A stretch of 64,000 bases of DNA, from contig NZ_JARNTV010000014.1 in the NCBI RefSeq assembly GCF_029433115.1, positions 1 through 64,000 of the forward strand. Reading direction: 5' to 3'. Below, piece after piece: positions 1 to 64,000 of this stretch. The position numbers were made by a program, and so were the translations under genes. The notes beneath the pieces are model-generated. The model ran no database searches. It was not told the DNA's origin and saw only the letters and a list, made by a program, of their open reading frames with translations. This DNA is from Sphingomonas sp. AOB5 (lineage in GTDB: Bacteria; Pseudomonadota; Alphaproteobacteria; Sphingomonadales; Sphingomonadaceae). How positions within the stretch are numbered: position 1 is the stretch's first letter; the number at the start of each line of letters is the position of its first letter.

Positions 1-305
1 ACCGCCGCCAGCGCAGGCGGCACCGCCCCGCCATCGATCCCCGCCCAGAAGCCGAGCGCCTTGCCCAGCGGCAATTCGGGATCGTGCGCCGAAGCCTCGG
101 CCAGCAGCGCTCGCTCCTCGCACGCGACTTCGCCTGCCGCAGGATCGAGCAGCCCGGCCGCGATCCGCACCAGGCTCGATTTGCCCACGCCGTTCGGCCC
201 GGTGACGAGGCAGCCGCCGCCCTCCGGAACCGCGAAGCTCAGCCCCTCGAACAGCAACCGCCCGCCACGCACGCAGCCGACGTCGCGAAACGCGAGCAGG
301 CTCAC
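1..305 (-). CDS. ccmA: Heme exporter ATP-binding protein CcmA (partial, N-terminal part)
   Basis: Reading leftwards from a GTG at 305, the frame gives an ABC ATPase N-terminus with a clear Walker A motif (GPNGVGKSS, about residues 35-43) followed by RIAAGLL, and runs off the window edge after about 101 residues. The opening (LLAFRDVGCVRGGRLLFEG) and the short spacing to Walker A fit CcmA, the ATPase of the heme exporter used in cytochrome c maturation; another small ABC ATPase cannot be excluded because the signature motif lies outside. The GTG start overlaps the TGA of the upstream metalloprotease gene (GTGA), so the two are probably translated together. Confidence 0.75.
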   Translation of the reverse strand, partial: MSLLAFRDVGCVRGGRLLFEGLSFAVPEGGGCLVTGPNGVGKSSLVRIAAGLLDPAAGEVACEERALLAEASAHDPELPLGKALGFWAGIDGGAVPPALAA

Positions 306-706
306 TCGACCGAGTCCTCGAGCGCGTGGATATCGTCGTCGCTCAGCCCGAAATGATGGCCGACCTCATGCACGACGATATGCCAGACCAGCCGCTCGAG
401 CGTCTCGCCGCCTTCCGACCATTCGAAGAGGATCGGGCGGCGATAGAGATGGATGCGATCGGGCAGCGCGCCGCTTTCGAACGAGGATTTCTCGCCGATC
501 GGGCGGCCATGATAAAGGCCGGTCAGGTCCAGCGGATCCTCGATGCCGAGCGCGTCGAGCGCCTCGTCATCGGCATATTCCTCGACGATCAGCACGACGT
601 CCGCGAGATGGGACTGGAACGGCTCGGGGATCTGCGACAACGCCTCCCGCGCCATCCGCTCGATCGCTGCCGCGTCTGGGGCTTGCCCGCTCATGCCATG
701 GGGCAT
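302..706 (-). CDS. Zincin-like metallopeptidase (PF06262 type)
   Basis: This 134-residue protein carries HEVGHHFGLSDDDIHALE near its C-terminus, an HExxH zinc-binding motif followed by a downstream acidic residue, typical of the small 'zincin' family (PF06262, formerly DUF1025). No signal peptide is seen, so it is probably cytoplasmic. The family is widespread in alphaproteobacteria, often beside ccm or metabolic genes, and its substrate is not established. Its stop codon overlaps the start of ccmA, so they form one transcription unit. An internal ATG five codons in (MSGQ) is an alternative start. Confidence 0.85.
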   Translation of the reverse strand: MPHGMSGQAPDAAAIERMAREALSQIPEPFQSHLADVVLIVEEYADDEALDALGIEDPLDLTGLYHGRPIGEKSSFESGALPDRIHLYRRPILFEWSEGGETLERLVWHIVVHEVGHHFGLSDDDIHALEDSVE

Positions 707-741
707 AGGCCGTGCGCTCGACCATTCGCAAGGAGAGGATG

Positions 742-1029
742 ATGGTGACGCGGCTGACCGATGGATTGCGGACCGAATCGCTCGCCTCGCTGCCCGAATG
801 GACTCACGAGCCGGAGCGCGATGCGATCACCCGGCGCTTCACCTTCAGGGATTTCAACGAAGCGTTCGGCTTCATGACCCGCGTCGCACTGCTGGCGGAC
901 AAGGCGGATCATCACCCCGAATGGTCGAATGTGTGGAACCGGGTGGACATCCTGCTCACCACGCACGACGCCGATGGCCTTTCCACCCGCGATATCCAGA
1001 TGGCGCAGGCGATCGACGGGTTGTTGTGA
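742..1029 (+). CDS. phhB: 4a-hydroxytetrahydrobiopterin dehydratase (PhhB/PCD)
   Basis: A 95-residue protein with the pterin-4a-carbinolamine dehydratase signature [16 protein letters not shown], including the two adjacent catalytic histidines, and the usual family length. It dehydrates 4a-hydroxytetrahydrobiopterin to quinonoid dihydropterin, recycling the cofactor of phenylalanine hydroxylase; no phhA is in the window. AAGGAGAG lies at 730-737. ATGs occur at 739 and 742; 742 has the better spacing. The gene is transcribed away from the metalloprotease and converges with the SDR gene across a long hairpin. Confidence 0.9.
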
Positions 1030-1037
1030 TTTTGTAA

Positions 1038-1119
1038 GCGGCCCCAGCCCGCTCCCCCACCCGGCCTCCCACAGAATATGCTGAATGGGAGGCCGGGTGG
1101 GGGAGCGGGCTGGAGCCGC
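1038..1119. repeat. Long near-perfect inverted repeat, likely bidirectional terminator or REP-like element
   Basis: The arm at 1038-1071 and the arm at 1086-1119 are complementary at 33 of 34 positions, with a 14-base loop (1072-1085). It sits between the convergent phhB and SDR genes. The arms are very GC-rich and there is no long T-run next to them, so it resembles the palindromic intergenic repeats common in sphingomonads more than a textbook terminator, though it could act as one for both genes. Confidence 0.85.
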
Positions 1120-1139
1120 GCGTTGCCGACGCAAAGACT

Positions 1140-1919
1140 CTATTTAAACGATTTTCCGGAGAGCCTGCGCAGCGTTCCCGGCATCCAGCGTGCCATGAAC
1201 CATAGCCGGTGCGCAGTCTTGCCGACGCGGGTGTGGACCGCCTTGCGGCTGGCGAGCATGCCGCGCACGGTCTTCACCACCTCGCTGACCGGGGTGATTT
1301 CCAGCCCCGCACCGCGCACCGATTCGCGCACATTGCGGTTCGAATCGGGCATCACCTTGTTGAGCAGGGGCGTCTCGATAAAGCTGGGCATCAGCGATCC
1401 GACATAAATCCCTTCCGGCGCCCATTCGGCGTTCAATGATTCGGCGAAGCCGCGCATCGCGAACTTGCCTGCGCTGTACACCGACATGCCGGCATTGCCC
1501 GAAATGCCCGCGGCCGAGCTGGTGACGATCATCGCCGAACCCGGCGTGGCTTTCAGCAGCCCGTGCGCCGCGCGGGCGCCATAGACCATGCCGTTGATGT
1601 TGATCGAAAGCCCGCGATCGATGTCGTCCTCCGACATCACGTCGAGCGGTCCGCCCACCGCGACCCCGGCATTGTTGAAGAAGAAATCGAGCCGCCCGCC
1701 GCTCTTCTCACCGAACGCGGCCAGCGTGGTTTCCCACGCCGCCTTGTCGCGCACGTCCATCTGATAGGTTTCCGCGGAGGGGATCGCAGCCTTGGTTTCG
1801 GCCAGCGCGGCAGTATTGACGTCGGCCAAACCGACCAGCCAGCCGTCCGCCGCGAGATCCTTCGCCACCGCCAGCCCGATCCCCGACGCGCCGCCGGTGA
1901 TGAATGCCGCCTTGGCCAT
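1140..1919 (-). CDS. SDR family NAD(P)-dependent oxidoreductase
   Basis: A 259-residue classical short-chain dehydrogenase. The N-terminal TGGASGIG glycine motif (residues 8-15) binds the dinucleotide, NNAG is at 82-85, Ser134/135 supplies the active-site serine and YSAGK gives Tyr148 and Lys152. These are all the catalytic residues of the family. The C-terminus ends in a basic, aromatic stretch (LWFMARWMPGTLRRL) that may touch the membrane. The substrate cannot be read from sequence. The chosen ATG at 1919 starts directly at the Rossmann fold; longer in-frame starts would overlap the divergent ABC gene. Confidence 0.88.
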   Translation of the reverse strand: MAKAAFITGGASGIGLAVAKDLAADGWLVGLADVNTAALAETKAAIPSAETYQMDVRDKAAWETTLAAFGEKSGGRLDFFFNNAGVAVGGPLDVMSEDDIDRGLSININGMVYGARAAHGLLKATPGSAMIVTSSAAGISGNAGMSVYSAGKFAMRGFAESLNAEWAPEGIYVGSLMPSFIETPLLNKVMPDSNRNVRESVRGAGLEITPVSEVVKTVRGMLASRKAVHTRVGKTAHRLWFMARWMPGTLRRLSGKSFK

Positions 1920-1971
1920 GCCCCTCTCCTCTTCTTGTCCTTTGCCCCACCATCCCGCACAACCGCGCAAG

Positions 1972-2736
1972 ATGCCAGACCTGTCGCGCAGCGTTACCTT
2001 CAAAAATGTCAGTAAGCGATATGCTGCTGCAACTGCGGTCGACGGCGTGTCGCTGGAGATTGCGGGCGGCAGCTTCGTCGCGCTGGTGGGCAGTTCCGGA
2101 TCGGGCAAGTCGACCCTGCTCAAGATGGTCAACCGGCTGATCGAACCGAGCGATGGCGAAGTGCTGGTCGGCGGTGAAGCCGTGTCCGCCCAGCCCGCCC
2201 CGCTGTTGCGCCGCCGGATTGGCTATGTGTTCCAGAATGTCGGGCTGTTCCCGCACATGACCGTGGGCGAGAATGTCGCGATCGGGCTGAAACTGGCGGG
2301 CGAGAAGGATAGCGCCGCACGCATCGCCGAGCTGCTGGCACTGGTCGAGCTGCCCGGCGCGTTCGCCGCGCGCATGCCCGATGCGCTGTCGGGCGGACAG
2401 CGCCAGCGGGTCGGGGTGGCGCGTGCACTGGCGACGGGGCCGGGGCTGATGCTGATGGACGAGCCATTCGGCGCGCTCGATCCGGTGACGCGCGATGGGT
2501 TGGGCAAGGCGATCCGCGCGCTGCACGTTTCGATGGGCCTCACCACGATCCTGGTCACCCACGACATGGCCGAAGCGCTGCTGCTGGCGGACCGGGTGCT
2601 GGTGATGGCCGCCGGACGGATCGTCGCCGACGCCACGCCGAAGCAGTTGCTGGCGGGCGAAGGCGGCCCCGAAGCGCAGGCGCTGGTCGCGGTGCCGCGC
2701 GAACAGGCGCAGCGGCTGGCGGAGCTGGAGGCGTGA
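1972..2736 (+). CDS. Osmoprotectant/quaternary-amine ABC transporter ATP-binding protein
   Basis: A 254-residue ABC ATPase with Walker A GSSGSGKST (residues 40-48), signature LSGGQRQRVGVARAL (from 139) and Walker B LMLMDEPFGALDP (from 159). The MVNRLIEPSDGEVLVGG segment after Walker A is typical of OpuBA/OsmV/ProV-type glycine betaine and choline transporters. It lacks the C-terminal CBS domains of many such ATPases. The next gene, 142 bp downstream, encodes the fused permease and binding protein, so the two make a complete importer. Start chosen at the ATG at 1972, 52 bp from the divergent SDR start. Confidence 0.88.
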   Translation: MPDLSRSVTFKNVSKRYAAATAVDGVSLEIAGGSFVALVGSSGSGKSTLLKMVNRLIEPSDGEVLVGGEAVSAQPAPLLRRRIGYVFQNVGLFPHMTVGENVAIGLKLAGEKDSAARIAELLALVELPGAFAARMPDALSGGQRQRVGVARALATGPGLMLMDEPFGALDPVTRDGLGKAIRALHVSMGLTTILVTHDMAEALLLADRVLVMAAGRIVADATPKQLLAGEGGPEAQALVAVPREQAQRLAELEA

Positions 2737-2748
2737 TTGCCGCTGTTC

Positions 2749-2876
2749 AAATCCTCCCCCGGAGGGGGAGGTGGCATGCGCAGCATGACGGAGGGGTATT
2801 CTCCGCGCGCGGCATCGCTCGTGGAGAATACCCCTCCGCCGCTTCGCGGTCCTCCTCCCCCTCCGGGGGAGGATTT
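2749..2876. repeat. Composite inverted-repeat element inside the ABC operon
   Basis: The outer arms (AAATCCTCCCCC at 2749-2760 and its complement at 2865-2876) flank a second complementary pair (GGAGGGGTATTCTCC at 2790-2804, complement from about 2823). Short self-complementary stretches such as GCATGCGC and CGCTTCGCG lie between them. This structure is typical of sphingomonad and Caulobacter intergenic palindromes. The right arm ends two bases before the permease ATG and contains its Shine-Dalgarno sequence. Confidence 0.85.
2868..2873 (+). promoter_or_regulatory. Shine-Dalgarno sequence lying inside the repeat arm
   Basis: GGAGGA lies five bases before the ATG at 2879 and belongs to the right arm of the inverted repeat. 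If the long hairpin forms, this ribosome-binding site is paired, which could lower or regulate translation of the permease-binding protein fusion. Confidence 0.6.
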
Positions 2877-2878
2877 TC

Positions 2879-4402
2879 ATGATCGCCGCTTTCGCTCGCG
2901 TCCCCGAACTGCTTGCCCAGCACCTGTTGCTGGCGTTTGCGGCGCTGCTGCTAGGGCTGGTCATCAGCCTGCCGCTGGCGATCCTCTCGGCGCGCAACCG
3001 TGTGGTCGGGCGGATCGCTTTGGGCTTTGCCAGCCTGATCCAGACCATCCCCAGCCTTGCGTTGCTCGCGCTTTTCTATCCGATCCTGTTGTCGCTCTCG
3101 ACTTTCGTCGGCGGCGGGATACCGGCGCTGGGCTTCCTGCCCTCGCTGCTCGCATTGATGCTCTATGCGTTGCTGCCAATCCTGCGGAACGCAGTCACCG
3201 GCCTCGCCAATCTCGATCCCGCGGTGCTGGAGGCCGCGGACGGGATGGGCATGACGCGCTGGCAGAAGCTGCGGCTGGTCGAGGCGCCCTTGGTGCTGCC
3301 GGTGCTGATGGCGGGTATCCGCACCGCCGCAGTCTGGACCATCGGTGCGGCGACGCTTTCCACGACCGTGGGCCAGCCGAGCCTGGGCGACCTGATCTTC
3401 GCGGGACTGCAGACGCAGAACTGGGCGCTGGTGCTCGCCGGATGCATCGCCGCGGCAGGCCTCGCGCTGTCGGTCGACGCGCTGCTGGGGCTGGCCGAAT
3501 ATGGCATCGCCAACCGCAAGCGGCTGCTGGTCTGGGGCAGCCTCGGCACGTTGCTGCTGGCCACGCTGATCGCGCTGGCCCCGGCGCTGCCCAGCGGCAA
3601 GGGCACGGTCGTCATCGGCGCCAAGGGCTTTTCCGAGCAATATATCCTCGCCCGGCTGATCGGCGACCGGCTCGAAGCGGCGGGCTACAAAGTCGAGTAT
3701 CGCGAGGGGCTGGGATCGGCGGTGGCGTTCAGCGCGCTCGCGGGCGGGGATATCGACGTCTATGTCGATTATTCGGGCACGCTGTGGACCAACCAGATGC
3801 AGCGCAGCGACGTGCCAGGGCGCGAGGCGATCGTCGCCGGGGTCGGCCAATGGGTCCGCGAGAAGCATGATGTGTTCTCGATGGGGTCGCTCGGTTTCGA
3901 GAATGCCTATGCCTTTGCCATGCGCGGCGACGATGCGCGCAAGCGCGGCATTGTATCACTCGCCGATCTGGCCGCGCAGGCGCCGTCCATGAACCTCGCC
4001 ACCGATGTCGAGTTTCTCGAGCGGCCCGAATGGCGATCGGTGCGCGACACCTATGGACTGAAGTTCAAGTCCGCCCGCCCCTATCAGCCGACCTTCATGT
4101 ACAAGGCGCTGGACAGCGGCGAGGCGGACGTGATCCCGGCTTTCTCCTCGGACGGCCGGATCGCGGCTTCCGGCCTTGCGGTGCTGACCGATCCCAAAAG
4201 CGCGATCCCCGGCTATGACGCGATTCTGCTGCTCGCCCCGAAGCGCGCGGACGATGCCCGTTTCCAAGCCGCGCTGCGTCCACTGATCGGCGCGATCCGG
4301 GTCGAGGACATGCGCCAGGCCAATTACATGGTCGACCGCGACAGCGACAAGCGCAGCCCCGACGCGGCGGCAGACTGGCTGGCGGCGCGGCTGAAGCGCT
4401 AG
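2879..4402 (+). CDS. Fused ABC permease / substrate-binding protein (osmoprotectant type)
   Basis: A 507-residue fusion. Residues 1 to about 210 form an OpuBB/OsmW-type permease with several hydrophobic segments and the EAA-loop sequence EAADGMGMTRWQKLRLVEAP that contacts the ATPase. Residues about 215-235 are another membrane span. Residues about 240-507 are an OpuAC/OsmF-type binding domain starting VVIGAKGFSEQYILA and containing DVYVDYSGTLW. The membrane span tethers the binding domain in the periplasm. Such fusions are known in the quaternary-amine family. The likely ligands are betaine-like compounds, but the exact one is not readable. The gene follows its ATPase across a repeat element. 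Confidence 0.88.
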   Translation: MIAAFARVPELLAQHLLLAFAALLLGLVISLPLAILSARNRVVGRIALGFASLIQTIPSLALLALFYPILLSLSTFVGGGIPALGFLPSLLALMLYALLPILRNAVTGLANLDPAVLEAADGMGMTRWQKLRLVEAPLVLPVLMAGIRTAAVWTIGAATLSTTVGQPSLGDLIFAGLQTQNWALVLAGCIAAAGLALSVDALLGLAEYGIANRKRLLVWGSLGTLLLATLIALAPALPSGKGTVVIGAKGFSEQYILARLIGDRLEAAGYKVEYREGLGSAVAFSALAGGDIDVYVDYSGTLWTNQMQRSDVPGREAIVAGVGQWVREKHDVFSMGSLGFENAYAFAMRGDDARKRGIVSLADLAAQAPSMNLATDVEFLERPEWRSVRDTYGLKFKSARPYQPTFMYKALDSGEADVIPAFSSDGRIAASGLAVLTDPKSAIPGYDAILLLAPKRADDARFQAALRPLIGAIRVEDMRQANYMVDRDSDKRSPDAAADWLAARLKR

Positions 4403-4456
4403 ATTTTCTCGTTTCGGCCGCTATCCTGACAACGATAACAGAATCCCCGGGAGAGA

Positions 4457-6907
4457 ATGATGCGGAAGCTTTTGCTGGTCACCACCATCCTTGTCGCCGC
4501 GCCGGTCGTTGCGCAGCAAGCGCCGACAACGCTGTCTGAACCGACCGTCGCCGATCCCGCCCAATGGCCCGCTGCGGCGAGCCAGGGGCTGATCGACCCC
4601 GCGACCGAGAAGCGGATCGACGCACTGCTCGCGCAGATGAGCGTCGAGGAGAAAGTCGGCCAGATGATCCAGGCCGACATCGGCAACATCAAGCCCGAGG
4701 AGCTGCGCAAATATCCGGTCGGGTCGATCCTGGCGGGCGGCAACTCCCCGCCGCTTTCGGGCAATGACCGGTCGCCGCAGAAGGACTGGGTGGAAACCGC
4801 CCGCGCCTTCCGCGCGGTGGCGATGGAGGAACGGCCGGGCCATGTCCGCATCCCGCTGATCTTCGGTGTCGACGCGGTGCACGGGAACAACAACGTCATC
4901 GGCGCGACGATCTTCCCGCACAATATCGGGCTGGGCGCGGCCAACGATCCCGACCTGATCCGCCGCATCGGCCATGTCACCGCGCTGGAGACTGCGGCGG
5001 CGGGTCCCGACTGGGCGTTCGGACCCACGCTTGCGGTGCCGCAGAACGATCGCTGGGGCCGCACCTATGAAGGCTATTCGGAGGATCCCGCGCTGGTCGC
5101 CAGCTATGCCGGCGCGATGATCGAGGGGCTGCAGGGCAAGCCCGGTCAGGGCCGCATCCAGCAGGGCCAGGTCGCGGCATCGGCCAAGCATTTCCTCGGC
5201 GATGGCGGCACCACCGATGGCATCGATCAGGGCAATACGCAGGTCGACGAAGCCACGCTGATCCGCATCCACGCCGCCGGTTATCCCGGCGCGATCAATG
5301 CCGGGACGATGACGGTGATGGCGTCGTACAACAGCTGGAACGGCGTGAAGATGCACGGCAACAAGTCGCTGCTGACCGATGTACTGAAGGGGCGGATGGG
5401 CTTTCAGGGCTTCGTCGTCGGCGACTGGAACGGCCATGGCCAGATCCCCGGCTGCACCGCCACCGATTGCCCGCAAACCTTCAACGCGGGCCTCGACATG
5501 GCGATGGCGCCGGACAGCTGGAAGGGCCTGTTCGAATCGACCGTGCGCCATGTGCGTGAGGGCACCATCCCGATGTCGCGCGTCGACGATGCGGTACGCC
5601 GTATCCTGCGCGTGAAGTTCCGCCTCGGCTTGTTCGATGCGCCGCGCCCGCTGGAGGGCAAGGACCTGCTCGGCACGCCCGAGCATCGCGCGGTGGCGCG
5701 CGAGGCGGTGAGCAAGTCGATCGTGCTGCTCAAGAACGAAGGCGTGCTGCCGCTGAAATCGAGCGCCAACATTCTGGTCGCGGGACCCGGCGCGGATTCG
5801 ATCGGGATGCAGAGCGGCGGCTGGACCTTGAGCTGGCAGGGCGACGGCAATGGCAACGAGCTGTTCCCGAACGGCCAGTCCATCTATGCCGGCATCGCCG
5901 AGGCGGTGAAGCAGGATGGCGGCAGCGCCACCCTCTCGGTCGATGGCAGCTTCGCGAAGAAGCCCGATGTCGCGATCGTGGTGTTCGGCGAACAGCCCTA
6001 TGCCGAGATGCGCGGCGATATCCGCACGCTGGAATTCCAGCCCGGCGACAAGCAGGCGCTAGCCACGCTGCGCAAGCTGCGCGCGCAGGGCATCCCGACC
6101 GTCGCGGTGTTCCTTTCGGGCCGGCCGATGTGGGTGAACCCGGAACTCAACGCGTCCGACGCCTTCGTCGCGGCATGGCTGCCGGGCACCGAGGGCGGCG
6201 GCATCGCCGACGTCATCATCGGCGACAGGACGGGCAAGCCGCGCAAGGATTTCCATGGCCGCCTGTCGTACAGCTGGCCCAAGAGTGCCGGACAGTTCGT
6301 GCTCAACCGCGGCATGACCGGCTACGATCCGCTGTTCGCCTTCGGCTATGGCCTGACCTACGCCAAACCCGGCAAGGTCGGCACGCTGAGCGAGGAAGCG
6401 GGCCTCGACTCCAGCCTAGCCAACACCACCATCTTCTTCTCGCGCGGTCAGACGCCGGCGCCCTTCTCCTTCTGGAGCGACAGCCAGGTGAAGCGCGCGG
6501 TCGCCGAGGGCCCGGCCCAGCAGGAAGGCGCGGTGCAGCTGACCTGGCCCGCGGGCGCGGAGACGGTGCGCATCGGCGGCGGCGCGCTGGACTTCACCCG
6601 CGAAGCCAATGCCGATCTGTCGATCCAGATCAGCTACCGCGTCGACGTCGCGCCCAAGGGTCCCGTGCGGCTGCTGATGGAAGGCGGGACCAACAAGGGA
6701 GCGATCGACGCGACCAGCCTGTTCGGCACGGCGCGCGGCTGGCAGACTGCCAAGGTGTTCCTGAAATGCTATACCGCCAATGGCGTCGACCTGACCAAGG
6801 TCGAGGCGCCGTTCGTCCTTCAGGCGACCGGTCCGTTCGTCGTCACCATCGCCGATGTGCGGATCGTGTCCGATCCCAACAATTCGGTGTGTCCGGGAGC
6901 CAAATGA
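4457..6907 (+). CDS. Glycoside hydrolase family 3 beta-glucosidase (ExoP-like), exported
   Basis: An 816-residue protein with a signal peptide (MMRKLLLVTTILVAAPVVA). The GH3 N-terminal barrel follows, with VDAVHGNN, KHFLGDGGT and the nucleophile region GFVVGDWNGH, where Asp323 is the predicted nucleophile. The GH3 C-terminal domain includes SIVLLKNEGVLPL, then a beta-sandwich extension from about residue 650 like the ExoP C-terminal domain. It should release glucose from beta-glucan oligosaccharides in the periplasm. ATGs at 4457 and 4460 are both possible behind GGGAGAG. Its stop overlaps the galM start (ATGA), so released sugar would be anomerised by the next product. Confidence 0.92.
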   Translation: MMRKLLLVTTILVAAPVVAQQAPTTLSEPTVADPAQWPAAASQGLIDPATEKRIDALLAQMSVEEKVGQMIQADIGNIKPEELRKYPVGSILAGGNSPPLSGNDRSPQKDWVETARAFRAVAMEERPGHVRIPLIFGVDAVHGNNNVIGATIFPHNIGLGAANDPDLIRRIGHVTALETAAAGPDWAFGPTLAVPQNDRWGRTYEGYSEDPALVASYAGAMIEGLQGKPGQGRIQQGQVAASAKHFLGDGGTTDGIDQGNTQVDEATLIRIHAAGYPGAINAGTMTVMASYNSWNGVKMHGNKSLLTDVLKGRMGFQGFVVGDWNGHGQIPGCTATDCPQTFNAGLDMAMAPDSWKGLFESTVRHVREGTIPMSRVDDAVRRILRVKFRLGLFDAPRPLEGKDLLGTPEHRAVAREAVSKSIVLLKNEGVLPLKSSANILVAGPGADSIGMQSGGWTLSWQGDGNGNELFPNGQSIYAGIAEAVKQDGGSATLSVDGSFAKKPDVAIVVFGEQPYAEMRGDIRTLEFQPGDKQALATLRKLRAQGIPTVAVFLSGRPMWVNPELNASDAFVAAWLPGTEGGGIADVIIGDRTGKPRKDFHGRLSYSWPKSAGQFVLNRGMTGYDPLFAFGYGLTYAKPGKVGTLSEEAGLDSSLANTTIFFSRGQTPAPFSFWSDSQVKRAVAEGPAQQEGAVQLTWPAGAETVRIGGGALDFTREANADLSIQISYRVDVAPKGPVRLLMEGGTNKGAIDATSLFGTARGWQTAKVFLKCYTANGVDLTKVEAPFVLQATGPFVVTIADVRIVSDPNNSVCPGAK

Positions 6908-7917
6908 CCGAAACCGTCGAGATCGCGCGCGGCCCCTATCGCGCACAGCTTCTCGCCCTCGGGGCGACATTGCGCCGCCTCGAGGTGCCGGACCGCGAGG
7001 GCCGGGTGGCGAATGTGGTGCTGGGGTGCCGCGATCTCGACGATTACCGGCGGGTCGCGCGCTATTATGGCGCGACGGTCGGCCGCTATGCCAACCGGAT
7101 CGGCGGCGCACGCTTCATGCTGGACGGGCGCGAGTATCGCCTGCCTGCCAATGACGGGCCGAACAACCTCCATAGCGGCGCGCCGGGGTTCGACCAGCGC
7201 GACTGGGCGCTGGAGGATGCCGATGCGAGCAGCGCGCGCTTCGGCCTGACCAGCCCGGATGGCGAGAATGGCTTTCCCGGCACGCTGCGCGTCGAGGCGT
7301 TGTACCGGATGGAGGAGGACGGACTGGCGATCACGCTGAGCGCGCAGACCGATGCGCCAACGGTGCTGAACCTGACCAATCATGCCTATTTCAACCTAGG
7401 TGGCGAGGCGAGCGGGCGGACGATCCTCGATCATGTGCTGCGCATTGCCGGGAGTCATATCACGCCTGTTGACGCCGACCTGATCCCGACCGGCGCGCTG
7501 CGGCCGGTGGCGAACAGCCCGTTCGACTTCCGCACGCCCAAGCCGGTCGGGCGCGACATTGCGCAGGACGATACCCAGCTCGTCCGCGGCCTGGGTTATG
7601 ATCACAACTGGGCGATCGATGCACCGGGCCGTGCCGCGACGCTCTACGATCCGGAATCGGGGCGGGTGCTCGATCTCCATTCGACCAAGCCTGGGCTGCA
7701 ACTCTATTCGGGCAACCATCTGGCGGATGGGCCGCCGGGGACTTCGGGCGGGACCTATGCGGCACGCGCGGGCCTGTGCCTCGAGCCACAACTGTTTCCG
7801 GACAGCCCGAACCGGCCGGAATTTCCCTCGGCGCGGCTGGATCCGGGTGAGCGGTACGAACACCGCCTCGCCTTCCGCTTCCGCACCGCCGGGAGCGTGG
7901 ACGAGGCGTTCGGATAG
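6904..7917 (+). CDS. galM: Aldose 1-epimerase (mutarotase)
   Basis: A 337-residue GalM-family protein with GRYANRI, LNLTNHAYFNL (catalytic histidine), GYDHNW, LQLYSGN and LCLEPQLFPDSPN (catalytic glutamate), in family order and usual length. It interconverts the alpha and beta anomers of glucose or galactose. No signal peptide is visible, so it probably acts in the cytoplasm. The ATG overlaps the TGA of the GH3 gene, giving translational coupling; the pair forms a two-gene beta-glucoside unit. Confidence 0.93.
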   Translation: MTETVEIARGPYRAQLLALGATLRRLEVPDREGRVANVVLGCRDLDDYRRVARYYGATVGRYANRIGGARFMLDGREYRLPANDGPNNLHSGAPGFDQRDWALEDADASSARFGLTSPDGENGFPGTLRVEALYRMEEDGLAITLSAQTDAPTVLNLTNHAYFNLGGEASGRTILDHVLRIAGSHITPVDADLIPTGALRPVANSPFDFRTPKPVGRDIAQDDTQLVRGLGYDHNWAIDAPGRAATLYDPESGRVLDLHSTKPGLQLYSGNHLADGPPGTSGGTYAARAGLCLEPQLFPDSPNRPEFPSARLDPGERYEHRLAFRFRTAGSVDEAFG

Positions 7918-7929
7918 GGTGAAGATGAA

Positions 7930-7961
7930 GAAGGGGCCGGAGATCGCTCCCCGGCCCCTTC
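7930..7961. terminator. Bidirectional terminator hairpin
   Basis: An 11-bp perfect stem (7930-7940 pairing with 7951-7961) with a 10-base loop sits between the convergent galM and aldehyde dehydrogenase genes. The flanks are only moderately T/A-rich, so termination strength is uncertain. Confidence 0.7.
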
Positions 7962-7983
7962 CTAACTCTCTTCGAAATCCGGT

Positions 7984-9558
7984 TCAGAGAACCGGCTTGC
8001 CGTCCACGCGGCGGGGCACGCCGGTATAGCCGTCGCGCAGTTCTGCGGGGAGCAGCGCGTCGGGGATGTCCTGATAGCTGACCGGCCGCAGGAAGCGGTC
8101 GATCGCCAGCGTGCCGACCGAGGTGCTGCGCCCGTCGGCGGTCGACGGGAACGGCCCGCCATGGACCATCGCGTCGGTCACCTCGACGCCGGTCGGCCAG
8201 CCATTGGCCAGGATGCGGCCCACCTTGCGCTCCAGCACCGGCAGCAGCTTGCCCGCCAGTTCGGTGTCGCCCGCGTCGAGATGGACCGTCGCTGTCAGCT
8301 GGCCTTCGAGATATTCGAGCACTGCGATCATCTCGCCGATATCGGTGCAGCGCACGACCATGCTGGCCGAGCCGAACACTTCCTCGGCATGCTCGGGATC
8401 GGCCACGAAGTCCTTGGCCGAAATGGTGAAGAGCGCCGCGCGGCCGCAATGCGGACCGCCCGGCTCCGCGCCCTCGGCGAGCTGCTTGAAGGCGGACGCC
8501 GACACCATCCGCGCCACGCCGTTCTCATAGGCCTTGTGGATGCCCGGGGTCAGCATGGTCTGTGCCGCAGCACCGCCCACGCCATCCGCTGCCGCGGTCA
8601 GGAACCGGTCGAGCGCCGGGCCTTCGATCGCGAGGAGCAGGCCGGGATTGGTGCAGAACTGGCCTGCGCCCATCGTCAGCGAGCCGACGAAACCGGCGGC
8701 CAGCGCTTCGGCGCGTGCTTCGAGCGCGGCGGGAAGCAGGAGGACCGGATTGATGCTGCTCATCTCGGCATAGACCGGGATCGGCACCGGACGCGCCGCC
8801 GCCAGCTTCATCAGCTGGGTGCCGCCGCCGAACGATCCGGTGAAGCCCACCGCCTTGATCCGCGGATCGGTGACCAGAGCCGCGCCGACCGAATTGCCCG
8901 GACCGTTGATCAGGCTGAACACGCCCTTGGGCATGCCGGTCTTCTCCGCCGCACGGCTGACCGCACCGGCCACCAGTTCGGCCGTGCCGGGATGCGCCGA
9001 ATGACCCTTCACCACCACCGGGCAACCGGCCGCCAGCGCCGAGGCGGTGTCGCCGCCGGCGGTGGAGAAAGCGAGCGGGAAGTTGCTGGCGCCGAACACG
9101 GTCACCGGACCCAGCGGCACCATGCGCAGCCGCAGGTCGGGCTTGCGCGCCGGCTGGCGGTCCGGAATCTCGTGATCGATCCGCAGGCGGAGATATTCGC
9201 CCAGCCGCAGTTCGCGCGCGAACAGGCGCATCTGGCCGCTGGTGCGGCCGCGCTCGCCGGTCAGGCGGGCGTGCGGCAGGCCGGTTTCGGCCATGGCACG
9301 CTCGGTCAATGTTTCGCCAAGCGCATCGATCTCGTCAGCAATCGCATCGAGGAATTCGGCCCGTTTTTCGCGCGGAAGCGCCGAATAGACCGGGAAGGCC
9401 GCTTCCGCCGCCGCAGTGGCCGCAGCCACGTCCTCGACCGTCGCGACGCTGAAACTCGGCTCGATTTCCGCACCGGTAGCAGGCGAAACCGCGCGGAATC
9501 CCGCGCCTTCGCGCTTCACACGGTCCGATGCGATGAACAATTCGCCGGTCAGCGTCAT
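7984..9558 (-). CDS. Aldehyde dehydrogenase, probable 2,5-dioxovalerate (alpha-ketoglutaric semialdehyde) dehydrogenase
   Basis: A 524-residue NAD(P)-dependent aldehyde dehydrogenase with VFGASNFPLAFSTAGGD, VGFTGSFGGG (nucleotide binding), AEMSSINPV and GQFCTNPG (catalytic cysteine). Its length and these motifs match the KGSADH type III group, which oxidises 2-oxoglutarate semialdehyde to 2-oxoglutarate at the end of pentose, sugar-acid or hydroxyproline breakdown. The ATG at 9558 is preceded by GGAGGG. The divergently placed upstream neighbours on the same strand are an FCD regulator and a TPP enzyme, suggesting a sugar-acid locus, but the substrate is an inference. Confidence 0.85.
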   Translation of the reverse strand: MTLTGELFIASDRVKREGAGFRAVSPATGAEIEPSFSVATVEDVAAATAAAEAAFPVYSALPREKRAEFLDAIADEIDALGETLTERAMAETGLPHARLTGERGRTSGQMRLFARELRLGEYLRLRIDHEIPDRQPARKPDLRLRMVPLGPVTVFGASNFPLAFSTAGGDTASALAAGCPVVVKGHSAHPGTAELVAGAVSRAAEKTGMPKGVFSLINGPGNSVGAALVTDPRIKAVGFTGSFGGGTQLMKLAAARPVPIPVYAEMSSINPVLLLPAALEARAEALAAGFVGSLTMGAGQFCTNPGLLLAIEGPALDRFLTAAADGVGGAAAQTMLTPGIHKAYENGVARMVSASAFKQLAEGAEPGGPHCGRAALFTISAKDFVADPEHAEEVFGSASMVVRCTDIGEMIAVLEYLEGQLTATVHLDAGDTELAGKLLPVLERKVGRILANGWPTGVEVTDAMVHGGPFPSTADGRSTSVGTLAIDRFLRPVSYQDIPDALLPAELRDGYTGVPRRVDGKPVL

Positions 9559-9660
9559 GGCAAGATCCCTCCTGAATGTCCGCAAAAAGTTAGCGGTAAC
9601 ATGAATGCCTATCGGATTTAGGGCGTAGGCGCGCCACGTTCAACCGTCGCGACGCAAAAC

Positions 9661-10377
9661 CTAACAGCAGCCACGCGCTTCCATGGTGTCGGAAAGACCG
9701 CGCTCGACCAGAGCCGCCATCGCATCGTGCGCGCCTTGGGCATCCTGCGCCTCGATCGCTTCGAAAACGCGCAGATGGACCGGCAGCGCATCGTGCGGCG
9801 CGGGCAGCTTGTCCTGCTTGAACGCGGTGGTCAGCTCGATCGCGGTCGCCACGCCGTTGGTGAGCGAGATCACGAAATCGTTGTGCGACGCTTCGAGTAG
9901 CGCGGCGTGGAAATCATGATCGCAGGTGCGGCCTTCCTCGGTGGCGAAGCTGTGTTTTGCCACGCCGTCCAGGCCCGCGCGCATGCGTTCGAGCTGTTCG
10001 GGGGTACGCCGCAGCGCCGCCAGCCGGGCCGCGTCCGGCTCGACGATGCGGCGCAGCTCGAACAGCGCCTCGATCAGCCGGGGATCGGGCGCGGTCTCGG
10101 CGAACATCCAGCCGAGCACGTCGGGATCGAGCAGATGCCATGCGGCGCGCTCGCTCACCTGGGTGCCGATCTTGGGCCGCGAATGGACCAGCCCCTTGGC
10201 GGCAAGGATGCGAATCGCCTCGCGATAGGCGGTGCGCGAGACCTTGAACCGCTCGCTGGCCGCGATCTCGCCGTCGAGCAGCTGGCCCGGGGGCAGCACG
10301 CCGGTGACGATGTGGATGCCGATATCCCTGGCCACGGTGCCGTGGAGACGCAGCGATTTCGGGCGGGGTTTGCGCAT
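9661..10377 (-). CDS. FadR/GntR-family transcriptional regulator (FCD domain)
   Basis: A 238-residue regulator. A GntR winged helix occupies about residues 10-75 (GQLLDGEIAASERFKVSRTA is the helix-turn-helix core). An FCD effector domain follows, with LFELRRIVEPDAARLAA, DHDFHAALLEASHND and a late histidine (PVHLRVFEAI); the histidines fit the metal/acid-ligand site of FCD proteins. These regulators usually sense sugar acids or other carboxylates and repress neighbouring genes. The aldehyde dehydrogenase downstream and TPP enzyme upstream, both on the same strand, are the likely targets. The ATG at 10377 is chosen over longer starts that would reach toward the TPP gene. Confidence 0.87.
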   Translation of the reverse strand: MRKPRPKSLRLHGTVARDIGIHIVTGVLPPGQLLDGEIAASERFKVSRTAYREAIRILAAKGLVHSRPKIGTQVSERAAWHLLDPDVLGWMFAETAPDPRLIEALFELRRIVEPDAARLAALRRTPEQLERMRAGLDGVAKHSFATEEGRTCDHDFHAALLEASHNDFVISLTNGVATAIELTTAFKQDKLPAPHDALPVHLRVFEAIEAQDAQGAHDAMAALVERGLSDTMEARGCC

Positions 10378-10442
10378 CTGTCGCGCTCTAGTCGAGCGCG
10401 TGCCATGCGGCAACGCAATCGGCCGCGCGCGCTGACGCCGGG

Positions 10443-12134
10443 TCACCCCATCCAACGGCTGACCGGCACTGCCGACTCCTCCAGCGGCTGCGAGATGACG
10501 TCGACCAGAGTCGGTCCGTCATGCGCGATCGCCGCGCGGATCGCGCCGTCGATCTCGGCCGGATCGCGGACCGTCCAGGCGCGCAGGCCATAGGCTTCGG
10601 CGATGCGGGCATGATCGGTCCGGTCGAAATCGACCGAGAAATAGCGCTGGCCATAGCCGTCCTTCTGGCTCGCCTTGATCCAGCCGAACGACGCGTTGGA
10701 GAAGACCACCAGTGTCACCGGCACGCGCTTGCGGACGATGGTTTCCAGCTCGCCGACGGTGAAGCCGAAGCTGCCGTCACCCATCGCCGCGACCACCTTC
10801 GATCCCGGCGAGCCATACCAGGCGCCGACCGCGGCCGAGAGCGAGAAGCCGAGCGCGCCGTGCGCACGATTGGTGATGAAGCGGCGGCCGGTGGTCTCGA
10901 AATCGAAAAAGCCCGAGAAATAGGGGCAGGGCGTGCCCGGATCGGCGACGACGATGCCATCGGCCGGAAGCGCCTTCTGGATCGCGGCCAGCATGCGTTC
11001 GGGGCGGATCGGCCGCTCGTCGGAACGGGCGAGTTGTTCGAAACGGGCGCGCTTGGCGTGGCGCATCGCTTCCAATCGCGTTGCGGTGTCGCCCCCACGC
11101 TGCGCGCCGTCCAGCCGGTGGGCGATCGCCGCGCCGAGTGCGGACAGACAAAGACGTGCATCGCCGACCAGGCCTGCCTCGATCCGGTAGTTGGCGCCGA
11201 CCACCATCGGATCGACATCGATATGGACGATCGGCACGTTGGGTCCGGGCACGCTGCCATGCTCGGTCGTTGTCGAACCCGCGCGGCAGCCGATAAAGAT
11301 CACCGTATCGGCAGCGGCAACCACCTCGCGCGTCTGGTCGGTCCCGCCATTGGCGCCGACCACACCGACCGCGAGCGGATGATTGTCGGGGATCGCGCCA
11401 TGCCCGCTGATCGTCGAGGCCACCGGCGCATCGAGCAGGCTGGCGAGCGCGGCCAGCTCCGCACTGGCGCCCGAGATGATCACGCCGCCGCCGACCACGA
11501 ACACCGGACGCTTCGCCGCCAGCAGCACATCGGCGGCAGCCTCGATCAGCGCGGGATCGGGCGCGGTGCGGAAAGCGGGGAAGCGGCCATGCTCGGCCTG
11601 CGCCCAGATCTGATCCGCTGCGAGGTCCTGCTTCTGGAGATCATAGGGCAGCCCGATATGCGCTGCGCCGGGCCGCCCGGTGGTCATCGCGCGAAAGGCG
11701 GTGCGGAACAGATGCGGGATCTGGCCGACATGATCCGCCACCGCGTTCCACTTGGTCAGCGGGCGGAACAGCGCCTTCTGGTCGAGCTCGGTCAGCGGAT
11801 AGCGGCCGCGCGCGGTGACGGGCACGTCGGAGGTGATCGACAGCAGCGCGACCGAGGACTCGTTCGCTTCGATCACGCCGGGCAGGATATAGGTCGCCCC
11901 GCCCCCGCTCGGCCCCTCGCACACGCCGGGGCGGCCGGTCACGCGGGCATAGGCATCGGCCATATAGGCGGCGCTGCGCTCGTCGCGGGTCAGGATATGC
12001 TCCATGCCGTGATCGAGCCGGTGGAGCGCATCGTAAAAGGGCAGGCTGGTGTCGCCGCACAGCCCGAAAATGTGCCGGACGCCGTGATGCTGGAGCATCC
12101 GGACGGCCGCTTCGGCACCTGTGATCGTCGTCAT
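10443..12134 (-). CDS. Thiamine-pyrophosphate-dependent enzyme (acetolactate synthase-like)
   Basis: A 563-residue TPP enzyme. The N-terminal pyrimidine-binding domain has the activating glutamate (TRDERSAAYMADAY, Glu52), a central Rossmann-like domain follows (VFVVGGGVIISGA), and the C-terminal PP-binding domain holds GDGSFGFTVGELETIVRK with a later N. It belongs to the broad acetolactate synthase / sulfoacetaldehyde acetyltransferase / benzaldehyde lyase group; substrate cannot be assigned. It is probably cytoplasmic. It lies 65 bp upstream of the FCD regulator and may share a promoter with it. Confidence 0.85.
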   Translation of the reverse strand: MTTITGAEAAVRMLQHHGVRHIFGLCGDTSLPFYDALHRLDHGMEHILTRDERSAAYMADAYARVTGRPGVCEGPSGGGATYILPGVIEANESSVALLSITSDVPVTARGRYPLTELDQKALFRPLTKWNAVADHVGQIPHLFRTAFRAMTTGRPGAAHIGLPYDLQKQDLAADQIWAQAEHGRFPAFRTAPDPALIEAAADVLLAAKRPVFVVGGGVIISGASAELAALASLLDAPVASTISGHGAIPDNHPLAVGVVGANGGTDQTREVVAAADTVIFIGCRAGSTTTEHGSVPGPNVPIVHIDVDPMVVGANYRIEAGLVGDARLCLSALGAAIAHRLDGAQRGGDTATRLEAMRHAKRARFEQLARSDERPIRPERMLAAIQKALPADGIVVADPGTPCPYFSGFFDFETTGRRFITNRAHGALGFSLSAAVGAWYGSPGSKVVAAMGDGSFGFTVGELETIVRKRVPVTLVVFSNASFGWIKASQKDGYGQRYFSVDFDRTDHARIAEAYGLRAWTVRDPAEIDGAIRAAIAHDGPTLVDVISQPLEESAVPVSRWMG

Positions 12135-12242
12135 TCTCGCCTTTCCACTGGGTGCGGACAGGCTAGGCGCGCGCAAAAGGGGGAGGGTCATTCAAATCCG
12201 GCGGACGCCGATTGAATATACCCTCCCCCAATTCCGGAGAGA

Positions 12243-14492
12243 TCAGAACTCGAAGCCGAAGGTCGCGCCGTACGTACGCGGATTGCCCGCGGTGCCGTTG
12301 TCGCCGGCATTGGTGGCGCTCAGCTGGGTCCGGTAGAAATCGTCGGTCAGGTTCTTGCCCCACACGCGGACATAGATGCTGCCGTCGTTCGGCTTCCAGG
12401 TGAGCGAGGCGTCGACCAGATTGTACGAAGGCTGGCGTACCCGGCCGTCCGGCGAACCGACGAAGCCGTCATTATAGTAATAATTGCCCGCCACCGAGAA
12501 GGTGCCGATGCCCGTCGGGATATCGACATTGCCGCCAAGGCTGAGCGTCAGCTTCGGCGTGTTCTGAAGCTCGGCGCCCGAACGATCGCCGATCAGCAGG
12601 CAGTTGCCGCCAAGCTGGGTGAAGGGATTGCCGTTGGTGCCAAGGCAGGTCTGGCCGGTCGGGATCACGAAGCCGGTGGCCAGCGGATAGGGATAGGAAA
12701 TCACCGCCTGCGGGAAATCCTTGTACTGCGCATGGGTGTAGCCGACGCCGCCGAAGATGCGGACATTGCGGGTCGGCTGCCAGGTGATGTCGGCATCGAC
12801 GCCGTAAATCTCGGCACCGTTCGCATTGTACACATTGTTGCGGCCGGCGATCACCTGCTGCACCTGCACCGCGTCCTGATCGTAATAATAGGCGGCGACG
12901 TTGAGGCGCAGGGTGCGATCGGCGAGGTCGGACTTGAAGCCGACTTCGAACGCATCGACCGTCTCGGGCTGAAGGATCGAGGTCAGGCTGCCGCGCGGAT
13001 TATAGGTGCCGCCGCGGAAGCCGCGATTGTAGCTGGCATAGGCGAGCAGCTGGGGCGAGAAACGGTGATCGACCGACAGGCGCCAGCTGGTGTTGCCGAA
13101 GGTCTTCTGCCCGGTGATCGTCGCGCTGCGCGTCGTCGTGTTGGTGTTGCCGTTGAAATCGACCTGATAGCTTTCGAACGAGCGATCGTCGCTGGTGTAG
13201 CGGATGCCAGCGATGACGTTGGTCGCGTCGCCCAGTGCATAGGTCAGCTCGGCAAAGCCCGAGATCGACTTCACCCGGACCGAATAGATATCGTCCGAAT
13301 AGCCATTGTTGCCGAAGGTGAAGAGGCCGGTGGTACGGCCCGGATCCTGACCCGCGTCATTGTCCATGTAGAAGGCGCCGATCACCCATTTCAGTGCGCC
13401 GTCGCCCTGCGAGACCAGGTTGATCTCCTGCGTGAACTGCGTGTCGTAGTTGTTGTTGTCGACGCGGATGCGCGGCTGGGTGGTGCCGTCCGGATCGAAC
13501 AAAGTGCGCAGGGTCGAGCGGCGATAGGCGGTGATGCTCTTCAGCTCAGCGCTGCCTAGATCCTGGGTGATCGTCAGGCTGGTGCCCCATTGGCGCGCAC
13601 GCAGCAGCGGATCGACATCGGCGACGATATCGCGCTCCGATCCGGCAAGCATCACACCCAGCGCATTACGGCTGAACTGGCGGAAGGCAGGCTCGGCGGC
13701 GTCGCGGCCGTTGAAGTCGCCGCTCAACACCACGCGCGTGGTCGCGCCAGGCTCCCACAACAGCTTGGCGCGGCCCGACCAGCCATCGCCCTGACCGACG
13801 TCGTTGCCGGTGAACAGGTTCTTCGCGAACCCTTCCTCGCGCTTTTCATACTGGCCCGACACGCTGATCGCGATGTTCGACGAAAGCCCGCCGGTGACGA
13901 AGAAGGCGCCGTTCAACGTCTCGTAATTGCCGTAACCGAACTGGGCCTTGCCACCCCATTCGAACTTGGGATCCTGAGTGGCGATCTGGATCAGGCCGCC
14001 AGTGGCATTGCGGCCGAACAAGGTACCCTGCGGTCCCTTGAGCACCGCGACCTGATCGACGTCGAACAGCGACTGGAGCACGCCGAACGCCGCGCCATAA
14101 TAGACGCCGTCGACATAGATCGCGACCGGGTTCTCGATGCCCGGGCCCTGGCCGGTGGCGCCGATGCCGCGGATGCGCGGCAGGCCGAAGCCGCCGACCG
14201 CAGTGGTGACGTTGAGCGAGGGGACCGCCGCCTTCAGATCCTCGGTATCGCTGACGCCGGCCGAGGCCAGATCGTCACCGCCCAGCGCGGTGATCGCGAT
14301 CGGCACGTCCTGCGCGTTCTGCGCGCGCTTCTGCGCGGTGACGACGATCTCGGCATTGCCTTCCTGCGACTCTTCCTGTGCGTCCTGCGCGAGCGCCGAT
14401 GTGGCGCCGAGCAGTGCGATGCAGGAGCCTGCGAGCATCGCGGCACGGAGCCGCGGCGAACGGCGCGTGGCCGATGGATTGCGTGAATTCAT
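12243..14492 (-). CDS. TonB-dependent receptor
   Basis: A 749-residue outer-membrane receptor. A signal peptide (AAMLAGSCIALLGATSALAQ, cleaved about residue 36) precedes a plug beginning EIVVTAQKRAQNAQDVPIAI and containing DQVAVLKGPQGTLFGRNATGG. A 22-strand barrel follows, ending in the aromatic terminus TYGATFGFEF. It is of the FecA/pesticin-like group that in sphingomonads takes up sugars, aromatics or siderophores. The ATG at 14492 is preceded by a GGAGG. A LacI-type palindrome lies 229 bp upstream, similar to the one before the receptor at 21237, suggesting shared control and a carbohydrate substrate. Confidence 0.92.
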   Translation of the reverse strand: MNSRNPSATRRSPRLRAAMLAGSCIALLGATSALAQDAQEESQEGNAEIVVTAQKRAQNAQDVPIAITALGGDDLASAGVSDTEDLKAAVPSLNVTTAVGGFGLPRIRGIGATGQGPGIENPVAIYVDGVYYGAAFGVLQSLFDVDQVAVLKGPQGTLFGRNATGGLIQIATQDPKFEWGGKAQFGYGNYETLNGAFFVTGGLSSNIAISVSGQYEKREEGFAKNLFTGNDVGQGDGWSGRAKLLWEPGATTRVVLSGDFNGRDAAEPAFRQFSRNALGVMLAGSERDIVADVDPLLRARQWGTSLTITQDLGSAELKSITAYRRSTLRTLFDPDGTTQPRIRVDNNNYDTQFTQEINLVSQGDGALKWVIGAFYMDNDAGQDPGRTTGLFTFGNNGYSDDIYSVRVKSISGFAELTYALGDATNVIAGIRYTSDDRSFESYQVDFNGNTNTTTRSATITGQKTFGNTSWRLSVDHRFSPQLLAYASYNRGFRGGTYNPRGSLTSILQPETVDAFEVGFKSDLADRTLRLNVAAYYYDQDAVQVQQVIAGRNNVYNANGAEIYGVDADITWQPTRNVRIFGGVGYTHAQYKDFPQAVISYPYPLATGFVIPTGQTCLGTNGNPFTQLGGNCLLIGDRSGAELQNTPKLTLSLGGNVDIPTGIGTFSVAGNYYYNDGFVGSPDGRVRQPSYNLVDASLTWKPNDGSIYVRVWGKNLTDDFYRTQLSATNAGDNGTAGNPRTYGATFGFEF

Positions 14493-14808
14493 GTCATCCT
14501 CCCCAATCTGATCCCGGGCCGCCGTCCGGTCTGCTGCACGGATCGGCGGTATTGGTACGAAGGCCACGCGCCACCGGCGCCGGCCCAACGGGCATGAAGA
14601 ACGGCACGCCCCGGCGCACCGCTTCTTCAGGCTGCCACTGTCTCTATTGGCAAGGCGCGCCGCGCCCATGATCACAACCGCACGATCCCCGATAAATTCC
14701 GCGAATGCGTGTGATTATCTGGTCAACGTTGTCAAAATAATCGCAACAACAACCGGATCACTTCCTTGTAATGACATGAAACAATCCGGTTGTGTTTTGC
14801 GATGATCT
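14493..14808 (-). promoter_or_regulatory. Upstream region of the TonB receptor gene
   Basis: This 316-bp gap holds no gene that I can support. The stretch 14690-14810 is markedly AT-richer than its surroundings and contains the palindrome at 14721-14734 plus repeated CAACAA/TTGT words, consistent with a regulated promoter for the receptor transcribed leftwards. Confidence 0.55.
14721..14734. promoter_or_regulatory. Candidate LacI-family operator
   Basis: GGTCAACGTTGTCA matches the symmetric consensus TGACAACGTTGTCA at 12 of 14 positions, with the central CG typical of LacI-family operators. A 13-of-14 match lies at 21160-21173 upstream of another TonB receptor. No LacI-family gene is in the window. 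Confidence 0.5.
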
Positions 14809-16677
14809 TTACGCGGGAAGATATAGTGGCATCGAATCTTCCCATTTGCTGTCGGTCAGGATGCGCTTGCCGGTGCCATCGGCATTCATGACGTAGATCT
14901 GGCCATATTGCTGGAAGGTCTGTTCGTAGAGCGCGGCCTCGTCGCGGAAACCGTGCTGCGATCCGCTCCACAGGATGCGTCCGTCGGCAGTCCACACCGC
15001 ATGGCCGTCGCTCGATTCATGATCGGTGCAGCGGAACAGGCCGGTGCCGTCGGGCCGGATCGTATAGATGTCGAAATTGCCGTCCTCCGCGCGCTTGCGG
15101 GTGAAGACGATGCGCTTCCCGTCGGGCGACCAGCCGGGGAGATTGTCATAGCCTTCGGTCAGCTTGCGGATCTGGCGCGTCTCGAGATTGAGGATGCGCA
15201 GGCCCTTCTCCTCGGCGCTCCACACGCGGAAGACGATTTCCTTGCCGTCGGCCGAATAGCTGGGGAAGCCCGAATGGATCGAACCGTCGGTCAGCTGTTC
15301 GGCGCCGGTGCCGTCGCGGCGGACGCGCCACAGTGCGGCGGTGGCGCGGTTGCGCTCGAAGAACCAGTAGCCGAGACCAAAGGTGATCCACTGATTGTCG
15401 GGCGACCAGGCCGGCTGGAACGCGCCGGCCAGACCCATGCGCACCTTGGCCTCGTCGAGGCCGCGGCCGCTGCTCTCGAAGACCTTGGTCCTCTGCGAGC
15501 CATCGGGCCGCATGATCAGCACCGAGCTGTTGCCCAGCTGCTTCTCGGTGAAGACGACCCAGCCGTCGCGCGACATCAGCGGGAAGACGTCGACATGCTT
15601 ATAGTCCCAGTCCTTGTCCCAGCTGTAGAGCGGCTTGAACAGCGGACGGACCGGCTTGAAATCGACCTTCTCGTAGATCACCGACTTCGCATCAGGCGAC
15701 CAGATCGGCGCGCGGATGAAGCTGCGCTTCAGCGCCGGGCGATCGGAGGTGTAGGCGAGACCCTCGTTCGGGCCGTACTTCACCAGATAGCCGATCTCGC
15801 CGGCGCTCAGATATTGCGGCTGGAGCTTGAGGTCGGTGCCGGTGGTGTGCTCGACGCGCTCGCCGGTTGCCACGTCGACCGAGACGATCTGCGAATAGGC
15901 CTTGCCGACATAGTTGGGACGCCGGGCGCCCCAGGTTGCCTCGACCGTCATCTCGTAGAACACGATGCGGCGGCCGTCCGGCGACCATTTGGGCGAGCCG
16001 AGGCAATAGCCGGGCTTGGTCGCGACCTGGCGGAAGCCGGTGCCGTCGGGGCGGATCACATAGATGGAAAGCTCCTGGGTATGCTCCCAGCCAGCGCCGC
16101 CATCATGGCCGGTCCATTCGGTGTTGCGATCCGAGGAGAAGGCGATCCACTTGCCGTCCGGCGACCATTGCGGGCGGAAATAGCAATCGGGCTTGCCTTC
16201 CTTGCCGCGCACCGCGCCGATCCCGGTGAGCTGGCGGGTGCGGCCGTTCTTCAAGTCGAGCAGCCAGATGTTCGCGCGATAGCCTTTGCGGGTCGAAACG
16301 AAGGCAAGGAAGCGTCCGTCCGGCGAAACCACACCGGCATCGTCCACCGGCGATCCTGTGACGAGCGGCGCGATGCCCGTGCCGTCTGCGCGCGCAGTAA
16401 AGATGTCCGACTGGCCGTCGCCATTGCGTTCGGAGGTGAAGACCAGCCCGCCGCCGGGCGTGAAGCCCGCATTATATTCGAAGCGCGTATCGCCCAGCAG
16501 CTTGCGCTCGTTCGCGCCATCCACGTCGCTGATGCGCAGCTCGGAAACCGAAGGCGCGATGCGGTTCATCAGCATCACGCCCTTCTTTTTCGGGCCAGCG
16601 GTGAGAGTTGCGGCTTTGGCCGCACTCGCCATGACGGCGGCAGCAGGAATTACGCCCAGAAACGCGCGGCGGTCCAT
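14809..16677 (-). CDS. Exported PD40/TolB-like beta-propeller protein (Tat signal)
   Basis: A 622-residue protein starting MDRRAFLGVIPAAAVMASA, with a twin-arginine-type RRAFLG motif and hydrophobic stretch. The remainder consists of repeated PD40/WD40-like blades with recurring 'WSPDGKxIxF' and 'RPDGTG' units, similar to TolB propellers and periplasmic PD40 proteins such as oligogalacturonate-lyase-like proteins. A folded, Tat-exported propeller in the periplasm is the best reading. Its function is unknown; no catalytic motif stands out. The start at 16677 follows GAGGAGGGA. It lies directly upstream of the TonB receptor on the same strand and may serve the same substrate. Confidence 0.82.
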   Translation of the reverse strand: MDRRAFLGVIPAAAVMASAAKAATLTAGPKKKGVMLMNRIAPSVSELRISDVDGANERKLLGDTRFEYNAGFTPGGGLVFTSERNGDGQSDIFTARADGTGIAPLVTGSPVDDAGVVSPDGRFLAFVSTRKGYRANIWLLDLKNGRTRQLTGIGAVRGKEGKPDCYFRPQWSPDGKWIAFSSDRNTEWTGHDGGAGWEHTQELSIYVIRPDGTGFRQVATKPGYCLGSPKWSPDGRRIVFYEMTVEATWGARRPNYVGKAYSQIVSVDVATGERVEHTTGTDLKLQPQYLSAGEIGYLVKYGPNEGLAYTSDRPALKRSFIRAPIWSPDAKSVIYEKVDFKPVRPLFKPLYSWDKDWDYKHVDVFPLMSRDGWVVFTEKQLGNSSVLIMRPDGSQRTKVFESSGRGLDEAKVRMGLAGAFQPAWSPDNQWITFGLGYWFFERNRATAALWRVRRDGTGAEQLTDGSIHSGFPSYSADGKEIVFRVWSAEEKGLRILNLETRQIRKLTEGYDNLPGWSPDGKRIVFTRKRAEDGNFDIYTIRPDGTGLFRCTDHESSDGHAVWTADGRILWSGSQHGFRDEAALYEQTFQQYGQIYVMNADGTGKRILTDSKWEDSMPLYLPA

Positions 16678-16868
16678 CGATCCCTCCTCGTGGTGCGGCC
16701 GCACAATGCGTCGCCCATCTTGGTTTTTGCTGTTGTATCTGTGACGGGCGGAAGGGCGGAAGGTCCAATCACAAGCCTGTAAATGGCGATCAGTTCTGCC
16801 GCGCTTCTTATCGTCCGATGTGCCACGCATGGGTCTAAGGCCGCTCACGCGAACGGGTGGAGAATGAA

Positions 16869-18104
16869 GTGAGCGAGCACCGGCACCCCCTGGCGATCCG
16901 CGATTTCCGCTATTTCTGGACGGCGCGGCTGTGCTCGACGCTGGCGCAGAACGCGATGGTGATCGTCATCGGCTGGCAGGTCTATGACATTGCGCGGCAG
17001 ACGATGGGGCTGAAACAGGCCGCGCTCCAGCTCGGGCTGATCGGGCTCGCGCAGTTCCTGCCGCTGTTCGCGCTGGTGCTGATCACCGGCTGGACCGCGG
17101 ACCGGGTGGACCGGCGCTTCATCGCCCGGCTGTGCCTGACGCTGCTGCTGTTCTGCGCGGCCTTGCTCGCCTGGTTCAGCTTCCGGGGGACGATGACGCT
17201 GGGCATCCTGTTCTCGGTCGCGGTGCTGCTGGGCGTGGCGCGCGCCTTTTCGATGCCTGCGCAGAATGCCCTGGCGCCCAACCTCGTGCCCCCTGCCCTG
17301 CTGCCGCGCGCGGTGGCGACCACGGCGATCGCGGGGCGCGTCGGCGGGATCGCGGGGCCGGCGATGGGCGGCTATCTCTACGCGGGGGCGCCGCACATGC
17401 CTTATATGGTCGCGGCGTTCCTGCTCGGCGGATCGCTGTTCTGCATGCTGATGATCCGCCCCATCGCCCGCACCGGGATCGACGGATCGCGCAATCCGTG
17501 GCGGCAGATGGTCGAGGGGCTCAGCTATGTGATCCACAACCGGCTGGTGCTGGGCGCGATCTCGCTCGATCTGTTCGCGGTGCTGCTGGGCGGCGCGACC
17601 GCGATGCTGCCTATCTTCGCGCGCGACATACTGCATGTCGGCCCAGCGGGTCTCGGCCATCTGCGCGCAGCCCCGGCGGTAGGCGCGATGCTGATCGCCT
17701 TGTGGTTCTCATGGGCGCCGCTGTCGAAGGGCGTGGGCGTGAAGATGCTGGCGGCGGTCGGTGTCTTCGGGGTGGCGACGGTCGGCTTCGGGCTGTCGCG
17801 CTGGTTTCCGCTGTCGCTCGCCTGCCTCGCGGTTCTGGGCGCGGCCGACATGTTCTCGGTCTATGTCCGCCAGTCGCTGATCCAGATCTCGACGCCGAAC
17901 GAAATGCGGGGACGCGTGGGGGCGGTCTCGACGCTGTTCATCTCGGCTTCGAACGAACTGGGCGAAGCGGAATCGGGCTTCCTCGCCGCGCTGATCGGGC
18001 CGGTCGCCGCGGTAGTGGCGGGCGGCGCGGGAGCCGTCGCCATCGCCCTGCTCTGGGCGAAGCTGTTTCCGGCGCTGCGCCGCGCCGAGGGGTTTCAGGT
18101 CTAG
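16869..18104 (+). CDS. MFS transporter (MFS_3, EntS-like)
   Basis: About 411 residues with 10-12 predicted membrane spans. DFRYFWTARLCSTLAQNAM at the start, the loop DRVDRRF between helices 2 and 3, and the mid-protein GLSYVIHNRLVLGAISLDLF are typical of the MFS_3 group that includes the enterobactin exporter EntS. It is probably an exporter or carrier in the inner membrane; the substrate is unknown. The GTG at 16869 has GGAG six bases upstream; a GTG at 16857 is the alternative. It is divergent from the PD40 gene and converges on the lactonase gene, whose stop codon overlaps its own. Confidence 0.83.
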   Translation: MSEHRHPLAIRDFRYFWTARLCSTLAQNAMVIVIGWQVYDIARQTMGLKQAALQLGLIGLAQFLPLFALVLITGWTADRVDRRFIARLCLTLLLFCAALLAWFSFRGTMTLGILFSVAVLLGVARAFSMPAQNALAPNLVPPALLPRAVATTAIAGRVGGIAGPAMGGYLYAGAPHMPYMVAAFLLGGSLFCMLMIRPIARTGIDGSRNPWRQMVEGLSYVIHNRLVLGAISLDLFAVLLGGATAMLPIFARDILHVGPAGLGHLRAAPAVGAMLIALWFSWAPLSKGVGVKMLAAVGVFGVATVGFGLSRWFPLSLACLAVLGAADMFSVYVRQSLIQISTPNEMRGRVGAVSTLFISASNELGEAESGFLAALIGPVAAVVAGGAGAVAIALLWAKLFPALRRAEGFQV

Positions 18105-19240
18105 CGCGGGAAGGCGAAGCTGGTCGGCTTGGGCACGGCGATACTGCTGCCGGTATCGCGCAGCTTGCCGGTGCGGGGATCGCGGGCGAACAGCGCGACA
18201 TTGCTCGAGGTCTGGTTCGCCACCAGCATCCAGCGCCCGCTCGGATCGATCGCGAAGCTCCACGGCCGCTGCCCGCCCGAACCGATCCGCTGGATCTCGG
18301 TCAGCGCGCCAGTGCGCTTGTCGACGGCATAGGCCAGGATCACATCCTCGCCGCGGATCGAGACATAAAGGAAGCGGCCATCGCTGCTGGTGGCGATCTC
18401 CGCGCCGCTGCTGGTCGCGCGTTTCGCTTCGTCGATGGCAATCGGCACGGTCTGCACCGGCACCAGCCGGCCCGCATTCCAGCGATAGGCATGGACCTCC
18501 GGCACCAGCTCGGTGATCAAATACAGGAATTTGCCGTCGGGGCGGAAAGCGAGGTGACGCGGGCCATGGCCCGGCGTCACGGCTTCGGACGGCGGATCGG
18601 CGGGCGTCAGCGCGCGGCTTGCCGGGTCGAAGCGGTAGACGAAGATCTTGTCGGCACCGAGATCGGCGGACAGCACAAAGCGCCGTGACGGATCGAGCAG
18701 CACGGCATGGGCATGCGGACCCGCCTGACGCCGGTGCGGACCGGTGCCCTGATTCTGCGCCATCGATGCGGGCGGTGCGAGCGATCCGTCGGGACCGATC
18801 GGCACCGCGCTCACATGGCCGCTGCCATAATGCGCGGCGAACAAAGTGTTCGAGCGCGTATCGAGCGCCAGATGGGTCGGCCCGCCGCCACCCGAAGGCA
18901 CGCGATTGAGCAGGCGTAGCGCGCCGGTGCCCGGCGCAGAGGCAAGCGCGATCAGTTCGCCGCCGCTTTCATTGCCGGCCTCGACCACCGTATAAAGCAA
19001 GGGCCGGTCCGGATGCGCCTCGACCCAGGTCGGCCGCTTGCTTTCGAACGCGACGCCGATGGGGATCAGCTTGCCCGCGCGCGTATCGAGCCGCGCGGCG
19101 AAGATGCCCTGCCCCGGCTCGCTGGCCTGCGTGCCGATATAGACGATCCGGCCCGGCGCGGTCTGGGCGAAGGCAGCGGGCGCGGCGAGCGCGGCATGCG
19201 CCAGCCCCGCGGCGAAGCTGCGGCGCGAGAGGCTCACCAT
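18101..19240 (-). CDS. Lactonase-family beta-propeller protein (6-phosphogluconolactonase-like), exported
   Basis: A 379-residue seven-bladed propeller of the Pgl/lactonase_7 family (PF10282), with VYIGTQASEPGQGIFAARLD, GGGPTHLALDTRSNTLFAAHYGSG, DLGADKIFVYRFD and PGHGPRHLAFRPDGKFLYL. It begins MVSLSRRSFAAGLAHAALAA, a Tat-like signal, so it is likely periplasmic rather than the cytoplasmic pentose-phosphate enzyme. Lactone hydrolysis is the family activity, but many members are untested. Its ATG overlaps the TGA of the carboxylesterase gene (ATGGTGA), so they are translated as a pair. Confidence 0.85.
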   Translation of the reverse strand: MVSLSRRSFAAGLAHAALAAPAAFAQTAPGRIVYIGTQASEPGQGIFAARLDTRAGKLIPIGVAFESKRPTWVEAHPDRPLLYTVVEAGNESGGELIALASAPGTGALRLLNRVPSGGGGPTHLALDTRSNTLFAAHYGSGHVSAVPIGPDGSLAPPASMAQNQGTGPHRRQAGPHAHAVLLDPSRRFVLSADLGADKIFVYRFDPASRALTPADPPSEAVTPGHGPRHLAFRPDGKFLYLITELVPEVHAYRWNAGRLVPVQTVPIAIDEAKRATSSGAEIATSSDGRFLYVSIRGEDVILAYAVDKRTGALTEIQRIGSGGQRPWSFAIDPSGRWMLVANQTSSNVALFARDPRTGKLRDTGSSIAVPKPTSFAFPR

Positions 19241-20904
19241 GCGTCCTGCGTCGCGAAGAAGCGCTGCCAGAAATCGAGCTTTTCGGGCGACGCGATGGCG
19301 ATCGGCGCGAACCGGTCGCCCACCTCCATCACCTGCGGCTTGCTTGCATCGAATGCGGGCCAGAGCGGCAGGCCCGGGCCGTTCGGATCGCCGCGCTTCA
19401 CGATGTTGGCGAGATAGGAGGACATGATGTCCGCGATCCGGCGATCCTCGTCGGTCCAGGGCAGGTCGTTCGCATCGAGGCTGTTGAACATGTACATGAT
19501 CTCGGACCCATGAAATGCCCCGCGCGTCAGCCGGGTCGGCCCCACCAGAGCATGACTCCAGAAATAGGTGAAGACCGGCTGTCTCACCGTCTTCGTCCAT
19601 TCGCGCGCCCACATCCAGGTCGAGACGCGCGAATTGTCGCGCACCGCGTCGTTGTTGGCGAGCGCCGCTTCCTGATCATTAGTGGCGGGATAGAGTTTCA
19701 GGAACTCGCCGGCCATGGGCCCGAACTTGGTCTTCGCCCAGTTCACATAGACCGACAGCGTCACGCTGGTGTGCGGCATGCCCGGCCGGTTGATAGGCGG
19801 GTTGGCGCGCAGCGTCTCGAACGCCGTCTCGGGCACCGCGCCGCTCTCGTCCTTGTTGTTGCCCGCGACATAGCCGACATGGTTCTGCGTGCCGCCCGAC
19901 AGCGTCTCGCCATAGGTGCGCGGCACGATCCAGCCATCCACCACCGGACGGAACAAGGGCGGGCGCGAGGGGCTGCCGGTATAGACGTCGGGATCGGCGA
20001 CGCCGCTGCCCTCCATCAGCTGCTGCCACGGCATCGCCCGCAGTTCCTTGAGCGATCGCGTGCCACGTGCGGCGACATAGGCCACGCCCGCAGTCTCGGC
20101 GCCCTTCATCGTCCGGGTCGAGGTGTTGAGGTAGCGCAGCTCGAGATCGCGCGGATAGCGGACCTGGCTCTCCGCCACGCTCTGATGGAACAGCCCCTTG
20201 GCCAGCGGCGACATCGACAGGAAGCCGACCGATCCTGCCCCGGCCGACTGGCCGCCGATGGTCACCTGCTTCGGATCGCCGCCGAACGCCGCGATGTTCC
20301 GCTGCACCCATTTGAGCAGCGCGATATCGTCCATCAGGCCGTAATTGCCCGAGGCGTTATGGCCGGACTCCTTGCTCAGTTCGGGGGTTGCGAGGAAGCC
20401 GAGCGGCCCCAGCCGATAGTTGAAGGTGACGACGATCACCCCCTTCTTCGCCAGCCCCTCGCCATCGAACTGCGGATTGGCGCCAAAGCCTTCGTTGAAG
20501 CCGCCGCCATAGATCCAGACATAGACCGGGCGCCGTTCCTTCGCCGAAGCCGCGCCGGTCCACACATTCGCGGTCAGGCAATCCTCGCTCATCGGCATGT
20601 CCTTCACGCGCGGATCATGCTGCGGGCAGAGATTGCCGAAATCGTCCGCCTTGCGCACGCCGCGCCACGCCTTGGCAGGCGCAGGCGGGCGCCAGCGCAG
20701 CTCGCCGACCGGCGGTGCGGCATAGGGAATGCCCTTGAACACCCGGATCGCGGGATCGCGGCCCGCCACGCCCGACAGCAGCCCGGTATCGATGCGAACG
20801 GTCTCGACCGGCGCGGGCACGGGCGGCGCGAGCGATGCGCTGCCGCCGCCGGGAAGCGTTGTCAGCGACAGCGCAAGGGCGGTGGCGAAAACAGTGCGGA
20901 TCAT
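19234..20904 (-). CDS. Carboxylesterase type B, exported
   Basis: A 556-residue alpha/beta hydrolase of the carboxylesterase/cholinesterase family with a signal peptide (MIRTVFATALALSLTTLPG). Family motifs are FKGIPYAAPPVG, EDCLTANVW, the oxyanion GGGF, and the nucleophile elbow GGQSAGAGS with Ser220; a late GAFHGSEIMYMF provides the likely catalytic histidine. It should hydrolyse esters in the periplasm, for example acetyl or feruloyl groups on plant polysaccharides, but the substrate is inferred from the carbohydrate setting. It is divergent from the TonB receptor gene at 21237, and both could answer to the palindrome between them. Confidence 0.88.
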   Translation of the reverse strand: MIRTVFATALALSLTTLPGGGSASLAPPVPAPVETVRIDTGLLSGVAGRDPAIRVFKGIPYAAPPVGELRWRPPAPAKAWRGVRKADDFGNLCPQHDPRVKDMPMSEDCLTANVWTGAASAKERRPVYVWIYGGGFNEGFGANPQFDGEGLAKKGVIVVTFNYRLGPLGFLATPELSKESGHNASGNYGLMDDIALLKWVQRNIAAFGGDPKQVTIGGQSAGAGSVGFLSMSPLAKGLFHQSVAESQVRYPRDLELRYLNTSTRTMKGAETAGVAYVAARGTRSLKELRAMPWQQLMEGSGVADPDVYTGSPSRPPLFRPVVDGWIVPRTYGETLSGGTQNHVGYVAGNNKDESGAVPETAFETLRANPPINRPGMPHTSVTLSVYVNWAKTKFGPMAGEFLKLYPATNDQEAALANNDAVRDNSRVSTWMWAREWTKTVRQPVFTYFWSHALVGPTRLTRGAFHGSEIMYMFNSLDANDLPWTDEDRRIADIMSSYLANIVKRGDPNGPGLPLWPAFDASKPQVMEVGDRFAPIAIASPEKLDFWQRFFATQDAW

Positions 20905-21236
20905 GGACCTCTCCGGCGATTATGGCGGGCGCTATCGTCCCAGCCTTTCGCATAGGTGTAGCCGCTGTGCCGCAAAGCCCCACATTGGTTTGGCGTGCCG
21001 CACGATAACTTCGCCCGGACGCCCGAAATCACCGGCATCCAGAATCAATATAGCCCGACCGGAAACCAATGACGGCGTTTGCCGCGCGTCGATGCATTGA
21101 GCAGCCGCAGGGAAGTATGGTCGTCCATCGCTGGCGAAGACCAGTGCGGCGAACCGGAATGACAACGTTGTAAATGCAGCCGCGCCGGGCGCCAGACCGA
21201 CAAGACAGGCGCGGTGAAATTCAGGGAGAGCGTCCT
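20905..21236. promoter_or_regulatory. Divergent promoter region, carboxylesterase / TonB receptor
   Basis: A 332-bp gap between two divergent genes with no supported coding sequence. It contains the palindrome at 21160-21173. A GGGAGAG Shine-Dalgarno lies about ten bases before the ATG at 21237. Confidence 0.55.
21160..21173. promoter_or_regulatory. Candidate LacI-family operator
   Basis: TGACAACGTTGTAA contains a perfect 10-bp palindrome (ACAACGTTGT) and matches TGACAACGTTGTCA at 13 of 14 positions. It lies 64 bp before the receptor ATG, where a repressor would block transcription, and shares its core with the site at 14721. Confidence 0.55.
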
Positions 21237-24104
21237 ATGAAGAAGGTTCGACTGATCACCGCTTTGCTCTGCGGAGCGAGCGCCATCACATTCGCTCCGG
21301 CGGCATTCGCGCAGAACGCACTGGCCGCGGCGGAAGAAGATACTGCCCCGGCCGATACTTCGAACGAGCTGGTCGTCACCGGCTCGCGCACCATCACCAA
21401 CGGCAATACCAGCCCGGTGCCGGTCACGGTCATCCCGACCGAGACGCTGATCAACGCACGGCCGACCAGCCTGACCGAATCGGTGCAGATCCTGCCGGTC
21501 TTCTCCGGATCGCGCAGCCAGGTCAGCAACCCCTCCGCCACCGGCGGCGTGGGCGGCGGCAACGGCGTCGCCGCGCAGCTCAACCTGCGCAACATCGGCG
21601 CGAACCGGAACCTGGTGCTGATGGACGGCCGCCGCGTGCCGCCGACCTCGATCAGCAACATCGTCGATGCCGACGTGATCCCGCAGCTGCTGATCGAGCG
21701 CGTCGATACCGTCACCGGCGGCGTATCGGCCGTCTATGGCTCGGACGCGGTCACCGGCGTGGTCAACTTCATCACCAACCGGAAGTTCAAGGGCGTGCGC
21801 GCCTATATGCAGGGCGGCATGTCCGAATATGGCGATGCGGGGCAAATGGCGGCAGGCGTCGCGGTGGGAACCGACCTGTTCGGCGGCCGCGGCCATTTCA
21901 CCGCCAGCTACGAATATCGCGACGATCAGGGCGTCGACCGCCGCTCGGCGCGCGACTGGTACAGCCGCCCGGTGGTGGTCGGCAGCGGCACCGCCGCCGC
22001 GCCCTATCGCCTGATCACCAACGCCACGCTGGCCAATTTGCCGTTTGGCGGCCGCATCACCTGCACCGGCGCGTGCACCGTCAACGGCCAGTATTTCGCG
22101 ACCGACGGCGTGCTCAGCCCGCTCGTCAACGGTACTGCCTATGCCGGTACCGCCAACACGCAGGTGGGTGGTTCGGGCGGCTATGTCGACCTGACGATGA
22201 AGGCCGAGCAGCGGATGCACCAATTCTATGGCCGCTTCGATTTCGAAGTCAGCGACAATGTCCGCCTGTTCGTGCTGGGCAGCGGCACGTTCAAGCGCAA
22301 CTCGTTCTACACCGACGAGGTGCAGCTGCAGAACATCACGCTGAGCCGCACCAACTTCTTCCTCGCGCCCGCCTATCAGGCGCAGATCCCGACCGCGACC
22401 TTCAGCTTCAACCGCATGCTGACCCAGCCCGAGCGCGCCAACGCAGTGCCCGAATCGCGGCAGATCATGTTCGTGGCGGGACTGACCGGCAGCGCGGGCA
22501 AGTTCGACTGGAACGTCGCCTATACCCGCGGCTCGTCACGGCTCGAGACGCTGCTGCGCAACAATGTGAACAACCAGAAGCTGTCGGCCGCGCTGGACGT
22601 GGTGGCGGGCGTGGGCGGTGCACCGGTCTGCTATGCGGCGACGCAGGCGGCGACCGCGGCGGCCTATGCCGATTGTCAGCCGCTCAACCTGTTCGGGCCG
22701 ACCGCGTCGAGCATCGCCGCGCTCGACTATATCCTCGACGACACGCTGTACGTCGCGAAGACCAATCAGGACGATATCACCGCCGACATTGCCGGATCGC
22801 CCTTCGATACCTGGGCCGCGCCGGTCACCGTCGCGCTTTCGGGCGAATGGCGCCGCCAGACGTTCGAATCGACCAGCGCGGCCACCCCGTCCATGTATGC
22901 GGACTGCACCAACCTGCGGTACAATTGCACGCCGCGGAACGTGACCACGGGTGCCGGCACCTTCCTGTATCGCCAGACTTTCCCGGCCACCGACCAGATC
23001 GACCAGTCTGTGTGGGAAGTCGCGGGCGAAGTGAATCTGCCGCTGCTCAAGGATTCGGCGATCGCCCGCTCGTTCAGCGTCAACGGCGCGGTGCGCTACA
23101 CCAAATACGACACGGTCGGCGATTACTGGACGTGGAAGGCCGGCGCCGACTGGCAGATCACCGACGATCTGCGCGTCCGAGGGACGCTGTCGCGCGACAT
23201 CCGCGCACCAACCCTGAACGATCTCTACGCACCGACCTCGGTCGTGATCGTCAACAATCAGGACCTGCTGACCGGCGCAACCAATCAGGTGCCTTCGGTC
23301 AATGTGCCCAACCCGAACCTGACCGCCGAGATCGGCAAGACGAAGACGGTGGGCGTGGTGTACAAGCCGGGCTTCGCGCCGGGCCTCAGCTTCGCGGTCG
23401 ATTATTACGATATCCAGATCGACGGCGCGATCACCACGGTGCAGGGCTTCCAGCCGAACATCCAGAATGGCTGCAACCTCAACGGCGTGGCGCTTTATTG
23501 CGACCTGATCGTCCGCAATTCCTCGAACGTCGTCACCGCCTGGCTGGTCCGCCCGGTGAACCTGGCGCAGATCAAGACCTATGGCGTCGATTTCGAGGTC
23601 AACTATTCCGGCCAGCTGTTCGGGCAGGCGCTGAACATCCGCGGCCTCGCCGCCTATCAGCCGCATATCCGTTACATCCAGCCTTCGGTGCCGACCATCG
23701 ATCAGGGCGGCGTGGCGTTCGGTTCGGCCGGCCTCACCGCCAGCCCGTCGGTGCGCCTGACCGGCATGGTCAACTATGCCGTCACCGACAAGCTGAAGCT
23801 GGGCATGACCTATCGCTGGCGTAACCGGATGAAGCTGTGGGGCGATCCCACCGTAGTGTGGGCGCCGGGCGAAGGCACGATCGCGCCGTTCGGCCAGGCA
23901 TCGCTCAACGTCGGATGGGAATTGCCGATCCCGGCTGCGGGCAAGGCCGAGATGTTCGTGAACGTGCAGAACCTGTTCAACGCCGCTCCGCCCCCGGCCA
24001 ACTCGCCGGGCACGGCGACCTCGCCGGGCGGTTTCGGCGGCTTCGCGATCACCGACGATCCGATCGGGCGCTACTGGACCGCGGGCATCCGCTTCCGGTT
24101 CTGA
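21237..24104 (+). CDS. TonB-dependent receptor
   Basis: A 955-residue receptor with signal peptide (MKKVRLITALLCGASAITFAPAAFA), TonB-box region NELVVTGSRTI, plug with LRNIGANRNLVLMDGRRVPP and YGSDAVTGVVNFITN, a long barrel and the terminal strand RYWTAGIRFRF. It is closely similar in layout and many segments to the receptor at 38751, so the two are paralogues of the same oar/CirA-like subfamily. The substrate is likely a carbohydrate, given the LacI-type site upstream and the GH3/esterase/lactonase neighbours. A strong terminator follows. Confidence 0.93.
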   Translation: MKKVRLITALLCGASAITFAPAAFAQNALAAAEEDTAPADTSNELVVTGSRTITNGNTSPVPVTVIPTETLINARPTSLTESVQILPVFSGSRSQVSNPSATGGVGGGNGVAAQLNLRNIGANRNLVLMDGRRVPPTSISNIVDADVIPQLLIERVDTVTGGVSAVYGSDAVTGVVNFITNRKFKGVRAYMQGGMSEYGDAGQMAAGVAVGTDLFGGRGHFTASYEYRDDQGVDRRSARDWYSRPVVVGSGTAAAPYRLITNATLANLPFGGRITCTGACTVNGQYFATDGVLSPLVNGTAYAGTANTQVGGSGGYVDLTMKAEQRMHQFYGRFDFEVSDNVRLFVLGSGTFKRNSFYTDEVQLQNITLSRTNFFLAPAYQAQIPTATFSFNRMLTQPERANAVPESRQIMFVAGLTGSAGKFDWNVAYTRGSSRLETLLRNNVNNQKLSAALDVVAGVGGAPVCYAATQAATAAAYADCQPLNLFGPTASSIAALDYILDDTLYVAKTNQDDITADIAGSPFDTWAAPVTVALSGEWRRQTFESTSAATPSMYADCTNLRYNCTPRNVTTGAGTFLYRQTFPATDQIDQSVWEVAGEVNLPLLKDSAIARSFSVNGAVRYTKYDTVGDYWTWKAGADWQITDDLRVRGTLSRDIRAPTLNDLYAPTSVVIVNNQDLLTGATNQVPSVNVPNPNLTAEIGKTKTVGVVYKPGFAPGLSFAVDYYDIQIDGAITTVQGFQPNIQNGCNLNGVALYCDLIVRNSSNVVTAWLVRPVNLAQIKTYGVDFEVNYSGQLFGQALNIRGLAAYQPHIRYIQPSVPTIDQGGVAFGSAGLTASPSVRLTGMVNYAVTDKLKLGMTYRWRNRMKLWGDPTVVWAPGEGTIAPFGQASLNVGWELPIPAAGKAEMFVNVQNLFNAAPPPANSPGTATSPGGFGGFAITDDPIGRYWTAGIRFRF

Positions 24105-24134
24105 GCCCGGTCACCATCCAATCTTCCCTCCTCG

Positions 24135-24167
24135 CCCCCCGGCCCTGCGCCGGGGGGCATTTTCTTT
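24135..24167 (+). terminator. Rho-independent terminator of the TonB receptor gene
   Basis: A perfect 9-bp stem (24135-24143 with 24149-24157), five-base loop, followed by CATTTTCTTTT. This is a textbook intrinsic terminator 30 bp after the receptor stop codon. Confidence 0.9.
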
Positions 24168-24195
24168 TGAGTCCCAGCCTGCCTATCGTGATGGC

Positions 24196-24594
24196 ATGTC
24201 GAAGATGATCGGGCTGATTGCAGCGCTGGCATTGTGCGCGTGTGGCGACCGCGCCAGCACGAATACCATGGAACCGGGGCAACGCGAGATCGAGCCCGCG
24301 ACGCTTCCCTTCGACAATTCCACCGGGTTTCTCGATGGCTTCACATTGAACGTCGCTCACGACGGTAGCCTGACATGGAATAGCGCGCCGATAGAGGACG
24401 CGACTCTGGAGGCGTACCTCTCGCAATGGGCGGCGCGTCCTCGGGACGCGGGCAGTCTCTTTGTGGCGTTTGAGCCCGGCGTCCCGACGGCTCGTGCGGA
24501 ATGGGTTCGACGGAAAGTGATCGACAGCGGCCTGTGCGCGCAAGACCGTTGCCGGGAGGTCGGCTGGGATATCAAAAGGCCGGTTGTGAACTAA
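24196..24594 (+). CDS. Small putative lipoprotein of unknown function
   Basis: A 132-residue protein with a short hydrophobic leader ending LALCACGDR, consistent with a lipobox and lipidated cysteine at about residue 16. The mature part is not recognised. The segment ending in a pattern YLSQWAARPRDAGSLFVAFEP followed by a charged helix loosely recalls the periplasmic fold of ExbD/TolR, but this is only an impression. Two further cysteines (GLCAQDRC) near the end could form a disulfide. It is independent of neighbours: a terminator lies upstream and a convergent gene downstream. Confidence 0.6.
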   Translation: MSKMIGLIAALALCACGDRASTNTMEPGQREIEPATLPFDNSTGFLDGFTLNVAHDGSLTWNSAPIEDATLEAYLSQWAARPRDAGSLFVAFEPGVPTARAEWVRRKVIDSGLCAQDRCREVGWDIKRPVVN

Positions 24595-24616
24595 CGGCCA
24601 GAGAAGGTGGAACGGG

Positions 24617-25345
24617 TCAGTTCACGCCCGGAAGCGGCAGCCCCTGCGCGACCCACCCGCTGACACCCGCCGCCAGCGCCACCCCGACCAGCCCGCGCCA
24701 CAAGGGCGCGAAGCGGGGCGGTTCGGCGGACTCGTCCAGCGCCTTGCGGCCGGTGATCATCGGGCCGACCAGATTGTCGCGCTTCACCAGTGCGTAAAAC
24801 AGGATCGCCAGCAGGTGCAGCGCGACCAGCGCGAGGATGATGTTGAACAATTGCTCGTGCAGGTCGCGCGCCAGATCGGAGAGTTCGTACGACACCAGAT
24901 CGGACAGCGGCCCGGATTCGATCCCGTCGGTATCCTGCGCGAACAGGCCCAGCGCGACCTGCAGCAGCATCGCGCCGAGCAGAGCGAGCACACTGAGCGC
25001 GCCGATCGGGTTGTGACCGATGGTCTTGTCGCTCGATTTCGAGAACAGCCCCCTGGCATAGGCGAAAACCGCACGCGGCCCGCGGACGAACGAGGCGAAA
25101 CGTGCGGTCGAGCTGCCTGCAAAGCCCCAATAGATGCGGAACAGCAGCAGCCCGAGCGTCACATAGCCCAGCAGCCGGTGGGTCGACATGTCGCCCGATT
25201 TCCACGTCCACCACAAAGCGGGGAGCAGCAGCGCGAAGCTCCAATGGACCAGCCGCACCGGCAGGTCCCACAGCCGCGTCTTTGGCGGTGCCGGGGGTGG
25301 CGCGGACTCGCCCTCGGGCGCGTCCGTCACCGCATCCTCGCTCAC
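24617..25345 (-). CDS. Cytochrome b561-type diheme membrane protein
   Basis: A 242-residue protein with four or more hydrophobic helices and histidines suited to heme ligation (VRLVHWSFALL, HRLLGYVTLGLLLFRIYW, GHNPIGALSVLALL, LHLLAILFY). It matches the cytochrome b561 / Ni-Fe-hydrogenase b-type cytochrome family (PF01292). It would move electrons between the quinone pool and a periplasmic partner. The GTG start overlaps the TGA of the cytochrome c' gene (GTGA), so this is a coupled pair, and the c-type cytochrome is the obvious partner. Confidence 0.88.
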   Translation of the reverse strand: MSEDAVTDAPEGESAPPPAPPKTRLWDLPVRLVHWSFALLLPALWWTWKSGDMSTHRLLGYVTLGLLLFRIYWGFAGSSTARFASFVRGPRAVFAYARGLFSKSSDKTIGHNPIGALSVLALLGAMLLQVALGLFAQDTDGIESGPLSDLVSYELSDLARDLHEQLFNIILALVALHLLAILFYALVKRDNLVGPMITGRKALDESAEPPRFAPLWRGLVGVALAAGVSGWVAQGLPLPGVN

Positions 25346-25809
25346 TTCTTCGCGCGGAACTTGTCGTGGCAGCCCTTGCACGTCGCGCCGACGGCAGTCG
25401 CGGCCGGGCGGATCGCCGCTAGATCGCCGGAGTCGGTCGCGGTCTTGAGCGCCTTCACCGCATTGTCGAAATTGGCCGCGGCGGTGGCGAAGCCGGGCTT
25501 GTCCTGCCAGATCTCAGGCTTGGCTTCGGTCTCGATGCCCGATTCCGGACCCGATCCATCGGGGAACCAGCTCGGCACCTGGCCGGACAGGCCCGCGAGC
25601 GTGGTCGCATTGGCCTTGATCGTCTCGACCGAAGGCGCGTCCTTCTTCAGTTCCTCGTTGATCGCCTTGTTGGCCTTGGCGATCTGCTTGAACTTGGCTT
25701 CGCGCGGATTTTCGCCGCCCGCTGCGGCATTGCCGCCGGGCGCGGCGGAGTTGCAGGCCGAAGTCGCCAGAACCAGCGCCAGCGCGCCACCGATCATTCC
25801 AAGCTTCAA
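25342..25809 (-). CDS. Cytochrome c' family lipoprotein
   Basis: A 155-residue protein with a leader and lipobox (ALVLATSACNS) and a single C-terminal heme site CKGCH followed by DKFRAKK, the arrangement of cytochrome c' / c556 (PF01322), a four-helix bundle. The mature N-terminus is Ala/Gly-rich. The TTG at 25809 is preferred because GGGAGG lies six bases upstream; an internal ATG four codons later is an alternative. It is co-translated with the b561 gene. The pair resembles electron-transfer or NO/peroxide-protection modules; a specific role is not shown. Confidence 0.86.
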   Translation of the reverse strand: MKLGMIGGALALVLATSACNSAAPGGNAAAGGENPREAKFKQIAKANKAINEELKKDAPSVETIKANATTLAGLSGQVPSWFPDGSGPESGIETEAKPEIWQDKPGFATAAANFDNAVKALKTATDSGDLAAIRPAATAVGATCKGCHDKFRAKK

Positions 25810-25904
25810 GTCGAGCCTCCCGCCATCATGTCCGTTACGCGAGCATAACGCGCGCGCGCGCAAAACGCCGCCAATATCGTGTTTCCGGGGTATAAATTCG
25901 CCGC

Positions 25905-27137
25905 TCAGCCTGCCTTGCGAACCAGCGGCAGCACCGTCCGTTCATCCATCCGCTTGCGCAGCAGCTCGATGAAATCGAGGTGGAGCTGGGTCGGCAGCCA
26001 GCCCGCACGCATGGTGATGCCTATCGACGGCGCCGGCTCGATCGTGCCGATCGGCACCGCGGCCAGCGTGTCGTCCTCGTGCATCAGCTCGTACGACGTG
26101 ATCAGCGTCAGCCGGTCGCTGCGCGCGAGCAGGTGACGGATCACCGGCAGCGAGCAGGTGGCGATCGAGGTCTTGGGACCCTTGCCGCCCGCGAACAGCC
26201 GCTCGAAACAGGCGCGGCGGCTCGATCCCGGGGTGCCGACCACCCAGTCATAATCGAGCAGGTTCTCGACCGTGACCTTGCCCTGGCGCAGCAGCTTGTG
26301 CCCGCGCCGGGCGACGACGGTATAGGGCGTCTTGGCCAGCGCCTGATTGGCGAGATCGTCGGCAGTGGTTTCCTGCACCAGCCCGATCACGAAATCGACC
26401 GCGCCCGCGCGCAGGCTCTTGAGCATCTCGGGCGCGCTTTCGTTGACGATCTTCACGTCCGCCTGCGGATGCGCCGAGACGAATTCGTCGAGCACCGAGG
26501 CGAGCAGCACGCTGCCGCCGAACGGCATGGCGCCGACTGCGATCTGGCTGTTGAAGCTGCCTTGCGCCGCTTCGATCTCCTTGATCCCCCACTCGATTTC
26601 CTGCGTGGCTAGCCTGATCTTGCGGCCGAACTCGACCCCGGCCGGGGTCACCATCACGCCGGCGGCCGTGCGGTAATAGAGCGACTTGCGCAGATTGCCT
26701 TCGAGGTCGCGGGCGGCACGTTGGAGCGAGGCTTGCGACAGGCCGAGCAGCTGGGCGGCCTGCGCGAACGAGCCGGTCTCGACGATCGCGATCAGGCTGC
26801 GCGCCTGCGATTTCGAGATGCGCTTGGCGATGACCGGCGCCGCGGCGGCAGTGACGCCCAGATCGATCAGCGCCTGTTCGATCTGCGCGAACAGCCGCGC
26901 GGTGCGGCGATGGAAGATCTCGCCCAGATCGTTGAGATAACTGCCGCTGGCGCGGCGATCGAGCAGGGTCACGCCGATCTGCTGCTCGAGCTTGGCAAGC
27001 GATTGGGTCACTGCCGGCTGGGAGAGGTTGCACTCCTCCGAAGCCTTTCTGACGCTGTTGAGCCGGCCGACGCTTTCGAACAGCTTGAGCTGGCGAAAGC
27101 TGAGGGATTCGGCGCGGGTTTCCGCATCCATGTCCAT
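25905..27137 (-). CDS. LysR-type regulator with two tandem HTH domains
   Basis: A 410-residue protein, about 100 longer than a normal LysR regulator. Residues 13-70 form a first LysR helix-turn-helix (FRQLKLFESVGRLNSVRKAS, then NLSQPAVTQSLAKLEQQIG). Residues 108-165 form a second (SQARSLIAIVETGSFAQAAQ, then LGLSQASLQRAARDLEG). An LTTR effector domain follows from about 190. Similar double-HTH regulators are annotated near gallate and protocatechuate genes (GalR type), but that link is from memory. It is divergent from the aromatic catabolic operon and probably controls it in response to a pathway acid. Confidence 0.85.
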   Translation of the reverse strand: MDMDAETRAESLSFRQLKLFESVGRLNSVRKASEECNLSQPAVTQSLAKLEQQIGVTLLDRRASGSYLNDLGEIFHRRTARLFAQIEQALIDLGVTAAAAPVIAKRISKSQARSLIAIVETGSFAQAAQLLGLSQASLQRAARDLEGNLRKSLYYRTAAGVMVTPAGVEFGRKIRLATQEIEWGIKEIEAAQGSFNSQIAVGAMPFGGSVLLASVLDEFVSAHPQADVKIVNESAPEMLKSLRAGAVDFVIGLVQETTADDLANQALAKTPYTVVARRGHKLLRQGKVTVENLLDYDWVVGTPGSSRRACFERLFAGGKGPKTSIATCSLPVIRHLLARSDRLTLITSYELMHEDDTLAAVPIGTIEPAPSIGITMRAGWLPTQLHLDFIELLRKRMDERTVLPLVRKAG

Positions 27138-27606
27138 CACTCTGGTTCCTCTCCGTTGCGGCCTCATAACCGAAAATTATCGCTTCGAGAATGCCCGCAC
27201 GATGCAGCGCTTATCGCTCGAAACTGGCTGCGAGCGGTGCCGGAAAGCAGCGAAAGCGCCCGTGTCCGGCCGGGCAATCGCGGTTGCCTCATCGGTATAT
27301 TCATTGTTAAATCAATGATATATGTACGATTCAAAGATAGCGCCGATCCGGCCTTGATCCACCGCAACACGACCCGCATCGAAGGTGTGAAATTGTCCCG
27401 GAAACGCGGAATTGATCACCAAATTCTACGCAAAACTTATAACCCCGCGCAGCGATTCAATCGCGAACGGCGATAGAAAATGGGTTGGGGAACCCAAGAT
27501 TTGAGGCGCGCCGATTGACGCTGGGCACCCCCGGGTTGCTTTTGCGGGCAAGCAAAGGGACGCCCGCGGGGCGGCTCCAAATCCAGCGCAGTTCAGGAGA
27601 GCGACA
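27138..27606. promoter_or_regulatory. Divergent regulatory region of the catabolic island
   Basis: A 469-bp region between the LysR-type gene and the first catabolic gene; no gene is supported. It is AT-richer than the surroundings between 27290 and 27440. It holds the inverted repeat TCATTG-N6-CAATGA (27301-27318) and an ATAA-N7-TTAT element near 27168-27182, either of which could be an LTTR site. AGGAGAG precedes the TTG start at 27607. Confidence 0.6.
27301..27318. promoter_or_regulatory. Candidate operator (inverted repeat)
   Basis: TCATTG TTAAAT CAATGA is a perfect 6-bp inverted repeat with a 6-bp spacer, flanked by TATA on both sides. It lies in the divergent region facing the double-HTH LysR regulator. 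The spacing is compatible with a dimeric HTH regulator; which protein binds it is an inference. Confidence 0.45.
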
Positions 27607-28599
27607 TTGGCCGGTAAGGTTCACCTCAAGATCGCGGTTGCGGAACATCCGCACACCTCGGCGATCCGCAGCGGCGAAATCCCCATCGAGGGTGTCGACG
27701 CCGAGTTCATCACGGTGAAGCCTCAGATCGGCGCGTTCCGCCGTATGGTGCGCGATGTCGAGTTCGACGTGTGCGAGCTGGCACCGACCACCTATATCAT
27801 CGCCCGCGCCTATGGCGCACCGTTCGTGGCGCTGCCGATCTTCGTGGTGCGCCGGTTCCACCATGCCGGCATGCTGGTGCGCCCCGATGCGGGCATCGCA
27901 GTGCCCAAGGATCTGGAAGGCAAGCGCGTCGGCGTGCGCGCCTATTCGGTGACCACCGGCGTGTGGATCCGTCAGGTGTTCATCGACGAATATGGCCTCG
28001 ACAATTCGAAGGTCACCTGGGTGGTCGATGACGAGGAGCATGTGCAGGCGCTCAAGCTGCCGTCGAACGTGATCCATGCGCCCGAGGGCCGCAGCCTTGC
28101 CGACATGATCGCCGCGGGCGAGCTTCAGGCGGGTGTCGAGGCGGCGGCAGGCATCGGCCGCACCGGCGCGCCGACCGGCGGCTGGCAGGAAGTCGAAGCC
28201 AATTATCCCGACCTGATCCCCAATGCCGAAGCGGTCGAGGCCGAATATTACGCGCGCACCGGCGTCTATCCGATGCACGGCACCATCGTGGTGAAGGATT
28301 CGGTTCTGGCCGAGCATCCGTGGATCGCCCGTTCGCTCAACGACGCCTTCACCCGCGCCAAGGACGAGTGGGTCGCAAAGCTCAATTCGGGCGAGGCGAC
28401 CGGCGCGGGCGCGGACAAGTATCGCAAGCTCCAGAAGATCGTCGGCGCCGATCCCCTGCCCTATGGCATCGAAGCCAACCGGCCGACGATCGAGGCGCTG
28501 GAAAAGACCGCGTTCGAACAGGGGCTGACCCCGCGCCGCATGTCGATGGACGAGCTGTTCGTCGATCCCACCACGATCCCCGCCCGTCAGGACGCGTAA
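27607..28599 (+). CDS. 4,5-dihydroxyphthalate decarboxylase-like protein (copy 1)
   Basis: A 330-residue cytoplasmic protein with the periplasmic-binding-protein-like fold of the Pht5/4,5-dihydroxyphthalate decarboxylase family: EFDVCELAPTTYIIARAYG, PIFVVRRFHHAGMLVRPDAG, DLEGKRVGVRAYSVTTGVW, and EHPWIARSLNDAF. The known enzyme removes a carboxylate from 4,5-dihydroxyphthalate to yield protocatechuate. This product may decarboxylate a related aromatic or ring-cleavage acid; its exact substrate is open. No signal peptide is seen, against a role as a transport binding protein. Start is a TTG behind AGGAGAG. It is the first gene of the catabolic run; a paralogue lies at 31296. Confidence 0.8.
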   Translation: MAGKVHLKIAVAEHPHTSAIRSGEIPIEGVDAEFITVKPQIGAFRRMVRDVEFDVCELAPTTYIIARAYGAPFVALPIFVVRRFHHAGMLVRPDAGIAVPKDLEGKRVGVRAYSVTTGVWIRQVFIDEYGLDNSKVTWVVDDEEHVQALKLPSNVIHAPEGRSLADMIAAGELQAGVEAAAGIGRTGAPTGGWQEVEANYPDLIPNAEAVEAEYYARTGVYPMHGTIVVKDSVLAEHPWIARSLNDAFTRAKDEWVAKLNSGEATGAGADKYRKLQKIVGADPLPYGIEANRPTIEALEKTAFEQGLTPRRMSMDELFVDPTTIPARQDA

Positions 28600-28600
28600 C

Positions 28601-29626
28601 ATGATTATCGATTGCCACGGCCATTTCACGACCGTCCCCAAATCCTTCCGCGACTGGCGCACCCGTCAGGTCGACGCCGCCAACGATCCGGCGAACGCGC
28701 CGAAGCCCGAGGAAGGCGCGATCCTGACCGACGACCAGATCCGCGAAGGGATCGAGGGCGGCCAGCTCCGCCTGCAGCAGGAGCGCGGCAGCGACCTGAC
28801 GCTGTTCTCGCCGATCGCCGGACTGATGAGCCATCATCTTGGTAACGAGCGGACCAGTCTGGAATGGGCGCGCGTCTCCAACGACAACGTCAAGCGCGTT
28901 ACCGAGTTGTATCCGGACAATTTCGTGCCGGTCTGCCAGCTGCCGCAATCGCCCGGCGCGCCGCCCGCAAACAGCGTTCCGGAGCTGCGCCGCTGCGTCG
29001 AGGAACTGGGCTTTGTCGGCGTCAATGTGAACCCTGACCCGACCGGCGGCTACTGGACCGGCAAGCCCTTCACCGATCGCGAATGGTATCCGCTGTTCGA
29101 GGCGATGTGCGATCTCGACGTGCCCGGCATGGTCCATGTCGCGGCATCGTGTAACCCGAACTTCCACGGCACCGGCGCGCACTACATCAACGCCGATACA
29201 TCGGTGTTCATGCAGATCCTCCAGTCGGACCTGTTCAAGGATTTCCCGACGCTGCGGCTGGTGATCCCGCATGGCGGCGGCGCGGTGCCGTACCATTGGG
29301 GCCGGTATCGCGGCATGTCGCTCGAGATGATGGACCGGCCGCTCGAAGGGCTGCTCGACAACATCTTCTTCGATACCTGCGTCTATCATCTGCCCGGCGT
29401 CGAGCTGCTGACCAAGGTGATCCCGGTCGAGAACGTCCTGTTCGGCTCCGAGATGATCGGCGCGGTGCGCGGGCGCGATCCGAACACCGGCGAATATTTC
29501 GACGACACCAAGAAATATGTCGATCAGCTGCCCTTGTCCGCCGGGGACAAGGCCAAGGTGTTCGAAGGCAATGCGCGGCGGGTCTATCCGCGGCTGGATG
29601 CGCTGCTCAAACAGCGCGGACTCTGA
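28601..29626 (+). CDS. ligJ: LigJ-like 4-oxalomesaconate hydratase (amidohydrolase superfamily)
   Basis: A 341-residue amidohydrolase-2 protein beginning MIIDCHGHFTT with metal-binding His6 and His8. The segments ERGSDLTLFSP, FVGVNVNPDPTGGYWT, VIPHGGGAVPYHWGR, IFFDTCVYH and NVLFGSEMIGAVRG match, as I remember it, the LigJ protein of Sphingobium SYK-6 along its whole length. LigJ hydrates 4-oxalomesaconate to 4-carboxy-4-hydroxy-2-oxoadipate after protocatechuate 4,5-cleavage. This fits LigA/LigB in the same cluster. It starts one base after the previous stop codon, so translation is likely coupled. Confidence 0.85.
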   Translation: MIIDCHGHFTTVPKSFRDWRTRQVDAANDPANAPKPEEGAILTDDQIREGIEGGQLRLQQERGSDLTLFSPIAGLMSHHLGNERTSLEWARVSNDNVKRVTELYPDNFVPVCQLPQSPGAPPANSVPELRRCVEELGFVGVNVNPDPTGGYWTGKPFTDREWYPLFEAMCDLDVPGMVHVAASCNPNFHGTGAHYINADTSVFMQILQSDLFKDFPTLRLVIPHGGGAVPYHWGRYRGMSLEMMDRPLEGLLDNIFFDTCVYHLPGVELLTKVIPVENVLFGSEMIGAVRGRDPNTGEYFDDTKKYVDQLPLSAGDKAKVFEGNARRVYPRLDALLKQRGL

Positions 29627-29642
29627 GCTTCCAGACATCGCC

Positions 29643-29676
29643 AACGGGCCGGGAATCTATCGCTTCCCGGCCCGTT
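29643..29676 (+). terminator. Intra-operon hairpin (attenuator or partial terminator)
   Basis: A perfect 13-bp stem (29643-29655 with 29664-29676) with an 8-base loop lies 16 bp after the ligJ-like stop. Only a short T-stretch (TTTC) ends it, so it may act as a partial terminator or RNA-processing/stabilising hairpin between ligJ and the TPP-enzyme gene. Confidence 0.65.
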
Positions 29677-29734
29677 TCGATTGGAGCGCCCTCACCGGAA
29701 ATGGTCTGACCTTCGCATAACGAAGGAGAGACAT

Positions 29735-31282
29735 GTGAACGGCGCCGAAGCCCTTGTGAACACACTGGCCGATCAGGGCGTCGAAATCTGTTTCGCCAAT
29801 CCCGGCACCTCGGAAATGCACTTCCTCGCCGCGCTGGAGAATCCGCGGATGAAGAGCGTGCTGTGCCTGTTCGAAGGCGTCTGCACCGGTGCCGCTGACG
29901 GCTATTACCGGATGGCGGACAAGCCCGCCTCGACCCTGCTGCACCTTGGGCCGGGCCTCGCCAACGGCCTCGCCAATATCCACAATGCCAAGCGCGCCAG
30001 CGTGGGCATGGTCAACATCGTCGGTGAACATTCGGCGAGCCATCTCAAATATGATCCGCCGCTGACTTCGGACATCGAAGGACTGGCACGACCGCTGAGC
30101 CATTGGGTGCGGCGTGCGGAATCGGCGGGATCGATCGCCTGGGACGCGGCGACCGCGGTGGCCAAGGCAAGCGAGCATCCGGGCCAGATCGCGACCCTGA
30201 TCCTGCCCGGCGACACGGCGTGGCAGGATGCCGGACAGCCCCGCCTGCCCGCCGTGACCGCTTCCCCGCGCAAAGCCCCCGACGCCGCCCGGATCGACAA
30301 GATCGCCGAGGTGCTGCGTTCGGGCGAACCCGCGCTGATCATCCTCGCCAACAAATCCACCCGCGGCCGCGCGCTCGAACTCGCCGGCAAGGTCGCGGCC
30401 GGCACCGGATGCCGTCTGGGCAGCCAGTTCTTCACCGCGCGGATCGAACGCGGCGCGGGGCGCGTGCCGCTGGAGCGCATCCCCTATGCCGTGCCGCAGG
30501 GTCAGACGTTCCTGTCCGGCTTCAAGCATCTGATCACGGTCGAGACCAGGGAACCGGTCGCCTTCTTCGCCTATCCCGACAAGCCGAGCCTGCTGAAGGC
30601 TCCCGGCACCGTCGTCCACAATCTGGCCGATGCCGACGAGGACAGCGAAGCCGCGTTCGAGATGCTGATCGACGCGCTGGGCCTGAAGGGCACCGCGCCG
30701 CGGCTTCAGGAGCGGATCGAAACCCCGCCGCCCAGCGGCGCGCTCAACCCGCAGAGCATTGCGCATGCGCTCGCCGCGGCGCTGCCCGAACATGCCATCC
30801 TGGTCGATGAATCGCTGACCACCGGCCGTGAATCGATGGGCCTCACCATGGGCGCGCGACCACACGACCTGATCAACAATATGGGCGGATCGATCGGATA
30901 CGGCACGCCCGTCGCCACCGGCACCGCACTGGCCTGCCCGGACCGGCGGACCTTCTGCATGGTTGGCGACGGCAGCGCGATGTACACCATCCAGTCGCTG
31001 TGGACGCAGGCGCGCGAAGGGCTGCCCGTCACCACGATCATCTTCGCCAACAACAGCTACGCCATCCTGAAGGCCGAATACGCGAACATGGGCGCGGGCA
31101 CACCGGGTCCGCAGGCGCTGGCGATGATCGATATCGACCGCCCGACGATCGACTGGGTCGCGATGGCGAAGAGCATGGGCGTGCCGGGCGTCAGCGTCTC
31201 GACCGCAGAGGATTTCCACGCCGCGATGGTCCGCTCGGTCGATGCCGAGGGTCCGGTGCTGATCGAAGTGAAACTATACTGA
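29735..31282 (+). CDS. Thiamine-pyrophosphate-dependent enzyme (acetolactate synthase large-subunit-like)
   Basis: A 515-residue TPP enzyme, shorter than true acetolactate synthases. The pyrimidine-binding domain has CLFEGVCTGAADGY (activating Glu47) and the C-terminal domain has MVGDGSAMYTIQSLWTQARE with FANNSYAILKAE. It belongs to the IlvX/benzoylformate-decarboxylase-like branch, whose members usually decarboxylate 2-oxo acids. In this cluster a 2-oxo acid from side-chain or ring-cleavage metabolism is a plausible substrate, but this is inference. GTG start at 29735 after AAGGAGAG; the nearby ATG at 29733 runs straight into TGA. Confidence 0.82.
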   Translation: MNGAEALVNTLADQGVEICFANPGTSEMHFLAALENPRMKSVLCLFEGVCTGAADGYYRMADKPASTLLHLGPGLANGLANIHNAKRASVGMVNIVGEHSASHLKYDPPLTSDIEGLARPLSHWVRRAESAGSIAWDAATAVAKASEHPGQIATLILPGDTAWQDAGQPRLPAVTASPRKAPDAARIDKIAEVLRSGEPALIILANKSTRGRALELAGKVAAGTGCRLGSQFFTARIERGAGRVPLERIPYAVPQGQTFLSGFKHLITVETREPVAFFAYPDKPSLLKAPGTVVHNLADADEDSEAAFEMLIDALGLKGTAPRLQERIETPPPSGALNPQSIAHALAAALPEHAILVDESLTTGRESMGLTMGARPHDLINNMGGSIGYGTPVATGTALACPDRRTFCMVGDGSAMYTIQSLWTQAREGLPVTTIIFANNSYAILKAEYANMGAGTPGPQALAMIDIDRPTIDWVAMAKSMGVPGVSVSTAEDFHAAMVRSVDAEGPVLIEVKLY

Positions 31283-31295
31283 GGGGGAGGGGCCG

Positions 31296-32189
31296 ATGGC
31301 CACCACAGCCGTGACGACGCTCAAGACCAATCTGGCCGATTATCCGGTGACGCAGGCGATGAAGGACGGGCGCGTCACGTCCGATATCGTCTCGCTCGAT
31401 TTCTGCGGACCGCCACAGGCGCACAACGGCTTCAAGGCGATGATCCGCGAAGGCGCGTTCGATTGCGGCGAGCTGGCGATCGTCACGCTGCTTCAGGCCA
31501 AGATCTACGGCAAGCCCTGGGTCGCGCTGCCGGTGCCGGTCAATGGCCGTTTCCAGCATCATTGCGCCGGCTTCAATCGCGAGTTCGGGCACCTGAATCC
31601 GAAGGATATCGAGGGTAAGCGCGTCGGCGTGCGCAGCTATGCGCAGACCACGGGGCTATGGATTCGCGGTATCCTCCAGCACGAATATGGCGTCGATCTG
31701 GACAAGGTGACCTGGTGCAAGGTCGGCGAGGGTCACCTCCTTGAGTACACCGATCCGGCCAATGTCGAGCAGTTGCCCAAGGGCTCGGACATCGGCCAGA
31801 TGATGCTCGACGGCGAGCTTGCCGCGACCCTGCAGGGCGTCGACCTGCCCAAGGACCCGCGCGTCGAATATCTGGTGCCGAACCCGTTCGAGGCGGCGAA
31901 GGACTGGTATGCGCGCGAAGGCGTAGTGTGCATCAACCACATGTTCGTGGTGCATGAGAGCCTGACCCGCGAGCGGCCCGACATCGTCCGCGAGATCTTC
32001 CGCATGATCGTCGACAGCCGCGAGCTGACCGAGGGCGGCGTTCCGGCGATCTATCCGCCGATCGGACTGGAAGCGAACCGCAAGGGCATCCAGCTCGCGA
32101 TCGACTGGGCACATGAGCAGAAGATCATTCCGCGCAAGATCGAAGTCGACGAGCTGTTCGACGATGTGACCGCGGCGCTGGGGGCCTGA
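31296..32189 (+). CDS. 4,5-dihydroxyphthalate decarboxylase-like protein (copy 2)
   Basis: A 297-residue paralogue of the product at 27607, with the same family segments: AFDCGELAIVTLLQAKIYGK, PVPVNGRFQHHCAGFN, DIEGKRVGVRSYAQTTGLW, and RPDIVREIFRMI. It shares VGVR-[AS]-Y-x2-TTG-x-WIR with copy 1 but diverges elsewhere, so it probably acts on a different intermediate or forms a heteromer. No signal peptide. The ATG at 31296 follows GAGGGGGAGGGG, 13 bp after the TPP gene. Function as a decarboxylase is inferred from family. Confidence 0.78.
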   Translation: MATTAVTTLKTNLADYPVTQAMKDGRVTSDIVSLDFCGPPQAHNGFKAMIREGAFDCGELAIVTLLQAKIYGKPWVALPVPVNGRFQHHCAGFNREFGHLNPKDIEGKRVGVRSYAQTTGLWIRGILQHEYGVDLDKVTWCKVGEGHLLEYTDPANVEQLPKGSDIGQMMLDGELAATLQGVDLPKDPRVEYLVPNPFEAAKDWYAREGVVCINHMFVVHESLTRERPDIVREIFRMIVDSRELTEGGVPAIYPPIGLEANRKGIQLAIDWAHEQKIIPRKIEVDELFDDVTAALGA

Positions 32190-32191
32190 AG

Positions 32192-33484
32192 ATGAAGCGG
32201 CTCGCGGCCCTGTTGCTGGCCTTCGCGGCAATGCCTGCCTCGGCGCAGACCGCACCTGCCCTGCGCACCGACTATGTCTCGTTCGGGGCGCATGACGAGG
32301 GGCTGATCTACCAGCCCACAGGCGCGCGGTCGCGGATCGCGCTGGTCTATGCGCATCCCAGCGGGAACACGTTCGATACCGCGGTCGGGCGCGAAATGGC
32401 GCGGCGCGGCTATGCGACCATGATGGTCAATCATCGTGACGAGGACGAACGGCTCGATGCGTTTGCCGGGGCGATCTCGGAGGCGATCCGGCACATGCGC
32501 GCGCTGCCCGGCATCGAGCGGGTCGTGCTGATCGGGCATAGCGGCGGGGGTCCGCTGGCAGCCTTCTACCAGAATGTCGCCGAACATGGGCCGGGCGCGT
32601 GCAGCGGACCGGAGAAACTCTATCCATGCCGCACCGATCTGGTGAAGGACCTCGCGCCCGCGGACGGGGTGGTGCTGCTCGATCCGACATTGGGCGCCTT
32701 CCACCAGATGAGTTCGATCGATCCGGCGGGCGGCAGTGACACGCGTGACGCATCGCTCGACATGTTCGCGCCGGCCAATGGCTATGACGACGCCAGCGGA
32801 CGCGCCGCCTACCCCGCGGAGTTCCGCCGCCGCTTCGCCGCAGGGCAAGCACGGCGCAGCGATGCGCTGATCGCACAGGCGCAGGAACGGCTGCGCGTCA
32901 TCGAAGCGGGGCAAGGCCAGTTCGAGGATGATGAGCCGTTCGTGATCCGCGGCATCGGCCATCATGCCGCGGGCGCGCGGCTCTATCAGCCCGACACCAG
33001 CATGCTCTCGCACACCCGCGCGCCGCACCTGCTGCTGCGCGCCGACGGCAGCGATAGCGAAGGCGTGATCGCTTCGGTCCGCGCGCCGGGCGGCAAGGCG
33101 ACCCGAGACGGGCTGCGCACGATGGAGCTGATGGGCAACAACACCAGCGTCCGCATCTTCCTCGCGACCGCTGCGATCCGGACGAAGGACTTCGCGATTG
33201 GCGAAGACGATATCACCGGCGTCGACTGGAGCTCGGCCTTCTCGTCCGCGCCGGGCAATGCGCCGGGCATCACCGTGCCGTCGCTCGTGCTGACGATGAG
33301 CTGCCACTATCTGCTCGTCCCCGGCGAGCTCATCTTCGACCGGCTGGGATCGCGCGACAAAAGCTATGCCGCGGTCGAGGGGGCCACCCATCTCTTCGGC
33401 CCGTGCAGGCCCGAATATGGCGACACGGTGAAGCGGACCTTCGATCATGTCGCGCTCTGGCTGACCAAGCCGGGAAGGTTCTGA
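32192..33484 (+). CDS. Exported alpha/beta hydrolase
   Basis: A 430-residue protein with a signal peptide (MKRLAALLLAFAAMPASAQ) and an alpha/beta hydrolase core. The motif YAHPSGNTFDTAVGREMARR is followed by the nucleophile elbow LIGHSGGGPLAAF (Ser117), and a late EGATHLFGPC gives the probable catalytic histidine. Periplasmic location suggests it splits an ester-linked aromatic before import. It starts two bases after the upstream stop, well inside the operon. The substrate is not known. Confidence 0.82.
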   Translation: MKRLAALLLAFAAMPASAQTAPALRTDYVSFGAHDEGLIYQPTGARSRIALVYAHPSGNTFDTAVGREMARRGYATMMVNHRDEDERLDAFAGAISEAIRHMRALPGIERVVLIGHSGGGPLAAFYQNVAEHGPGACSGPEKLYPCRTDLVKDLAPADGVVLLDPTLGAFHQMSSIDPAGGSDTRDASLDMFAPANGYDDASGRAAYPAEFRRRFAAGQARRSDALIAQAQERLRVIEAGQGQFEDDEPFVIRGIGHHAAGARLYQPDTSMLSHTRAPHLLLRADGSDSEGVIASVRAPGGKATRDGLRTMELMGNNTSVRIFLATAAIRTKDFAIGEDDITGVDWSSAFSSAPGNAPGITVPSLVLTMSCHYLLVPGELIFDRLGSRDKSYAAVEGATHLFGPCRPEYGDTVKRTFDHVALWLTKPGRF

Positions 33485-33486
33485 CG

Positions 33487-34380
33487 ATGCGGGCCTCGCT
33501 CTGCCTCGTGGCGCTCGCACTGGCGGGCTGTGCCTCCACGCGCGAGATCCCGTTCGTCGACGCGCATTCGCATCTGGTTCCGAACCTGACGCCCGACGAG
33601 GAAGTCGCGAAGTTCCGCGCCTCGGGTTTGCGTGCGGTCGTCATCATGAACCCCGATCCGGCGGCGATGCGCGATCTGGGTAGCCGCCATGGCGATTTCG
33701 TGATCCCGTTCCTCAGCATCGCGCGCCTGCCCGAAATGGCGGGCATCCGGCTGACCCCGAACGCGGCCGCGGCAATGGCGACGGTCGAAGCCGAAGGCGC
33801 CGTATGCGGGCTGGGCGAAGTGCCGACGCGGGTCGTGCCCGCGACCGAGCCGAGCGACGATCTCGCGCTGTTCAACCCCGACCGGCTGCCGGTCTATGCA
33901 CTGGCGAATGCACGCGCCCTGCCGCTCAACATCCATGTCACCATCGATACGCCCGCGGTCGAGGCAGCGGTCAGCCGGATCGCGCGTGAGTATCCGCGGA
34001 TGAAGCTGATCCTTGCCCATGCCGGCTGGTCTGCCGGGCCGGACGTGCTCGGGCGGCTGCTCGACGCGCATCCCAATCTCTATGCCGATCTTTCGATCCG
34101 CCTCGATCCCGCGGCGGGCTTCGTCCAGCCGCGCGAGACCACGATCCTTGCCGCCGACGGATCGCTGCTGCCCGAGTGGCGCGCGCTGATCGAGCGCCAT
34201 CCGGATCGCTTCATGTTCGCGATGGATATCACCGGCGCCGAACGCCCGGCTTATATCGAAAGGCTGATCGCGATCGCGCGCCAGGCCTTCGCGCCGTTGC
34301 CGCGCAAGCTCCAGCACGCCCTCGCGCACGGCAATATCGAACGGTTGCTGGCGGGCTGCCGCTTCCCCCGCAAGCGCTGA
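33487..34380 (+). CDS. Amidohydrolase-2 family lipoprotein
   Basis: A 297-residue protein with a lipoprotein leader (MRASLCLVALALAGC, lipidated Cys15) and an amidohydrolase barrel: VDAHSHLVPN (metal-binding HxH), LPLNIHVTIDTP, ILAHAGWSAG and FAMDITGAE. This is the PF04909 family (decarboxylases, hydratases, lactonases), but membership on the periplasmic face of the outer or inner membrane is unusual for enzymes of ring-cleavage pathways, which are normally cytoplasmic. It starts two bases after the alpha/beta hydrolase stop, so both exported hydrolases are made together. Confidence 0.8.
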   Translation: MRASLCLVALALAGCASTREIPFVDAHSHLVPNLTPDEEVAKFRASGLRAVVIMNPDPAAMRDLGSRHGDFVIPFLSIARLPEMAGIRLTPNAAAAMATVEAEGAVCGLGEVPTRVVPATEPSDDLALFNPDRLPVYALANARALPLNIHVTIDTPAVEAAVSRIAREYPRMKLILAHAGWSAGPDVLGRLLDAHPNLYADLSIRLDPAAGFVQPRETTILAADGSLLPEWRALIERHPDRFMFAMDITGAERPAYIERLIAIARQAFAPLPRKLQHALAHGNIERLLAGCRFPRKR

Positions 34381-34510
34381 CGCCGCCGCCGCGCGGCAGG
34401 CTCAGAACTTATCCCCCGGCGCGGAACTTCAACTGTTCGCCTGACCCGATCCGGACGAAGCAGGATCGGAGAAGGGCCGGGTCAACCTGCCCGGTAGCAG
34501 GAGCAGGACG

Positions 34511-35389
34511 TTGCCTTCGTCGTTCGTCGATATCCATCCGCATGTAATCTCCGACGATGAGCATCGCTATCCCCCCGCCCCGCTGTTCGGCAAGCGTTCG
34601 GACTGGTCACAGGAAAGGCCGAGCACGGTCGAGACGCTGATCGCCCAGATGGACGATGCCGGCGTGGCCCAGGCCGCAGTCGTGCACAGCTCGACCACCT
34701 ATGGCTTCGACAACAGCTACGTCGTCGATGCGTGCAACGCGTATCCTGATCGCCTGATCGCGGTCGGATCGGTCGATGTGCTGGCGCCCGATGCGGCCGA
34801 CACGATCCGCAGCTGGACCGGCAAGGGACTGGCCGGGCTGCGCGTCTTCACCGGCGGCAGCACCAAGGAATTCGATGCCAGCGAGCTGGACGATCCGCGC
34901 GCCTATCCGGCGTGGGAACTGCTCGGCGAGCTGGGCCTGACCATGTGCATCCAGACCGGCCCGGTCGGCCTCGCCGCCGTCACCGCGCTGGCGAAGCGCT
35001 TTCCCACTGTACCGATCATCCTCGATCATCTCGGCCGCCCCGACGTTACCGATGGTCCGCCCTATGCCGCGGCGCAGAGCCTGTTCGACCTCGCAGAGAT
35101 CGGTTCGATCTATCTCAAGCTCACCCCGCGGATCATGGGCGATTGCGTGAAGGGTGAAGCGACCCCGGAGACCTTGTTCCCGAAGCTGGCGGAGACGTTC
35201 GGCGCGCGGCGCATGGCCTGGGGCTCCAACTATCCCACATCGCCCGGCACGCTGGCCGAGATCCTCGCCACGGCGCAGGGCCGGCTCGCCTGCCTGAGCG
35301 CAGAGGATCGCGAATGGATTTTCGGCGGGACCGCCCGGACGCTATACCCGCAACTGACAACAGAGACGCGGATCGCGCGCGCTGGCTGA
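34511..35389 (+). CDS. LigI-like amidohydrolase (2-pyrone-4,6-dicarboxylate lactonase family)
   Basis: A 292-residue cytoplasmic amidohydrolase (COG3618) with VDIHPHVISDDEHRYP (metal-binding HxH), ILDHLGRPDVTDG and MAWGSNYPTSPG. The ILDHLGRPDV segment matches LigI, which opens the lactone 2-pyrone-4,6-dicarboxylate to 4-oxalomesaconate; other family members hydrolyse sugar lactones. Given LigJ, LigA and LigB in the same run, a LigI-like role is reasonable but not proven. Start is a TTG at 34511 preceded by AGGAGCAGG. The 130 bp before it contain a weak 7-bp hairpin (34446-34469) and no gene. Confidence 0.78.
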   Translation: MPSSFVDIHPHVISDDEHRYPPAPLFGKRSDWSQERPSTVETLIAQMDDAGVAQAAVVHSSTTYGFDNSYVVDACNAYPDRLIAVGSVDVLAPDAADTIRSWTGKGLAGLRVFTGGSTKEFDASELDDPRAYPAWELLGELGLTMCIQTGPVGLAAVTALAKRFPTVPIILDHLGRPDVTDGPPYAAAQSLFDLAEIGSIYLKLTPRIMGDCVKGEATPETLFPKLAETFGARRMAWGSNYPTSPGTLAEILATAQGRLACLSAEDREWIFGGTARTLYPQLTTETRIARAG

Positions 35390-35401
35390 GGAGAGGTCGC
35401 A

Positions 35402-36700
35402 ATGAGTGCTGTAGCTGAAGGCGCCGCGCCACCGGCGAGTGTCGATACCAAGTCTGTCGCGGCTGCGGCCGCGCCGTGGGGCATCCTCGCGCTGCTGACG
35501 GTCGGCGTGCTGATCGCCTATTTCGACCGGACGAGCATTTCCTCGGCACTGGCCGACAAGCCGTTCGTCGAGCATTTCGGCATGACCAACGCCGATCGCG
35601 GCTTCGTCGCCGGGGCGTTCTTCTGGTCGTACATGGCGATGCAGATGCCGATGGGCTGGCTGGTCGATCGCTATGGCGTGAAATACACCTATGCGATCTG
35701 CTTCGCCTTGTGGTGCCTCGCCACCGCCGCGACCGGACTGATGACCGCCGTGATCGGCCTGTTCATCATGCGCCTGGTCGTCGGGCTGACCGAAGCGATC
35801 GTGACCCCCGCCAGCTATCGCTGGATCCGCCTGAACATGCCGGAGAGCCATGCGGGCACCGCAGTCGGCATCTTTGCCATGGGCAACAAGATCGGCATCG
35901 CCATCGGCGCGCCGATCGCCGCCTGGCTGATCGTGACCTTCGACTGGCGGCTGATGTTCATCCTGTCGGGTCTCGCCGGGCTGGTCTGGCTGATCCCGTG
36001 GATGCTGCTGGTGAAGTCCGACTATCTCAAGAAGGGCGAGATCCGCGCCGCGCAGCGCAAGACCGGCGCGGTGACCTTCCGCAGCATCATCTCCTCGCCG
36101 GTCATCTGGGGGGCGATGATCGTCAACTTCTGCTACGGCTATTTCTCATTCTACTGCATGACCTGGATGCCGGCCTATCTGGTCGACGCGCAGGGTCTCT
36201 CGCTGCAGCAATCGGGCCTCTACACCTTTTTCAGCTTTGCCGGGATCGCCATCGTCGCGATCGTCGCGGGCTGGGCCGCGGACCGGCTGATCGCGCGCGG
36301 CTACGATCCGATCGTCACCCGCAAGGTGTTCATCGTCGCCGGCTTTTTCGGGGCCTGCACGGTGCTGCTGGGCGCGTTCGCACACAGCCTGGAATGGGCG
36401 CTGTTCTGGAACGTGTTCTCGCTGTCGTGCCTGGGCCTCGCCACAGCGAACAATCTCGCCTTGTGCAAGATCACGCTGATCCCGCCGCCGGCCATCGGCC
36501 TGTCGGTCGGCGTGCAGCAGGTGGCGGGCACCGCTTCCGGCGGCGTCGCGGCGACCCTGTCGGGATGGCTGCTTCATACGACCGGCAGCTACACCGCGCC
36601 GATGATGGTGATCGTGGTGTTCCTGATGATCGGGGCCGCGGCCTGCGTCAGCCTGCTGCGCCCGAAATGGTCGCCCAAAGTCACCCAGATTGCCGATTGA
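35402..36700 (+). CDS. MFS transporter, anion:cation symporter (ACS) family
   Basis: A 432-residue inner-membrane carrier with about 12 spans. AYFDRTSISSALADKPFVEHF, FFWSYMAMQMPMGWLVDRYG (loop 2-3 DRYG motif) and RLVVGLTEAIVTPASYRW are typical of the ACS family, which imports organic acids such as phthalate, hydroxyphenylacetate, glucarate and galactonate. In this cluster it is the probable importer of an aromatic acid released in the periplasm. Its ATG follows GAGGAGAGG, 12 bp after the LigI-like gene. Confidence 0.87.
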   Translation: MSAVAEGAAPPASVDTKSVAAAAAPWGILALLTVGVLIAYFDRTSISSALADKPFVEHFGMTNADRGFVAGAFFWSYMAMQMPMGWLVDRYGVKYTYAICFALWCLATAATGLMTAVIGLFIMRLVVGLTEAIVTPASYRWIRLNMPESHAGTAVGIFAMGNKIGIAIGAPIAAWLIVTFDWRLMFILSGLAGLVWLIPWMLLVKSDYLKKGEIRAAQRKTGAVTFRSIISSPVIWGAMIVNFCYGYFSFYCMTWMPAYLVDAQGLSLQQSGLYTFFSFAGIAIVAIVAGWAADRLIARGYDPIVTRKVFIVAGFFGACTVLLGAFAHSLEWALFWNVFSLSCLGLATANNLALCKITLIPPPAIGLSVGVQQVAGTASGGVAATLSGWLLHTTGSYTAPMMVIVVFLMIGAAACVSLLRPKWSPKVTQIAD

Positions 36701-36710
36701 GGACTGAACA

Positions 36711-37712
36711 ATGGCGAAGATCGTATTCGGCATGGCCGTGCCGCACAGCGGCATGCTGGGCCAGGCCCCCGAGGACTGGCTGACTAACGGCGAGCGCGAC
36801 CGCAAGAATCCCGAGCTGTGGTATCGCAACCGCACCTGGACCTATCCCGAGCTGGAAGCCGAGCGCGGCGCGGCGTTCGAGCCGTTCCTGACCATCGAGG
36901 AGCGCACCGAACGCGCCACCCGCTGCCGCGCGGCGCTCGACGAGATGGCCGAGGCGTACAAGCGCGCCAATGTCGATGTCGCGATCATCCTGGGCAAGGA
37001 CCAGAAGGAGATCTGGCCCGACCAGTCGCCCTCGATCACCATCTATACCGGCGAGGACGTGCATAACGGCCCGCCCCAGCGCCCGGTCTATGCGCCCGAT
37101 CACCATGTCGTGCACAAGGCCTATCCCGAGCTGGCGACCTATCTGATCGACACGTTTCAGGAGCAGGGCTTCGACCTGAACGATCTCCAGGCCTGGCCGG
37201 AAAATGTGTGGATGGCACAGCGTCAGGGGATGCGGCCGGATTATCCGGTCGTCCCGCACGCCTACAGCTTCGTCTACCACCAGATCATGGGCGACAATCC
37301 GCCGCCACACGTGCCGGTGCTGTTCAACCTGTTCTACCCGCCGACCCAGCCTTCGATGAAGCGCTGCATCGAGTTCGGCCGGGTGCTGCGCGACGCGATC
37401 GAGGCATGGCCGCAGGACGTGCGCGTGGCGGTGATCGCTTCGGGCGGCCTGTCGCACTTCGTCAATGACGAGGAATTCGACCGCGACGTGATGGGGAAGC
37501 TGGCCTCGTACGACTATGAGGGCCTCTCGGCGATCCCGAACGGCTATTACCAGTCGGGCACGTCCGAGGTGAAGATCTACAGCATCGTGATGATGGCGCT
37601 CCAGCAGACGGGCGCGGAAATGACTCTCGTCGATTATGTGCCGTGCTGGCGGACGCCCGCGGGCACCGGCGAAGGAATGGGTTTCATGTACTGGGATGCG
37701 AAGAACCAATGA
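36711..37712 (+). CDS. LigB-like class III extradiol dioxygenase homologue, variant metal site
   Basis: A 333-residue protein of the LigB superfamily: MAVPHSGML (His12), VIASGGLSHF (His249) and SGTSEVKIY (Glu286). The position of the second iron-binding histidine of LigB (YNDH) reads LGKDQKE here, putting Gln98 in its place by eye alignment. The long insert between residues 20 and 85 also differs from LigB. It may be a ring-cleavage dioxygenase for a bulkier catechol, or a repurposed LigB fold. It ends in an ATGA overlap with the aldolase gene, suggesting the aldolase acts on a product linked to it. Confidence 0.75.
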   Translation: MAKIVFGMAVPHSGMLGQAPEDWLTNGERDRKNPELWYRNRTWTYPELEAERGAAFEPFLTIEERTERATRCRAALDEMAEAYKRANVDVAIILGKDQKEIWPDQSPSITIYTGEDVHNGPPQRPVYAPDHHVVHKAYPELATYLIDTFQEQGFDLNDLQAWPENVWMAQRQGMRPDYPVVPHAYSFVYHQIMGDNPPPHVPVLFNLFYPPTQPSMKRCIEFGRVLRDAIEAWPQDVRVAVIASGGLSHFVNDEEFDRDVMGKLASYDYEGLSAIPNGYYQSGTSEVKIYSIVMMALQQTGAEMTLVDYVPCWRTPAGTGEGMGFMYWDAKNQ

Positions 37713-38566
37713 CCGATCAGCGCCTCAACGGTATCATCCGCGCATGGGAAGCGGGCAAGCCGGCCTTCACCTGCTTCGCCAAGGTCGACAAGCTGACCGC
37801 GCAGGAACTGACCGACGCACCCTATGATGGCGTGGTCTATGAGATGGAGCATAACCCGTACGACGTCGCCGCTTTGGGCGACGCGCTCCAGTATATGCTC
37901 AACCGCAAGAAGATCGCCGAGAGCGGATCGGTCGCGCCTGCGGTGACCCCGCTGGCGCGCATCCCGGCCAATGGCGTCGAGATGAACCAGAGCTTCGCCA
38001 AGCAGGTGCTCGATCGCGGCGTCTATGGCGTGATCACCCCACATGTCGCGACCGTCGAACAGGCGTACAACGCCGTCGCCTCGTGCCGCTATGCCAAGCC
38101 GACCGGCGCGGCGCTGTACGAACCCAAGGGCGTACGCGGCGATGGTCCGGCCACCGCGGCGCGTTATTGGGGTCTCACCCAGAGCGAATATTATGCCAAG
38201 GCCGATGTGTGGCCGCTCGCGCCGCATGGCGAGTTGCTGGTCGGGCTGATGATCGAGAGCCCCGAAGCGATCGAGAATCTCGACGATATCCTCGCCAATG
38301 TCCCCGGCATCGGCTTCTGCCTGATCGGCGAAGGCGATCTGTCGCAGGCGCTCGGCTATCCGCGCCAGTACGAGCATCCCGAAGTGGTCGATGCGATGCG
38401 CCGCATTGCCGAGACCTGCCACAAGCACAAGGTCGTGGTCGGCAATCCGCATGTCGGCGCGAAGAATGTCGAGCGGCTGCTCAACGAGGGATATCGCTTC
38501 CTGATGTCCGCGCCGACGCGAAGCTATGGCGTCGTCGGGCAGGGTCGCGAGCTGGCGGGCTATTAA
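37709..38566 (+). CDS. HpcH/HpaI-type aldolase
   Basis: A 285-residue class II aldolase of the HpcH/HpaI family (PF03328) with YEMEHNPYD, PLARIPANGVEMNQ, GLMIESPEAIENLDDIL (metal-binding Glu) and IGEGDLSQALG (metal-binding Asp). It should cleave a 4-hydroxy-2-oxo acid to pyruvate plus an aldehyde or oxo acid. In the standard protocatechuate 4,5-pathway this step is done by the RraA-like LigK, which is absent here, so this enzyme may replace it. Its ATG overlaps the previous TGA. A weak hairpin (38575-38591) follows. Confidence 0.8.
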   Translation: MTDQRLNGIIRAWEAGKPAFTCFAKVDKLTAQELTDAPYDGVVYEMEHNPYDVAALGDALQYMLNRKKIAESGSVAPAVTPLARIPANGVEMNQSFAKQVLDRGVYGVITPHVATVEQAYNAVASCRYAKPTGAALYEPKGVRGDGPATAARYWGLTQSEYYAKADVWPLAPHGELLVGLMIESPEAIENLDDILANVPGIGFCLIGEGDLSQALGYPRQYEHPEVVDAMRRIAETCHKHKVVVGNPHVGAKNVERLLNEGYRFLMSAPTRSYGVVGQGRELAGY

Positions 38567-38660
38567 GCAGAATTGCGGGCTTGCCCCCCGCGTCAAAGTT
38601 TATCGCTGACCGCAACAATCCAATGCGCCAATTCGGCAACCGGGCATTCATAGGGATGAT

Positions 38661-38679
38661 GGGCGGTCACGAACCGCCC
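38661..38679 (+). other. Leader hairpin upstream of the TonB receptor gene
   Basis: GGGCGGT (38661-38667) and ACCGCCC (38673-38679) form a perfect 7-bp stem with a 5-base loop in the 184-bp gap before the receptor ATG. There is no T-run after it. It may be a leader structure or a weak terminator of the upstream genes. Confidence 0.4.
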
Positions 38680-38750
38680 CGATGATCCGGCCCCGGCACA
38701 AGACCGGCGCAGCACGGATCGGTCGCAGATAATCGGACCAGGGGAGGCAT

Positions 38751-41597
38751 ATGAAAAGCTCGATCCGTTACGCTCTGCTGCTCGGCGGCGCATCCATGCT
38801 CGGACTTGCGAGCGCAGCCCAGGCGCAGGACGCACCCGCCGCAGACACCGAACAGGCAGATACGCCGGCCGAACCCGAACTGGTCGTCACCGGCTCGCGC
38901 GTCATCAAGAACGGCAACAACAGCCCGTCGCCGGTCACCGTCGTGCAGACCAGCGACCTGCTTACCACCCAGCCCGGCGCGAACCTTGCCGATGCGCTCA
39001 ACGTGCTGCCGGTGTTCGCCGGTTCGCGTGGTGCTGGCAGCAATCCCAGCACCGGCGGCAGCGCATCGGGCGGCAACGGATCGGCCAACCAGCTCAACCT
39101 GCGCAACCTGGGCATCACCCGCACGCTGGTGCTGATGGACGGGCTGCGCATTCCGCCGACGCTGTTCAACGGCGCGGTCGACGTCGACCTGATCCCGCAG
39201 ATGCTGGTCCAGCGCGTCGACGTGGTGACCGGCGGCGCCTCGGCCGTCTATGGCTCGGACGCGGTGACCGGCGTGGTCAATTATGTGCTCGACCGCAACT
39301 TCACCGGGCTGAAGCTCGAGGCCAGCTCGGGCGTTTCCGAATATGGCGATGCGCGCCAGATCGACGCCGGCATCGCATGGGGCACCAATCTGGGCGAGAA
39401 CGCCCATTTCGAGGCCAGCTACCAATATCATGACGGCAGCGGCATCCTGCGCCGCTCGGATCGCCCGTGGATGAATCTGGTCGGCGTTGCCGGCGCGGGC
39501 ACCACGGCCAATCCGTTCACGCTCTACAGCAATCTGCGCCAGCGCGATTATCCCGCGGGCGGCGTGATCACCACCGGTCCGCTGACCAATCAGGTGTTCA
39601 AGACCAACGGCGTGCTCAGCCCCTTCACCAACGGCACGGCGACCGGCACCGCCGCGCTTCAGGTCGGCGGCGATGGCGGCACCTGGGATTCGTCGCTGCT
39701 CCAGCCACTCGAATCGCACCAGTTGTTCGCCCGGCTCGACTATGATTTCTCGAGCACGACGCGCGCCTATGTGCAGTTCTCCGGCACGTTCAAGCAGAAC
39801 GAAAATTACGCGGAATATTTCCGCCTCAACAACGTCCAGCTGACCAGCAACAATCCGTTCCTGACACTGGCGCAGCAGACCGCGCTGGCCGGCGGCGGCA
39901 CCACCTTCCGCTTCCGCAAGACGATGAGCGACGGGCCCGACCGGCGCCAGCATTCGCTGTCGGATTCGGATCAGTGGATGGTCAATGCCGGGCTGGCGGG
40001 CAGCATCGGCGGCTTCGACTGGGGCCTCGACTATGTCCATGGCCGCGCGACGCTGACCACCCGCGTCGAGAACAACATGAACCAGCAGCGGCTGGCGGCG
40101 GCGCTGGACGCGGTGATCCACCCGACCAGCGGCCAGATCGTCTGCCAGGCATCGATCGCCAATCCCTCGGGCTATGGCAATTGCGTGCCGCTCAACCCGT
40201 TCGGTCCGACCTCGGAGAGCCAGGCGGCGCTCGATTACATCTATGGCACCACCCATTATCGCGCCGTCACGACGATGGACGATATCTCGGGCAGCATCTC
40301 GGGATCGCCGTTCGATACCTGGGCGGGTCCGCTGACGGTCGCGCTGTCGGGCGAGTGGCGCCGCGTGTCGTTCATCGCGAGTTCGGACGCGACGTCCGAG
40401 AATCTCGTGAACTGCGCGGGCATCCGCTACAACTGCGCCGCGACGCAGACCGTCTATTATCTCACGTTGCCGGCCAACCCGAAGGTCAGCCAGACGGTGT
40501 GGGAAGTGGCCGGCGAAATGAACGTGCCGCTGCTGCGCGATTCGGCGATCGCCAAACTGGTCGATGTCAGCGGTGCGGTGCGCTTCACCCGCTACAACAC
40601 CAGCGGCGATTACTGGACGTGGAAGGTCAGCGGCAACTGGCACCTGACCGACAATCTGCGCTTCCGCGGCACATGGTCGCGCGATATCCGCGCGCCAACG
40701 CTGTACGAGCTGTTCGCCGAACGCTTTGTGGTGAACGTCAACGGCACCGACCTGCTGACCGGCCTCAGCCCGATCATCCCGTCGATCAACGGCGGCAATC
40801 CGAACCTGAAGGCGGAAATCGGCAAGACGCTGACCGGCGGCGTGGTGTGGAAGGCAACGCCGCAGCTCACCTTCGCGATCGACGGCTATCAGATCCAGGT
40901 GACCGACGCGATCCTGGCCGTGAATGGCGGCGAGCCTTCGTTCCAGGCGGCCTGCTATGCCAGCAACGGCACCTCGCCCTATTGCGACCTGCAGCGCCGC
41001 CCGGGCAGCTTCACCGACGCCTCGGCCGCGAATGCGTGGACCGCGGTGTACAACGGCCTGTTCAACATCTCGGAGATCAAGACCTGGGGTGTCGATGCGG
41101 AGATCAACTATAATGGTCGCCTGTTCGGCATGCCGGTCAATGTCCGCCTGCTCGGCGCCTATCAGCCGCATCTGTGGTTCCGCCAGCCCAACGTGGCGAG
41201 CCGCGATCAGGCGGGTGCCGCGTTCGGTCCGGTCGGCTTCGCCGCCACGCCGACGGTGCGCCTCACCGGCTTCGTCCGGCTGAAGCCGGTGGAGAATTTC
41301 ACCGTCGACATCATGCAGCGCTGGCGCAACGCGATGAAGCTGCAGAACGAAGGCATCTTCGCCGCCGGCAGCAACCGCATGGAAGCGTTCGGCACGACCA
41401 GTATCAATCTGAGCTGGAGCGTCCCGTCCAAGTCCGAGATGGAGTTCTATGTGAACGTCCAGAACATCTTCGACGCGACGCCGCCGATCGGCGGCTTCAC
41501 CGGGAACGGCACGCGTGCCGGTCTTCGCGACGGCTATGCCTATGGCGACGATGTGCGCGGCCGTTACTGGACCGCAGGGGTCAAGATGAAGTTCTGA
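38751..41597 (+). CDS. TonB-dependent receptor of the catabolic island
   Basis: A 948-residue outer-membrane receptor with a signal peptide (LLLGGASMLGLASAAQAQ), TonB-box region PELVVTGSRVI, plug segments LRNLGITRTLVLMDGLRIPP and YGSDAVTGVVNYVLD, and terminal strand RYWTAGVKMKF. It is a clear paralogue of the receptor at 21237. Being embedded between the aldolase and ligA genes on the same strand, it probably imports the island's aromatic or aryl-conjugate substrate. GGGGAGG precedes the ATG. A hairpin separates it from ligA. Confidence 0.93.
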   Translation: MKSSIRYALLLGGASMLGLASAAQAQDAPAADTEQADTPAEPELVVTGSRVIKNGNNSPSPVTVVQTSDLLTTQPGANLADALNVLPVFAGSRGAGSNPSTGGSASGGNGSANQLNLRNLGITRTLVLMDGLRIPPTLFNGAVDVDLIPQMLVQRVDVVTGGASAVYGSDAVTGVVNYVLDRNFTGLKLEASSGVSEYGDARQIDAGIAWGTNLGENAHFEASYQYHDGSGILRRSDRPWMNLVGVAGAGTTANPFTLYSNLRQRDYPAGGVITTGPLTNQVFKTNGVLSPFTNGTATGTAALQVGGDGGTWDSSLLQPLESHQLFARLDYDFSSTTRAYVQFSGTFKQNENYAEYFRLNNVQLTSNNPFLTLAQQTALAGGGTTFRFRKTMSDGPDRRQHSLSDSDQWMVNAGLAGSIGGFDWGLDYVHGRATLTTRVENNMNQQRLAAALDAVIHPTSGQIVCQASIANPSGYGNCVPLNPFGPTSESQAALDYIYGTTHYRAVTTMDDISGSISGSPFDTWAGPLTVALSGEWRRVSFIASSDATSENLVNCAGIRYNCAATQTVYYLTLPANPKVSQTVWEVAGEMNVPLLRDSAIAKLVDVSGAVRFTRYNTSGDYWTWKVSGNWHLTDNLRFRGTWSRDIRAPTLYELFAERFVVNVNGTDLLTGLSPIIPSINGGNPNLKAEIGKTLTGGVVWKATPQLTFAIDGYQIQVTDAILAVNGGEPSFQAACYASNGTSPYCDLQRRPGSFTDASAANAWTAVYNGLFNISEIKTWGVDAEINYNGRLFGMPVNVRLLGAYQPHLWFRQPNVASRDQAGAAFGPVGFAATPTVRLTGFVRLKPVENFTVDIMQRWRNAMKLQNEGIFAAGSNRMEAFGTTSINLSWSVPSKSEMEFYVNVQNIFDATPPIGGFTGNGTRAGLRDGYAYGDDVRGRYWTAGVKMKF

Positions 41598-41605
41598 ACC
41601 GCTAT

Positions 41606-41634
41606 GCTCCCGCCCGCAGCCCCCGGGCGGGAGC
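41606..41634 (+). terminator. Intra-operon hairpin between the receptor gene and ligA
   Basis: A perfect 11-bp stem (41606-41616 with 41624-41634) with a 7-base loop, nine bases after the receptor stop and 19 before the ligA ATG. No T-run follows, so it could set relative transcript levels or stability rather than terminate fully. Confidence 0.6.
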
Positions 41635-41653
41635 GCAGCCAGTCGAGGTGAAG

Positions 41654-41917
41654 ATGGTCAAGGTCGAGCCGGGCAAGTTCAATCTGGACGCGGCGCTCAG
41701 GGGCTATGCGCTCAACAAGATGTGCCACACGCTCAACCGGGCCGATGCCCGCGCCGCCTTTTCGGCCGACGAAGCGGGCTATTGCGCGCGGTTCGGGCTT
41801 ACCGATGAAGAGTCCGCCGCCGTGCAGGCGCGCGACAAGCCGCGCCTCTTCGCGCTGGGCGGCAATATGTATTTCCTGGCCAAGCTCGACCGGGTGAAGA
41901 AAGCGGAGGCGAACTGA
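41654..41917 (+). CDS. ligA: Protocatechuate 4,5-dioxygenase alpha chain (LigA-like)
   Basis: An 87-residue LigA-domain protein (NKMCHTLNRADARAAFSADE, FGLTDEESAAVQARD, ALGGNMYFLAKL). It is shorter than the 139-residue SYK-6 LigA but covers the conserved core, as in several gallate/methylgallate enzymes. The small subunit caps the active site of LigB and helps bind the aromatic substrate. Its TGA overlaps the ATG of ligB (TGATG), giving equal translation of the two subunits. Confidence 0.88.
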   Translation: MVKVEPGKFNLDAALRGYALNKMCHTLNRADARAAFSADEAGYCARFGLTDEESAAVQARDKPRLFALGGNMYFLAKLDRVKKAEAN

Positions 41918-42756
41918 TGGCGCGCATCACCGGCGGCCTCGGCACCTCGCACGTGCCCATGATCGGCCGCACCATCGCCGCGGGCACCCAGGCCGAAGTC
42001 TCGTTCGCACCCTTTTTCGACGGCTATGTTCCGGTCCATCGCTGGCTGGGCGAGCGCAAGCCGGACGTGGCGATCGTGTTCTACAATGATCACGGCCTCA
42101 ATTTCGCGCTCGACAATATGCCGACCTTCGCGATCGGTGCGGCGGGCGAATATCGCAATGCCGACGAAGGCTGGGGCGAACCGGAACCGCGCAGTTTCCG
42201 CGGCGCACCCGAACTTTCCTGGCACCTGATCCAGTCGCTCGTCGCCGACGAGTTCGATCCCAGCGTCTGCCGCGAGATGCTGTTCGACCATGCCGGCATC
42301 ACCGCGCTCGACCTGCTCTATCCCGGCCATGACGTGCCGGTGGCGGTGATCCCCATCGTCATCAACGCGGTCCAGCCGCCGCTGCCCACGCCGCTGCGCT
42401 GCTACAAGCTCGGCCAGGCGATCGGCCGTGCCGTCGCATCGTTCGGACAGGATATCGGCGTGCTGATCGTCGGCAGCGGCGGCCTGTCGCACGAGCTGGG
42501 CGAGTTCGGGAAGATCAACCAGCCGTTCGACCGGATGACGATGGACAAGATCGTCGCCGATCCCGAAGCCCTCACCCGCTACACCAATGACGAGATCGTC
42601 GATCTGGCCGGTGCGCAGGGGCTGGAGCTGATGACCTGGATCGCGATGCGCGGCGCCGTGGCGGGCGCAGTCGATGTGGTGTCGAGCGTCTATCACGCGC
42701 CGATCTCGCACACCGGCGGCGCGATGATGCTGATCGAACCAAAGGCTGAAGCATGA
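41917..42756 (+). CDS. ligB: Protocatechuate 4,5-dioxygenase beta chain (LigB-like)
   Basis: A 279-residue class III extradiol dioxygenase with all ferrous-iron ligands and the catalytic base of LigB: TSHVP (His12), FYNDHG (His59), GSGGLSHELG (His192) and QGLELMTW (Glu237). It cleaves protocatechuate, or a related catechol such as gallate, between C4 and C5 using oxygen, giving 4-carboxy-2-hydroxymuconate semialdehyde or its analogue. It is coupled to ligA and, by an ATGA overlap, to the ceramidase-like gene. No LigC dehydrogenase is present, which would suit gallate better than protocatechuate; this is inference. Confidence 0.9.
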   Translation: MARITGGLGTSHVPMIGRTIAAGTQAEVSFAPFFDGYVPVHRWLGERKPDVAIVFYNDHGLNFALDNMPTFAIGAAGEYRNADEGWGEPEPRSFRGAPELSWHLIQSLVADEFDPSVCREMLFDHAGITALDLLYPGHDVPVAVIPIVINAVQPPLPTPLRCYKLGQAIGRAVASFGQDIGVLIVGSGGLSHELGEFGKINQPFDRMTMDKIVADPEALTRYTNDEIVDLAGAQGLELMTWIAMRGAVAGAVDVVSSVYHAPISHTGGAMMLIEPKAEA

Positions 42757-44081
42757 TGATCAAGCGCACGCTGGGCCTGCTGATGCTGGCGTTCGGAACG
42801 CTGGCGCTGACTGTGTCCACCGCGCCGCCCGCACCCGTTTCGGGGCTGAAGGTCGGCGCGGCCCGGGTCGAGATCACCCCGCCGCTCGACGAGCTGCCCG
42901 CGCCGTTCACATCGGTGGCCGATCCGATCTATCTGCGCGCGGTGGTGGTCGAAAGCGGCGGGCGCCGCGCGGTGATCGTCATCGCCGACGTGCCGACCAT
43001 CAGCGCGCCGGTCTCCGCCGACCTGATCGGCCGCATCGCCGCCGAAGCGAAGGTGCCGCGCGAGCAGATCGTGCTGGGTACCACCCACACCCATAATGCG
43101 ATCCGCGTCGATCCCAACACCCGCGGCATCATCCTGCCCGGCTCGCCGAAATTCGTCGAACAGGTGACCGCGGCAATGGTGAAGGCCGTGCGCGAAGCGG
43201 TCGCGAAGCTCCAGCCGGCGCGTGCAGGCATCGCCAAGGGCAGCGCGCATCTGATCGGCAACCGCAATATCTGGTCGCCCACGCATGGCCGCTACATTTC
43301 CGACGTGGACCGCACCGGCACCGAGCCGGTCGATTCGACGCTGGGCGTGGTCAAGTTCGAGAGCCTCGACGGCCAGCCCATCGCCTTCCTGCTCAACTAT
43401 GCGATCGAGCCGGTGATCGCGATGGCGATCAAGTCCGAGATCAGCGGCGACGTGCCCGGCGCGGCGGCGCGGATCATCGAGGAACGCAGCGGCGGCGCGC
43501 CCGCATTGTTCACCATCGGCGCCGCTGGCGTCCCGCTCTACCGCGCCGACGATACGCCCGAGCCGGACCGCCGCGCCCATGCGCTGCGGCTGATTCAGGC
43601 CTATGGCCAGATCCTTGCCGAGGAAGCGCTGGCCACGGCCGGCACGATGCGGACCAGCGCCGACGCGGTGACCATCGGCGGGCGGGCCATGCCGCTGATC
43701 TGTCCCGGCAAGGCGACCACGCCGTTCAACCTGCCCGATCGCTGTGCCTATTCGCCCGATTCGAAGCTGCCCGCGTGCAATTTCGTCGAGCGCGATGCCG
43801 ATCCGGTGAAGCTCGAGCGCGGCGTGCTGCGCATCGGCGACCTCGCGATCGTCCATACCGACGCGAACGTCACCCCGGCGCTGGGCGCCCGGCTTCAGCG
43901 CATGACGCCGGTGGCGAACACCTGGATCGTCGCCCTCACCTTCGGCCCGGTGCGCTTCGTGGTCGACGACGCAGCCTATGCCCACAACACCTATGAGGCG
44001 ACCGCCACCACCGCGAAGAAGGGCTGCGCCGAGACCGGCTATCTCGACGGCAGCCTCGAGATGATCACCGCGCTGCGCTGA
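42753..44081 (+). CDS. Neutral/alkaline ceramidase-like exported hydrolase
   Basis: A 442-residue protein with an N-terminal hydrophobic leader (LGLLMLAFGTLALTVSTAP) and the start of the neutral/alkaline non-lysosomal ceramidase N-terminal domain: VGAARVEITPPL, VIADVPT, and the zinc motif GTTHTHNAIR (His112, His114). It lacks the C-terminal domain of true ceramidases, being about 200 residues short. In this family zinc catalyses amide hydrolysis. Its ATG overlaps the ligB stop, so it is expressed with the dioxygenase; it may release the aromatic acid from an amide or ester conjugate in the periplasm. The real substrate is unknown. Confidence 0.8.
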   Translation: MMIKRTLGLLMLAFGTLALTVSTAPPAPVSGLKVGAARVEITPPLDELPAPFTSVADPIYLRAVVVESGGRRAVIVIADVPTISAPVSADLIGRIAAEAKVPREQIVLGTTHTHNAIRVDPNTRGIILPGSPKFVEQVTAAMVKAVREAVAKLQPARAGIAKGSAHLIGNRNIWSPTHGRYISDVDRTGTEPVDSTLGVVKFESLDGQPIAFLLNYAIEPVIAMAIKSEISGDVPGAAARIIEERSGGAPALFTIGAAGVPLYRADDTPEPDRRAHALRLIQAYGQILAEEALATAGTMRTSADAVTIGGRAMPLICPGKATTPFNLPDRCAYSPDSKLPACNFVERDADPVKLERGVLRIGDLAIVHTDANVTPALGARLQRMTPVANTWIVALTFGPVRFVVDDAAYAHNTYEATATTAKKGCAETGYLDGSLEMITALR

Positions 44082-44110
44082 CCCACACGGAACGGCGAAG
44101 GATGGGAGCC

Positions 44111-44142
44111 GAACCCGCAAGGGTTCGCAAGGCCGAACGGCC
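44111..44142. other. Small paired stems between the ceramidase-like gene and the tRNA
   Basis: GAACCC-GCAA-GGGTTC (44111-44126) is a perfect 6-bp stem with a tetraloop, followed by GGCC-GAAC-GGCC (44131-44142). They lie between converging transcripts and could help terminate either, but no T-run is beside them. Confidence 0.4.
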
Positions 44143-44176
44143 GCCCGAGCCTATGCGAGGATCTGCAAAAAGGGGA

Positions 44177-44266
44177 TGGCGGAGACGGAGGGATTCGAAC
44201 CCTCGGTACGGTTTCCCGTACGACGCTTTAGCAAAGCGTTGGTTTCAGCCACTCACCCACGTCTCC
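44177..44266 (-). tRNA. tRNA-Ser (anticodon GCU)
   Basis: Read on the minus strand, GGAGACG (from 44266) pairs with CGTCTCC to make the 7-bp acceptor stem, followed by G and an encoded CCA. The anticodon stem ACGCT/AGCGT closes loop TTGCTAA, giving anticodon GCU (AGC/AGU codons). The T-arm has GGTTCGAATCC, and a long variable arm (GTACGG...CCGTAC) marks a class II tRNA, as expected for serine. A T-run (CCCCTTTTTGC) directly follows the 3' end and may terminate transcription. Confidence 0.97.
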
Positions 44267-44495
44267 GGCCTGGCTAGAAGAAAGGGCCTATAGAAGGCGA
44301 AATTCGATCGTTCAACCGGAGTCGCGTCGTTTTCTGGCGGATCGGTCGCAAGATCGATAGGGTACGCTCTTCCAGCGACGTTCCGGGCGCGAAACGCCCG
44401 CTCCGGCTCGTTTTCGACTCGGGTCGTCGCCCGTTCATTGCCGCGTCAGGTGGCGAGTCCTAGCCTTTTCACCGGTATTTAGCGTGGGGATGGGT
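44267..44495. promoter_or_regulatory. Region between the tRNA gene and eipA
   Basis: This 229-bp stretch has no supported gene. It should contain the tRNA promoter on one strand and the eipA promoter on the other. I see no attachment-site repeat of the tRNA 3' end here or integrase nearby. Confidence 0.45.
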
Positions 44496-45242
44496 ATGCG
44501 ACTGGGTTCGCTGATGCTGTGGGCAGCTGCTGCTTCGCTCGGATTGAGCGCGGTGCCTGCCGCCGCGCAGGTGACGCGAATCGATCCGAACACGCAGATC
44601 GATTCGGATATCGACGCCCCGCCCCCGCCGGTCCGTCAGGTCCCGCAGGACATGTCGCCGGTGGACGATCCCTATCAGGATCCCAATGCCCCGGCCGCTC
44701 CATCCACCCCCACCCAGCCGATGAACGCGCCTGCCGTCGGCGCGCGTGCGCAGGCGACCGGCACCTTCCAGCGCGACGACCTGATCGGTGCTGCCGAAGG
44801 CGTGTTCGGCAAGGGCGCATCGGGCCTGGCCGGGATCATCGAGGATATCCTGAAGGAACAGGGCGAACCAAACGCCTATATCGCCGGTCGCGAAGCCGGC
44901 GGGGCGATCGCGCTGGGCCTGCGCTATGGCTCGGGCACGCTGTTCCACAAGGTCGAGGGCCAGCGGAAAGTCTATTGGACCGGCCCGTCGATCGGCTTCG
45001 ACGTGGGCGGCGACGCCAGCAACGTCTTCGTGCTGGTCTATAATCTCTATGACAGTCAGGAACTCTACAAACGCTTCCCGGCAGGCGAGGGCCGCGTGTT
45101 CGTGGTCGGCGGCTTCTCCGCAGCCTATCTGCGCAGCGGCAATACCGTGCTGATCCCGGTGCGGCTGGGCGTCGGATCACGGATCGGCGTCAATATCGGC
45201 TATATGAAGTTCACCGAGAAGCGCCGCTGGCTGCCCTTCTGA
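44496..45242 (+). CDS. eipA: EipA family envelope protein (DUF1134)
   Basis: About 248 residues with a signal peptide (MRLGSLMLWAAAASLGLSAVPAAAQ), a Pro-rich linker (DIDAPPPPVRQVPQD) and a DUF1134 domain (EGQRKVYWTGPSIGFDVGGD, VYNLYDSQELYKRFPAGEGR, GVGSRIGVNIGYMKFTEKRR). The Brucella homologue EipA is a periplasmic protein needed for envelope integrity. ATGs at 44490 and 44496 and a GTG at 44484 are possible; 44496 best fits the upstream GGGG. Its stop overlaps the frame of the DUF1294 gene. Confidence 0.88.
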   Translation: MRLGSLMLWAAAASLGLSAVPAAAQVTRIDPNTQIDSDIDAPPPPVRQVPQDMSPVDDPYQDPNAPAAPSTPTQPMNAPAVGARAQATGTFQRDDLIGAAEGVFGKGASGLAGIIEDILKEQGEPNAYIAGREAGGAIALGLRYGSGTLFHKVEGQRKVYWTGPSIGFDVGGDASNVFVLVYNLYDSQELYKRFPAGEGRVFVVGGFSAAYLRSGNTVLIPVRLGVGSRIGVNIGYMKFTEKRRWLPF

Positions 45243-45487
45243 TCGCGCTGGCCGCGGTCAATCTCTGGACGATCCTGCGTTTCGGTCAGGACAAGCAACG
45301 TGCGGTGAAGGGCGCGCGGCGCATTCCCGAACGCGAGCTGCTGGGTCTGGCGCTGATCGGCGGGACTCCCGGCGCGTTCCTTGCCCGCACACTGTTCCGG
45401 CACAAGACGCGGAAGCAGCCCTTCACGGGGTGGCTGTGGGCGATCGCGGTAGCGCAGGCAGGGGCGCTGATCGCGTGGTTAGCCTGA
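45239..45487 (+). CDS. DUF1294 small membrane protein with probable CTG start
   Basis: From 45239 the frame reads LIALAAVNLWTILRFGQDK, then ARRIPERELLGLALIGGTPG, AFLARTLFRHKTRKQPF and a second hydrophobic segment, which is the DUF1294 family (two or three membrane helices, about 85 residues). No ATG, GTG or TTG lies far enough upstream to include the first helix; the GTG at 45305 would delete it. The CTG at 45239 overlaps the eipA TGA as CTGA, mirroring the ATGA/GTGA/TTGA overlaps used elsewhere here. The function of the family is unknown. The 3' end overlaps the convergent AHSA1 gene by nine bases. Confidence 0.72.
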   Translation: MIALAAVNLWTILRFGQDKQRAVKGARRIPERELLGLALIGGTPGAFLARTLFRHKTRKQPFTGWLWAIAVAQAGALIAWLA

Positions 45488-45958
45488 GACGAACGCCGCC
45501 AGGTTCGCCAGCGTCGAGCGCAGGCCGTCGAGATGGTCCTTCTTGCGGATGCCGACCGGGACGTCCTGGGCGGTGACCGTCACGCGGGTGCCGTCCTCCA
45601 GCGGATCGAGCCGCCAGGTGATCGTCATCGCGCCCGCGAATGCCGGGTCGTCAGAGGCGAATTCGACGCGCTGGACCATACGGACTCCGGGCACCAGTTC
45701 GACGAACACGCCCTCGGCAATGTCGCTGTCCTCGCTCGACTTGGCCGCATCGTCCGGACCGTCGGAATAGGTCAGCACCATGCGATAGGCGCCGCCGGTG
45801 CGCAGGTCGAACGCTTCGATCCGGCCGGTCATGCCCTCGGGCGGGAGCCATTGCGCCATCGCGTCCGAATCGGTCAGCGCGGCATAGATGGCGCGCGGCG
45901 TCGCGGCGATCTCGCGGAATGCCGTGTCCGTGCGCTTGCGGCCGGTCTCGTCGGTCAT
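45479..45958 (-). CDS. SRPBCC / AHSA1-domain protein
   Basis: A 159-residue protein of the AHSA1 (activator of Hsp90 ATPase homologue 1-like) branch of the START/Bet v1 superfamily: REIAATPRAIYAALTDSDAM, QWLPPEGMTGRIEAFDLRTG, TITWRLDPLEDGTRVTV. The helix-grip fold makes a hydrophobic cavity for small lipophilic ligands; ligand and role are unknown. It ends in an overlap with the DUF1294 gene and lies 10 bp downstream of the dihydroorotase gene on the same strand. Confidence 0.85.
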   Translation of the reverse strand: MTDETGRKRTDTAFREIAATPRAIYAALTDSDAMAQWLPPEGMTGRIEAFDLRTGGAYRMVLTYSDGPDDAAKSSEDSDIAEGVFVELVPGVRMVQRVEFASDDPAFAGAMTITWRLDPLEDGTRVTVTAQDVPVGIRKKDHLDGLRSTLANLAAFVSG

Positions 45959-45968
45959 CCCGGTTCGA

Positions 45969-47294
45969 TCAGCCGAAATCGACGGATTCGAAGCGAACCG
46001 GCTGGCCGATGGCGGCGTCGGCGAGCTGCGCTTCCCACATCACGCGGTTGCCGCGGATGATGGTGCCGATCGGCTTGCCGGTGATCTGCATCCCCGTAAA
46101 CGGCGACCAGCCGCAGCGCGAGGCGAGCCAGCTTTCCTCGATGGTCCAGCGTGCCTTGAGGTCGACGACCGAGAAATCGGCGTCGTAACCGACCGCGATG
46201 CGGCCCTTGCCGGCAATCCCGAAGATGCGCTGCGGCCCCGCGCTGGTCATGTCGATCAGCCGCTGCAAGGTTAGCCGGCCTTCTGCGACATGGTTGAGCA
46301 TCAGCGGCAGCAGCGTCTGCACGCCGGGCATGCCGCTGGGCGAATCGGGATAGGGCTTGGCCTTCTCGTCGCGGGTGTGCGGCGCGTGGTCCGATCCGAT
46401 CACGTCGGGCACGCCCTGGCGCAGCCATTCGAACAGCCCGTCGCGATGCGCGCCCGATCGGATCGGCGGGTTCATCTGGGCGAAACTGCCGAGGCGCGGA
46501 TAGGCGTCCTCGCCTGCCAGTGTCAGATGCTGGGGCGTAACCTCGCAGGTGGCGATATCCTTGTGCTGGCCGATCAGTTCCAGCTCGGCAGGCGTGGTGA
46601 CGTGCAGGATATGGATGCGCCGCTTGGCCGCGCGCGCCAGCCTCAGGATACGCTGGGTCGCCAACATCGCGCTTTCGTCGTCGCGCCAGACGGGATGTGA
46701 CGCGGGATCGCCGGTCACCCGTTCGCCGAGCCGGTCCTGCATGCGGAACTCGTCCTCGGCATGGATTGCGACGCGGCGGTGTCCACTCGCCAGCACGCGG
46801 GCGAGATTGTCGTCGTCCGACACCAGCAGGTCGCCGGTCGAGGCGCCCATGAAGATCTTTACGCCCGCCGTCCCCGGCATCCGCTCCAGCTCTGCAAGGC
46901 TCGCGGCATTGTGATTGGTCGCGCCCACGTAAAAGGCGTGATCGCACCACATGCGATTGGCGGCGCGGGCCAGCTTGTCGTTCACCGCATCGGCCGAATC
47001 GGTGTTGGGCTTGGTATTCGGCATTTCGAACACCGCGGTCACGCCGCCCAGCACCGCCGCGCGCGCGCCGCTTTCCAGATCCTCCTTGGCTTCGAGTCCG
47101 GGCTCGCGGAAATGGACCTGGCTGTCGATCACGCCGGGCAGCACGTCGAGCCCGGCGCAGTCGATCGTCTCGCCCGCATCGCCGACATTGCCGATCGCGA
47201 CGATCTTGCCGCCGGAGACACCCACATCGACTTGCGCAGGACCGCCCGGAAGATGGACCGTCCCGCCCGTCAGCTTGAGATCGACGCTGGCCAT
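45969..47294 (-). CDS. pyrC: Dihydroorotase family protein (QxH-type metal site)
   Basis: A 441-residue amidohydrolase with LPGVIDSQVHFREPGLEAKED, GVKIFMGASTGDL (carbamylated lysine region), HILHVTTPAEL, and GSDHAPHTRDEK. These are DHOase/allantoinase motifs, and the length fits COG0044 dihydroorotases. The usual HxH at the first strand reads Gln-Val-His here, a variant that I recall in several alphaproteobacterial dihydroorotases. It would close carbamoyl aspartate to dihydroorotate in pyrimidine synthesis. The ATG at 47294 follows AAAGAGG. It is divergent from ygfZ. Confidence 0.83.
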   Translation of the reverse strand: MASVDLKLTGGTVHLPGGPAQVDVGVSGGKIVAIGNVGDAGETIDCAGLDVLPGVIDSQVHFREPGLEAKEDLESGARAAVLGGVTAVFEMPNTKPNTDSADAVNDKLARAANRMWCDHAFYVGATNHNAASLAELERMPGTAGVKIFMGASTGDLLVSDDDNLARVLASGHRRVAIHAEDEFRMQDRLGERVTGDPASHPVWRDDESAMLATQRILRLARAAKRRIHILHVTTPAELELIGQHKDIATCEVTPQHLTLAGEDAYPRLGSFAQMNPPIRSGAHRDGLFEWLRQGVPDVIGSDHAPHTRDEKAKPYPDSPSGMPGVQTLLPLMLNHVAEGRLTLQRLIDMTSAGPQRIFGIAGKGRIAVGYDADFSVVDLKARWTIEESWLASRCGWSPFTGMQITGKPIGTIIRGNRVMWEAQLADAAIGQPVRFESVDFG

Positions 47295-47338
47295 ATCTGC
47301 CTCTTTCACTGGAGTGTGCGGCCTCCTACCTCTTGGCG

Positions 47339-48064
47339 ATGACCGATGCCACCCTGCTGCCGAATCGCGCCCTGCTCCGCATTACGGGCGAAGATGTCCG
47401 CGGGTTCCTTCAGGGGCTGCTCACGCAGGACCTGAACGCGGTGACGCCGGGCGCGCCGCAATGGGCCGGGCTACTGAGCGCGCAGGGCAAGGCTCTGTTC
47501 GACTTCATCCTGTGGGCCGATGGCGACGATATCCTGATCGACTGCGAAGCCGATCAGCGCGAGGCGCTGGCGAAGCGGCTGACCCTCTACCGACTGCGCC
47601 GCCCGATCCGGATCGAGCCGGTCGAGGGCGGTGTCCATTGGGCGCCGGACGGTGATCAAGGCGTGGCCGATCCGCGCCTTGCCGCGCTGGGCCGCCGCTG
47701 GCTGGGTATGGGCGAAGGGGAAATCGCCACCGGCTGGCTGGCGCATCGCCTGTCGCTCGGTGTGACCGAGGGCGTTGCCGAGCTGGGGCAGGACAAGACG
47801 CTCTGGCTGGAATGCAACGCCGCCGAGCTGAACGGCGTCAGCTTCACCAAGGGTTGCTATGTCGGGCAGGAGAATACCGCGCGGATGAACTGGCGCGCCA
47901 AGGTCAATCGCCGGCTGGTGGTGGCCCCGCTGGGCGAGCCGGGCGACCGGACCCGCGCATCCTATCCCGAACTTGGCCTGATGGTGGAATTCCGCCGTGT
48001 GGAAGCGCTCGGCGATGCGCTGGTGCCCGGCTGGCTGGGCGAAGCGTTGAAGACCGACGCTTAA
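47339..48064 (+). CDS. ygfZ: Folate-binding protein YgfZ (IBA57-like, Fe-S cluster assembly)
   Basis: A 241-residue GcvT-like protein with the YgfZ signature [12 protein letters not shown] near its C-terminus and an N-terminal [21 protein letters not shown]. YgfZ/IBA57 proteins bind tetrahydrofolate and aid assembly of [4Fe-4S] enzymes. It is divergent from pyrC with a 44-bp gap. Its stop converges with rnhB, overlapping by four bases. Confidence 0.92.
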
Positions 48065-48660
48065 AGGTCGAGCAGCGCCTGCGCGACGGGGGCGAAACTC
48101 TTGCGGTGGAGCGGGGTCGGGCCCTGCACCCGCAGCGCCTCCATATGCACTTTCGCGCCATAGCCCTTGTTGCTGGCCCAGCCATAGCCCGGATAGATCA
48201 GGTCATATTCGAGCATCATCGTATCGCGGCGATGCTTGGCGACAATCGAGGCCGCAGCGATAGAAAGGCATAGCGCGTCGCCGCCGATCACCGCTTCGCT
48301 TTTGTGATGCCAGCGCGGGCAGCGATTGCCGTCGACCAGCACCATCGCCGGCGCAAAACCCAGCGCATCGACCGCGCGGGTCATCGCCAGCATCGTCGCC
48401 CAGAGTATGTTGAGTTCGTCGATCTCCTCAACCGTGGCGATGCCGACACCCACCTTCGCGCATTCGAGCAACCGGGCACAGAGCGCCGCGCGTTTCGCCG
48501 CGCTCAATTGCTTCGAATCGTTCAGCCCCTCGGGGATACAGTCGGGATCGAGCACCACCGCTGCCGCGACCACCGGTCCGGCGAGCGGCCCGCGGCCTGC
48601 TTCGTCCACGCCCGCGACTGGTCCCGAATGCCGGACTTCGCGCGAATAATCAGGCATCAT
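48061..48660 (-). CDS. rnhB: Ribonuclease HII
   Basis: A 199-residue RNase HII with [19 protein letters not shown] (the DEAGRG motif carries two active-site acids), [19 protein letters not shown] and [11 protein letters not shown]. It cuts the RNA strand of RNA-DNA hybrids and excises single ribonucleotides from DNA. Two ATGs (48660, 48657) are possible; both overlap the 3' end of the thiD-VOC gene, making rnhB the last gene of the glmM operon. Confidence 0.95.
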
Positions 48661-49843
48661 CGATCCGCCATGGCGGGAAGCGACGCATCTCGCCCGCCTG
48701 ATAGAGGCACACCGCATTGCCCGCCGGATCGCGCAGCCGCGCTTCGCGCCAGCCCCAGGTCTCGTCCTGCGGCTCGCGTTCGAACGCGATACCCTGCTGC
48801 TTGAGGAAGGTGACGGTCGTGTCGAGATCGCCGCATTCGAAATAGACGACCGGGCCGGTATAGCTTTCGTCGGTCGCGACCGAAAAGGTCGCCCCGCCCT
48901 CGGTCTCGAACCGGGCATAGCGCGGCCTGGACTGGACGATCTGGCGCAGGCCCAGCGCGCGATAGAAATGCTCGCTCGCGGTCAGGTCGGTCGCGGGCAC
49001 GGTCACCTGATTGAGCATCGGCGAGAAGCGGCTGAGGTTGAGATCGAGCCGCACCGCCTGCTGACCCATCGGCCCATGGCCGCCGCCCAGCCCCGGCGCT
49101 TCGAGCATCGCCATGCGGACGAAGCGCCGCGCGCGGGTGACGGCTTCGACCAGGCTCCAGTCCTTCGCCAGCTCGGTTGCAATCGCGCTTGCCAGCGTGC
49201 AGCCGGTGCCGTGGGTGCTCTCGCTGTCGATCCGCGCTTCGGTCCATTCGGTCTCGGGCGGATGATCGCTGGTGGCGGGCGCGAACAGCCGGTCGGTCAC
49301 CTGCCGCCCCTTGGCATGGCCACCCTTGACCAGCACCGCGCAACCGCGGCGGCTGACCAGCGAGCGAGCAGCCTCGCGCTGGCGCTCCTTGTCCATCACC
49401 GACATGCCCGACAGCGCCTTCAGCTCGGGCAAATTGGGCGTGCAGACGGTGCAGATCCGCATCAGCCGCTCGAACGCGGCGATGGTGGCATCGTCTGCCA
49501 GCGCCGCGCCGGAGCTGGCGACCATCACCGGATCGAACACGATCGGGATGCCGCGCAGCTCCTCCAGCTTCTCCGCCACCGCCAGCGCGGTGCGGGCGGA
49601 CCCGATCATGCCGATCTTTACCGCGTCGACGCCGATATCGCGGACGACCGCATCGATCTGGGCGATCACCATTTCGGTCGGGATCGCGTGGACGCCGTCG
49701 ACGCCCAGCGTGTTCTGTGCGGTGATCGCGGCGATGGCGGTCATCGCATGGCCGCCCAGCATGGTGACGGCCTTGATATCCGCCTGGATACCCGCCCCGC
49801 CGCCGGAGTCCGAGCCCGCAATGATCAGGACGCGCGGAACCAT
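48650..49843 (-). CDS. thiD: Fusion of hydroxymethylpyrimidine(-phosphate) kinase ThiD with a VOC domain
   Basis: A single 397-residue frame. Residues 1 to about 262 are Thi[48 protein letters not shown] and the [10 protein letters not shown] anion hole (211-220). It phosphorylates HMP and HMP-P for thiamine synthesis. Residues about 276-390 are a glyoxalase/VOC domain ([50 protein letters not shown]). VOC is not a usual ThiD partner. There is no stop or Shine-Dalgarno between them; Met276 could in principle start a separate VOC protein. The ATG overlaps the DUF1272 stop (TGATG). Confidence 0.85.
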
Positions 49844-50070
49844 CACTCGCCGCCGAACTTGCGTTCCGTGCTGGCCGGATGCCGCGCCAGCGCCGCGCCG
49901 ATCCGGGTCGGCCGGTCGAGCAGTTCGCCGCCGCAATTGGGGCAGCGTTCGTCCAGCGCATCGGCGCACAATGCGCAGAAGGTGCATTCGAACGAGCAGA
50001 TGAACGCACCTGCCTGTGCGGCCGGAAGATCGGTGCCGCAGCGTTCGCAATCGGGGCGCATCTCTAGCAT
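49843..50070 (-). CDS. DUF1272 zinc-ribbon-like protein
   Basis: A 75-residue protein beginning [16 protein letters not shown], with FICSFECTFCALCADAL and CPNCGGELLDRP: four CxxC-like pairs typical of the DUF1272 family (PF06906), probably binding two zinc ions. Function is unknown. It is locked into the operon by TGATG overlaps on both sides, with glmM upstream and thiD-VOC downstream. Confidence 0.88.
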   Translation of the reverse strand: MLEMRPDCERCGTDLPAAQAGAFICSFECTFCALCADALDERCPNCGGELLDRPTRIGAALARHPASTERKFGGE

Positions 50071-51410
50071 CAGGCGGCTGCTTTCCGCACCGCGTCGCAG
50101 ATGCGGTCTACCACGGCTTCGACCTGCGCCTTGTCGTCACCCTCGGCCATCACACGGATCACCGGTTCGGTGCCCGAGGGGCGGATGACGAGGCGGCCAA
50201 TGCCTGCCAGCTCGGCTTCGGCGGCAGCGATGACGTCCTTGACCGCGCCGTCCTCCAGCGGCTTGCCGCCCTTGAAGCGGACATTCTTGAGCAGTTGCGG
50301 GAGCGGATCGAAGCGGTGGAGCACTTCGCTGGCAGGCGCCCCGGCGCGCACCAGTTCGGCCAGCACCTGCAGCGCCGCGACAAGGCCGTCGCCGGTGGTC
50401 GCGTAATCGGACAGGATAATATGGCCGCTCTGCTCGCCGCCGACATTATAGCCCGACGAGCGCATCTTCTCGAGCACGTGCCGGTCGCCCACCGCAGTGC
50501 GGACCATGCCCAGCCCCTGCGCGGCCAGATGGCGCTCCAGCCCCAGGTTCGACATCACCGTCGTCACCAGCCCGCCGCCGGTCAGCCGCCCCTGCCGAGC
50601 CCAGCCGCCTGCGATCAGCGCCATCAGCTGGTCGCCGTCGATCACGCGTCCGGTCTCATCGACCACGATCAGCCGGTCGGCATCGCCATCCAGCGCGATC
50701 CCGATTGCCGCGCCCGATCCCACCACCGTCTCGCACAGCGTGTCCGGCGCGGTCGAACCGACCCCGGCATTGATGTTCTTGCCGTTGGGCGAAACGCCGA
50801 TGGCGACCACTTCGGCGCCCAGTTCCCACAATGCCGAGGGGGCGACCTGGTACGCCGCGCCATTGGCGCAATCGACCACGATCTTCAGCCCGTCGAGCCG
50901 CAGATCGTCGGGGAAAGTCGATTTGGCGGCGTGGATATAGCGCCCGCGGGCATCCTCCACGCGGCGTGCCCGGCCGATATTCTCCGACGCGGCCAGCGCG
51001 ACCTCGCCATCGATCAGCGCCTCGATCGCCAGTTCGTCCTCGTCGCTCAGTTTATAGCCGTCGGGGCCGAACAGCTTGATGCCGTTATCGGCATAGGGGT
51101 TATGGCTGGCCGAGATCATCACGCCGATATCGGCACGCATCGACCGGGTGAGCATCGCCACCGCCGGGGTGGGCATCGGCCCCACCAGCACCACGTCCAT
51201 GCCGACGCTGGTGAAGCCCGCGACCATCGCATTCTCGATCATGTAACCGGACAGGCGCGTGTCCTTGCCGATCACCACGCGATGCTTGTGATCGCCGCGG
51301 ACGAAATGCGCGCCGGCGGCCATGCCGACCTTCATCGCCATCGCCGCAGTCATCGGCGAGAGGTTCGTCGCGCCCCGGATTCCGTCGGTACCGAAATATT
51401 TTCTTGCCAT
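50070..51410 (-). CDS. glmM: Phosphoglucosamine mutase
   Basis: A 446-residue alpha-D-phosphohexomutase: [13 protein letters not shown] at the start, active-site serine loop ISASHNP (Ser102), metal-binding DGDADR ([10 protein letters not shown]) and sugar-binding/phosphate-binding ends ([16 protein letters not shown]). It converts glucosamine-6-phosphate to glucosamine-1-phosphate for peptidoglycan and LPS. It is the first gene of the glmM / DUF1272 / thiD-VOC / rnhB operon and divergent from the symporter gene. Confidence 0.96.
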
Positions 51411-51481
51411 GCCCCGTCTCTCGCGGCCTTGTTACGCCCGGCCGCGCGACTGAATAGCGCCGAAACATGAAGAGGGCGAGC

Positions 51482-52816
51482 ATGTCGCTGTTGCTGGGCA
51501 TATTGAATTCGATCGTGCGCGTGCTCCTGGGCAGCGCGAGCAAGCCGCAGCCGGTGCGCATCCTGCTAGGCCTGGTCATCGGCCTGCTCGCCGGAGCGCT
51601 GGTGGTGCCGCACACCGGCCTGCCGATCGCCGATTGGGTGCATCCGGTCGGAAAGGCGTGGCTGAACGGGCTGCAGATGACGATCGTGCCGCTGGTCGTC
51701 GCACTGCTGATCACCGGCGTGACCGCCACTGCCGAAGCCGCGCGGGCGGGCAAGCTCGCGGGGCGCGCGATCGCGCTCTATGTCACGGTACTGTTCCTGT
51801 CGGCGGTCGCCGCGGCGATCCTCACGCCCCTGTTCCTCGAACTGTGGCCGCTGCCGCAGGAATCGGCGGCGAGCCTGCGCGCGGCCCTTTCGAGCGCCGA
51901 ACAGGTCGGACCGATGCCGCCGCTGGGCGATTTCTTCGCGGCGATCATCCCGGCCAACATCATCAAGGCGGCGGCGGAGAATGCGTTCCTGTCGCTCATC
52001 ATCTTCTCGCTGATCTTCGCCTTCGCGATGACCCGCGTGCCGGACGAGCCGCGCAAGCTGCTGGTCGGTTTCTTCGAGGCGATCCGGGACGTGATGCTGG
52101 TGGTGATCAACTGGGTGCTGTGGGTCGGACCGATCGGCGTGTTCGCGCTGGCGATGGTGGTCGGCGCCGAGGCGGGCACCGGCGCGTTCGGCGCGCTGAT
52201 CCACTATATCGTGACGGTTTCGGGGGTCGGCTTCGTCGTCACGCTCTTCGCCTATCCGGTCGCGATCTTCGGCGGGCGGATTGCGTTCGTGCGCTATGCC
52301 CGCGCCGCCCTGCCCAGCCAGGCCGTGGCGCTCAGCACGCAATCCTCGCTCGCGACGCTACCGGTGATGATCGAGGGCGCGGCGGAGCTGGAGGTGCCGG
52401 TTGCGGTGTCGGGCGTGACCTTGCCGCTGGCGGTCGCGATCTTCCGCGCGACGGGGCCGGCGATGAACTTCGCGGTCGCGATCTATGTCGCCACCTGGTT
52501 CGGCATTCCGCTCACCCCCGCGACGCTGGCGATCGGCGCGATCGTGGCGACGCTGACCTCGCTCGGTTCGGTGAGCCTGCCGGGCACGGTGAGCTATGTC
52601 AGCGCCATCGCCCCGGTTTCCTCGACCATCGGCGCGCCGCTGTCGCCGCTCGGGCTGCTCGTCGCGGTCGAAACGTTGCCGGATATCATGCGGACGGTGG
52701 GCAACGTGACCTGGGATCTGGCCACCACGGCATGGCTCAAGCGCGGTGCGGGCAAGGTCGAAATGAGCGAAGCCGATGCGCTGCTGCAGCAGGATGTAAT
52801 CAAAACAGACTCTTAA
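51482..52816 (+). CDS. Dicarboxylate/amino acid:cation symporter (DAACS family)
   Basis: About 444 residues with eight or more membrane spans. GLQMTIVPLVVALLITGVTA, QSSLATLPVMIEGA (the serine-rich re-entrant loop) and TGPAMNFAVAIYVATW identify a SDF/DctA/GltP-type symporter in the inner membrane for C4-dicarboxylates or acidic amino acids. ATGs at 51467 and 51482 are possible; 51482 is favoured by AAGAGGG upstream. Confidence 0.88.
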   Translation: MSLLLGILNSIVRVLLGSASKPQPVRILLGLVIGLLAGALVVPHTGLPIADWVHPVGKAWLNGLQMTIVPLVVALLITGVTATAEAARAGKLAGRAIALYVTVLFLSAVAAAILTPLFLELWPLPQESAASLRAALSSAEQVGPMPPLGDFFAAIIPANIIKAAAENAFLSLIIFSLIFAFAMTRVPDEPRKLLVGFFEAIRDVMLVVINWVLWVGPIGVFALAMVVGAEAGTGAFGALIHYIVTVSGVGFVVTLFAYPVAIFGGRIAFVRYARAALPSQAVALSTQSSLATLPVMIEGAAELEVPVAVSGVTLPLAVAIFRATGPAMNFAVAIYVATWFGIPLTPATLAIGAIVATLTSLGSVSLPGTVSYVSAIAPVSSTIGAPLSPLGLLVAVETLPDIMRTVGNVTWDLATTAWLKRGAGKVEMSEADALLQQDVIKTDS

Positions 52817-52891
52817 GCGTCCGCCCCGGGGTTTCCCGAACTGCCCCCTCGTGCGTTGTCGCCGTAAGGCGGAGGCTCGAAGGAGTGGAAC

Positions 52892-53347
52892 ATGGTGCCG
52901 ATTCGCGTGCTGGTCGTCGACGATTCCGTCACGATCCGCGCCATGCTCGAGGAAGTGCTGGGACGCGAGACCGACATTCAGATCGTCGGGCTGGCGGCCG
53001 ATGCCATGTCGGCGATCCGGATGGTGCACGAGCTGCGCCCGCATGTCGCCACGCTCGATATCGCTATGCCCGGAATGGACGGCCTCAGCCTGCTCGACAC
53101 GATCCACCTGACCACCAACGCCATAATGCTGACCAGCCGCGCCGAAGCGGCGAAGGACGCAATCGAACGCGGCGCGATGGGCTTCTTCGTGAAGTCCGAG
53201 ATCCTCAAGGACCCCAGGGCGCTGGTGAAGATGGTCCGCAAGGCCGCCGGCGGGAAGACGATGAAGCCCAAGGCAATCGAAGCCGAAGCGCCGGAGGCGG
53301 ACACGGCCGGGCCGGACGCGGTGGACGCGGAAGCGGTTTCGGGCTGA
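52892..53347 (+). CDS. Stand-alone response-regulator receiver protein
   Basis: A 151-residue REC domain: VLVVDDS (Asp10, Asp11), LDIAMPGMDG (phosphorylatable Asp56), TSRAE (Thr/Ser switch, 81-82) and FFVKSE (Lys101). The domain resembles the receiver of CheB, but no methylesterase domain follows; instead there is an acidic, Ala/Pro-rich tail (about 127-151). It probably works by protein-protein contact. AGGAGTGG precedes the ATG. No kinase gene is nearby. Confidence 0.88.
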   Translation: MVPIRVLVVDDSVTIRAMLEEVLGRETDIQIVGLAADAMSAIRMVHELRPHVATLDIAMPGMDGLSLLDTIHLTTNAIMLTSRAEAAKDAIERGAMGFFVKSEILKDPRALVKMVRKAAGGKTMKPKAIEAEAPEADTAGPDAVDAEAVSG

Positions 53348-53372
53348 TTCGCCGCTTCGACCGCCGGCCCGC

Positions 53373-54716
53373 TTACTTCAGCAGCACCAGCTCTTCCGCC
53401 ATGCTCGGGTGCAGCGCGACGGTCTGGTCGAACGCGTCCTTGGTCAGCCCGGCCTTCACCGCGATCGCCGCCGCCTGAAGGATTTCCGGCGCGTCCGGGC
53501 CGATCATGTGCAGCCCGACCACGCGGTTCGTATGGGGATCGCACACCATCTTGTAGAGCGCGCGCTCGTTGCGGCCCGCCAGCACATTCTTCATCGCGCG
53601 GAAGTCCGACGTATAGACCTTGCATGCGCCCAGCTTGTTTCGCGCCTGGCTCTCGGTCATGCCGACCCCGGCCATCGGCGGATGGCTGAACACCGCACTC
53701 GGGATATTCTCGTAATCCACCTGGTGCGGCTTCTTGCCGAAGATCGTGTCGGCAAAGGCCTGACCCTCGCGGATCGCCACCGGGGTCAGCTGGACCCGGT
53801 TGGTCACGTCGCCCACCGCATAGATCGAATCGACGCTCGACTTGTTGTCGGCATCGACCTTCACCGCGCCCGCCGCGTCCAGCTCGACGCCCGCATCGGC
53901 AAGGCCCAGCCCGGTGGTGTTCGGCACGCGGCCGGTGGCGAACATCACGCAATCGACTTCCATCGGCTCGTGATTGGTCATCTCGACCTTCAGCCCGCCC
54001 TTGACCTTCTCGATGCCCTTGAACTCGGCGTTGAAGCGGAACTCGATCCCCTTGGTCATCGAGATCTGGAGCAGCCGGTCGCGGATCGATTCGTCATAGC
54101 CGCGCAGGATCTGGTCGCTGCGGTTGATCAGCGTCACCTTCGATCCGAACTCGTTGAAGATCCCGGCGAACTCGTTGGCGATATAGCCCGCGCCCGCGAT
54201 CAGCACGCGCTTGGGCAGGGCCTCCAGATGGAAGACTTCGTTCGAGGTGATACCCAGCTCATGCCCCGGGCAGCCCGGCACATGCGGATGCGCGCCGGTG
54301 GCGATCAGGATATATTTGGCGGTGACCGTCTTGCCCGAGGCCAGCGTCACTTCGTGCGGGCCGGTCACGGTGGCACGCTCGAGGATCACCTCGACGCCGT
54401 TATTCTCCAGCGTCTGGTTGTACAGGCCGTTCAGCCGGTCGACTTCGCCCAGCACATTGTCGCGCAGCAGCGGCCAGTCGAACCCGCATTCGGGCACGTC
54501 CCAGCCGAACTTGCGTGCGTCCTTCAGATCCTCGGCGAAATGCGCGCCATAGACGAGCAGCTTCTTGGGGACGCAGCCGCGGATGACGCAGGTGCCGCCG
54601 ACGCGATATTCCTCGGCCACCGCCACTTTCGCGCCATAGGCTGCCGAGACCCGCGAGGCACGCACACCGCCCGAACCGGCACCGATGACGAAGAGATCAT
54701 AGTCGTAGGTCGCCAT
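53373..54716 (-). CDS. gor: Glutathione-disulfide reductase
   Basis: A 447-residue flavoprotein disulfide reductase: FAD motif FVIGAGSGGVRASR, redox-active GGTCVIRGCVPKKL (Cys43, Cys48), NAD(P) fold GAGYIANEFAGIF, and C-terminal LHPSMAEELVLLK with the catalytic histidine. The features and length match plant/alphaproteobacterial glutathione reductase rather than lipoamide dehydrogenase. It reduces GSSG with NADPH in the cytoplasm. ATG at 54716; upstream of it lies a degenerate intergenic repeat, then pgi on the same strand. Confidence 0.93.
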   Translation of the reverse strand: MATYDYDLFVIGAGSGGVRASRVSAAYGAKVAVAEEYRVGGTCVIRGCVPKKLLVYGAHFAEDLKDARKFGWDVPECGFDWPLLRDNVLGEVDRLNGLYNQTLENNGVEVILERATVTGPHEVTLASGKTVTAKYILIATGAHPHVPGCPGHELGITSNEVFHLEALPKRVLIAGAGYIANEFAGIFNEFGSKVTLINRSDQILRGYDESIRDRLLQISMTKGIEFRFNAEFKGIEKVKGGLKVEMTNHEPMEVDCVMFATGRVPNTTGLGLADAGVELDAAGAVKVDADNKSSVDSIYAVGDVTNRVQLTPVAIREGQAFADTIFGKKPHQVDYENIPSAVFSHPPMAGVGMTESQARNKLGACKVYTSDFRAMKNVLAGRNERALYKMVCDPHTNRVVGLHMIGPDAPEILQAAAIAVKAGLTKDAFDQTVALHPSMAEELVLLK

Positions 54717-54807
54717 CGCATTTCCCCGCATTCGTCATCCCCGCGAACACGAGGACCCGGTCTGTATCGATCCGGCAGATAGGGTCGGCCTAGCCTTCGC
54801 GCCAGCC

Positions 54808-56301
54808 TCAGCCGAACGCGCGGGCGATCAGGTCGCTGGTCGAGGCGTCGAAATCCTGCCCGCCGCGATCCGCCGCCTTGGCCATTTCCTTGCCCAGCTC
54901 GACCCCGAACTGATCGAACGGATTGATCCCCAGCATCGCGGCATTGGCGAAGGTGCGCGCCTCGTAGAATGCGATCAGCGCGCCGAGCGTGCGCGGATCG
55001 ACGCGGTCGAGCAGCAGGGTGCTCGACGGCCGGTCGCCCGGATAGGCGCGCGCCGCATCGGCATGGCCACGCCCGGCCATCAGCGCCGCGCCCTGCGCGA
55101 AGGCGTTCACCAGCAACTGGCGATGATGATCGGGATCCTGCGCATCGCCGGCCTCGATGGAGGCGACGAATTCGACCGGCACCAGATGCGTGCCCTGATG
55201 GAGCAGCTGGAACACGGCATGCTGGGCATCGGTGCCGACGCCGCCCCAGGTGATCGGTGCGGTCGGACCGTCGATCGGCTCGCCTTCCGCCGTCACGCGC
55301 TTGCCGTTCGATTCCATCTCGAGCTGCTGGAGATAGGAAGGCAGCAGCTTGAGCCGCTGGTCGTATGCGAACACCGCGCGCGTCTCGCAGCCGCGCTTCT
55401 GGGTGTAATAGAGGTCCGCGAACGCCGCGAGCACCGGGGCGTTCTTCGAAAGCTCGGTGAAGCGGAAGTGCCGGTCCATCTCGGCCGCACCTTCGAGCAG
55501 TTCCTCGAACGCGTCCCAACCCAGCGCCAGCGCCGCGGGGAAGCCGATCGACGACCATAGCGAATACCGCCCGCCAACGCTTTCGCTGAAGGGCAGCACG
55601 CGCGTCTCGTCGATGCCCCATTCGACCGCCTTGTCGGGTGCCGCGGTCAGCGCGACCATGCGGCCATAGGGATCCTCGACCCCGCCGGCCTGAAGCCAGG
55701 ACAGCGCGCTCTGTGCGTTGAGCAGCGTCTCGGTGGTGGTGAAGGTCTTCGACGCGATGGCGACGATGGTCGCCTGCGGATCGAAGCGGTCCATCGCATC
55801 CTCGATCGCCACGCCATCGACGTTGGAGACGATCGCGACGTCGTACCGGTCGTAATCGCGGCCCAGCGCGTCGACCAGCAGGTCCGGCCCCAGCGCCGAT
55901 CCGCCGATGCCGATATGCAGGATGTGGCGCACCGGCCCCAGCGCCTCGGCCTCGATCGCATCGATCAGCCCGCGCATCCGCGCATGGAACATCCGCGCCT
56001 GCACCACGCTTTCCGGCGCCCCCTCGCCGCGCTCGGCGCCATGTTCGGCGGCGCGGCCTTCGGTCACGTTGATCGTCTCGCCCGCGTACAGCGCGTCGCG
56101 CTTGCCCGTCAGGTCCATCGATTCGGCGATTCCGGCAAAGGCAGCAACGGCCTCCGCCGTCAGGTGCGTCTTCGACCAGTCGAAGCGGATTCCGCTCACC
56201 TCCGCGGACAGCCGGTCCAGCCGGCCCGGATCCTCCGCGAACAGCGCCGTCAGCGGCTTGTCTTCCAATGCTCGGATTGCAGACCAGTCGGGCGTCGCCA
56301 T
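54808..56301 (-). CDS. pgi: Glucose-6-phosphate isomerase
   Basis: A 497-residue phosphoglucose isomerase with HIGIGGSALGPDLL, SKTFTTTETL, GGRYSLWSSIGFPAAL and WGGVGTDAQHAVFQLLHQG, the family's phosphate-binding and catalytic segments. It interconverts glucose-6-phosphate and fructose-6-phosphate; in Entner-Doudoroff organisms it mainly feeds precursors and cycles carbon. AGGAG lies eight bases before the ATG at 56301. It is divergent from lepB across a 118-bp gap. Confidence 0.95.
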   Translation of the reverse strand: MATPDWSAIRALEDKPLTALFAEDPGRLDRLSAEVSGIRFDWSKTHLTAEAVAAFAGIAESMDLTGKRDALYAGETINVTEGRAAEHGAERGEGAPESVVQARMFHARMRGLIDAIEAEALGPVRHILHIGIGGSALGPDLLVDALGRDYDRYDVAIVSNVDGVAIEDAMDRFDPQATIVAIASKTFTTTETLLNAQSALSWLQAGGVEDPYGRMVALTAAPDKAVEWGIDETRVLPFSESVGGRYSLWSSIGFPAALALGWDAFEELLEGAAEMDRHFRFTELSKNAPVLAAFADLYYTQKRGCETRAVFAYDQRLKLLPSYLQQLEMESNGKRVTAEGEPIDGPTAPITWGGVGTDAQHAVFQLLHQGTHLVPVEFVASIEAGDAQDPDHHRQLLVNAFAQGAALMAGRGHADAARAYPGDRPSSTLLLDRVDPRTLGALIAFYEARTFANAAMLGINPFDQFGVELGKEMAKAADRGGQDFDASTSDLIARAFG

Positions 56302-56419
56302 CTCACTCACTCCTGTCGTACCGCTCCTGTCCTATCGCCGCACAGTCGCCGCTTCACAAGACCGGTTCAGGGATTGATCCGCTTGACGCCAACAGTCCGC
56401 CCGAGCAGAGCTACGCGCC

Positions 56420-57262
56420 ATGGAAAAAGGCTATACCGTCGATCCGCTCGCACCGGAGAAACCGCAGTCCGAATGGCGCGATCTGGCGTCGTTCCTGCTC
56501 AAGCTCGCGATCGTGGTCTTCATCGTCCGCAGCTTCATCTTCTCGCCCTTCAGCATCCCCTCCGAATCGATGCTGCCGCGACTGCTGATCGGCGACTATC
56601 TGTTCATCACCAAGTGGAACTATGGCTATTCCAAGCACTCGCTGCCGTTCAGCATCCCGCTGATCCCCGGCCGCGTGTTCCCCGGCACGCCCGAGCGCGG
56701 CGACGTGGTGGTGTTCAAGGCGCCGCCGCAGAACAATACCGACTGGATCAAGCGCGTGATCGGCCTGCCCGGCGACACGGTGCAGATGCGCGATGGCCAG
56801 TTGATCCTGAACGGCAAGGCGATCCCGAAGGAGCCGATCGCCGATTTCGTGCTGCCGATATCGCCCAATTTCACAGCCGAGAAGTGCGGCGATTTCATCG
56901 ACAAGAACGATCCCACGCTCTGCCGCATCCCGCGCTTCCGCGAGACCCTGCCCAACGGCAAGAGCTATGAAGTGCTCGATCAGGGGATGCAGACCTGTTT
57001 CATCCCCACCCGCGTCTGCCCCGACAATACCGACCTCTACACCGTGCCCGCGGGCAGCGTGTTCCTGATGGGCGACAATCGCGACGACAGCGCCGACAGC
57101 CGCTTCCCGCATTCGCAGCAGGGCATCGGCTATGTCCCGATGGAGAATCTGCAGGGCAAGGCGGTGCTCAGCTTCTGGTCGACCGACGGCAGCGCCAACT
57201 GGTTCCTGCCATGGACCTGGTTCAGCGCCGCGCGCTGGAACCGCATCGGGGAAGGGTTTTGA
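56420..57262 (+). CDS. lepB: Signal peptidase I
   Basis: A 280-residue membrane protease: one N-terminal membrane span (about 24-44), nucleophile SIPSESMLP (Ser50), general base WIKRVIGLPGD (Lys111), and GDNRDDSADSRF. It removes signal peptides from exported proteins, including the many in this window. Its last codons overlap rnc (TTGA), starting a lepB-rnc-era operon, a common arrangement in bacteria. Confidence 0.96.
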   Translation: MEKGYTVDPLAPEKPQSEWRDLASFLLKLAIVVFIVRSFIFSPFSIPSESMLPRLLIGDYLFITKWNYGYSKHSLPFSIPLIPGRVFPGTPERGDVVVFKAPPQNNTDWIKRVIGLPGDTVQMRDGQLILNGKAIPKEPIADFVLPISPNFTAEKCGDFIDKNDPTLCRIPRFRETLPNGKSYEVLDQGMQTCFIPTRVCPDNTDLYTVPAGSVFLMGDNRDDSADSRFPHSQQGIGYVPMENLQGKAVLSFWSTDGSANWFLPWTWFSAARWNRIGEGF

Positions 57263-57930
57263 CGGCCTCCCTCGGGGGGTGGATCGAACGGACCTTTGGA
57301 CACGCGCCCGGCAATCTCGGGCCCTATGAGCGCGCGCTGACCCATGGCAGCCAGGCCGCGGCCAATTACGAGCGGCTTGAGTTTCTCGGCGACCGGGTGC
57401 TCGGGCTGGCCATCGCCGAATGGCTGTTCGAACGTTTCGCCGAGGAACCCGAAGGCGCGCTGTCGCGTCGGCTGAACGCGCTGGTGACCGGCGCTGTGTG
57501 CGCGGATGTCGCGCGCGATCTGGGCGTCGTTCCCTATCTGAAGCTCGGCAAGCAGGCGCGCGAGGATGGCGCGCATGACAGCGACAATGTGCTGGGCGAT
57601 GTGATGGAGGCGCTGATCGGCGCCTTCTATCTCGACGCCGGGCTCGACGCGGTGCGCGGTTTCATCCGCAAGGCATGGGCCAGCCGGATCGAAGCGCACG
57701 CGCAGGCGCCCAAGCATCCCAAGTCCGCGCTGCAGGAATGGGCCGCCGCGAACAACCGCCGCCCGCCCGAATATATGATCGTCGACCGATCCGGCCCCAA
57801 CCACGCCCCGCACTTCACCGTGAAGGTGAGCATCGGCAAGCTGGCCGACGCCACCGGCGAAGGCACGAGCAAGGGCGCGGCGGAAACCGCGGCGGCGGCG
57901 GCATTGCTAGAGATACTGGAAAAACGTTGA
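57259..57930 (+). CDS. rnc: Ribonuclease III
   Basis: A 223-residue RNase III: catalytic domain with YERLEFLGDRVLGLAIAEWL and DVMEALIGAFYLDAG, and a C-terminal double-stranded RNA-binding domain (HPKSALQEWAAANNRRPPEY, GTSKGAAETAAAAALLE). It processes rRNA and other double-stranded RNA. The TTG start at 57259 overlaps the lepB TGA (TTGA), and its own stop overlaps era the same way. Confidence 0.95.
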   Translation: MTASLGGWIERTFGHAPGNLGPYERALTHGSQAAANYERLEFLGDRVLGLAIAEWLFERFAEEPEGALSRRLNALVTGAVCADVARDLGVVPYLKLGKQAREDGAHDSDNVLGDVMEALIGAFYLDAGLDAVRGFIRKAWASRIEAHAQAPKHPKSALQEWAAANNRRPPEYMIVDRSGPNHAPHFTVKVSIGKLADATGEGTSKGAAETAAAAALLEILEKR

Positions 57931-58844
57931 ACGACACCCCCACCCCGCCCACCGCCCAGCGCTGCGGCCTGATCGCCGTTCTCGGCGCGCCGAACGCCGG
58001 CAAGTCCACCCTCGTCAATGCGCTGGTCGGGCAGAAGGTGGCGATCGTCAGCCCCAAGGCGCAGACCACGCGGGCGCGGCTGATGGGCATCGCGATCGAG
58101 GGGGATACGCAGCTTCTCCTCGTGGACACGCCGGGCATCTTCACGCCGGAGCGCCGGCTCGACCGCGCGATGGTCGCCGCGGCATGGGAAGGCACCGATG
58201 GCGCCGACGCCATCGCGCTGGTGGTCGACGGCAAGGGCGGGATCGGGCCCAAGGTCCATGCCGTGCTGGATAGCCTGAAGGGCCGCAGCGAGCCGCTGAT
58301 CCTGATCCTCAACAAGGTCGATATTGCCGACAAGCCGCGCCTGCTCGGCACCGCGGCCAAGCTGAACGACATCATCCCCTTTGCCGAGACCTTCTTCGTC
58401 TCGGCTTCGACCGGGGATGGCGTGCCCGAACTCAAGGCGTCGCTGGCCTCGCGCCTGCCCGAATCGCCGTGGCACTTCCCCGAGGATCAGGTGTCCGACG
58501 CGACCGAGCGGATGATCGCGGCGGAAGTGACCCGCGAGCAGCTCTATCTCCAGCTGCGCGCCGAACTGCCCTATGCCAGCGCCGTCGAAACCGAGAAATA
58601 TTCGGAGCGCGAGGACGGATCGGTCGAGATCCACCAGCAGATCCTGGTCGGCCGCGATACCCAGCGGGCCATCGTGCTCGGCAAGGGCGGCAGCCGAATC
58701 AAGGAGATAGGCGCACGCGCACGTCAGGAACTCTCCCAATTGATGGGAGTGAAAGTCCATCTCTATCTTCACGTGAAAGTAAGGCCGGGCTGGGAAGATG
58801 ACCGCTCGCTTTACCGTGAGATAGGGTTGGACTGGGTCGAATGA
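57927..58844 (+). CDS. era: GTPase Era
   Basis: A 305-residue Era: G1 GAPNAGKS, G2 region QTTR, G3 DTPG, G4 NKVD, and a C-terminal KH domain (IVLGKGGSRIKEIGARAR). It binds 16S rRNA during 30S ribosome maturation. Start is a TTG at 57927 overlapping the rnc TGA. It ends in an ATGA overlap with the nitrilase-family gene, an unusual extra member of this operon. Confidence 0.96.
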   Translation: MNDTPTPPTAQRCGLIAVLGAPNAGKSTLVNALVGQKVAIVSPKAQTTRARLMGIAIEGDTQLLLVDTPGIFTPERRLDRAMVAAAWEGTDGADAIALVVDGKGGIGPKVHAVLDSLKGRSEPLILILNKVDIADKPRLLGTAAKLNDIIPFAETFFVSASTGDGVPELKASLASRLPESPWHFPEDQVSDATERMIAAEVTREQLYLQLRAELPYASAVETEKYSEREDGSVEIHQQILVGRDTQRAIVLGKGGSRIKEIGARARQELSQLMGVKVHLYLHVKVRPGWEDDRSLYREIGLDWVE

Positions 58845-59818
58845 CGAAGATCCTCAAGGCTGCAATCGTTCAGGAAACCCCGCTGCCGCTGGCGATCACC
58901 GACGGGATCGAGCGCGCGGTCGGCTATACCAAGGATGCCATCGAGCGCGGCGCGAAGCTGATCGCGTTCGGCGAATGCTTCCTCGGCGGTTATCCCGCCT
59001 GGCTCCAGCATGTATCGGCGCCCGCCTTGTGGGAGCATCCCGGCACCAAGGAACTCCACGCGCTTCTGCTCGAACAGGCGATCCGCGGCGACGATCCGCG
59101 TTTCCAGCAGCTGCAATGGGTGGTCGATATCGCCGGCGTCTGCGTGTCGATCGGCGGCTATTCACGCGTCCGCTCCAGCCTGTTCAACACCCAGTTCCTG
59201 TTCCGCCCGAAAATGCCGGTGCTGGTCCACCGCAAGCTGCTGCCCAGCCATGGCGAGCGGCTGCTGTTCGGCAGCGGCGACGGATCGACGCTGGACGTGC
59301 ACGAAGCCCCCTGGGGCCGGATCGGCCAGCTCAGCTCGAACGAACACTGGATGCCGCTGGCCCGCGCCGCGATGCATCACACCGGCGAGAGCGTCCATGT
59401 CGCCGCCTGGCCGACGGTCGAGGATATCGGCCTGCTCGCCTCGTCGCATTATGCCTTTGAGGGCCGCACCTTCGTGCTGGCCGCGGGCACGGTGCAGCAC
59501 AAGATCGACATCCTGCAGGGCTATCGCATGGCCGGCGGCACAGGGCCGGGCCGCGAGATCCTCGAGCGGCTGCCCGACGGCTATGTCCAGAAGGGCCGCA
59601 GCGCGATCATCGCCCCGGACGGCGTGATGATCGCCCAGACCGGCGAGGATCCGAAGTGCCTGGTTGCCGATCTCGACCTGTCCGAAGTCGAGCAGGCGCT
59701 TTCGACGATGGACGTGGACGGCCAGCATGCCCGGCCCGACATTTTCGAGCTGCGCATCGACCGGCGTCCGCGCAAGGGCATCGTCGATACCGGCGACGAG
59801 GCATCCGAAGCGGCCTGA
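58841..59818 (+). CDS. Nitrilase-superfamily protein lacking the catalytic cysteine
   Basis: A 325-residue protein aligning with nitrilases along its length: FGECFLGGYPAW (catalytic Glu45), HRKLLPSHGER (Lys132, Glu139), ASSHYAFEGRTFVLAAGTVQ, RSAIIAPDGVMIAQ. The nucleophile site, normally GGLxCWEH, reads GQLSSNEHW; Ser166 stands where the cysteine should be and Asn167 replaces the tryptophan. Cysteine hydrolysis is therefore not expected by the usual mechanism. It could be a binding or regulatory protein or use another chemistry. It starts with an ATGA overlap with era. Confidence 0.85.
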   Translation: MTKILKAAIVQETPLPLAITDGIERAVGYTKDAIERGAKLIAFGECFLGGYPAWLQHVSAPALWEHPGTKELHALLLEQAIRGDDPRFQQLQWVVDIAGVCVSIGGYSRVRSSLFNTQFLFRPKMPVLVHRKLLPSHGERLLFGSGDGSTLDVHEAPWGRIGQLSSNEHWMPLARAAMHHTGESVHVAAWPTVEDIGLLASSHYAFEGRTFVLAAGTVQHKIDILQGYRMAGGTGPGREILERLPDGYVQKGRSAIIAPDGVMIAQTGEDPKCLVADLDLSEVEQALSTMDVDGQHARPDIFELRIDRRPRKGIVDTGDEASEAA

Positions 59819-59872
59819 GCTTGTCGCGGGGCGGCATTTGCCTCTAACCCCGTAACAAACGGGGGACGCCAT

Positions 59873-61036
59873 ATGACCGCACGAACTCTGCTCCGCACGC
59901 GCGACGGCAATCATGCCCGCGTATCGTTCGCCGAGCTGTTCTTCGATCTGGTGTTCGTCTTCGCGGTCACCCAGCTTTCGCACAGCCTGCTGGCGCATCC
60001 GACCCCGCTGGGCTTCCTCGAGACCGGCATGCTGTTCCTCGCGGTGTGGTGGAGCTGGATCGACACGGCCTGGTGCACCAACTGGCTCGATCCCGAGCGC
60101 ACCCCTGTCCGCCTGATGCTGTTCGGCCTGATGGCATGCGGCCTCGCCATGTCGATCGCGATTCCCCATGCATTCGGCGACCGCGCGACCTTGTTCGCGA
60201 TCGGCTATTCGGCGCTGCAGGTCGGGCGATCGCTGTTCATGATGGGGGCGCTGCGGACGCAGGACCCGGCCAACTACACCAACTTCGTCCGCATCACGAT
60301 CTGGGCGGTGGCGGGCGCCATCTTCTGGCTCGCTGGCGCCTTTTGCCCCGAATGGCGGATCGCGCTGTGGGGCGTCGCCCTGCTGCTCGACAGCAGCGCG
60401 CCTGCGCTCGGCTTCCGCGTGCCGGGCATCGGCAAGTCGGATTCGAGCGACTGGGTGGTCGAGGGCGGCCATGTCGCCGAGCGGTGCGGCCTGTTCGTGA
60501 TCATTGCGCTAGGCGAATCGATCCTGATCACCGGAGCGACCTTCAGCGAGATCGCATGGACCCAGCCGGTGCTGCTGGGCTTCGCGTCAGCTTTCGCGGC
60601 GACGATCGCGATGTGGTGGATCTATTTCAACATCGGCGCCGAACGCGGCAGCCACCATATCGAGCATTCGGACGATCCCGGCGCGATCGCGCGGCTGGCC
60701 TATACCTATCTCCATCTGCCGATCGGCGCGGGCATCGTGCTGACCGCCGCATCGGACGAGATGGTGCTGGCGCATCCCGACGGGCATCTGGCGCCGCTCA
60801 CCGCCTTCTGCCTGGTCGGCGGCCCGGCGCTTTATCTGCTCGGCAATCTCCTGTTCAAGCGCGCCATCGGCAAGCGCATCCCGTTGTCGCATCTGGTCGG
60901 CCTCAGCCTGTCCGCAGCGCTTGGCGCATCGTTCGTGCTGCACCCGACACCGTTGCAGCTCTCGATCGGATCGAGCGCGATCCTGGTGCTGGTCGCGATG
61001 TGGGAGACCTTGTCTGCCCGGCGCGGTCAGGCCTGA
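59873..61036 (+). CDS. Low temperature requirement protein A (LtrA) family membrane protein
   Basis: A 387-residue multi-span membrane protein starting with the LtrA hallmark VSFAELFFDLVFVFAVTQLSH, followed by WWSWIDTAWCTNWLDP, and later ERCGLFVIIALGESILITGA. The family was named from a Listeria mutant unable to grow in the cold; its transport or enzymatic role is unclear. It converges with the sirtuin gene, overlapping it by ten bases. Confidence 0.9.
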   Translation: MTARTLLRTRDGNHARVSFAELFFDLVFVFAVTQLSHSLLAHPTPLGFLETGMLFLAVWWSWIDTAWCTNWLDPERTPVRLMLFGLMACGLAMSIAIPHAFGDRATLFAIGYSALQVGRSLFMMGALRTQDPANYTNFVRITIWAVAGAIFWLAGAFCPEWRIALWGVALLLDSSAPALGFRVPGIGKSDSSDWVVEGGHVAERCGLFVIIALGESILITGATFSEIAWTQPVLLGFASAFAATIAMWWIYFNIGAERGSHHIEHSDDPGAIARLAYTYLHLPIGAGIVLTAASDEMVLAHPDGHLAPLTAFCLVGGPALYLLGNLLFKRAIGKRIPLSHLVGLSLSAALGASFVLHPTPLQLSIGSSAILVLVAMWETLSARRGQA

Positions 61037-61731
61037 GCGAGCAGCCCGTCGACCCATTCGGGCACCAGTACCCCTGCGGGTCCGCGGCGGCTCTCCGCGA
61101 ACCAGCCGCTGCCTTCGGAGGGGTCGAGGTTCATCTCCAGCGTGTCCGCGCCATGATAGCGTGCGGTCTGGACAAAGCCCGCGGCGGGATAGACCGCGCC
61201 CGAGGTGCCGATCGACACGAACAGGTCGGCACGCGAGATCGCCCGCTCGATCTCCTCCATCCGGTACGGCATCTCGCCGAAGAACACGATGTCGGGACGG
61301 AGCGTCGCCGCGCCGCAATTGCCGCACACGCTGCCCGGCGGAAGCGACTCTTCCCACGCCCCGCTATCGCCGCAGCGCGCGCATAGCGCCGATTTCAGCT
61401 CGCCATGCATATGGATCAGCCGCTTCGACCCCGCACGCTCATGCAGATCGTCGACATTCTGGGTGACCAGCAGCAGTTCGCCGGTCCATTCGGCATCGAG
61501 CCGCGCCAGCGCCCGGTGCGCCGCATTGGGCTCGACCTCGCCCAGCTTCGCGCGGCGCTCGTCATAGAAGCGATGCACCAGCTCGGGATCGCGATGCAGC
61601 GCCTGCGGGGTGCACACATCCTCGACCCTATGCCCCTCCCACAAACCACCGGGGCCGCGAAAGGTGGCGATGCCGGATTCGGCCGAGACGCCGGCACCGG
61701 TGAGGATCACGATGTTGCGGATAGCGGTCAT
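61027..61731 (-). CDS. cobB: NAD-dependent protein deacylase (sirtuin, CobB)
   Basis: A 234-residue SIR2 protein: NAD motif TGAGVSAESGIATFRGPGGLW, TQNVDDLHERAGS, catalytic HMHGEL, and a zinc site made of CARCGD and CGNCGAATLRP. It removes acetyl or acyl groups from lysines using NAD+. The gene is 50 bp from the divergent DUF2007 gene. Confidence 0.94.
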   Translation of the reverse strand: MTAIRNIVILTGAGVSAESGIATFRGPGGLWEGHRVEDVCTPQALHRDPELVHRFYDERRAKLGEVEPNAAHRALARLDAEWTGELLLVTQNVDDLHERAGSKRLIHMHGELKSALCARCGDSGAWEESLPPGSVCGNCGAATLRPDIVFFGEMPYRMEEIERAISRADLFVSIGTSGAVYPAAGFVQTARYHGADTLEMNLDPSEGSGWFAESRRGPAGVLVPEWVDGLLAQA

Positions 61732-61781
61732 GCCCCGAGCCTAGCTGGACGCTTGCGCCGTTTCGAGTCACACTCGCGGCC

Positions 61782-62141
61782 ATGAGCGATGATCCCTTCG
61801 AGACGGTCGTGATCGCGTACAGCCAGTCGCAGGCAGGCGTGATCCTGTCGCTGTTCGAATGGAACGGCATTCCCGCCTATGCGATGAACTTCGAAACCGT
61901 GCGGACCAATCCTGCGCTCACGCTGGCGCTGGGCGGCATCCCGATCCGCGTGGCTCGCGAAGCCGCCGCCGACGCGCGCGAAATCCTGAACGAAGCCGCG
62001 GAAGCGGGCGCGCAGGAGCAATCGCTGTACGCACCATTGAGCGAGCGCGTGGCGAATGTCGGCCTGCTCGGCATGCTGGTATTGCTGGGAAGCGGTCCGC
62101 CACCGCCCCGGCTGAGCGCGGAGATTATCGAGGGCGCGTAG
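61782..62141 (+). CDS. DUF2007 domain protein
   Basis: A 119-residue protein with an N-terminal DUF2007 (putative signal-transducing) domain: FETVVIAYSQSQAGVILSLF, WNGIPAYAMNFET, GGIPIRVAREAAADAREIL, the PII-like half-fold of the family. The C-terminal part has a short hydrophobic stretch (NVGLLGMLVLLGSG) that may touch the membrane. Function is unknown. It converges on gltB across a palindromic repeat. Confidence 0.82.
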   Translation: MSDDPFETVVIAYSQSQAGVILSLFEWNGIPAYAMNFETVRTNPALTLALGGIPIRVAREAAADAREILNEAAEAGAQEQSLYAPLSERVANVGLLGMLVLLGSGPPPPRLSAEIIEGA

Positions 62142-62147
62142 CGGCAG

Positions 62148-62220
62148 TGCTCCGGCGAAGGCCGGAGCCTTGGCCACATGCACCACCTCCGCCGCCAACG
62201 CTCCGGCCTTCGCCGGAGCA
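62148..62220. repeat. Paired palindromic repeat (REP-like, BIME-like)
   Basis: The 21-bp arm at 62148-62168 is the exact reverse complement of 62200-62220, and each arm is itself a hairpin (GCTCCGGC-GAAG-GCCGGAGC). This two-copy inverted layout between convergent genes is the structure of bacterial REP/BIME elements and may terminate both genes. Confidence 0.85.
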
Positions 62221-62228
62221 CCATTGTC

Positions 62229-64000
<1,772 letters not shown>

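Follow-up and report, generated by a model that had tools for sequence, protein, structure and literature searches.

A nitrilase-like gene behind era in Sphingomonas that lacks the catalytic cysteine and probably encodes a pseudoenzyme

The nitrilase-like gene and its product

The whole stretch of DNA that we analyzed, referred to here as the window, comprises 64,000 nucleotides from Sphingomonas sp. AOB5. It contains an open reading frame for a 325-residue protein of the nitrilase family, preceded by lepB, rnc, and era (Table 1). The start codon of the nitrilase-like gene overlaps the stop codon of era, an arrangement that makes translational coupling likely. The probable start codon of era, a TTG in our reading, overlaps the rnc stop codon in the same manner, as TTGA (57927-57930), so that rnc, era, and the nitrilase-like gene would be joined by successive 4-base overlaps. 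A scan for promoters and terminators was uninformative: it gave a single terminator-like site and nothing resembling a promoter, which is less than shuffled sequences gave. The gene for an LtrA-family membrane protein that lies directly downstream was seen at this position in just 3 of the 62 loci compared, whereas the Sir2-family deacetylase gene beyond it has a counterpart downstream of era in 41 of the 62, with or without a nitrilase-like gene.

Table 1. Features of the era locus and codons of the altered catalytic site (positions in the window)
Feature	Position	Strand	Basis
lepB (signal peptidase I)	56420..57262	+	Pfam Peptidase_S26
rnc (RNase III)	57211..57930	+	Pfam Ribonuclease_3, dsrm
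era (GTPase with KH domain)	57927..58844	+	Pfam MMR_HSR1, KH_2; TTG start likely (our reading)
ATGA overlap of era stop and nitrilase-like start	58841..58844	+	Sequence: ATG 58841-58843, TGA 58842-58844; translational coupling likely
Cys-less nitrilase-family gene (putative pseudo-nitrilase), 325 aa	58841..59818	+	ORF; Pfam CN_hydrolase; clade of 24 Cys-less copies
Glu45 codon (NIT4 E76 equivalent)	58973..58975	+	Invariant in 24/24 Cys-less and 47/47 Cys-bearing rows
Lys132 codon (NIT4 K163 equivalent)	59234..59236	+	Invariant in 24/24 Cys-less and 47/47 Cys-bearing rows
Glu139 codon (NIT4 E170 equivalent)	59255..59257	+	Invariant in 24/24 Cys-less and 47/47 Cys-bearing rows
Ser166-Asn167 codons TCG AAC, at the Cys-Trp place of active nitrilases	59336..59341	+	Alignment, codon reading
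LtrA-family membrane protein	59873..61036	+	Pfam
Sir2-family deacetylase	61027..61731	-	

The protein matches the Pfam profile CN_hydrolase (PF00795) over residues 6-285 (E = 1.1e-29; 104 bits against a cut-off of 23.2). Its sole NCBIfam match is to TIGR04048, the Nit6803 (Nit1C) family, at 123.6 bits, and it falls far short of the equivalog cut-off of 502.6. Nitrilases in the PDB align to it over up to residues 3-314. At E 0.001 the protein matched 13 PDB sequences, each of them named as a nitrilase, a cyanide hydratase, or a cyanide-degrading enzyme. By its full-length profile match the protein is a member of the nitrilase superfamily, with a fold predicted from the matches to solved nitrilases; an AlphaFold model built on a four-sequence alignment had a mean pLDDT of 43.3.

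A Glu-Lys-Cys triad is believed to be common to nitrilase members (PMC1199592), and in Arabidopsis NIT4 residues E76, K163, E170, and C197 are given as the catalytic residues or tetrad (PMC6637149). Alignment to NIT4 (6i00) places E45, K132, E139, and S166 of the window protein at these four positions. The site reads GQLSSNEHWMP, as against ICWEHWMP in relatives. The open reading frame, the Pfam match, and this alignment agree with the first-pass annotation, which had described a nitrilase-family protein that keeps Glu45, Lys132, and Glu139 and has Ser166-Asn167 in place of Cys-Trp. Compared with the branch-1 nitrilases (Nit6803/TIGR04048, NIT4, and the cyanide hydratases and dihydratases), the protein is alike in full-length homology, the Glu-Lys-Glu residues, an EHWMP-like motif, and a C-terminal RPD-F region; it differs from them in lacking the nucleophilic cysteine and the following tryptophan, in an altered PTHG loop, and in its score below the TIGR04048 cut-off.

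Distribution and descent of Cys-less and Cys-bearing copies

We searched 295 genomes of the genus at E 1e-60 and obtained a match in 47, the window's own genome included; for the 46 other matches, about 9 kb of surrounding sequence (less at contig ends) was used to read the catalytic site and the neighboring genes. The cysteine is missing from 24 of the 47 (again with our own), and all 24 genes lie directly downstream of era. Eighteen genomes carry an era-linked copy with Cys-Trp (L107-L122, L124, and L129), and four have a Cys-bearing copy with no era in the examined stretch (L123, L125, L127, and L128). A contig-end fragment without the motif (L126) and a 45-residue contig-end piece beside era (L057, genome G275) were left out of the counts, and L059, L060, and L061, whose contigs equal in length those of G269, G462, and G467 and are taken to be identical with them, were counted once. 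Verified era-linked copies occur in 42 of the 295 genomes, about one in seven.

The era-linked Cys-Trp nitrilases occupy the same place as the window gene, mostly with the same 4-base overlap, but keep the motif that the window protein has lost: LICWEHWMP is intact in 18/18, one LICW variant having A before I. They share 54-60% identity with the window protein; the range within the Cys-less set is 57-96%. The overlap is found in 22 of the 24 Cys-less and 16 of the 18 Cys-bearing era-linked copies (exceptions L086, L091, L108, and L109). Since both kinds show it, the coupling does not depend on whether the cysteine is present; the coupling to era proposed earlier holds for 22 of the 24 clade members but is not specific to them.

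All 24 Cys-less reading frames encode 319-334 residues without an internal stop or frameshift. Position 166 is serine in 23 of them and alanine in one (L105, genome G365), so that the serine, which the first-pass annotation had suggested might be fixed, is nearly but not entirely so. Position 167 is never tryptophan (T in 11, G in 4, D in 4, N in 3, and A in 2), and position 165 varies among A, I, V, and S. The nearest genome, G447, encodes a protein 96% identical to that of the window, with the same TCG AAC codons.

A tree of 75 proteins groups all 24 Cys-less rows in a single clade (support 100/99) that is nested among the 18 era-linked Cys-Trp copies and has the era-linked Cys-bearing pair L110 and L116 as its sister (98/82; joint node 99/93). 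The alignment of orthologues shows Cys-bearing era-linked relatives only outside this clade, and the recent mutation or sequencing error that had been considered at the outset does not account for the missing cysteine, as G447 shares the TCG AAC codons and 23 other genomes also lack it. A loss confined to the species of the window is likewise ruled out by the spread over 24 genomes.

The deepest Cys-less copy, L106 (genome G453), sits on a long branch and uses AGC for its serine, whereas the other 22 serines are encoded by TCG or TCC and the alanine of L105 by GCC. No single step converts AGC to TCN, so two separate cysteine losses may have occurred close to the root of the clade; alternatively, one class of serine codon may have passed into the other through an intermediate. 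L105, also on a long branch (0.39), is alone in having Ala-Ala in place of Cys-Trp, and its Glu-Lys-Glu trio is intact.

Beyond the genus, we searched 397 genomes of the family (a few of them from the genus) at E 1e-100 and obtained 57 matches in other genera, the best of them no more than 57% identical to the window protein. Cys-Trp is present in all 42 of these 57 that were read. In the flanks of about 1.5 kb around 29 other-genus Cys-bearing copies era was not found, L021 being cut by a contig end. A plasmid search returned 730 records, all below 60% identity, and the 20 listed among them included only distant nitrilases.

We also considered a Cys-type partner nitrilase encoded in the same genome. 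In our reading of their sequences, the four other CN_hydrolase proteins of the window's genome resemble a carbamoylputrescine amidase, a Nit2-like protein, Lnt, and NAD synthase, and a second nitrilase match at E 1e-3 was absent from five other Cys-less genomes (G208, G243, G254, G269, and G274). A partner is thus without support in these six genomes; the remaining 18 Cys-less genomes were covered at E 1e-60 only.

The distances between the nitrilase-like proteins correlate with those between the Era proteins of the same genomes (Mantel r 0.85 in the clade, 0.61 in the Cys-bearing set, and 0.81 over all 42; 0/999 permutations each), which fits largely vertical descent. On the Era tree, the Cys-less genomes are split, at a cost of 2 changes, or 5 when genomes without the gene are added, and L091 falls beside the Cys-bearing pair; some transfer, or weak resolution of the tree, is possible.

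From a set of 101 genomes of the genus we took for comparison 20 without an era-linked copy, mostly those with the Era closest to that of the window; several have an era that resembles the window's no less than does the era of genomes carrying the gene. A tblastn search at E 1e-3 of the stretch around era found no gene remnant in any of the 20, and one (G202) has a distant nitrilase (32%) elsewhere in its genome. Genomes with and without the gene are interleaved on the Era tree, with 7 presence/absence changes, 6 of them forced by well-supported branches. In the 4.6 kb that follow era, a Sir2-family ORF was called in 16 of 24 Cys-less, 12 of 18 Cys-bearing, and 13 of 20 non-carrier genomes, counts obtained by a mechanical choice of ORFs and in part from stretches shorter than 4.6 kb. 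Because this neighbor is frequent in all three groups, the nitrilase-like gene appears to be an optional addition, inserted between era and downstream sequence that varies.

Selection and the residues kept or released

The Cys-less clade is under purifying selection. A codon model gave an omega of 0.102 for the 24 Cys-less rows (319 codons) and 0.108 for the 18 era-linked Cys-bearing rows; without L105 and L106 the Cys-less value was 0.095. For era of the same genomes, omega was 0.061 in the Cys-less and 0.060 in the Cys-bearing set. The median pairwise dN/dS (NG86) was higher for the Cys-less than for the Cys-bearing copies (0.333 and 0.252), with synonymous sites near saturation and both values far below 1.

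As a reference for conservation we used 47 Cys-bearing rows, the 18 era-linked copies and 29 from other genera, in which 100 positions are near-invariant (at most one exception). At 60 of these 100, all 24 Cys-less rows carry the residue of the reference set; among the 60 are E45, K132, E139, E168, W170, M171, and P172, and E45, K132, E139, E168, H169, and W170 are each invariant in 24/24 Cys-less rows. With so many near-invariant positions kept, the retention of the Glu-Lys-Glu trio is not striking: by our arithmetic, all three would be kept by chance about 1 time in 5.

Twenty-five of the 100 positions fall below 80% in the Cys-less clade. These released positions include C166, W167, I165, W143, T46, H107, R194, C210, and H295, and eight of them fall within 134-145, a loop that corresponds in the alignment to the PTSLER motif of NIT4, which is counted among the NIT4 pocket motifs (PMC6637149). 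No column of the Cys-less alignment has cysteine in more than 5 of 24 rows; a clade-wide replacement was not found, and a nucleophilic cysteine that had migrated to another position is ruled out for the clade.

A probable pseudoenzyme and its alternatives

We consider it likely, from the alignments and trees, that the product of the gene is a pseudoenzyme whose ancestor was an active, era-coupled nitrilase of Sphingomonas. The pseudo-nitrilase proposed in the first-pass annotation gains by the fixation of the cysteine loss in a clade of 24 genomes under purifying selection, and the protein probably has a new, non-enzymatic job. With the cysteine, the thioester chemistry of nitrilases would have been lost. 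Its present role would then be one of binding: the protein may act as a scaffold in oligomeric form, or it may bind a small ligand (an amide, an acid, or a nitrile) that the retained Glu-Lys-Glu residues might hold. Active nitrilases form oligomers (PMC6637149), those of the same branch building spirals or filaments, and the oligomer is probably kept; what we say of pocket and oligomer draws on sequence alignment and the literature. The most likely effect of the overlap with era is simply to set the level at which the nitrilase-like gene is expressed, and none of our results connects the protein to the function of Era.

The hydroxyl that is kept at the site in 23 of 24 members is a counterpoint to a pseudoenzyme, and the main alternative builds on it: the protein would still be an enzyme, a serine nitrilase or amidase with Ser166 as the nucleophile beside Glu-Lys-Glu. 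The serine is held while its neighbors 165 and 167 vary, and E45, K132, and E139 are invariant. Exchange of the cysteine for serine usually abolishes nitrilase activity, which we count against a serine enzyme. Moreover, L105 has alanine at the site with the other three tetrad residues intact, implying that serine is not needed as a nucleophile there, and Trp167, the PTHG loop, and W143 were released along with the cysteine. On balance we regard a serine enzyme as unlikely. Slightly less probable still is a chemistry that does without the cysteine and uses Glu-Lys-Glu, for example the hydration or lysis of a small substrate. The charged trio and E168-H169-W170 are fully kept under purifying selection, as such a chemistry would have it, but we found no precedent for it, and the residues may serve the stability of the fold, given that conservation extends to 60 of the 100 near-invariant positions.

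That the gene is decaying and remains open only through its overlap with era is very improbable. The gene is repeatedly absent in relatives, with at least 6 presence/absence changes on well-supported branches of the Era tree, but an omega as low as that of the Cys-bearing copies largely refutes decay, none of the 24 copies is frameshifted or stopped, and none of the 20 examined genomes without an era-linked copy holds a remnant. We give hardly any credence to the idea, raised in the first-pass annotation, that the protein is a partner of Era in ribosome maturation: the gene lies directly behind era in every Cys-less copy, mostly with the overlap, and its distances track those of Era, but Cys-bearing copies share the overlap, common descent alone would produce the correlation, only 42 of 295 genomes carry a verified era-linked copy, and the 20 non-carriers retain no trace of one.

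Returning to the pseudoenzyme, a fuller account may be sketched, although we hold it tentatively and think it rather unlikely in this specific form. A nitrilase captured by the lepB-rnc-era operon would have turned non-catalytic, keeping the trio and probably the oligomer while nucleophile and pocket loop were rebuilt, and would now serve as a nitrilase-fold sensor or as the scaffold of a filament, with era translation, and hence growth, determining how much of it is made. The antiphage reverse transcriptase DRT1 (PMC13275509) offers a precedent for a nitrilase fold that is put to use in a regulated filament and not simply for catabolism; as described there, however, DRT1 keeps the tetrad and its nitrilase is activated, whereas the window protein has neither the nucleophile nor a reverse transcriptase. 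Pseudoenzymes in general retain an enzyme fold under selection after the loss of catalytic residues, as the Cys-less clade does. Clade-specific nitrilase operons such as Nit1C have been described (PMC1199592), in passages that mention no era-linked one. Among the matches listed in open-licence PMC papers none describes a pseudoenzyme of the nitrilase superfamily, and the two papers that contain both 'pseudoenzyme' and 'nitrilase' use the words in unconnected contexts.

These observations caution against annotating the Cys-less era-linked genes as nitrilases. With active and Cys-less versions at one genomic place in related species, the presumed step from enzyme to pseudoenzyme could be compared side by side, in proteins in which most other conserved residues remain intact.
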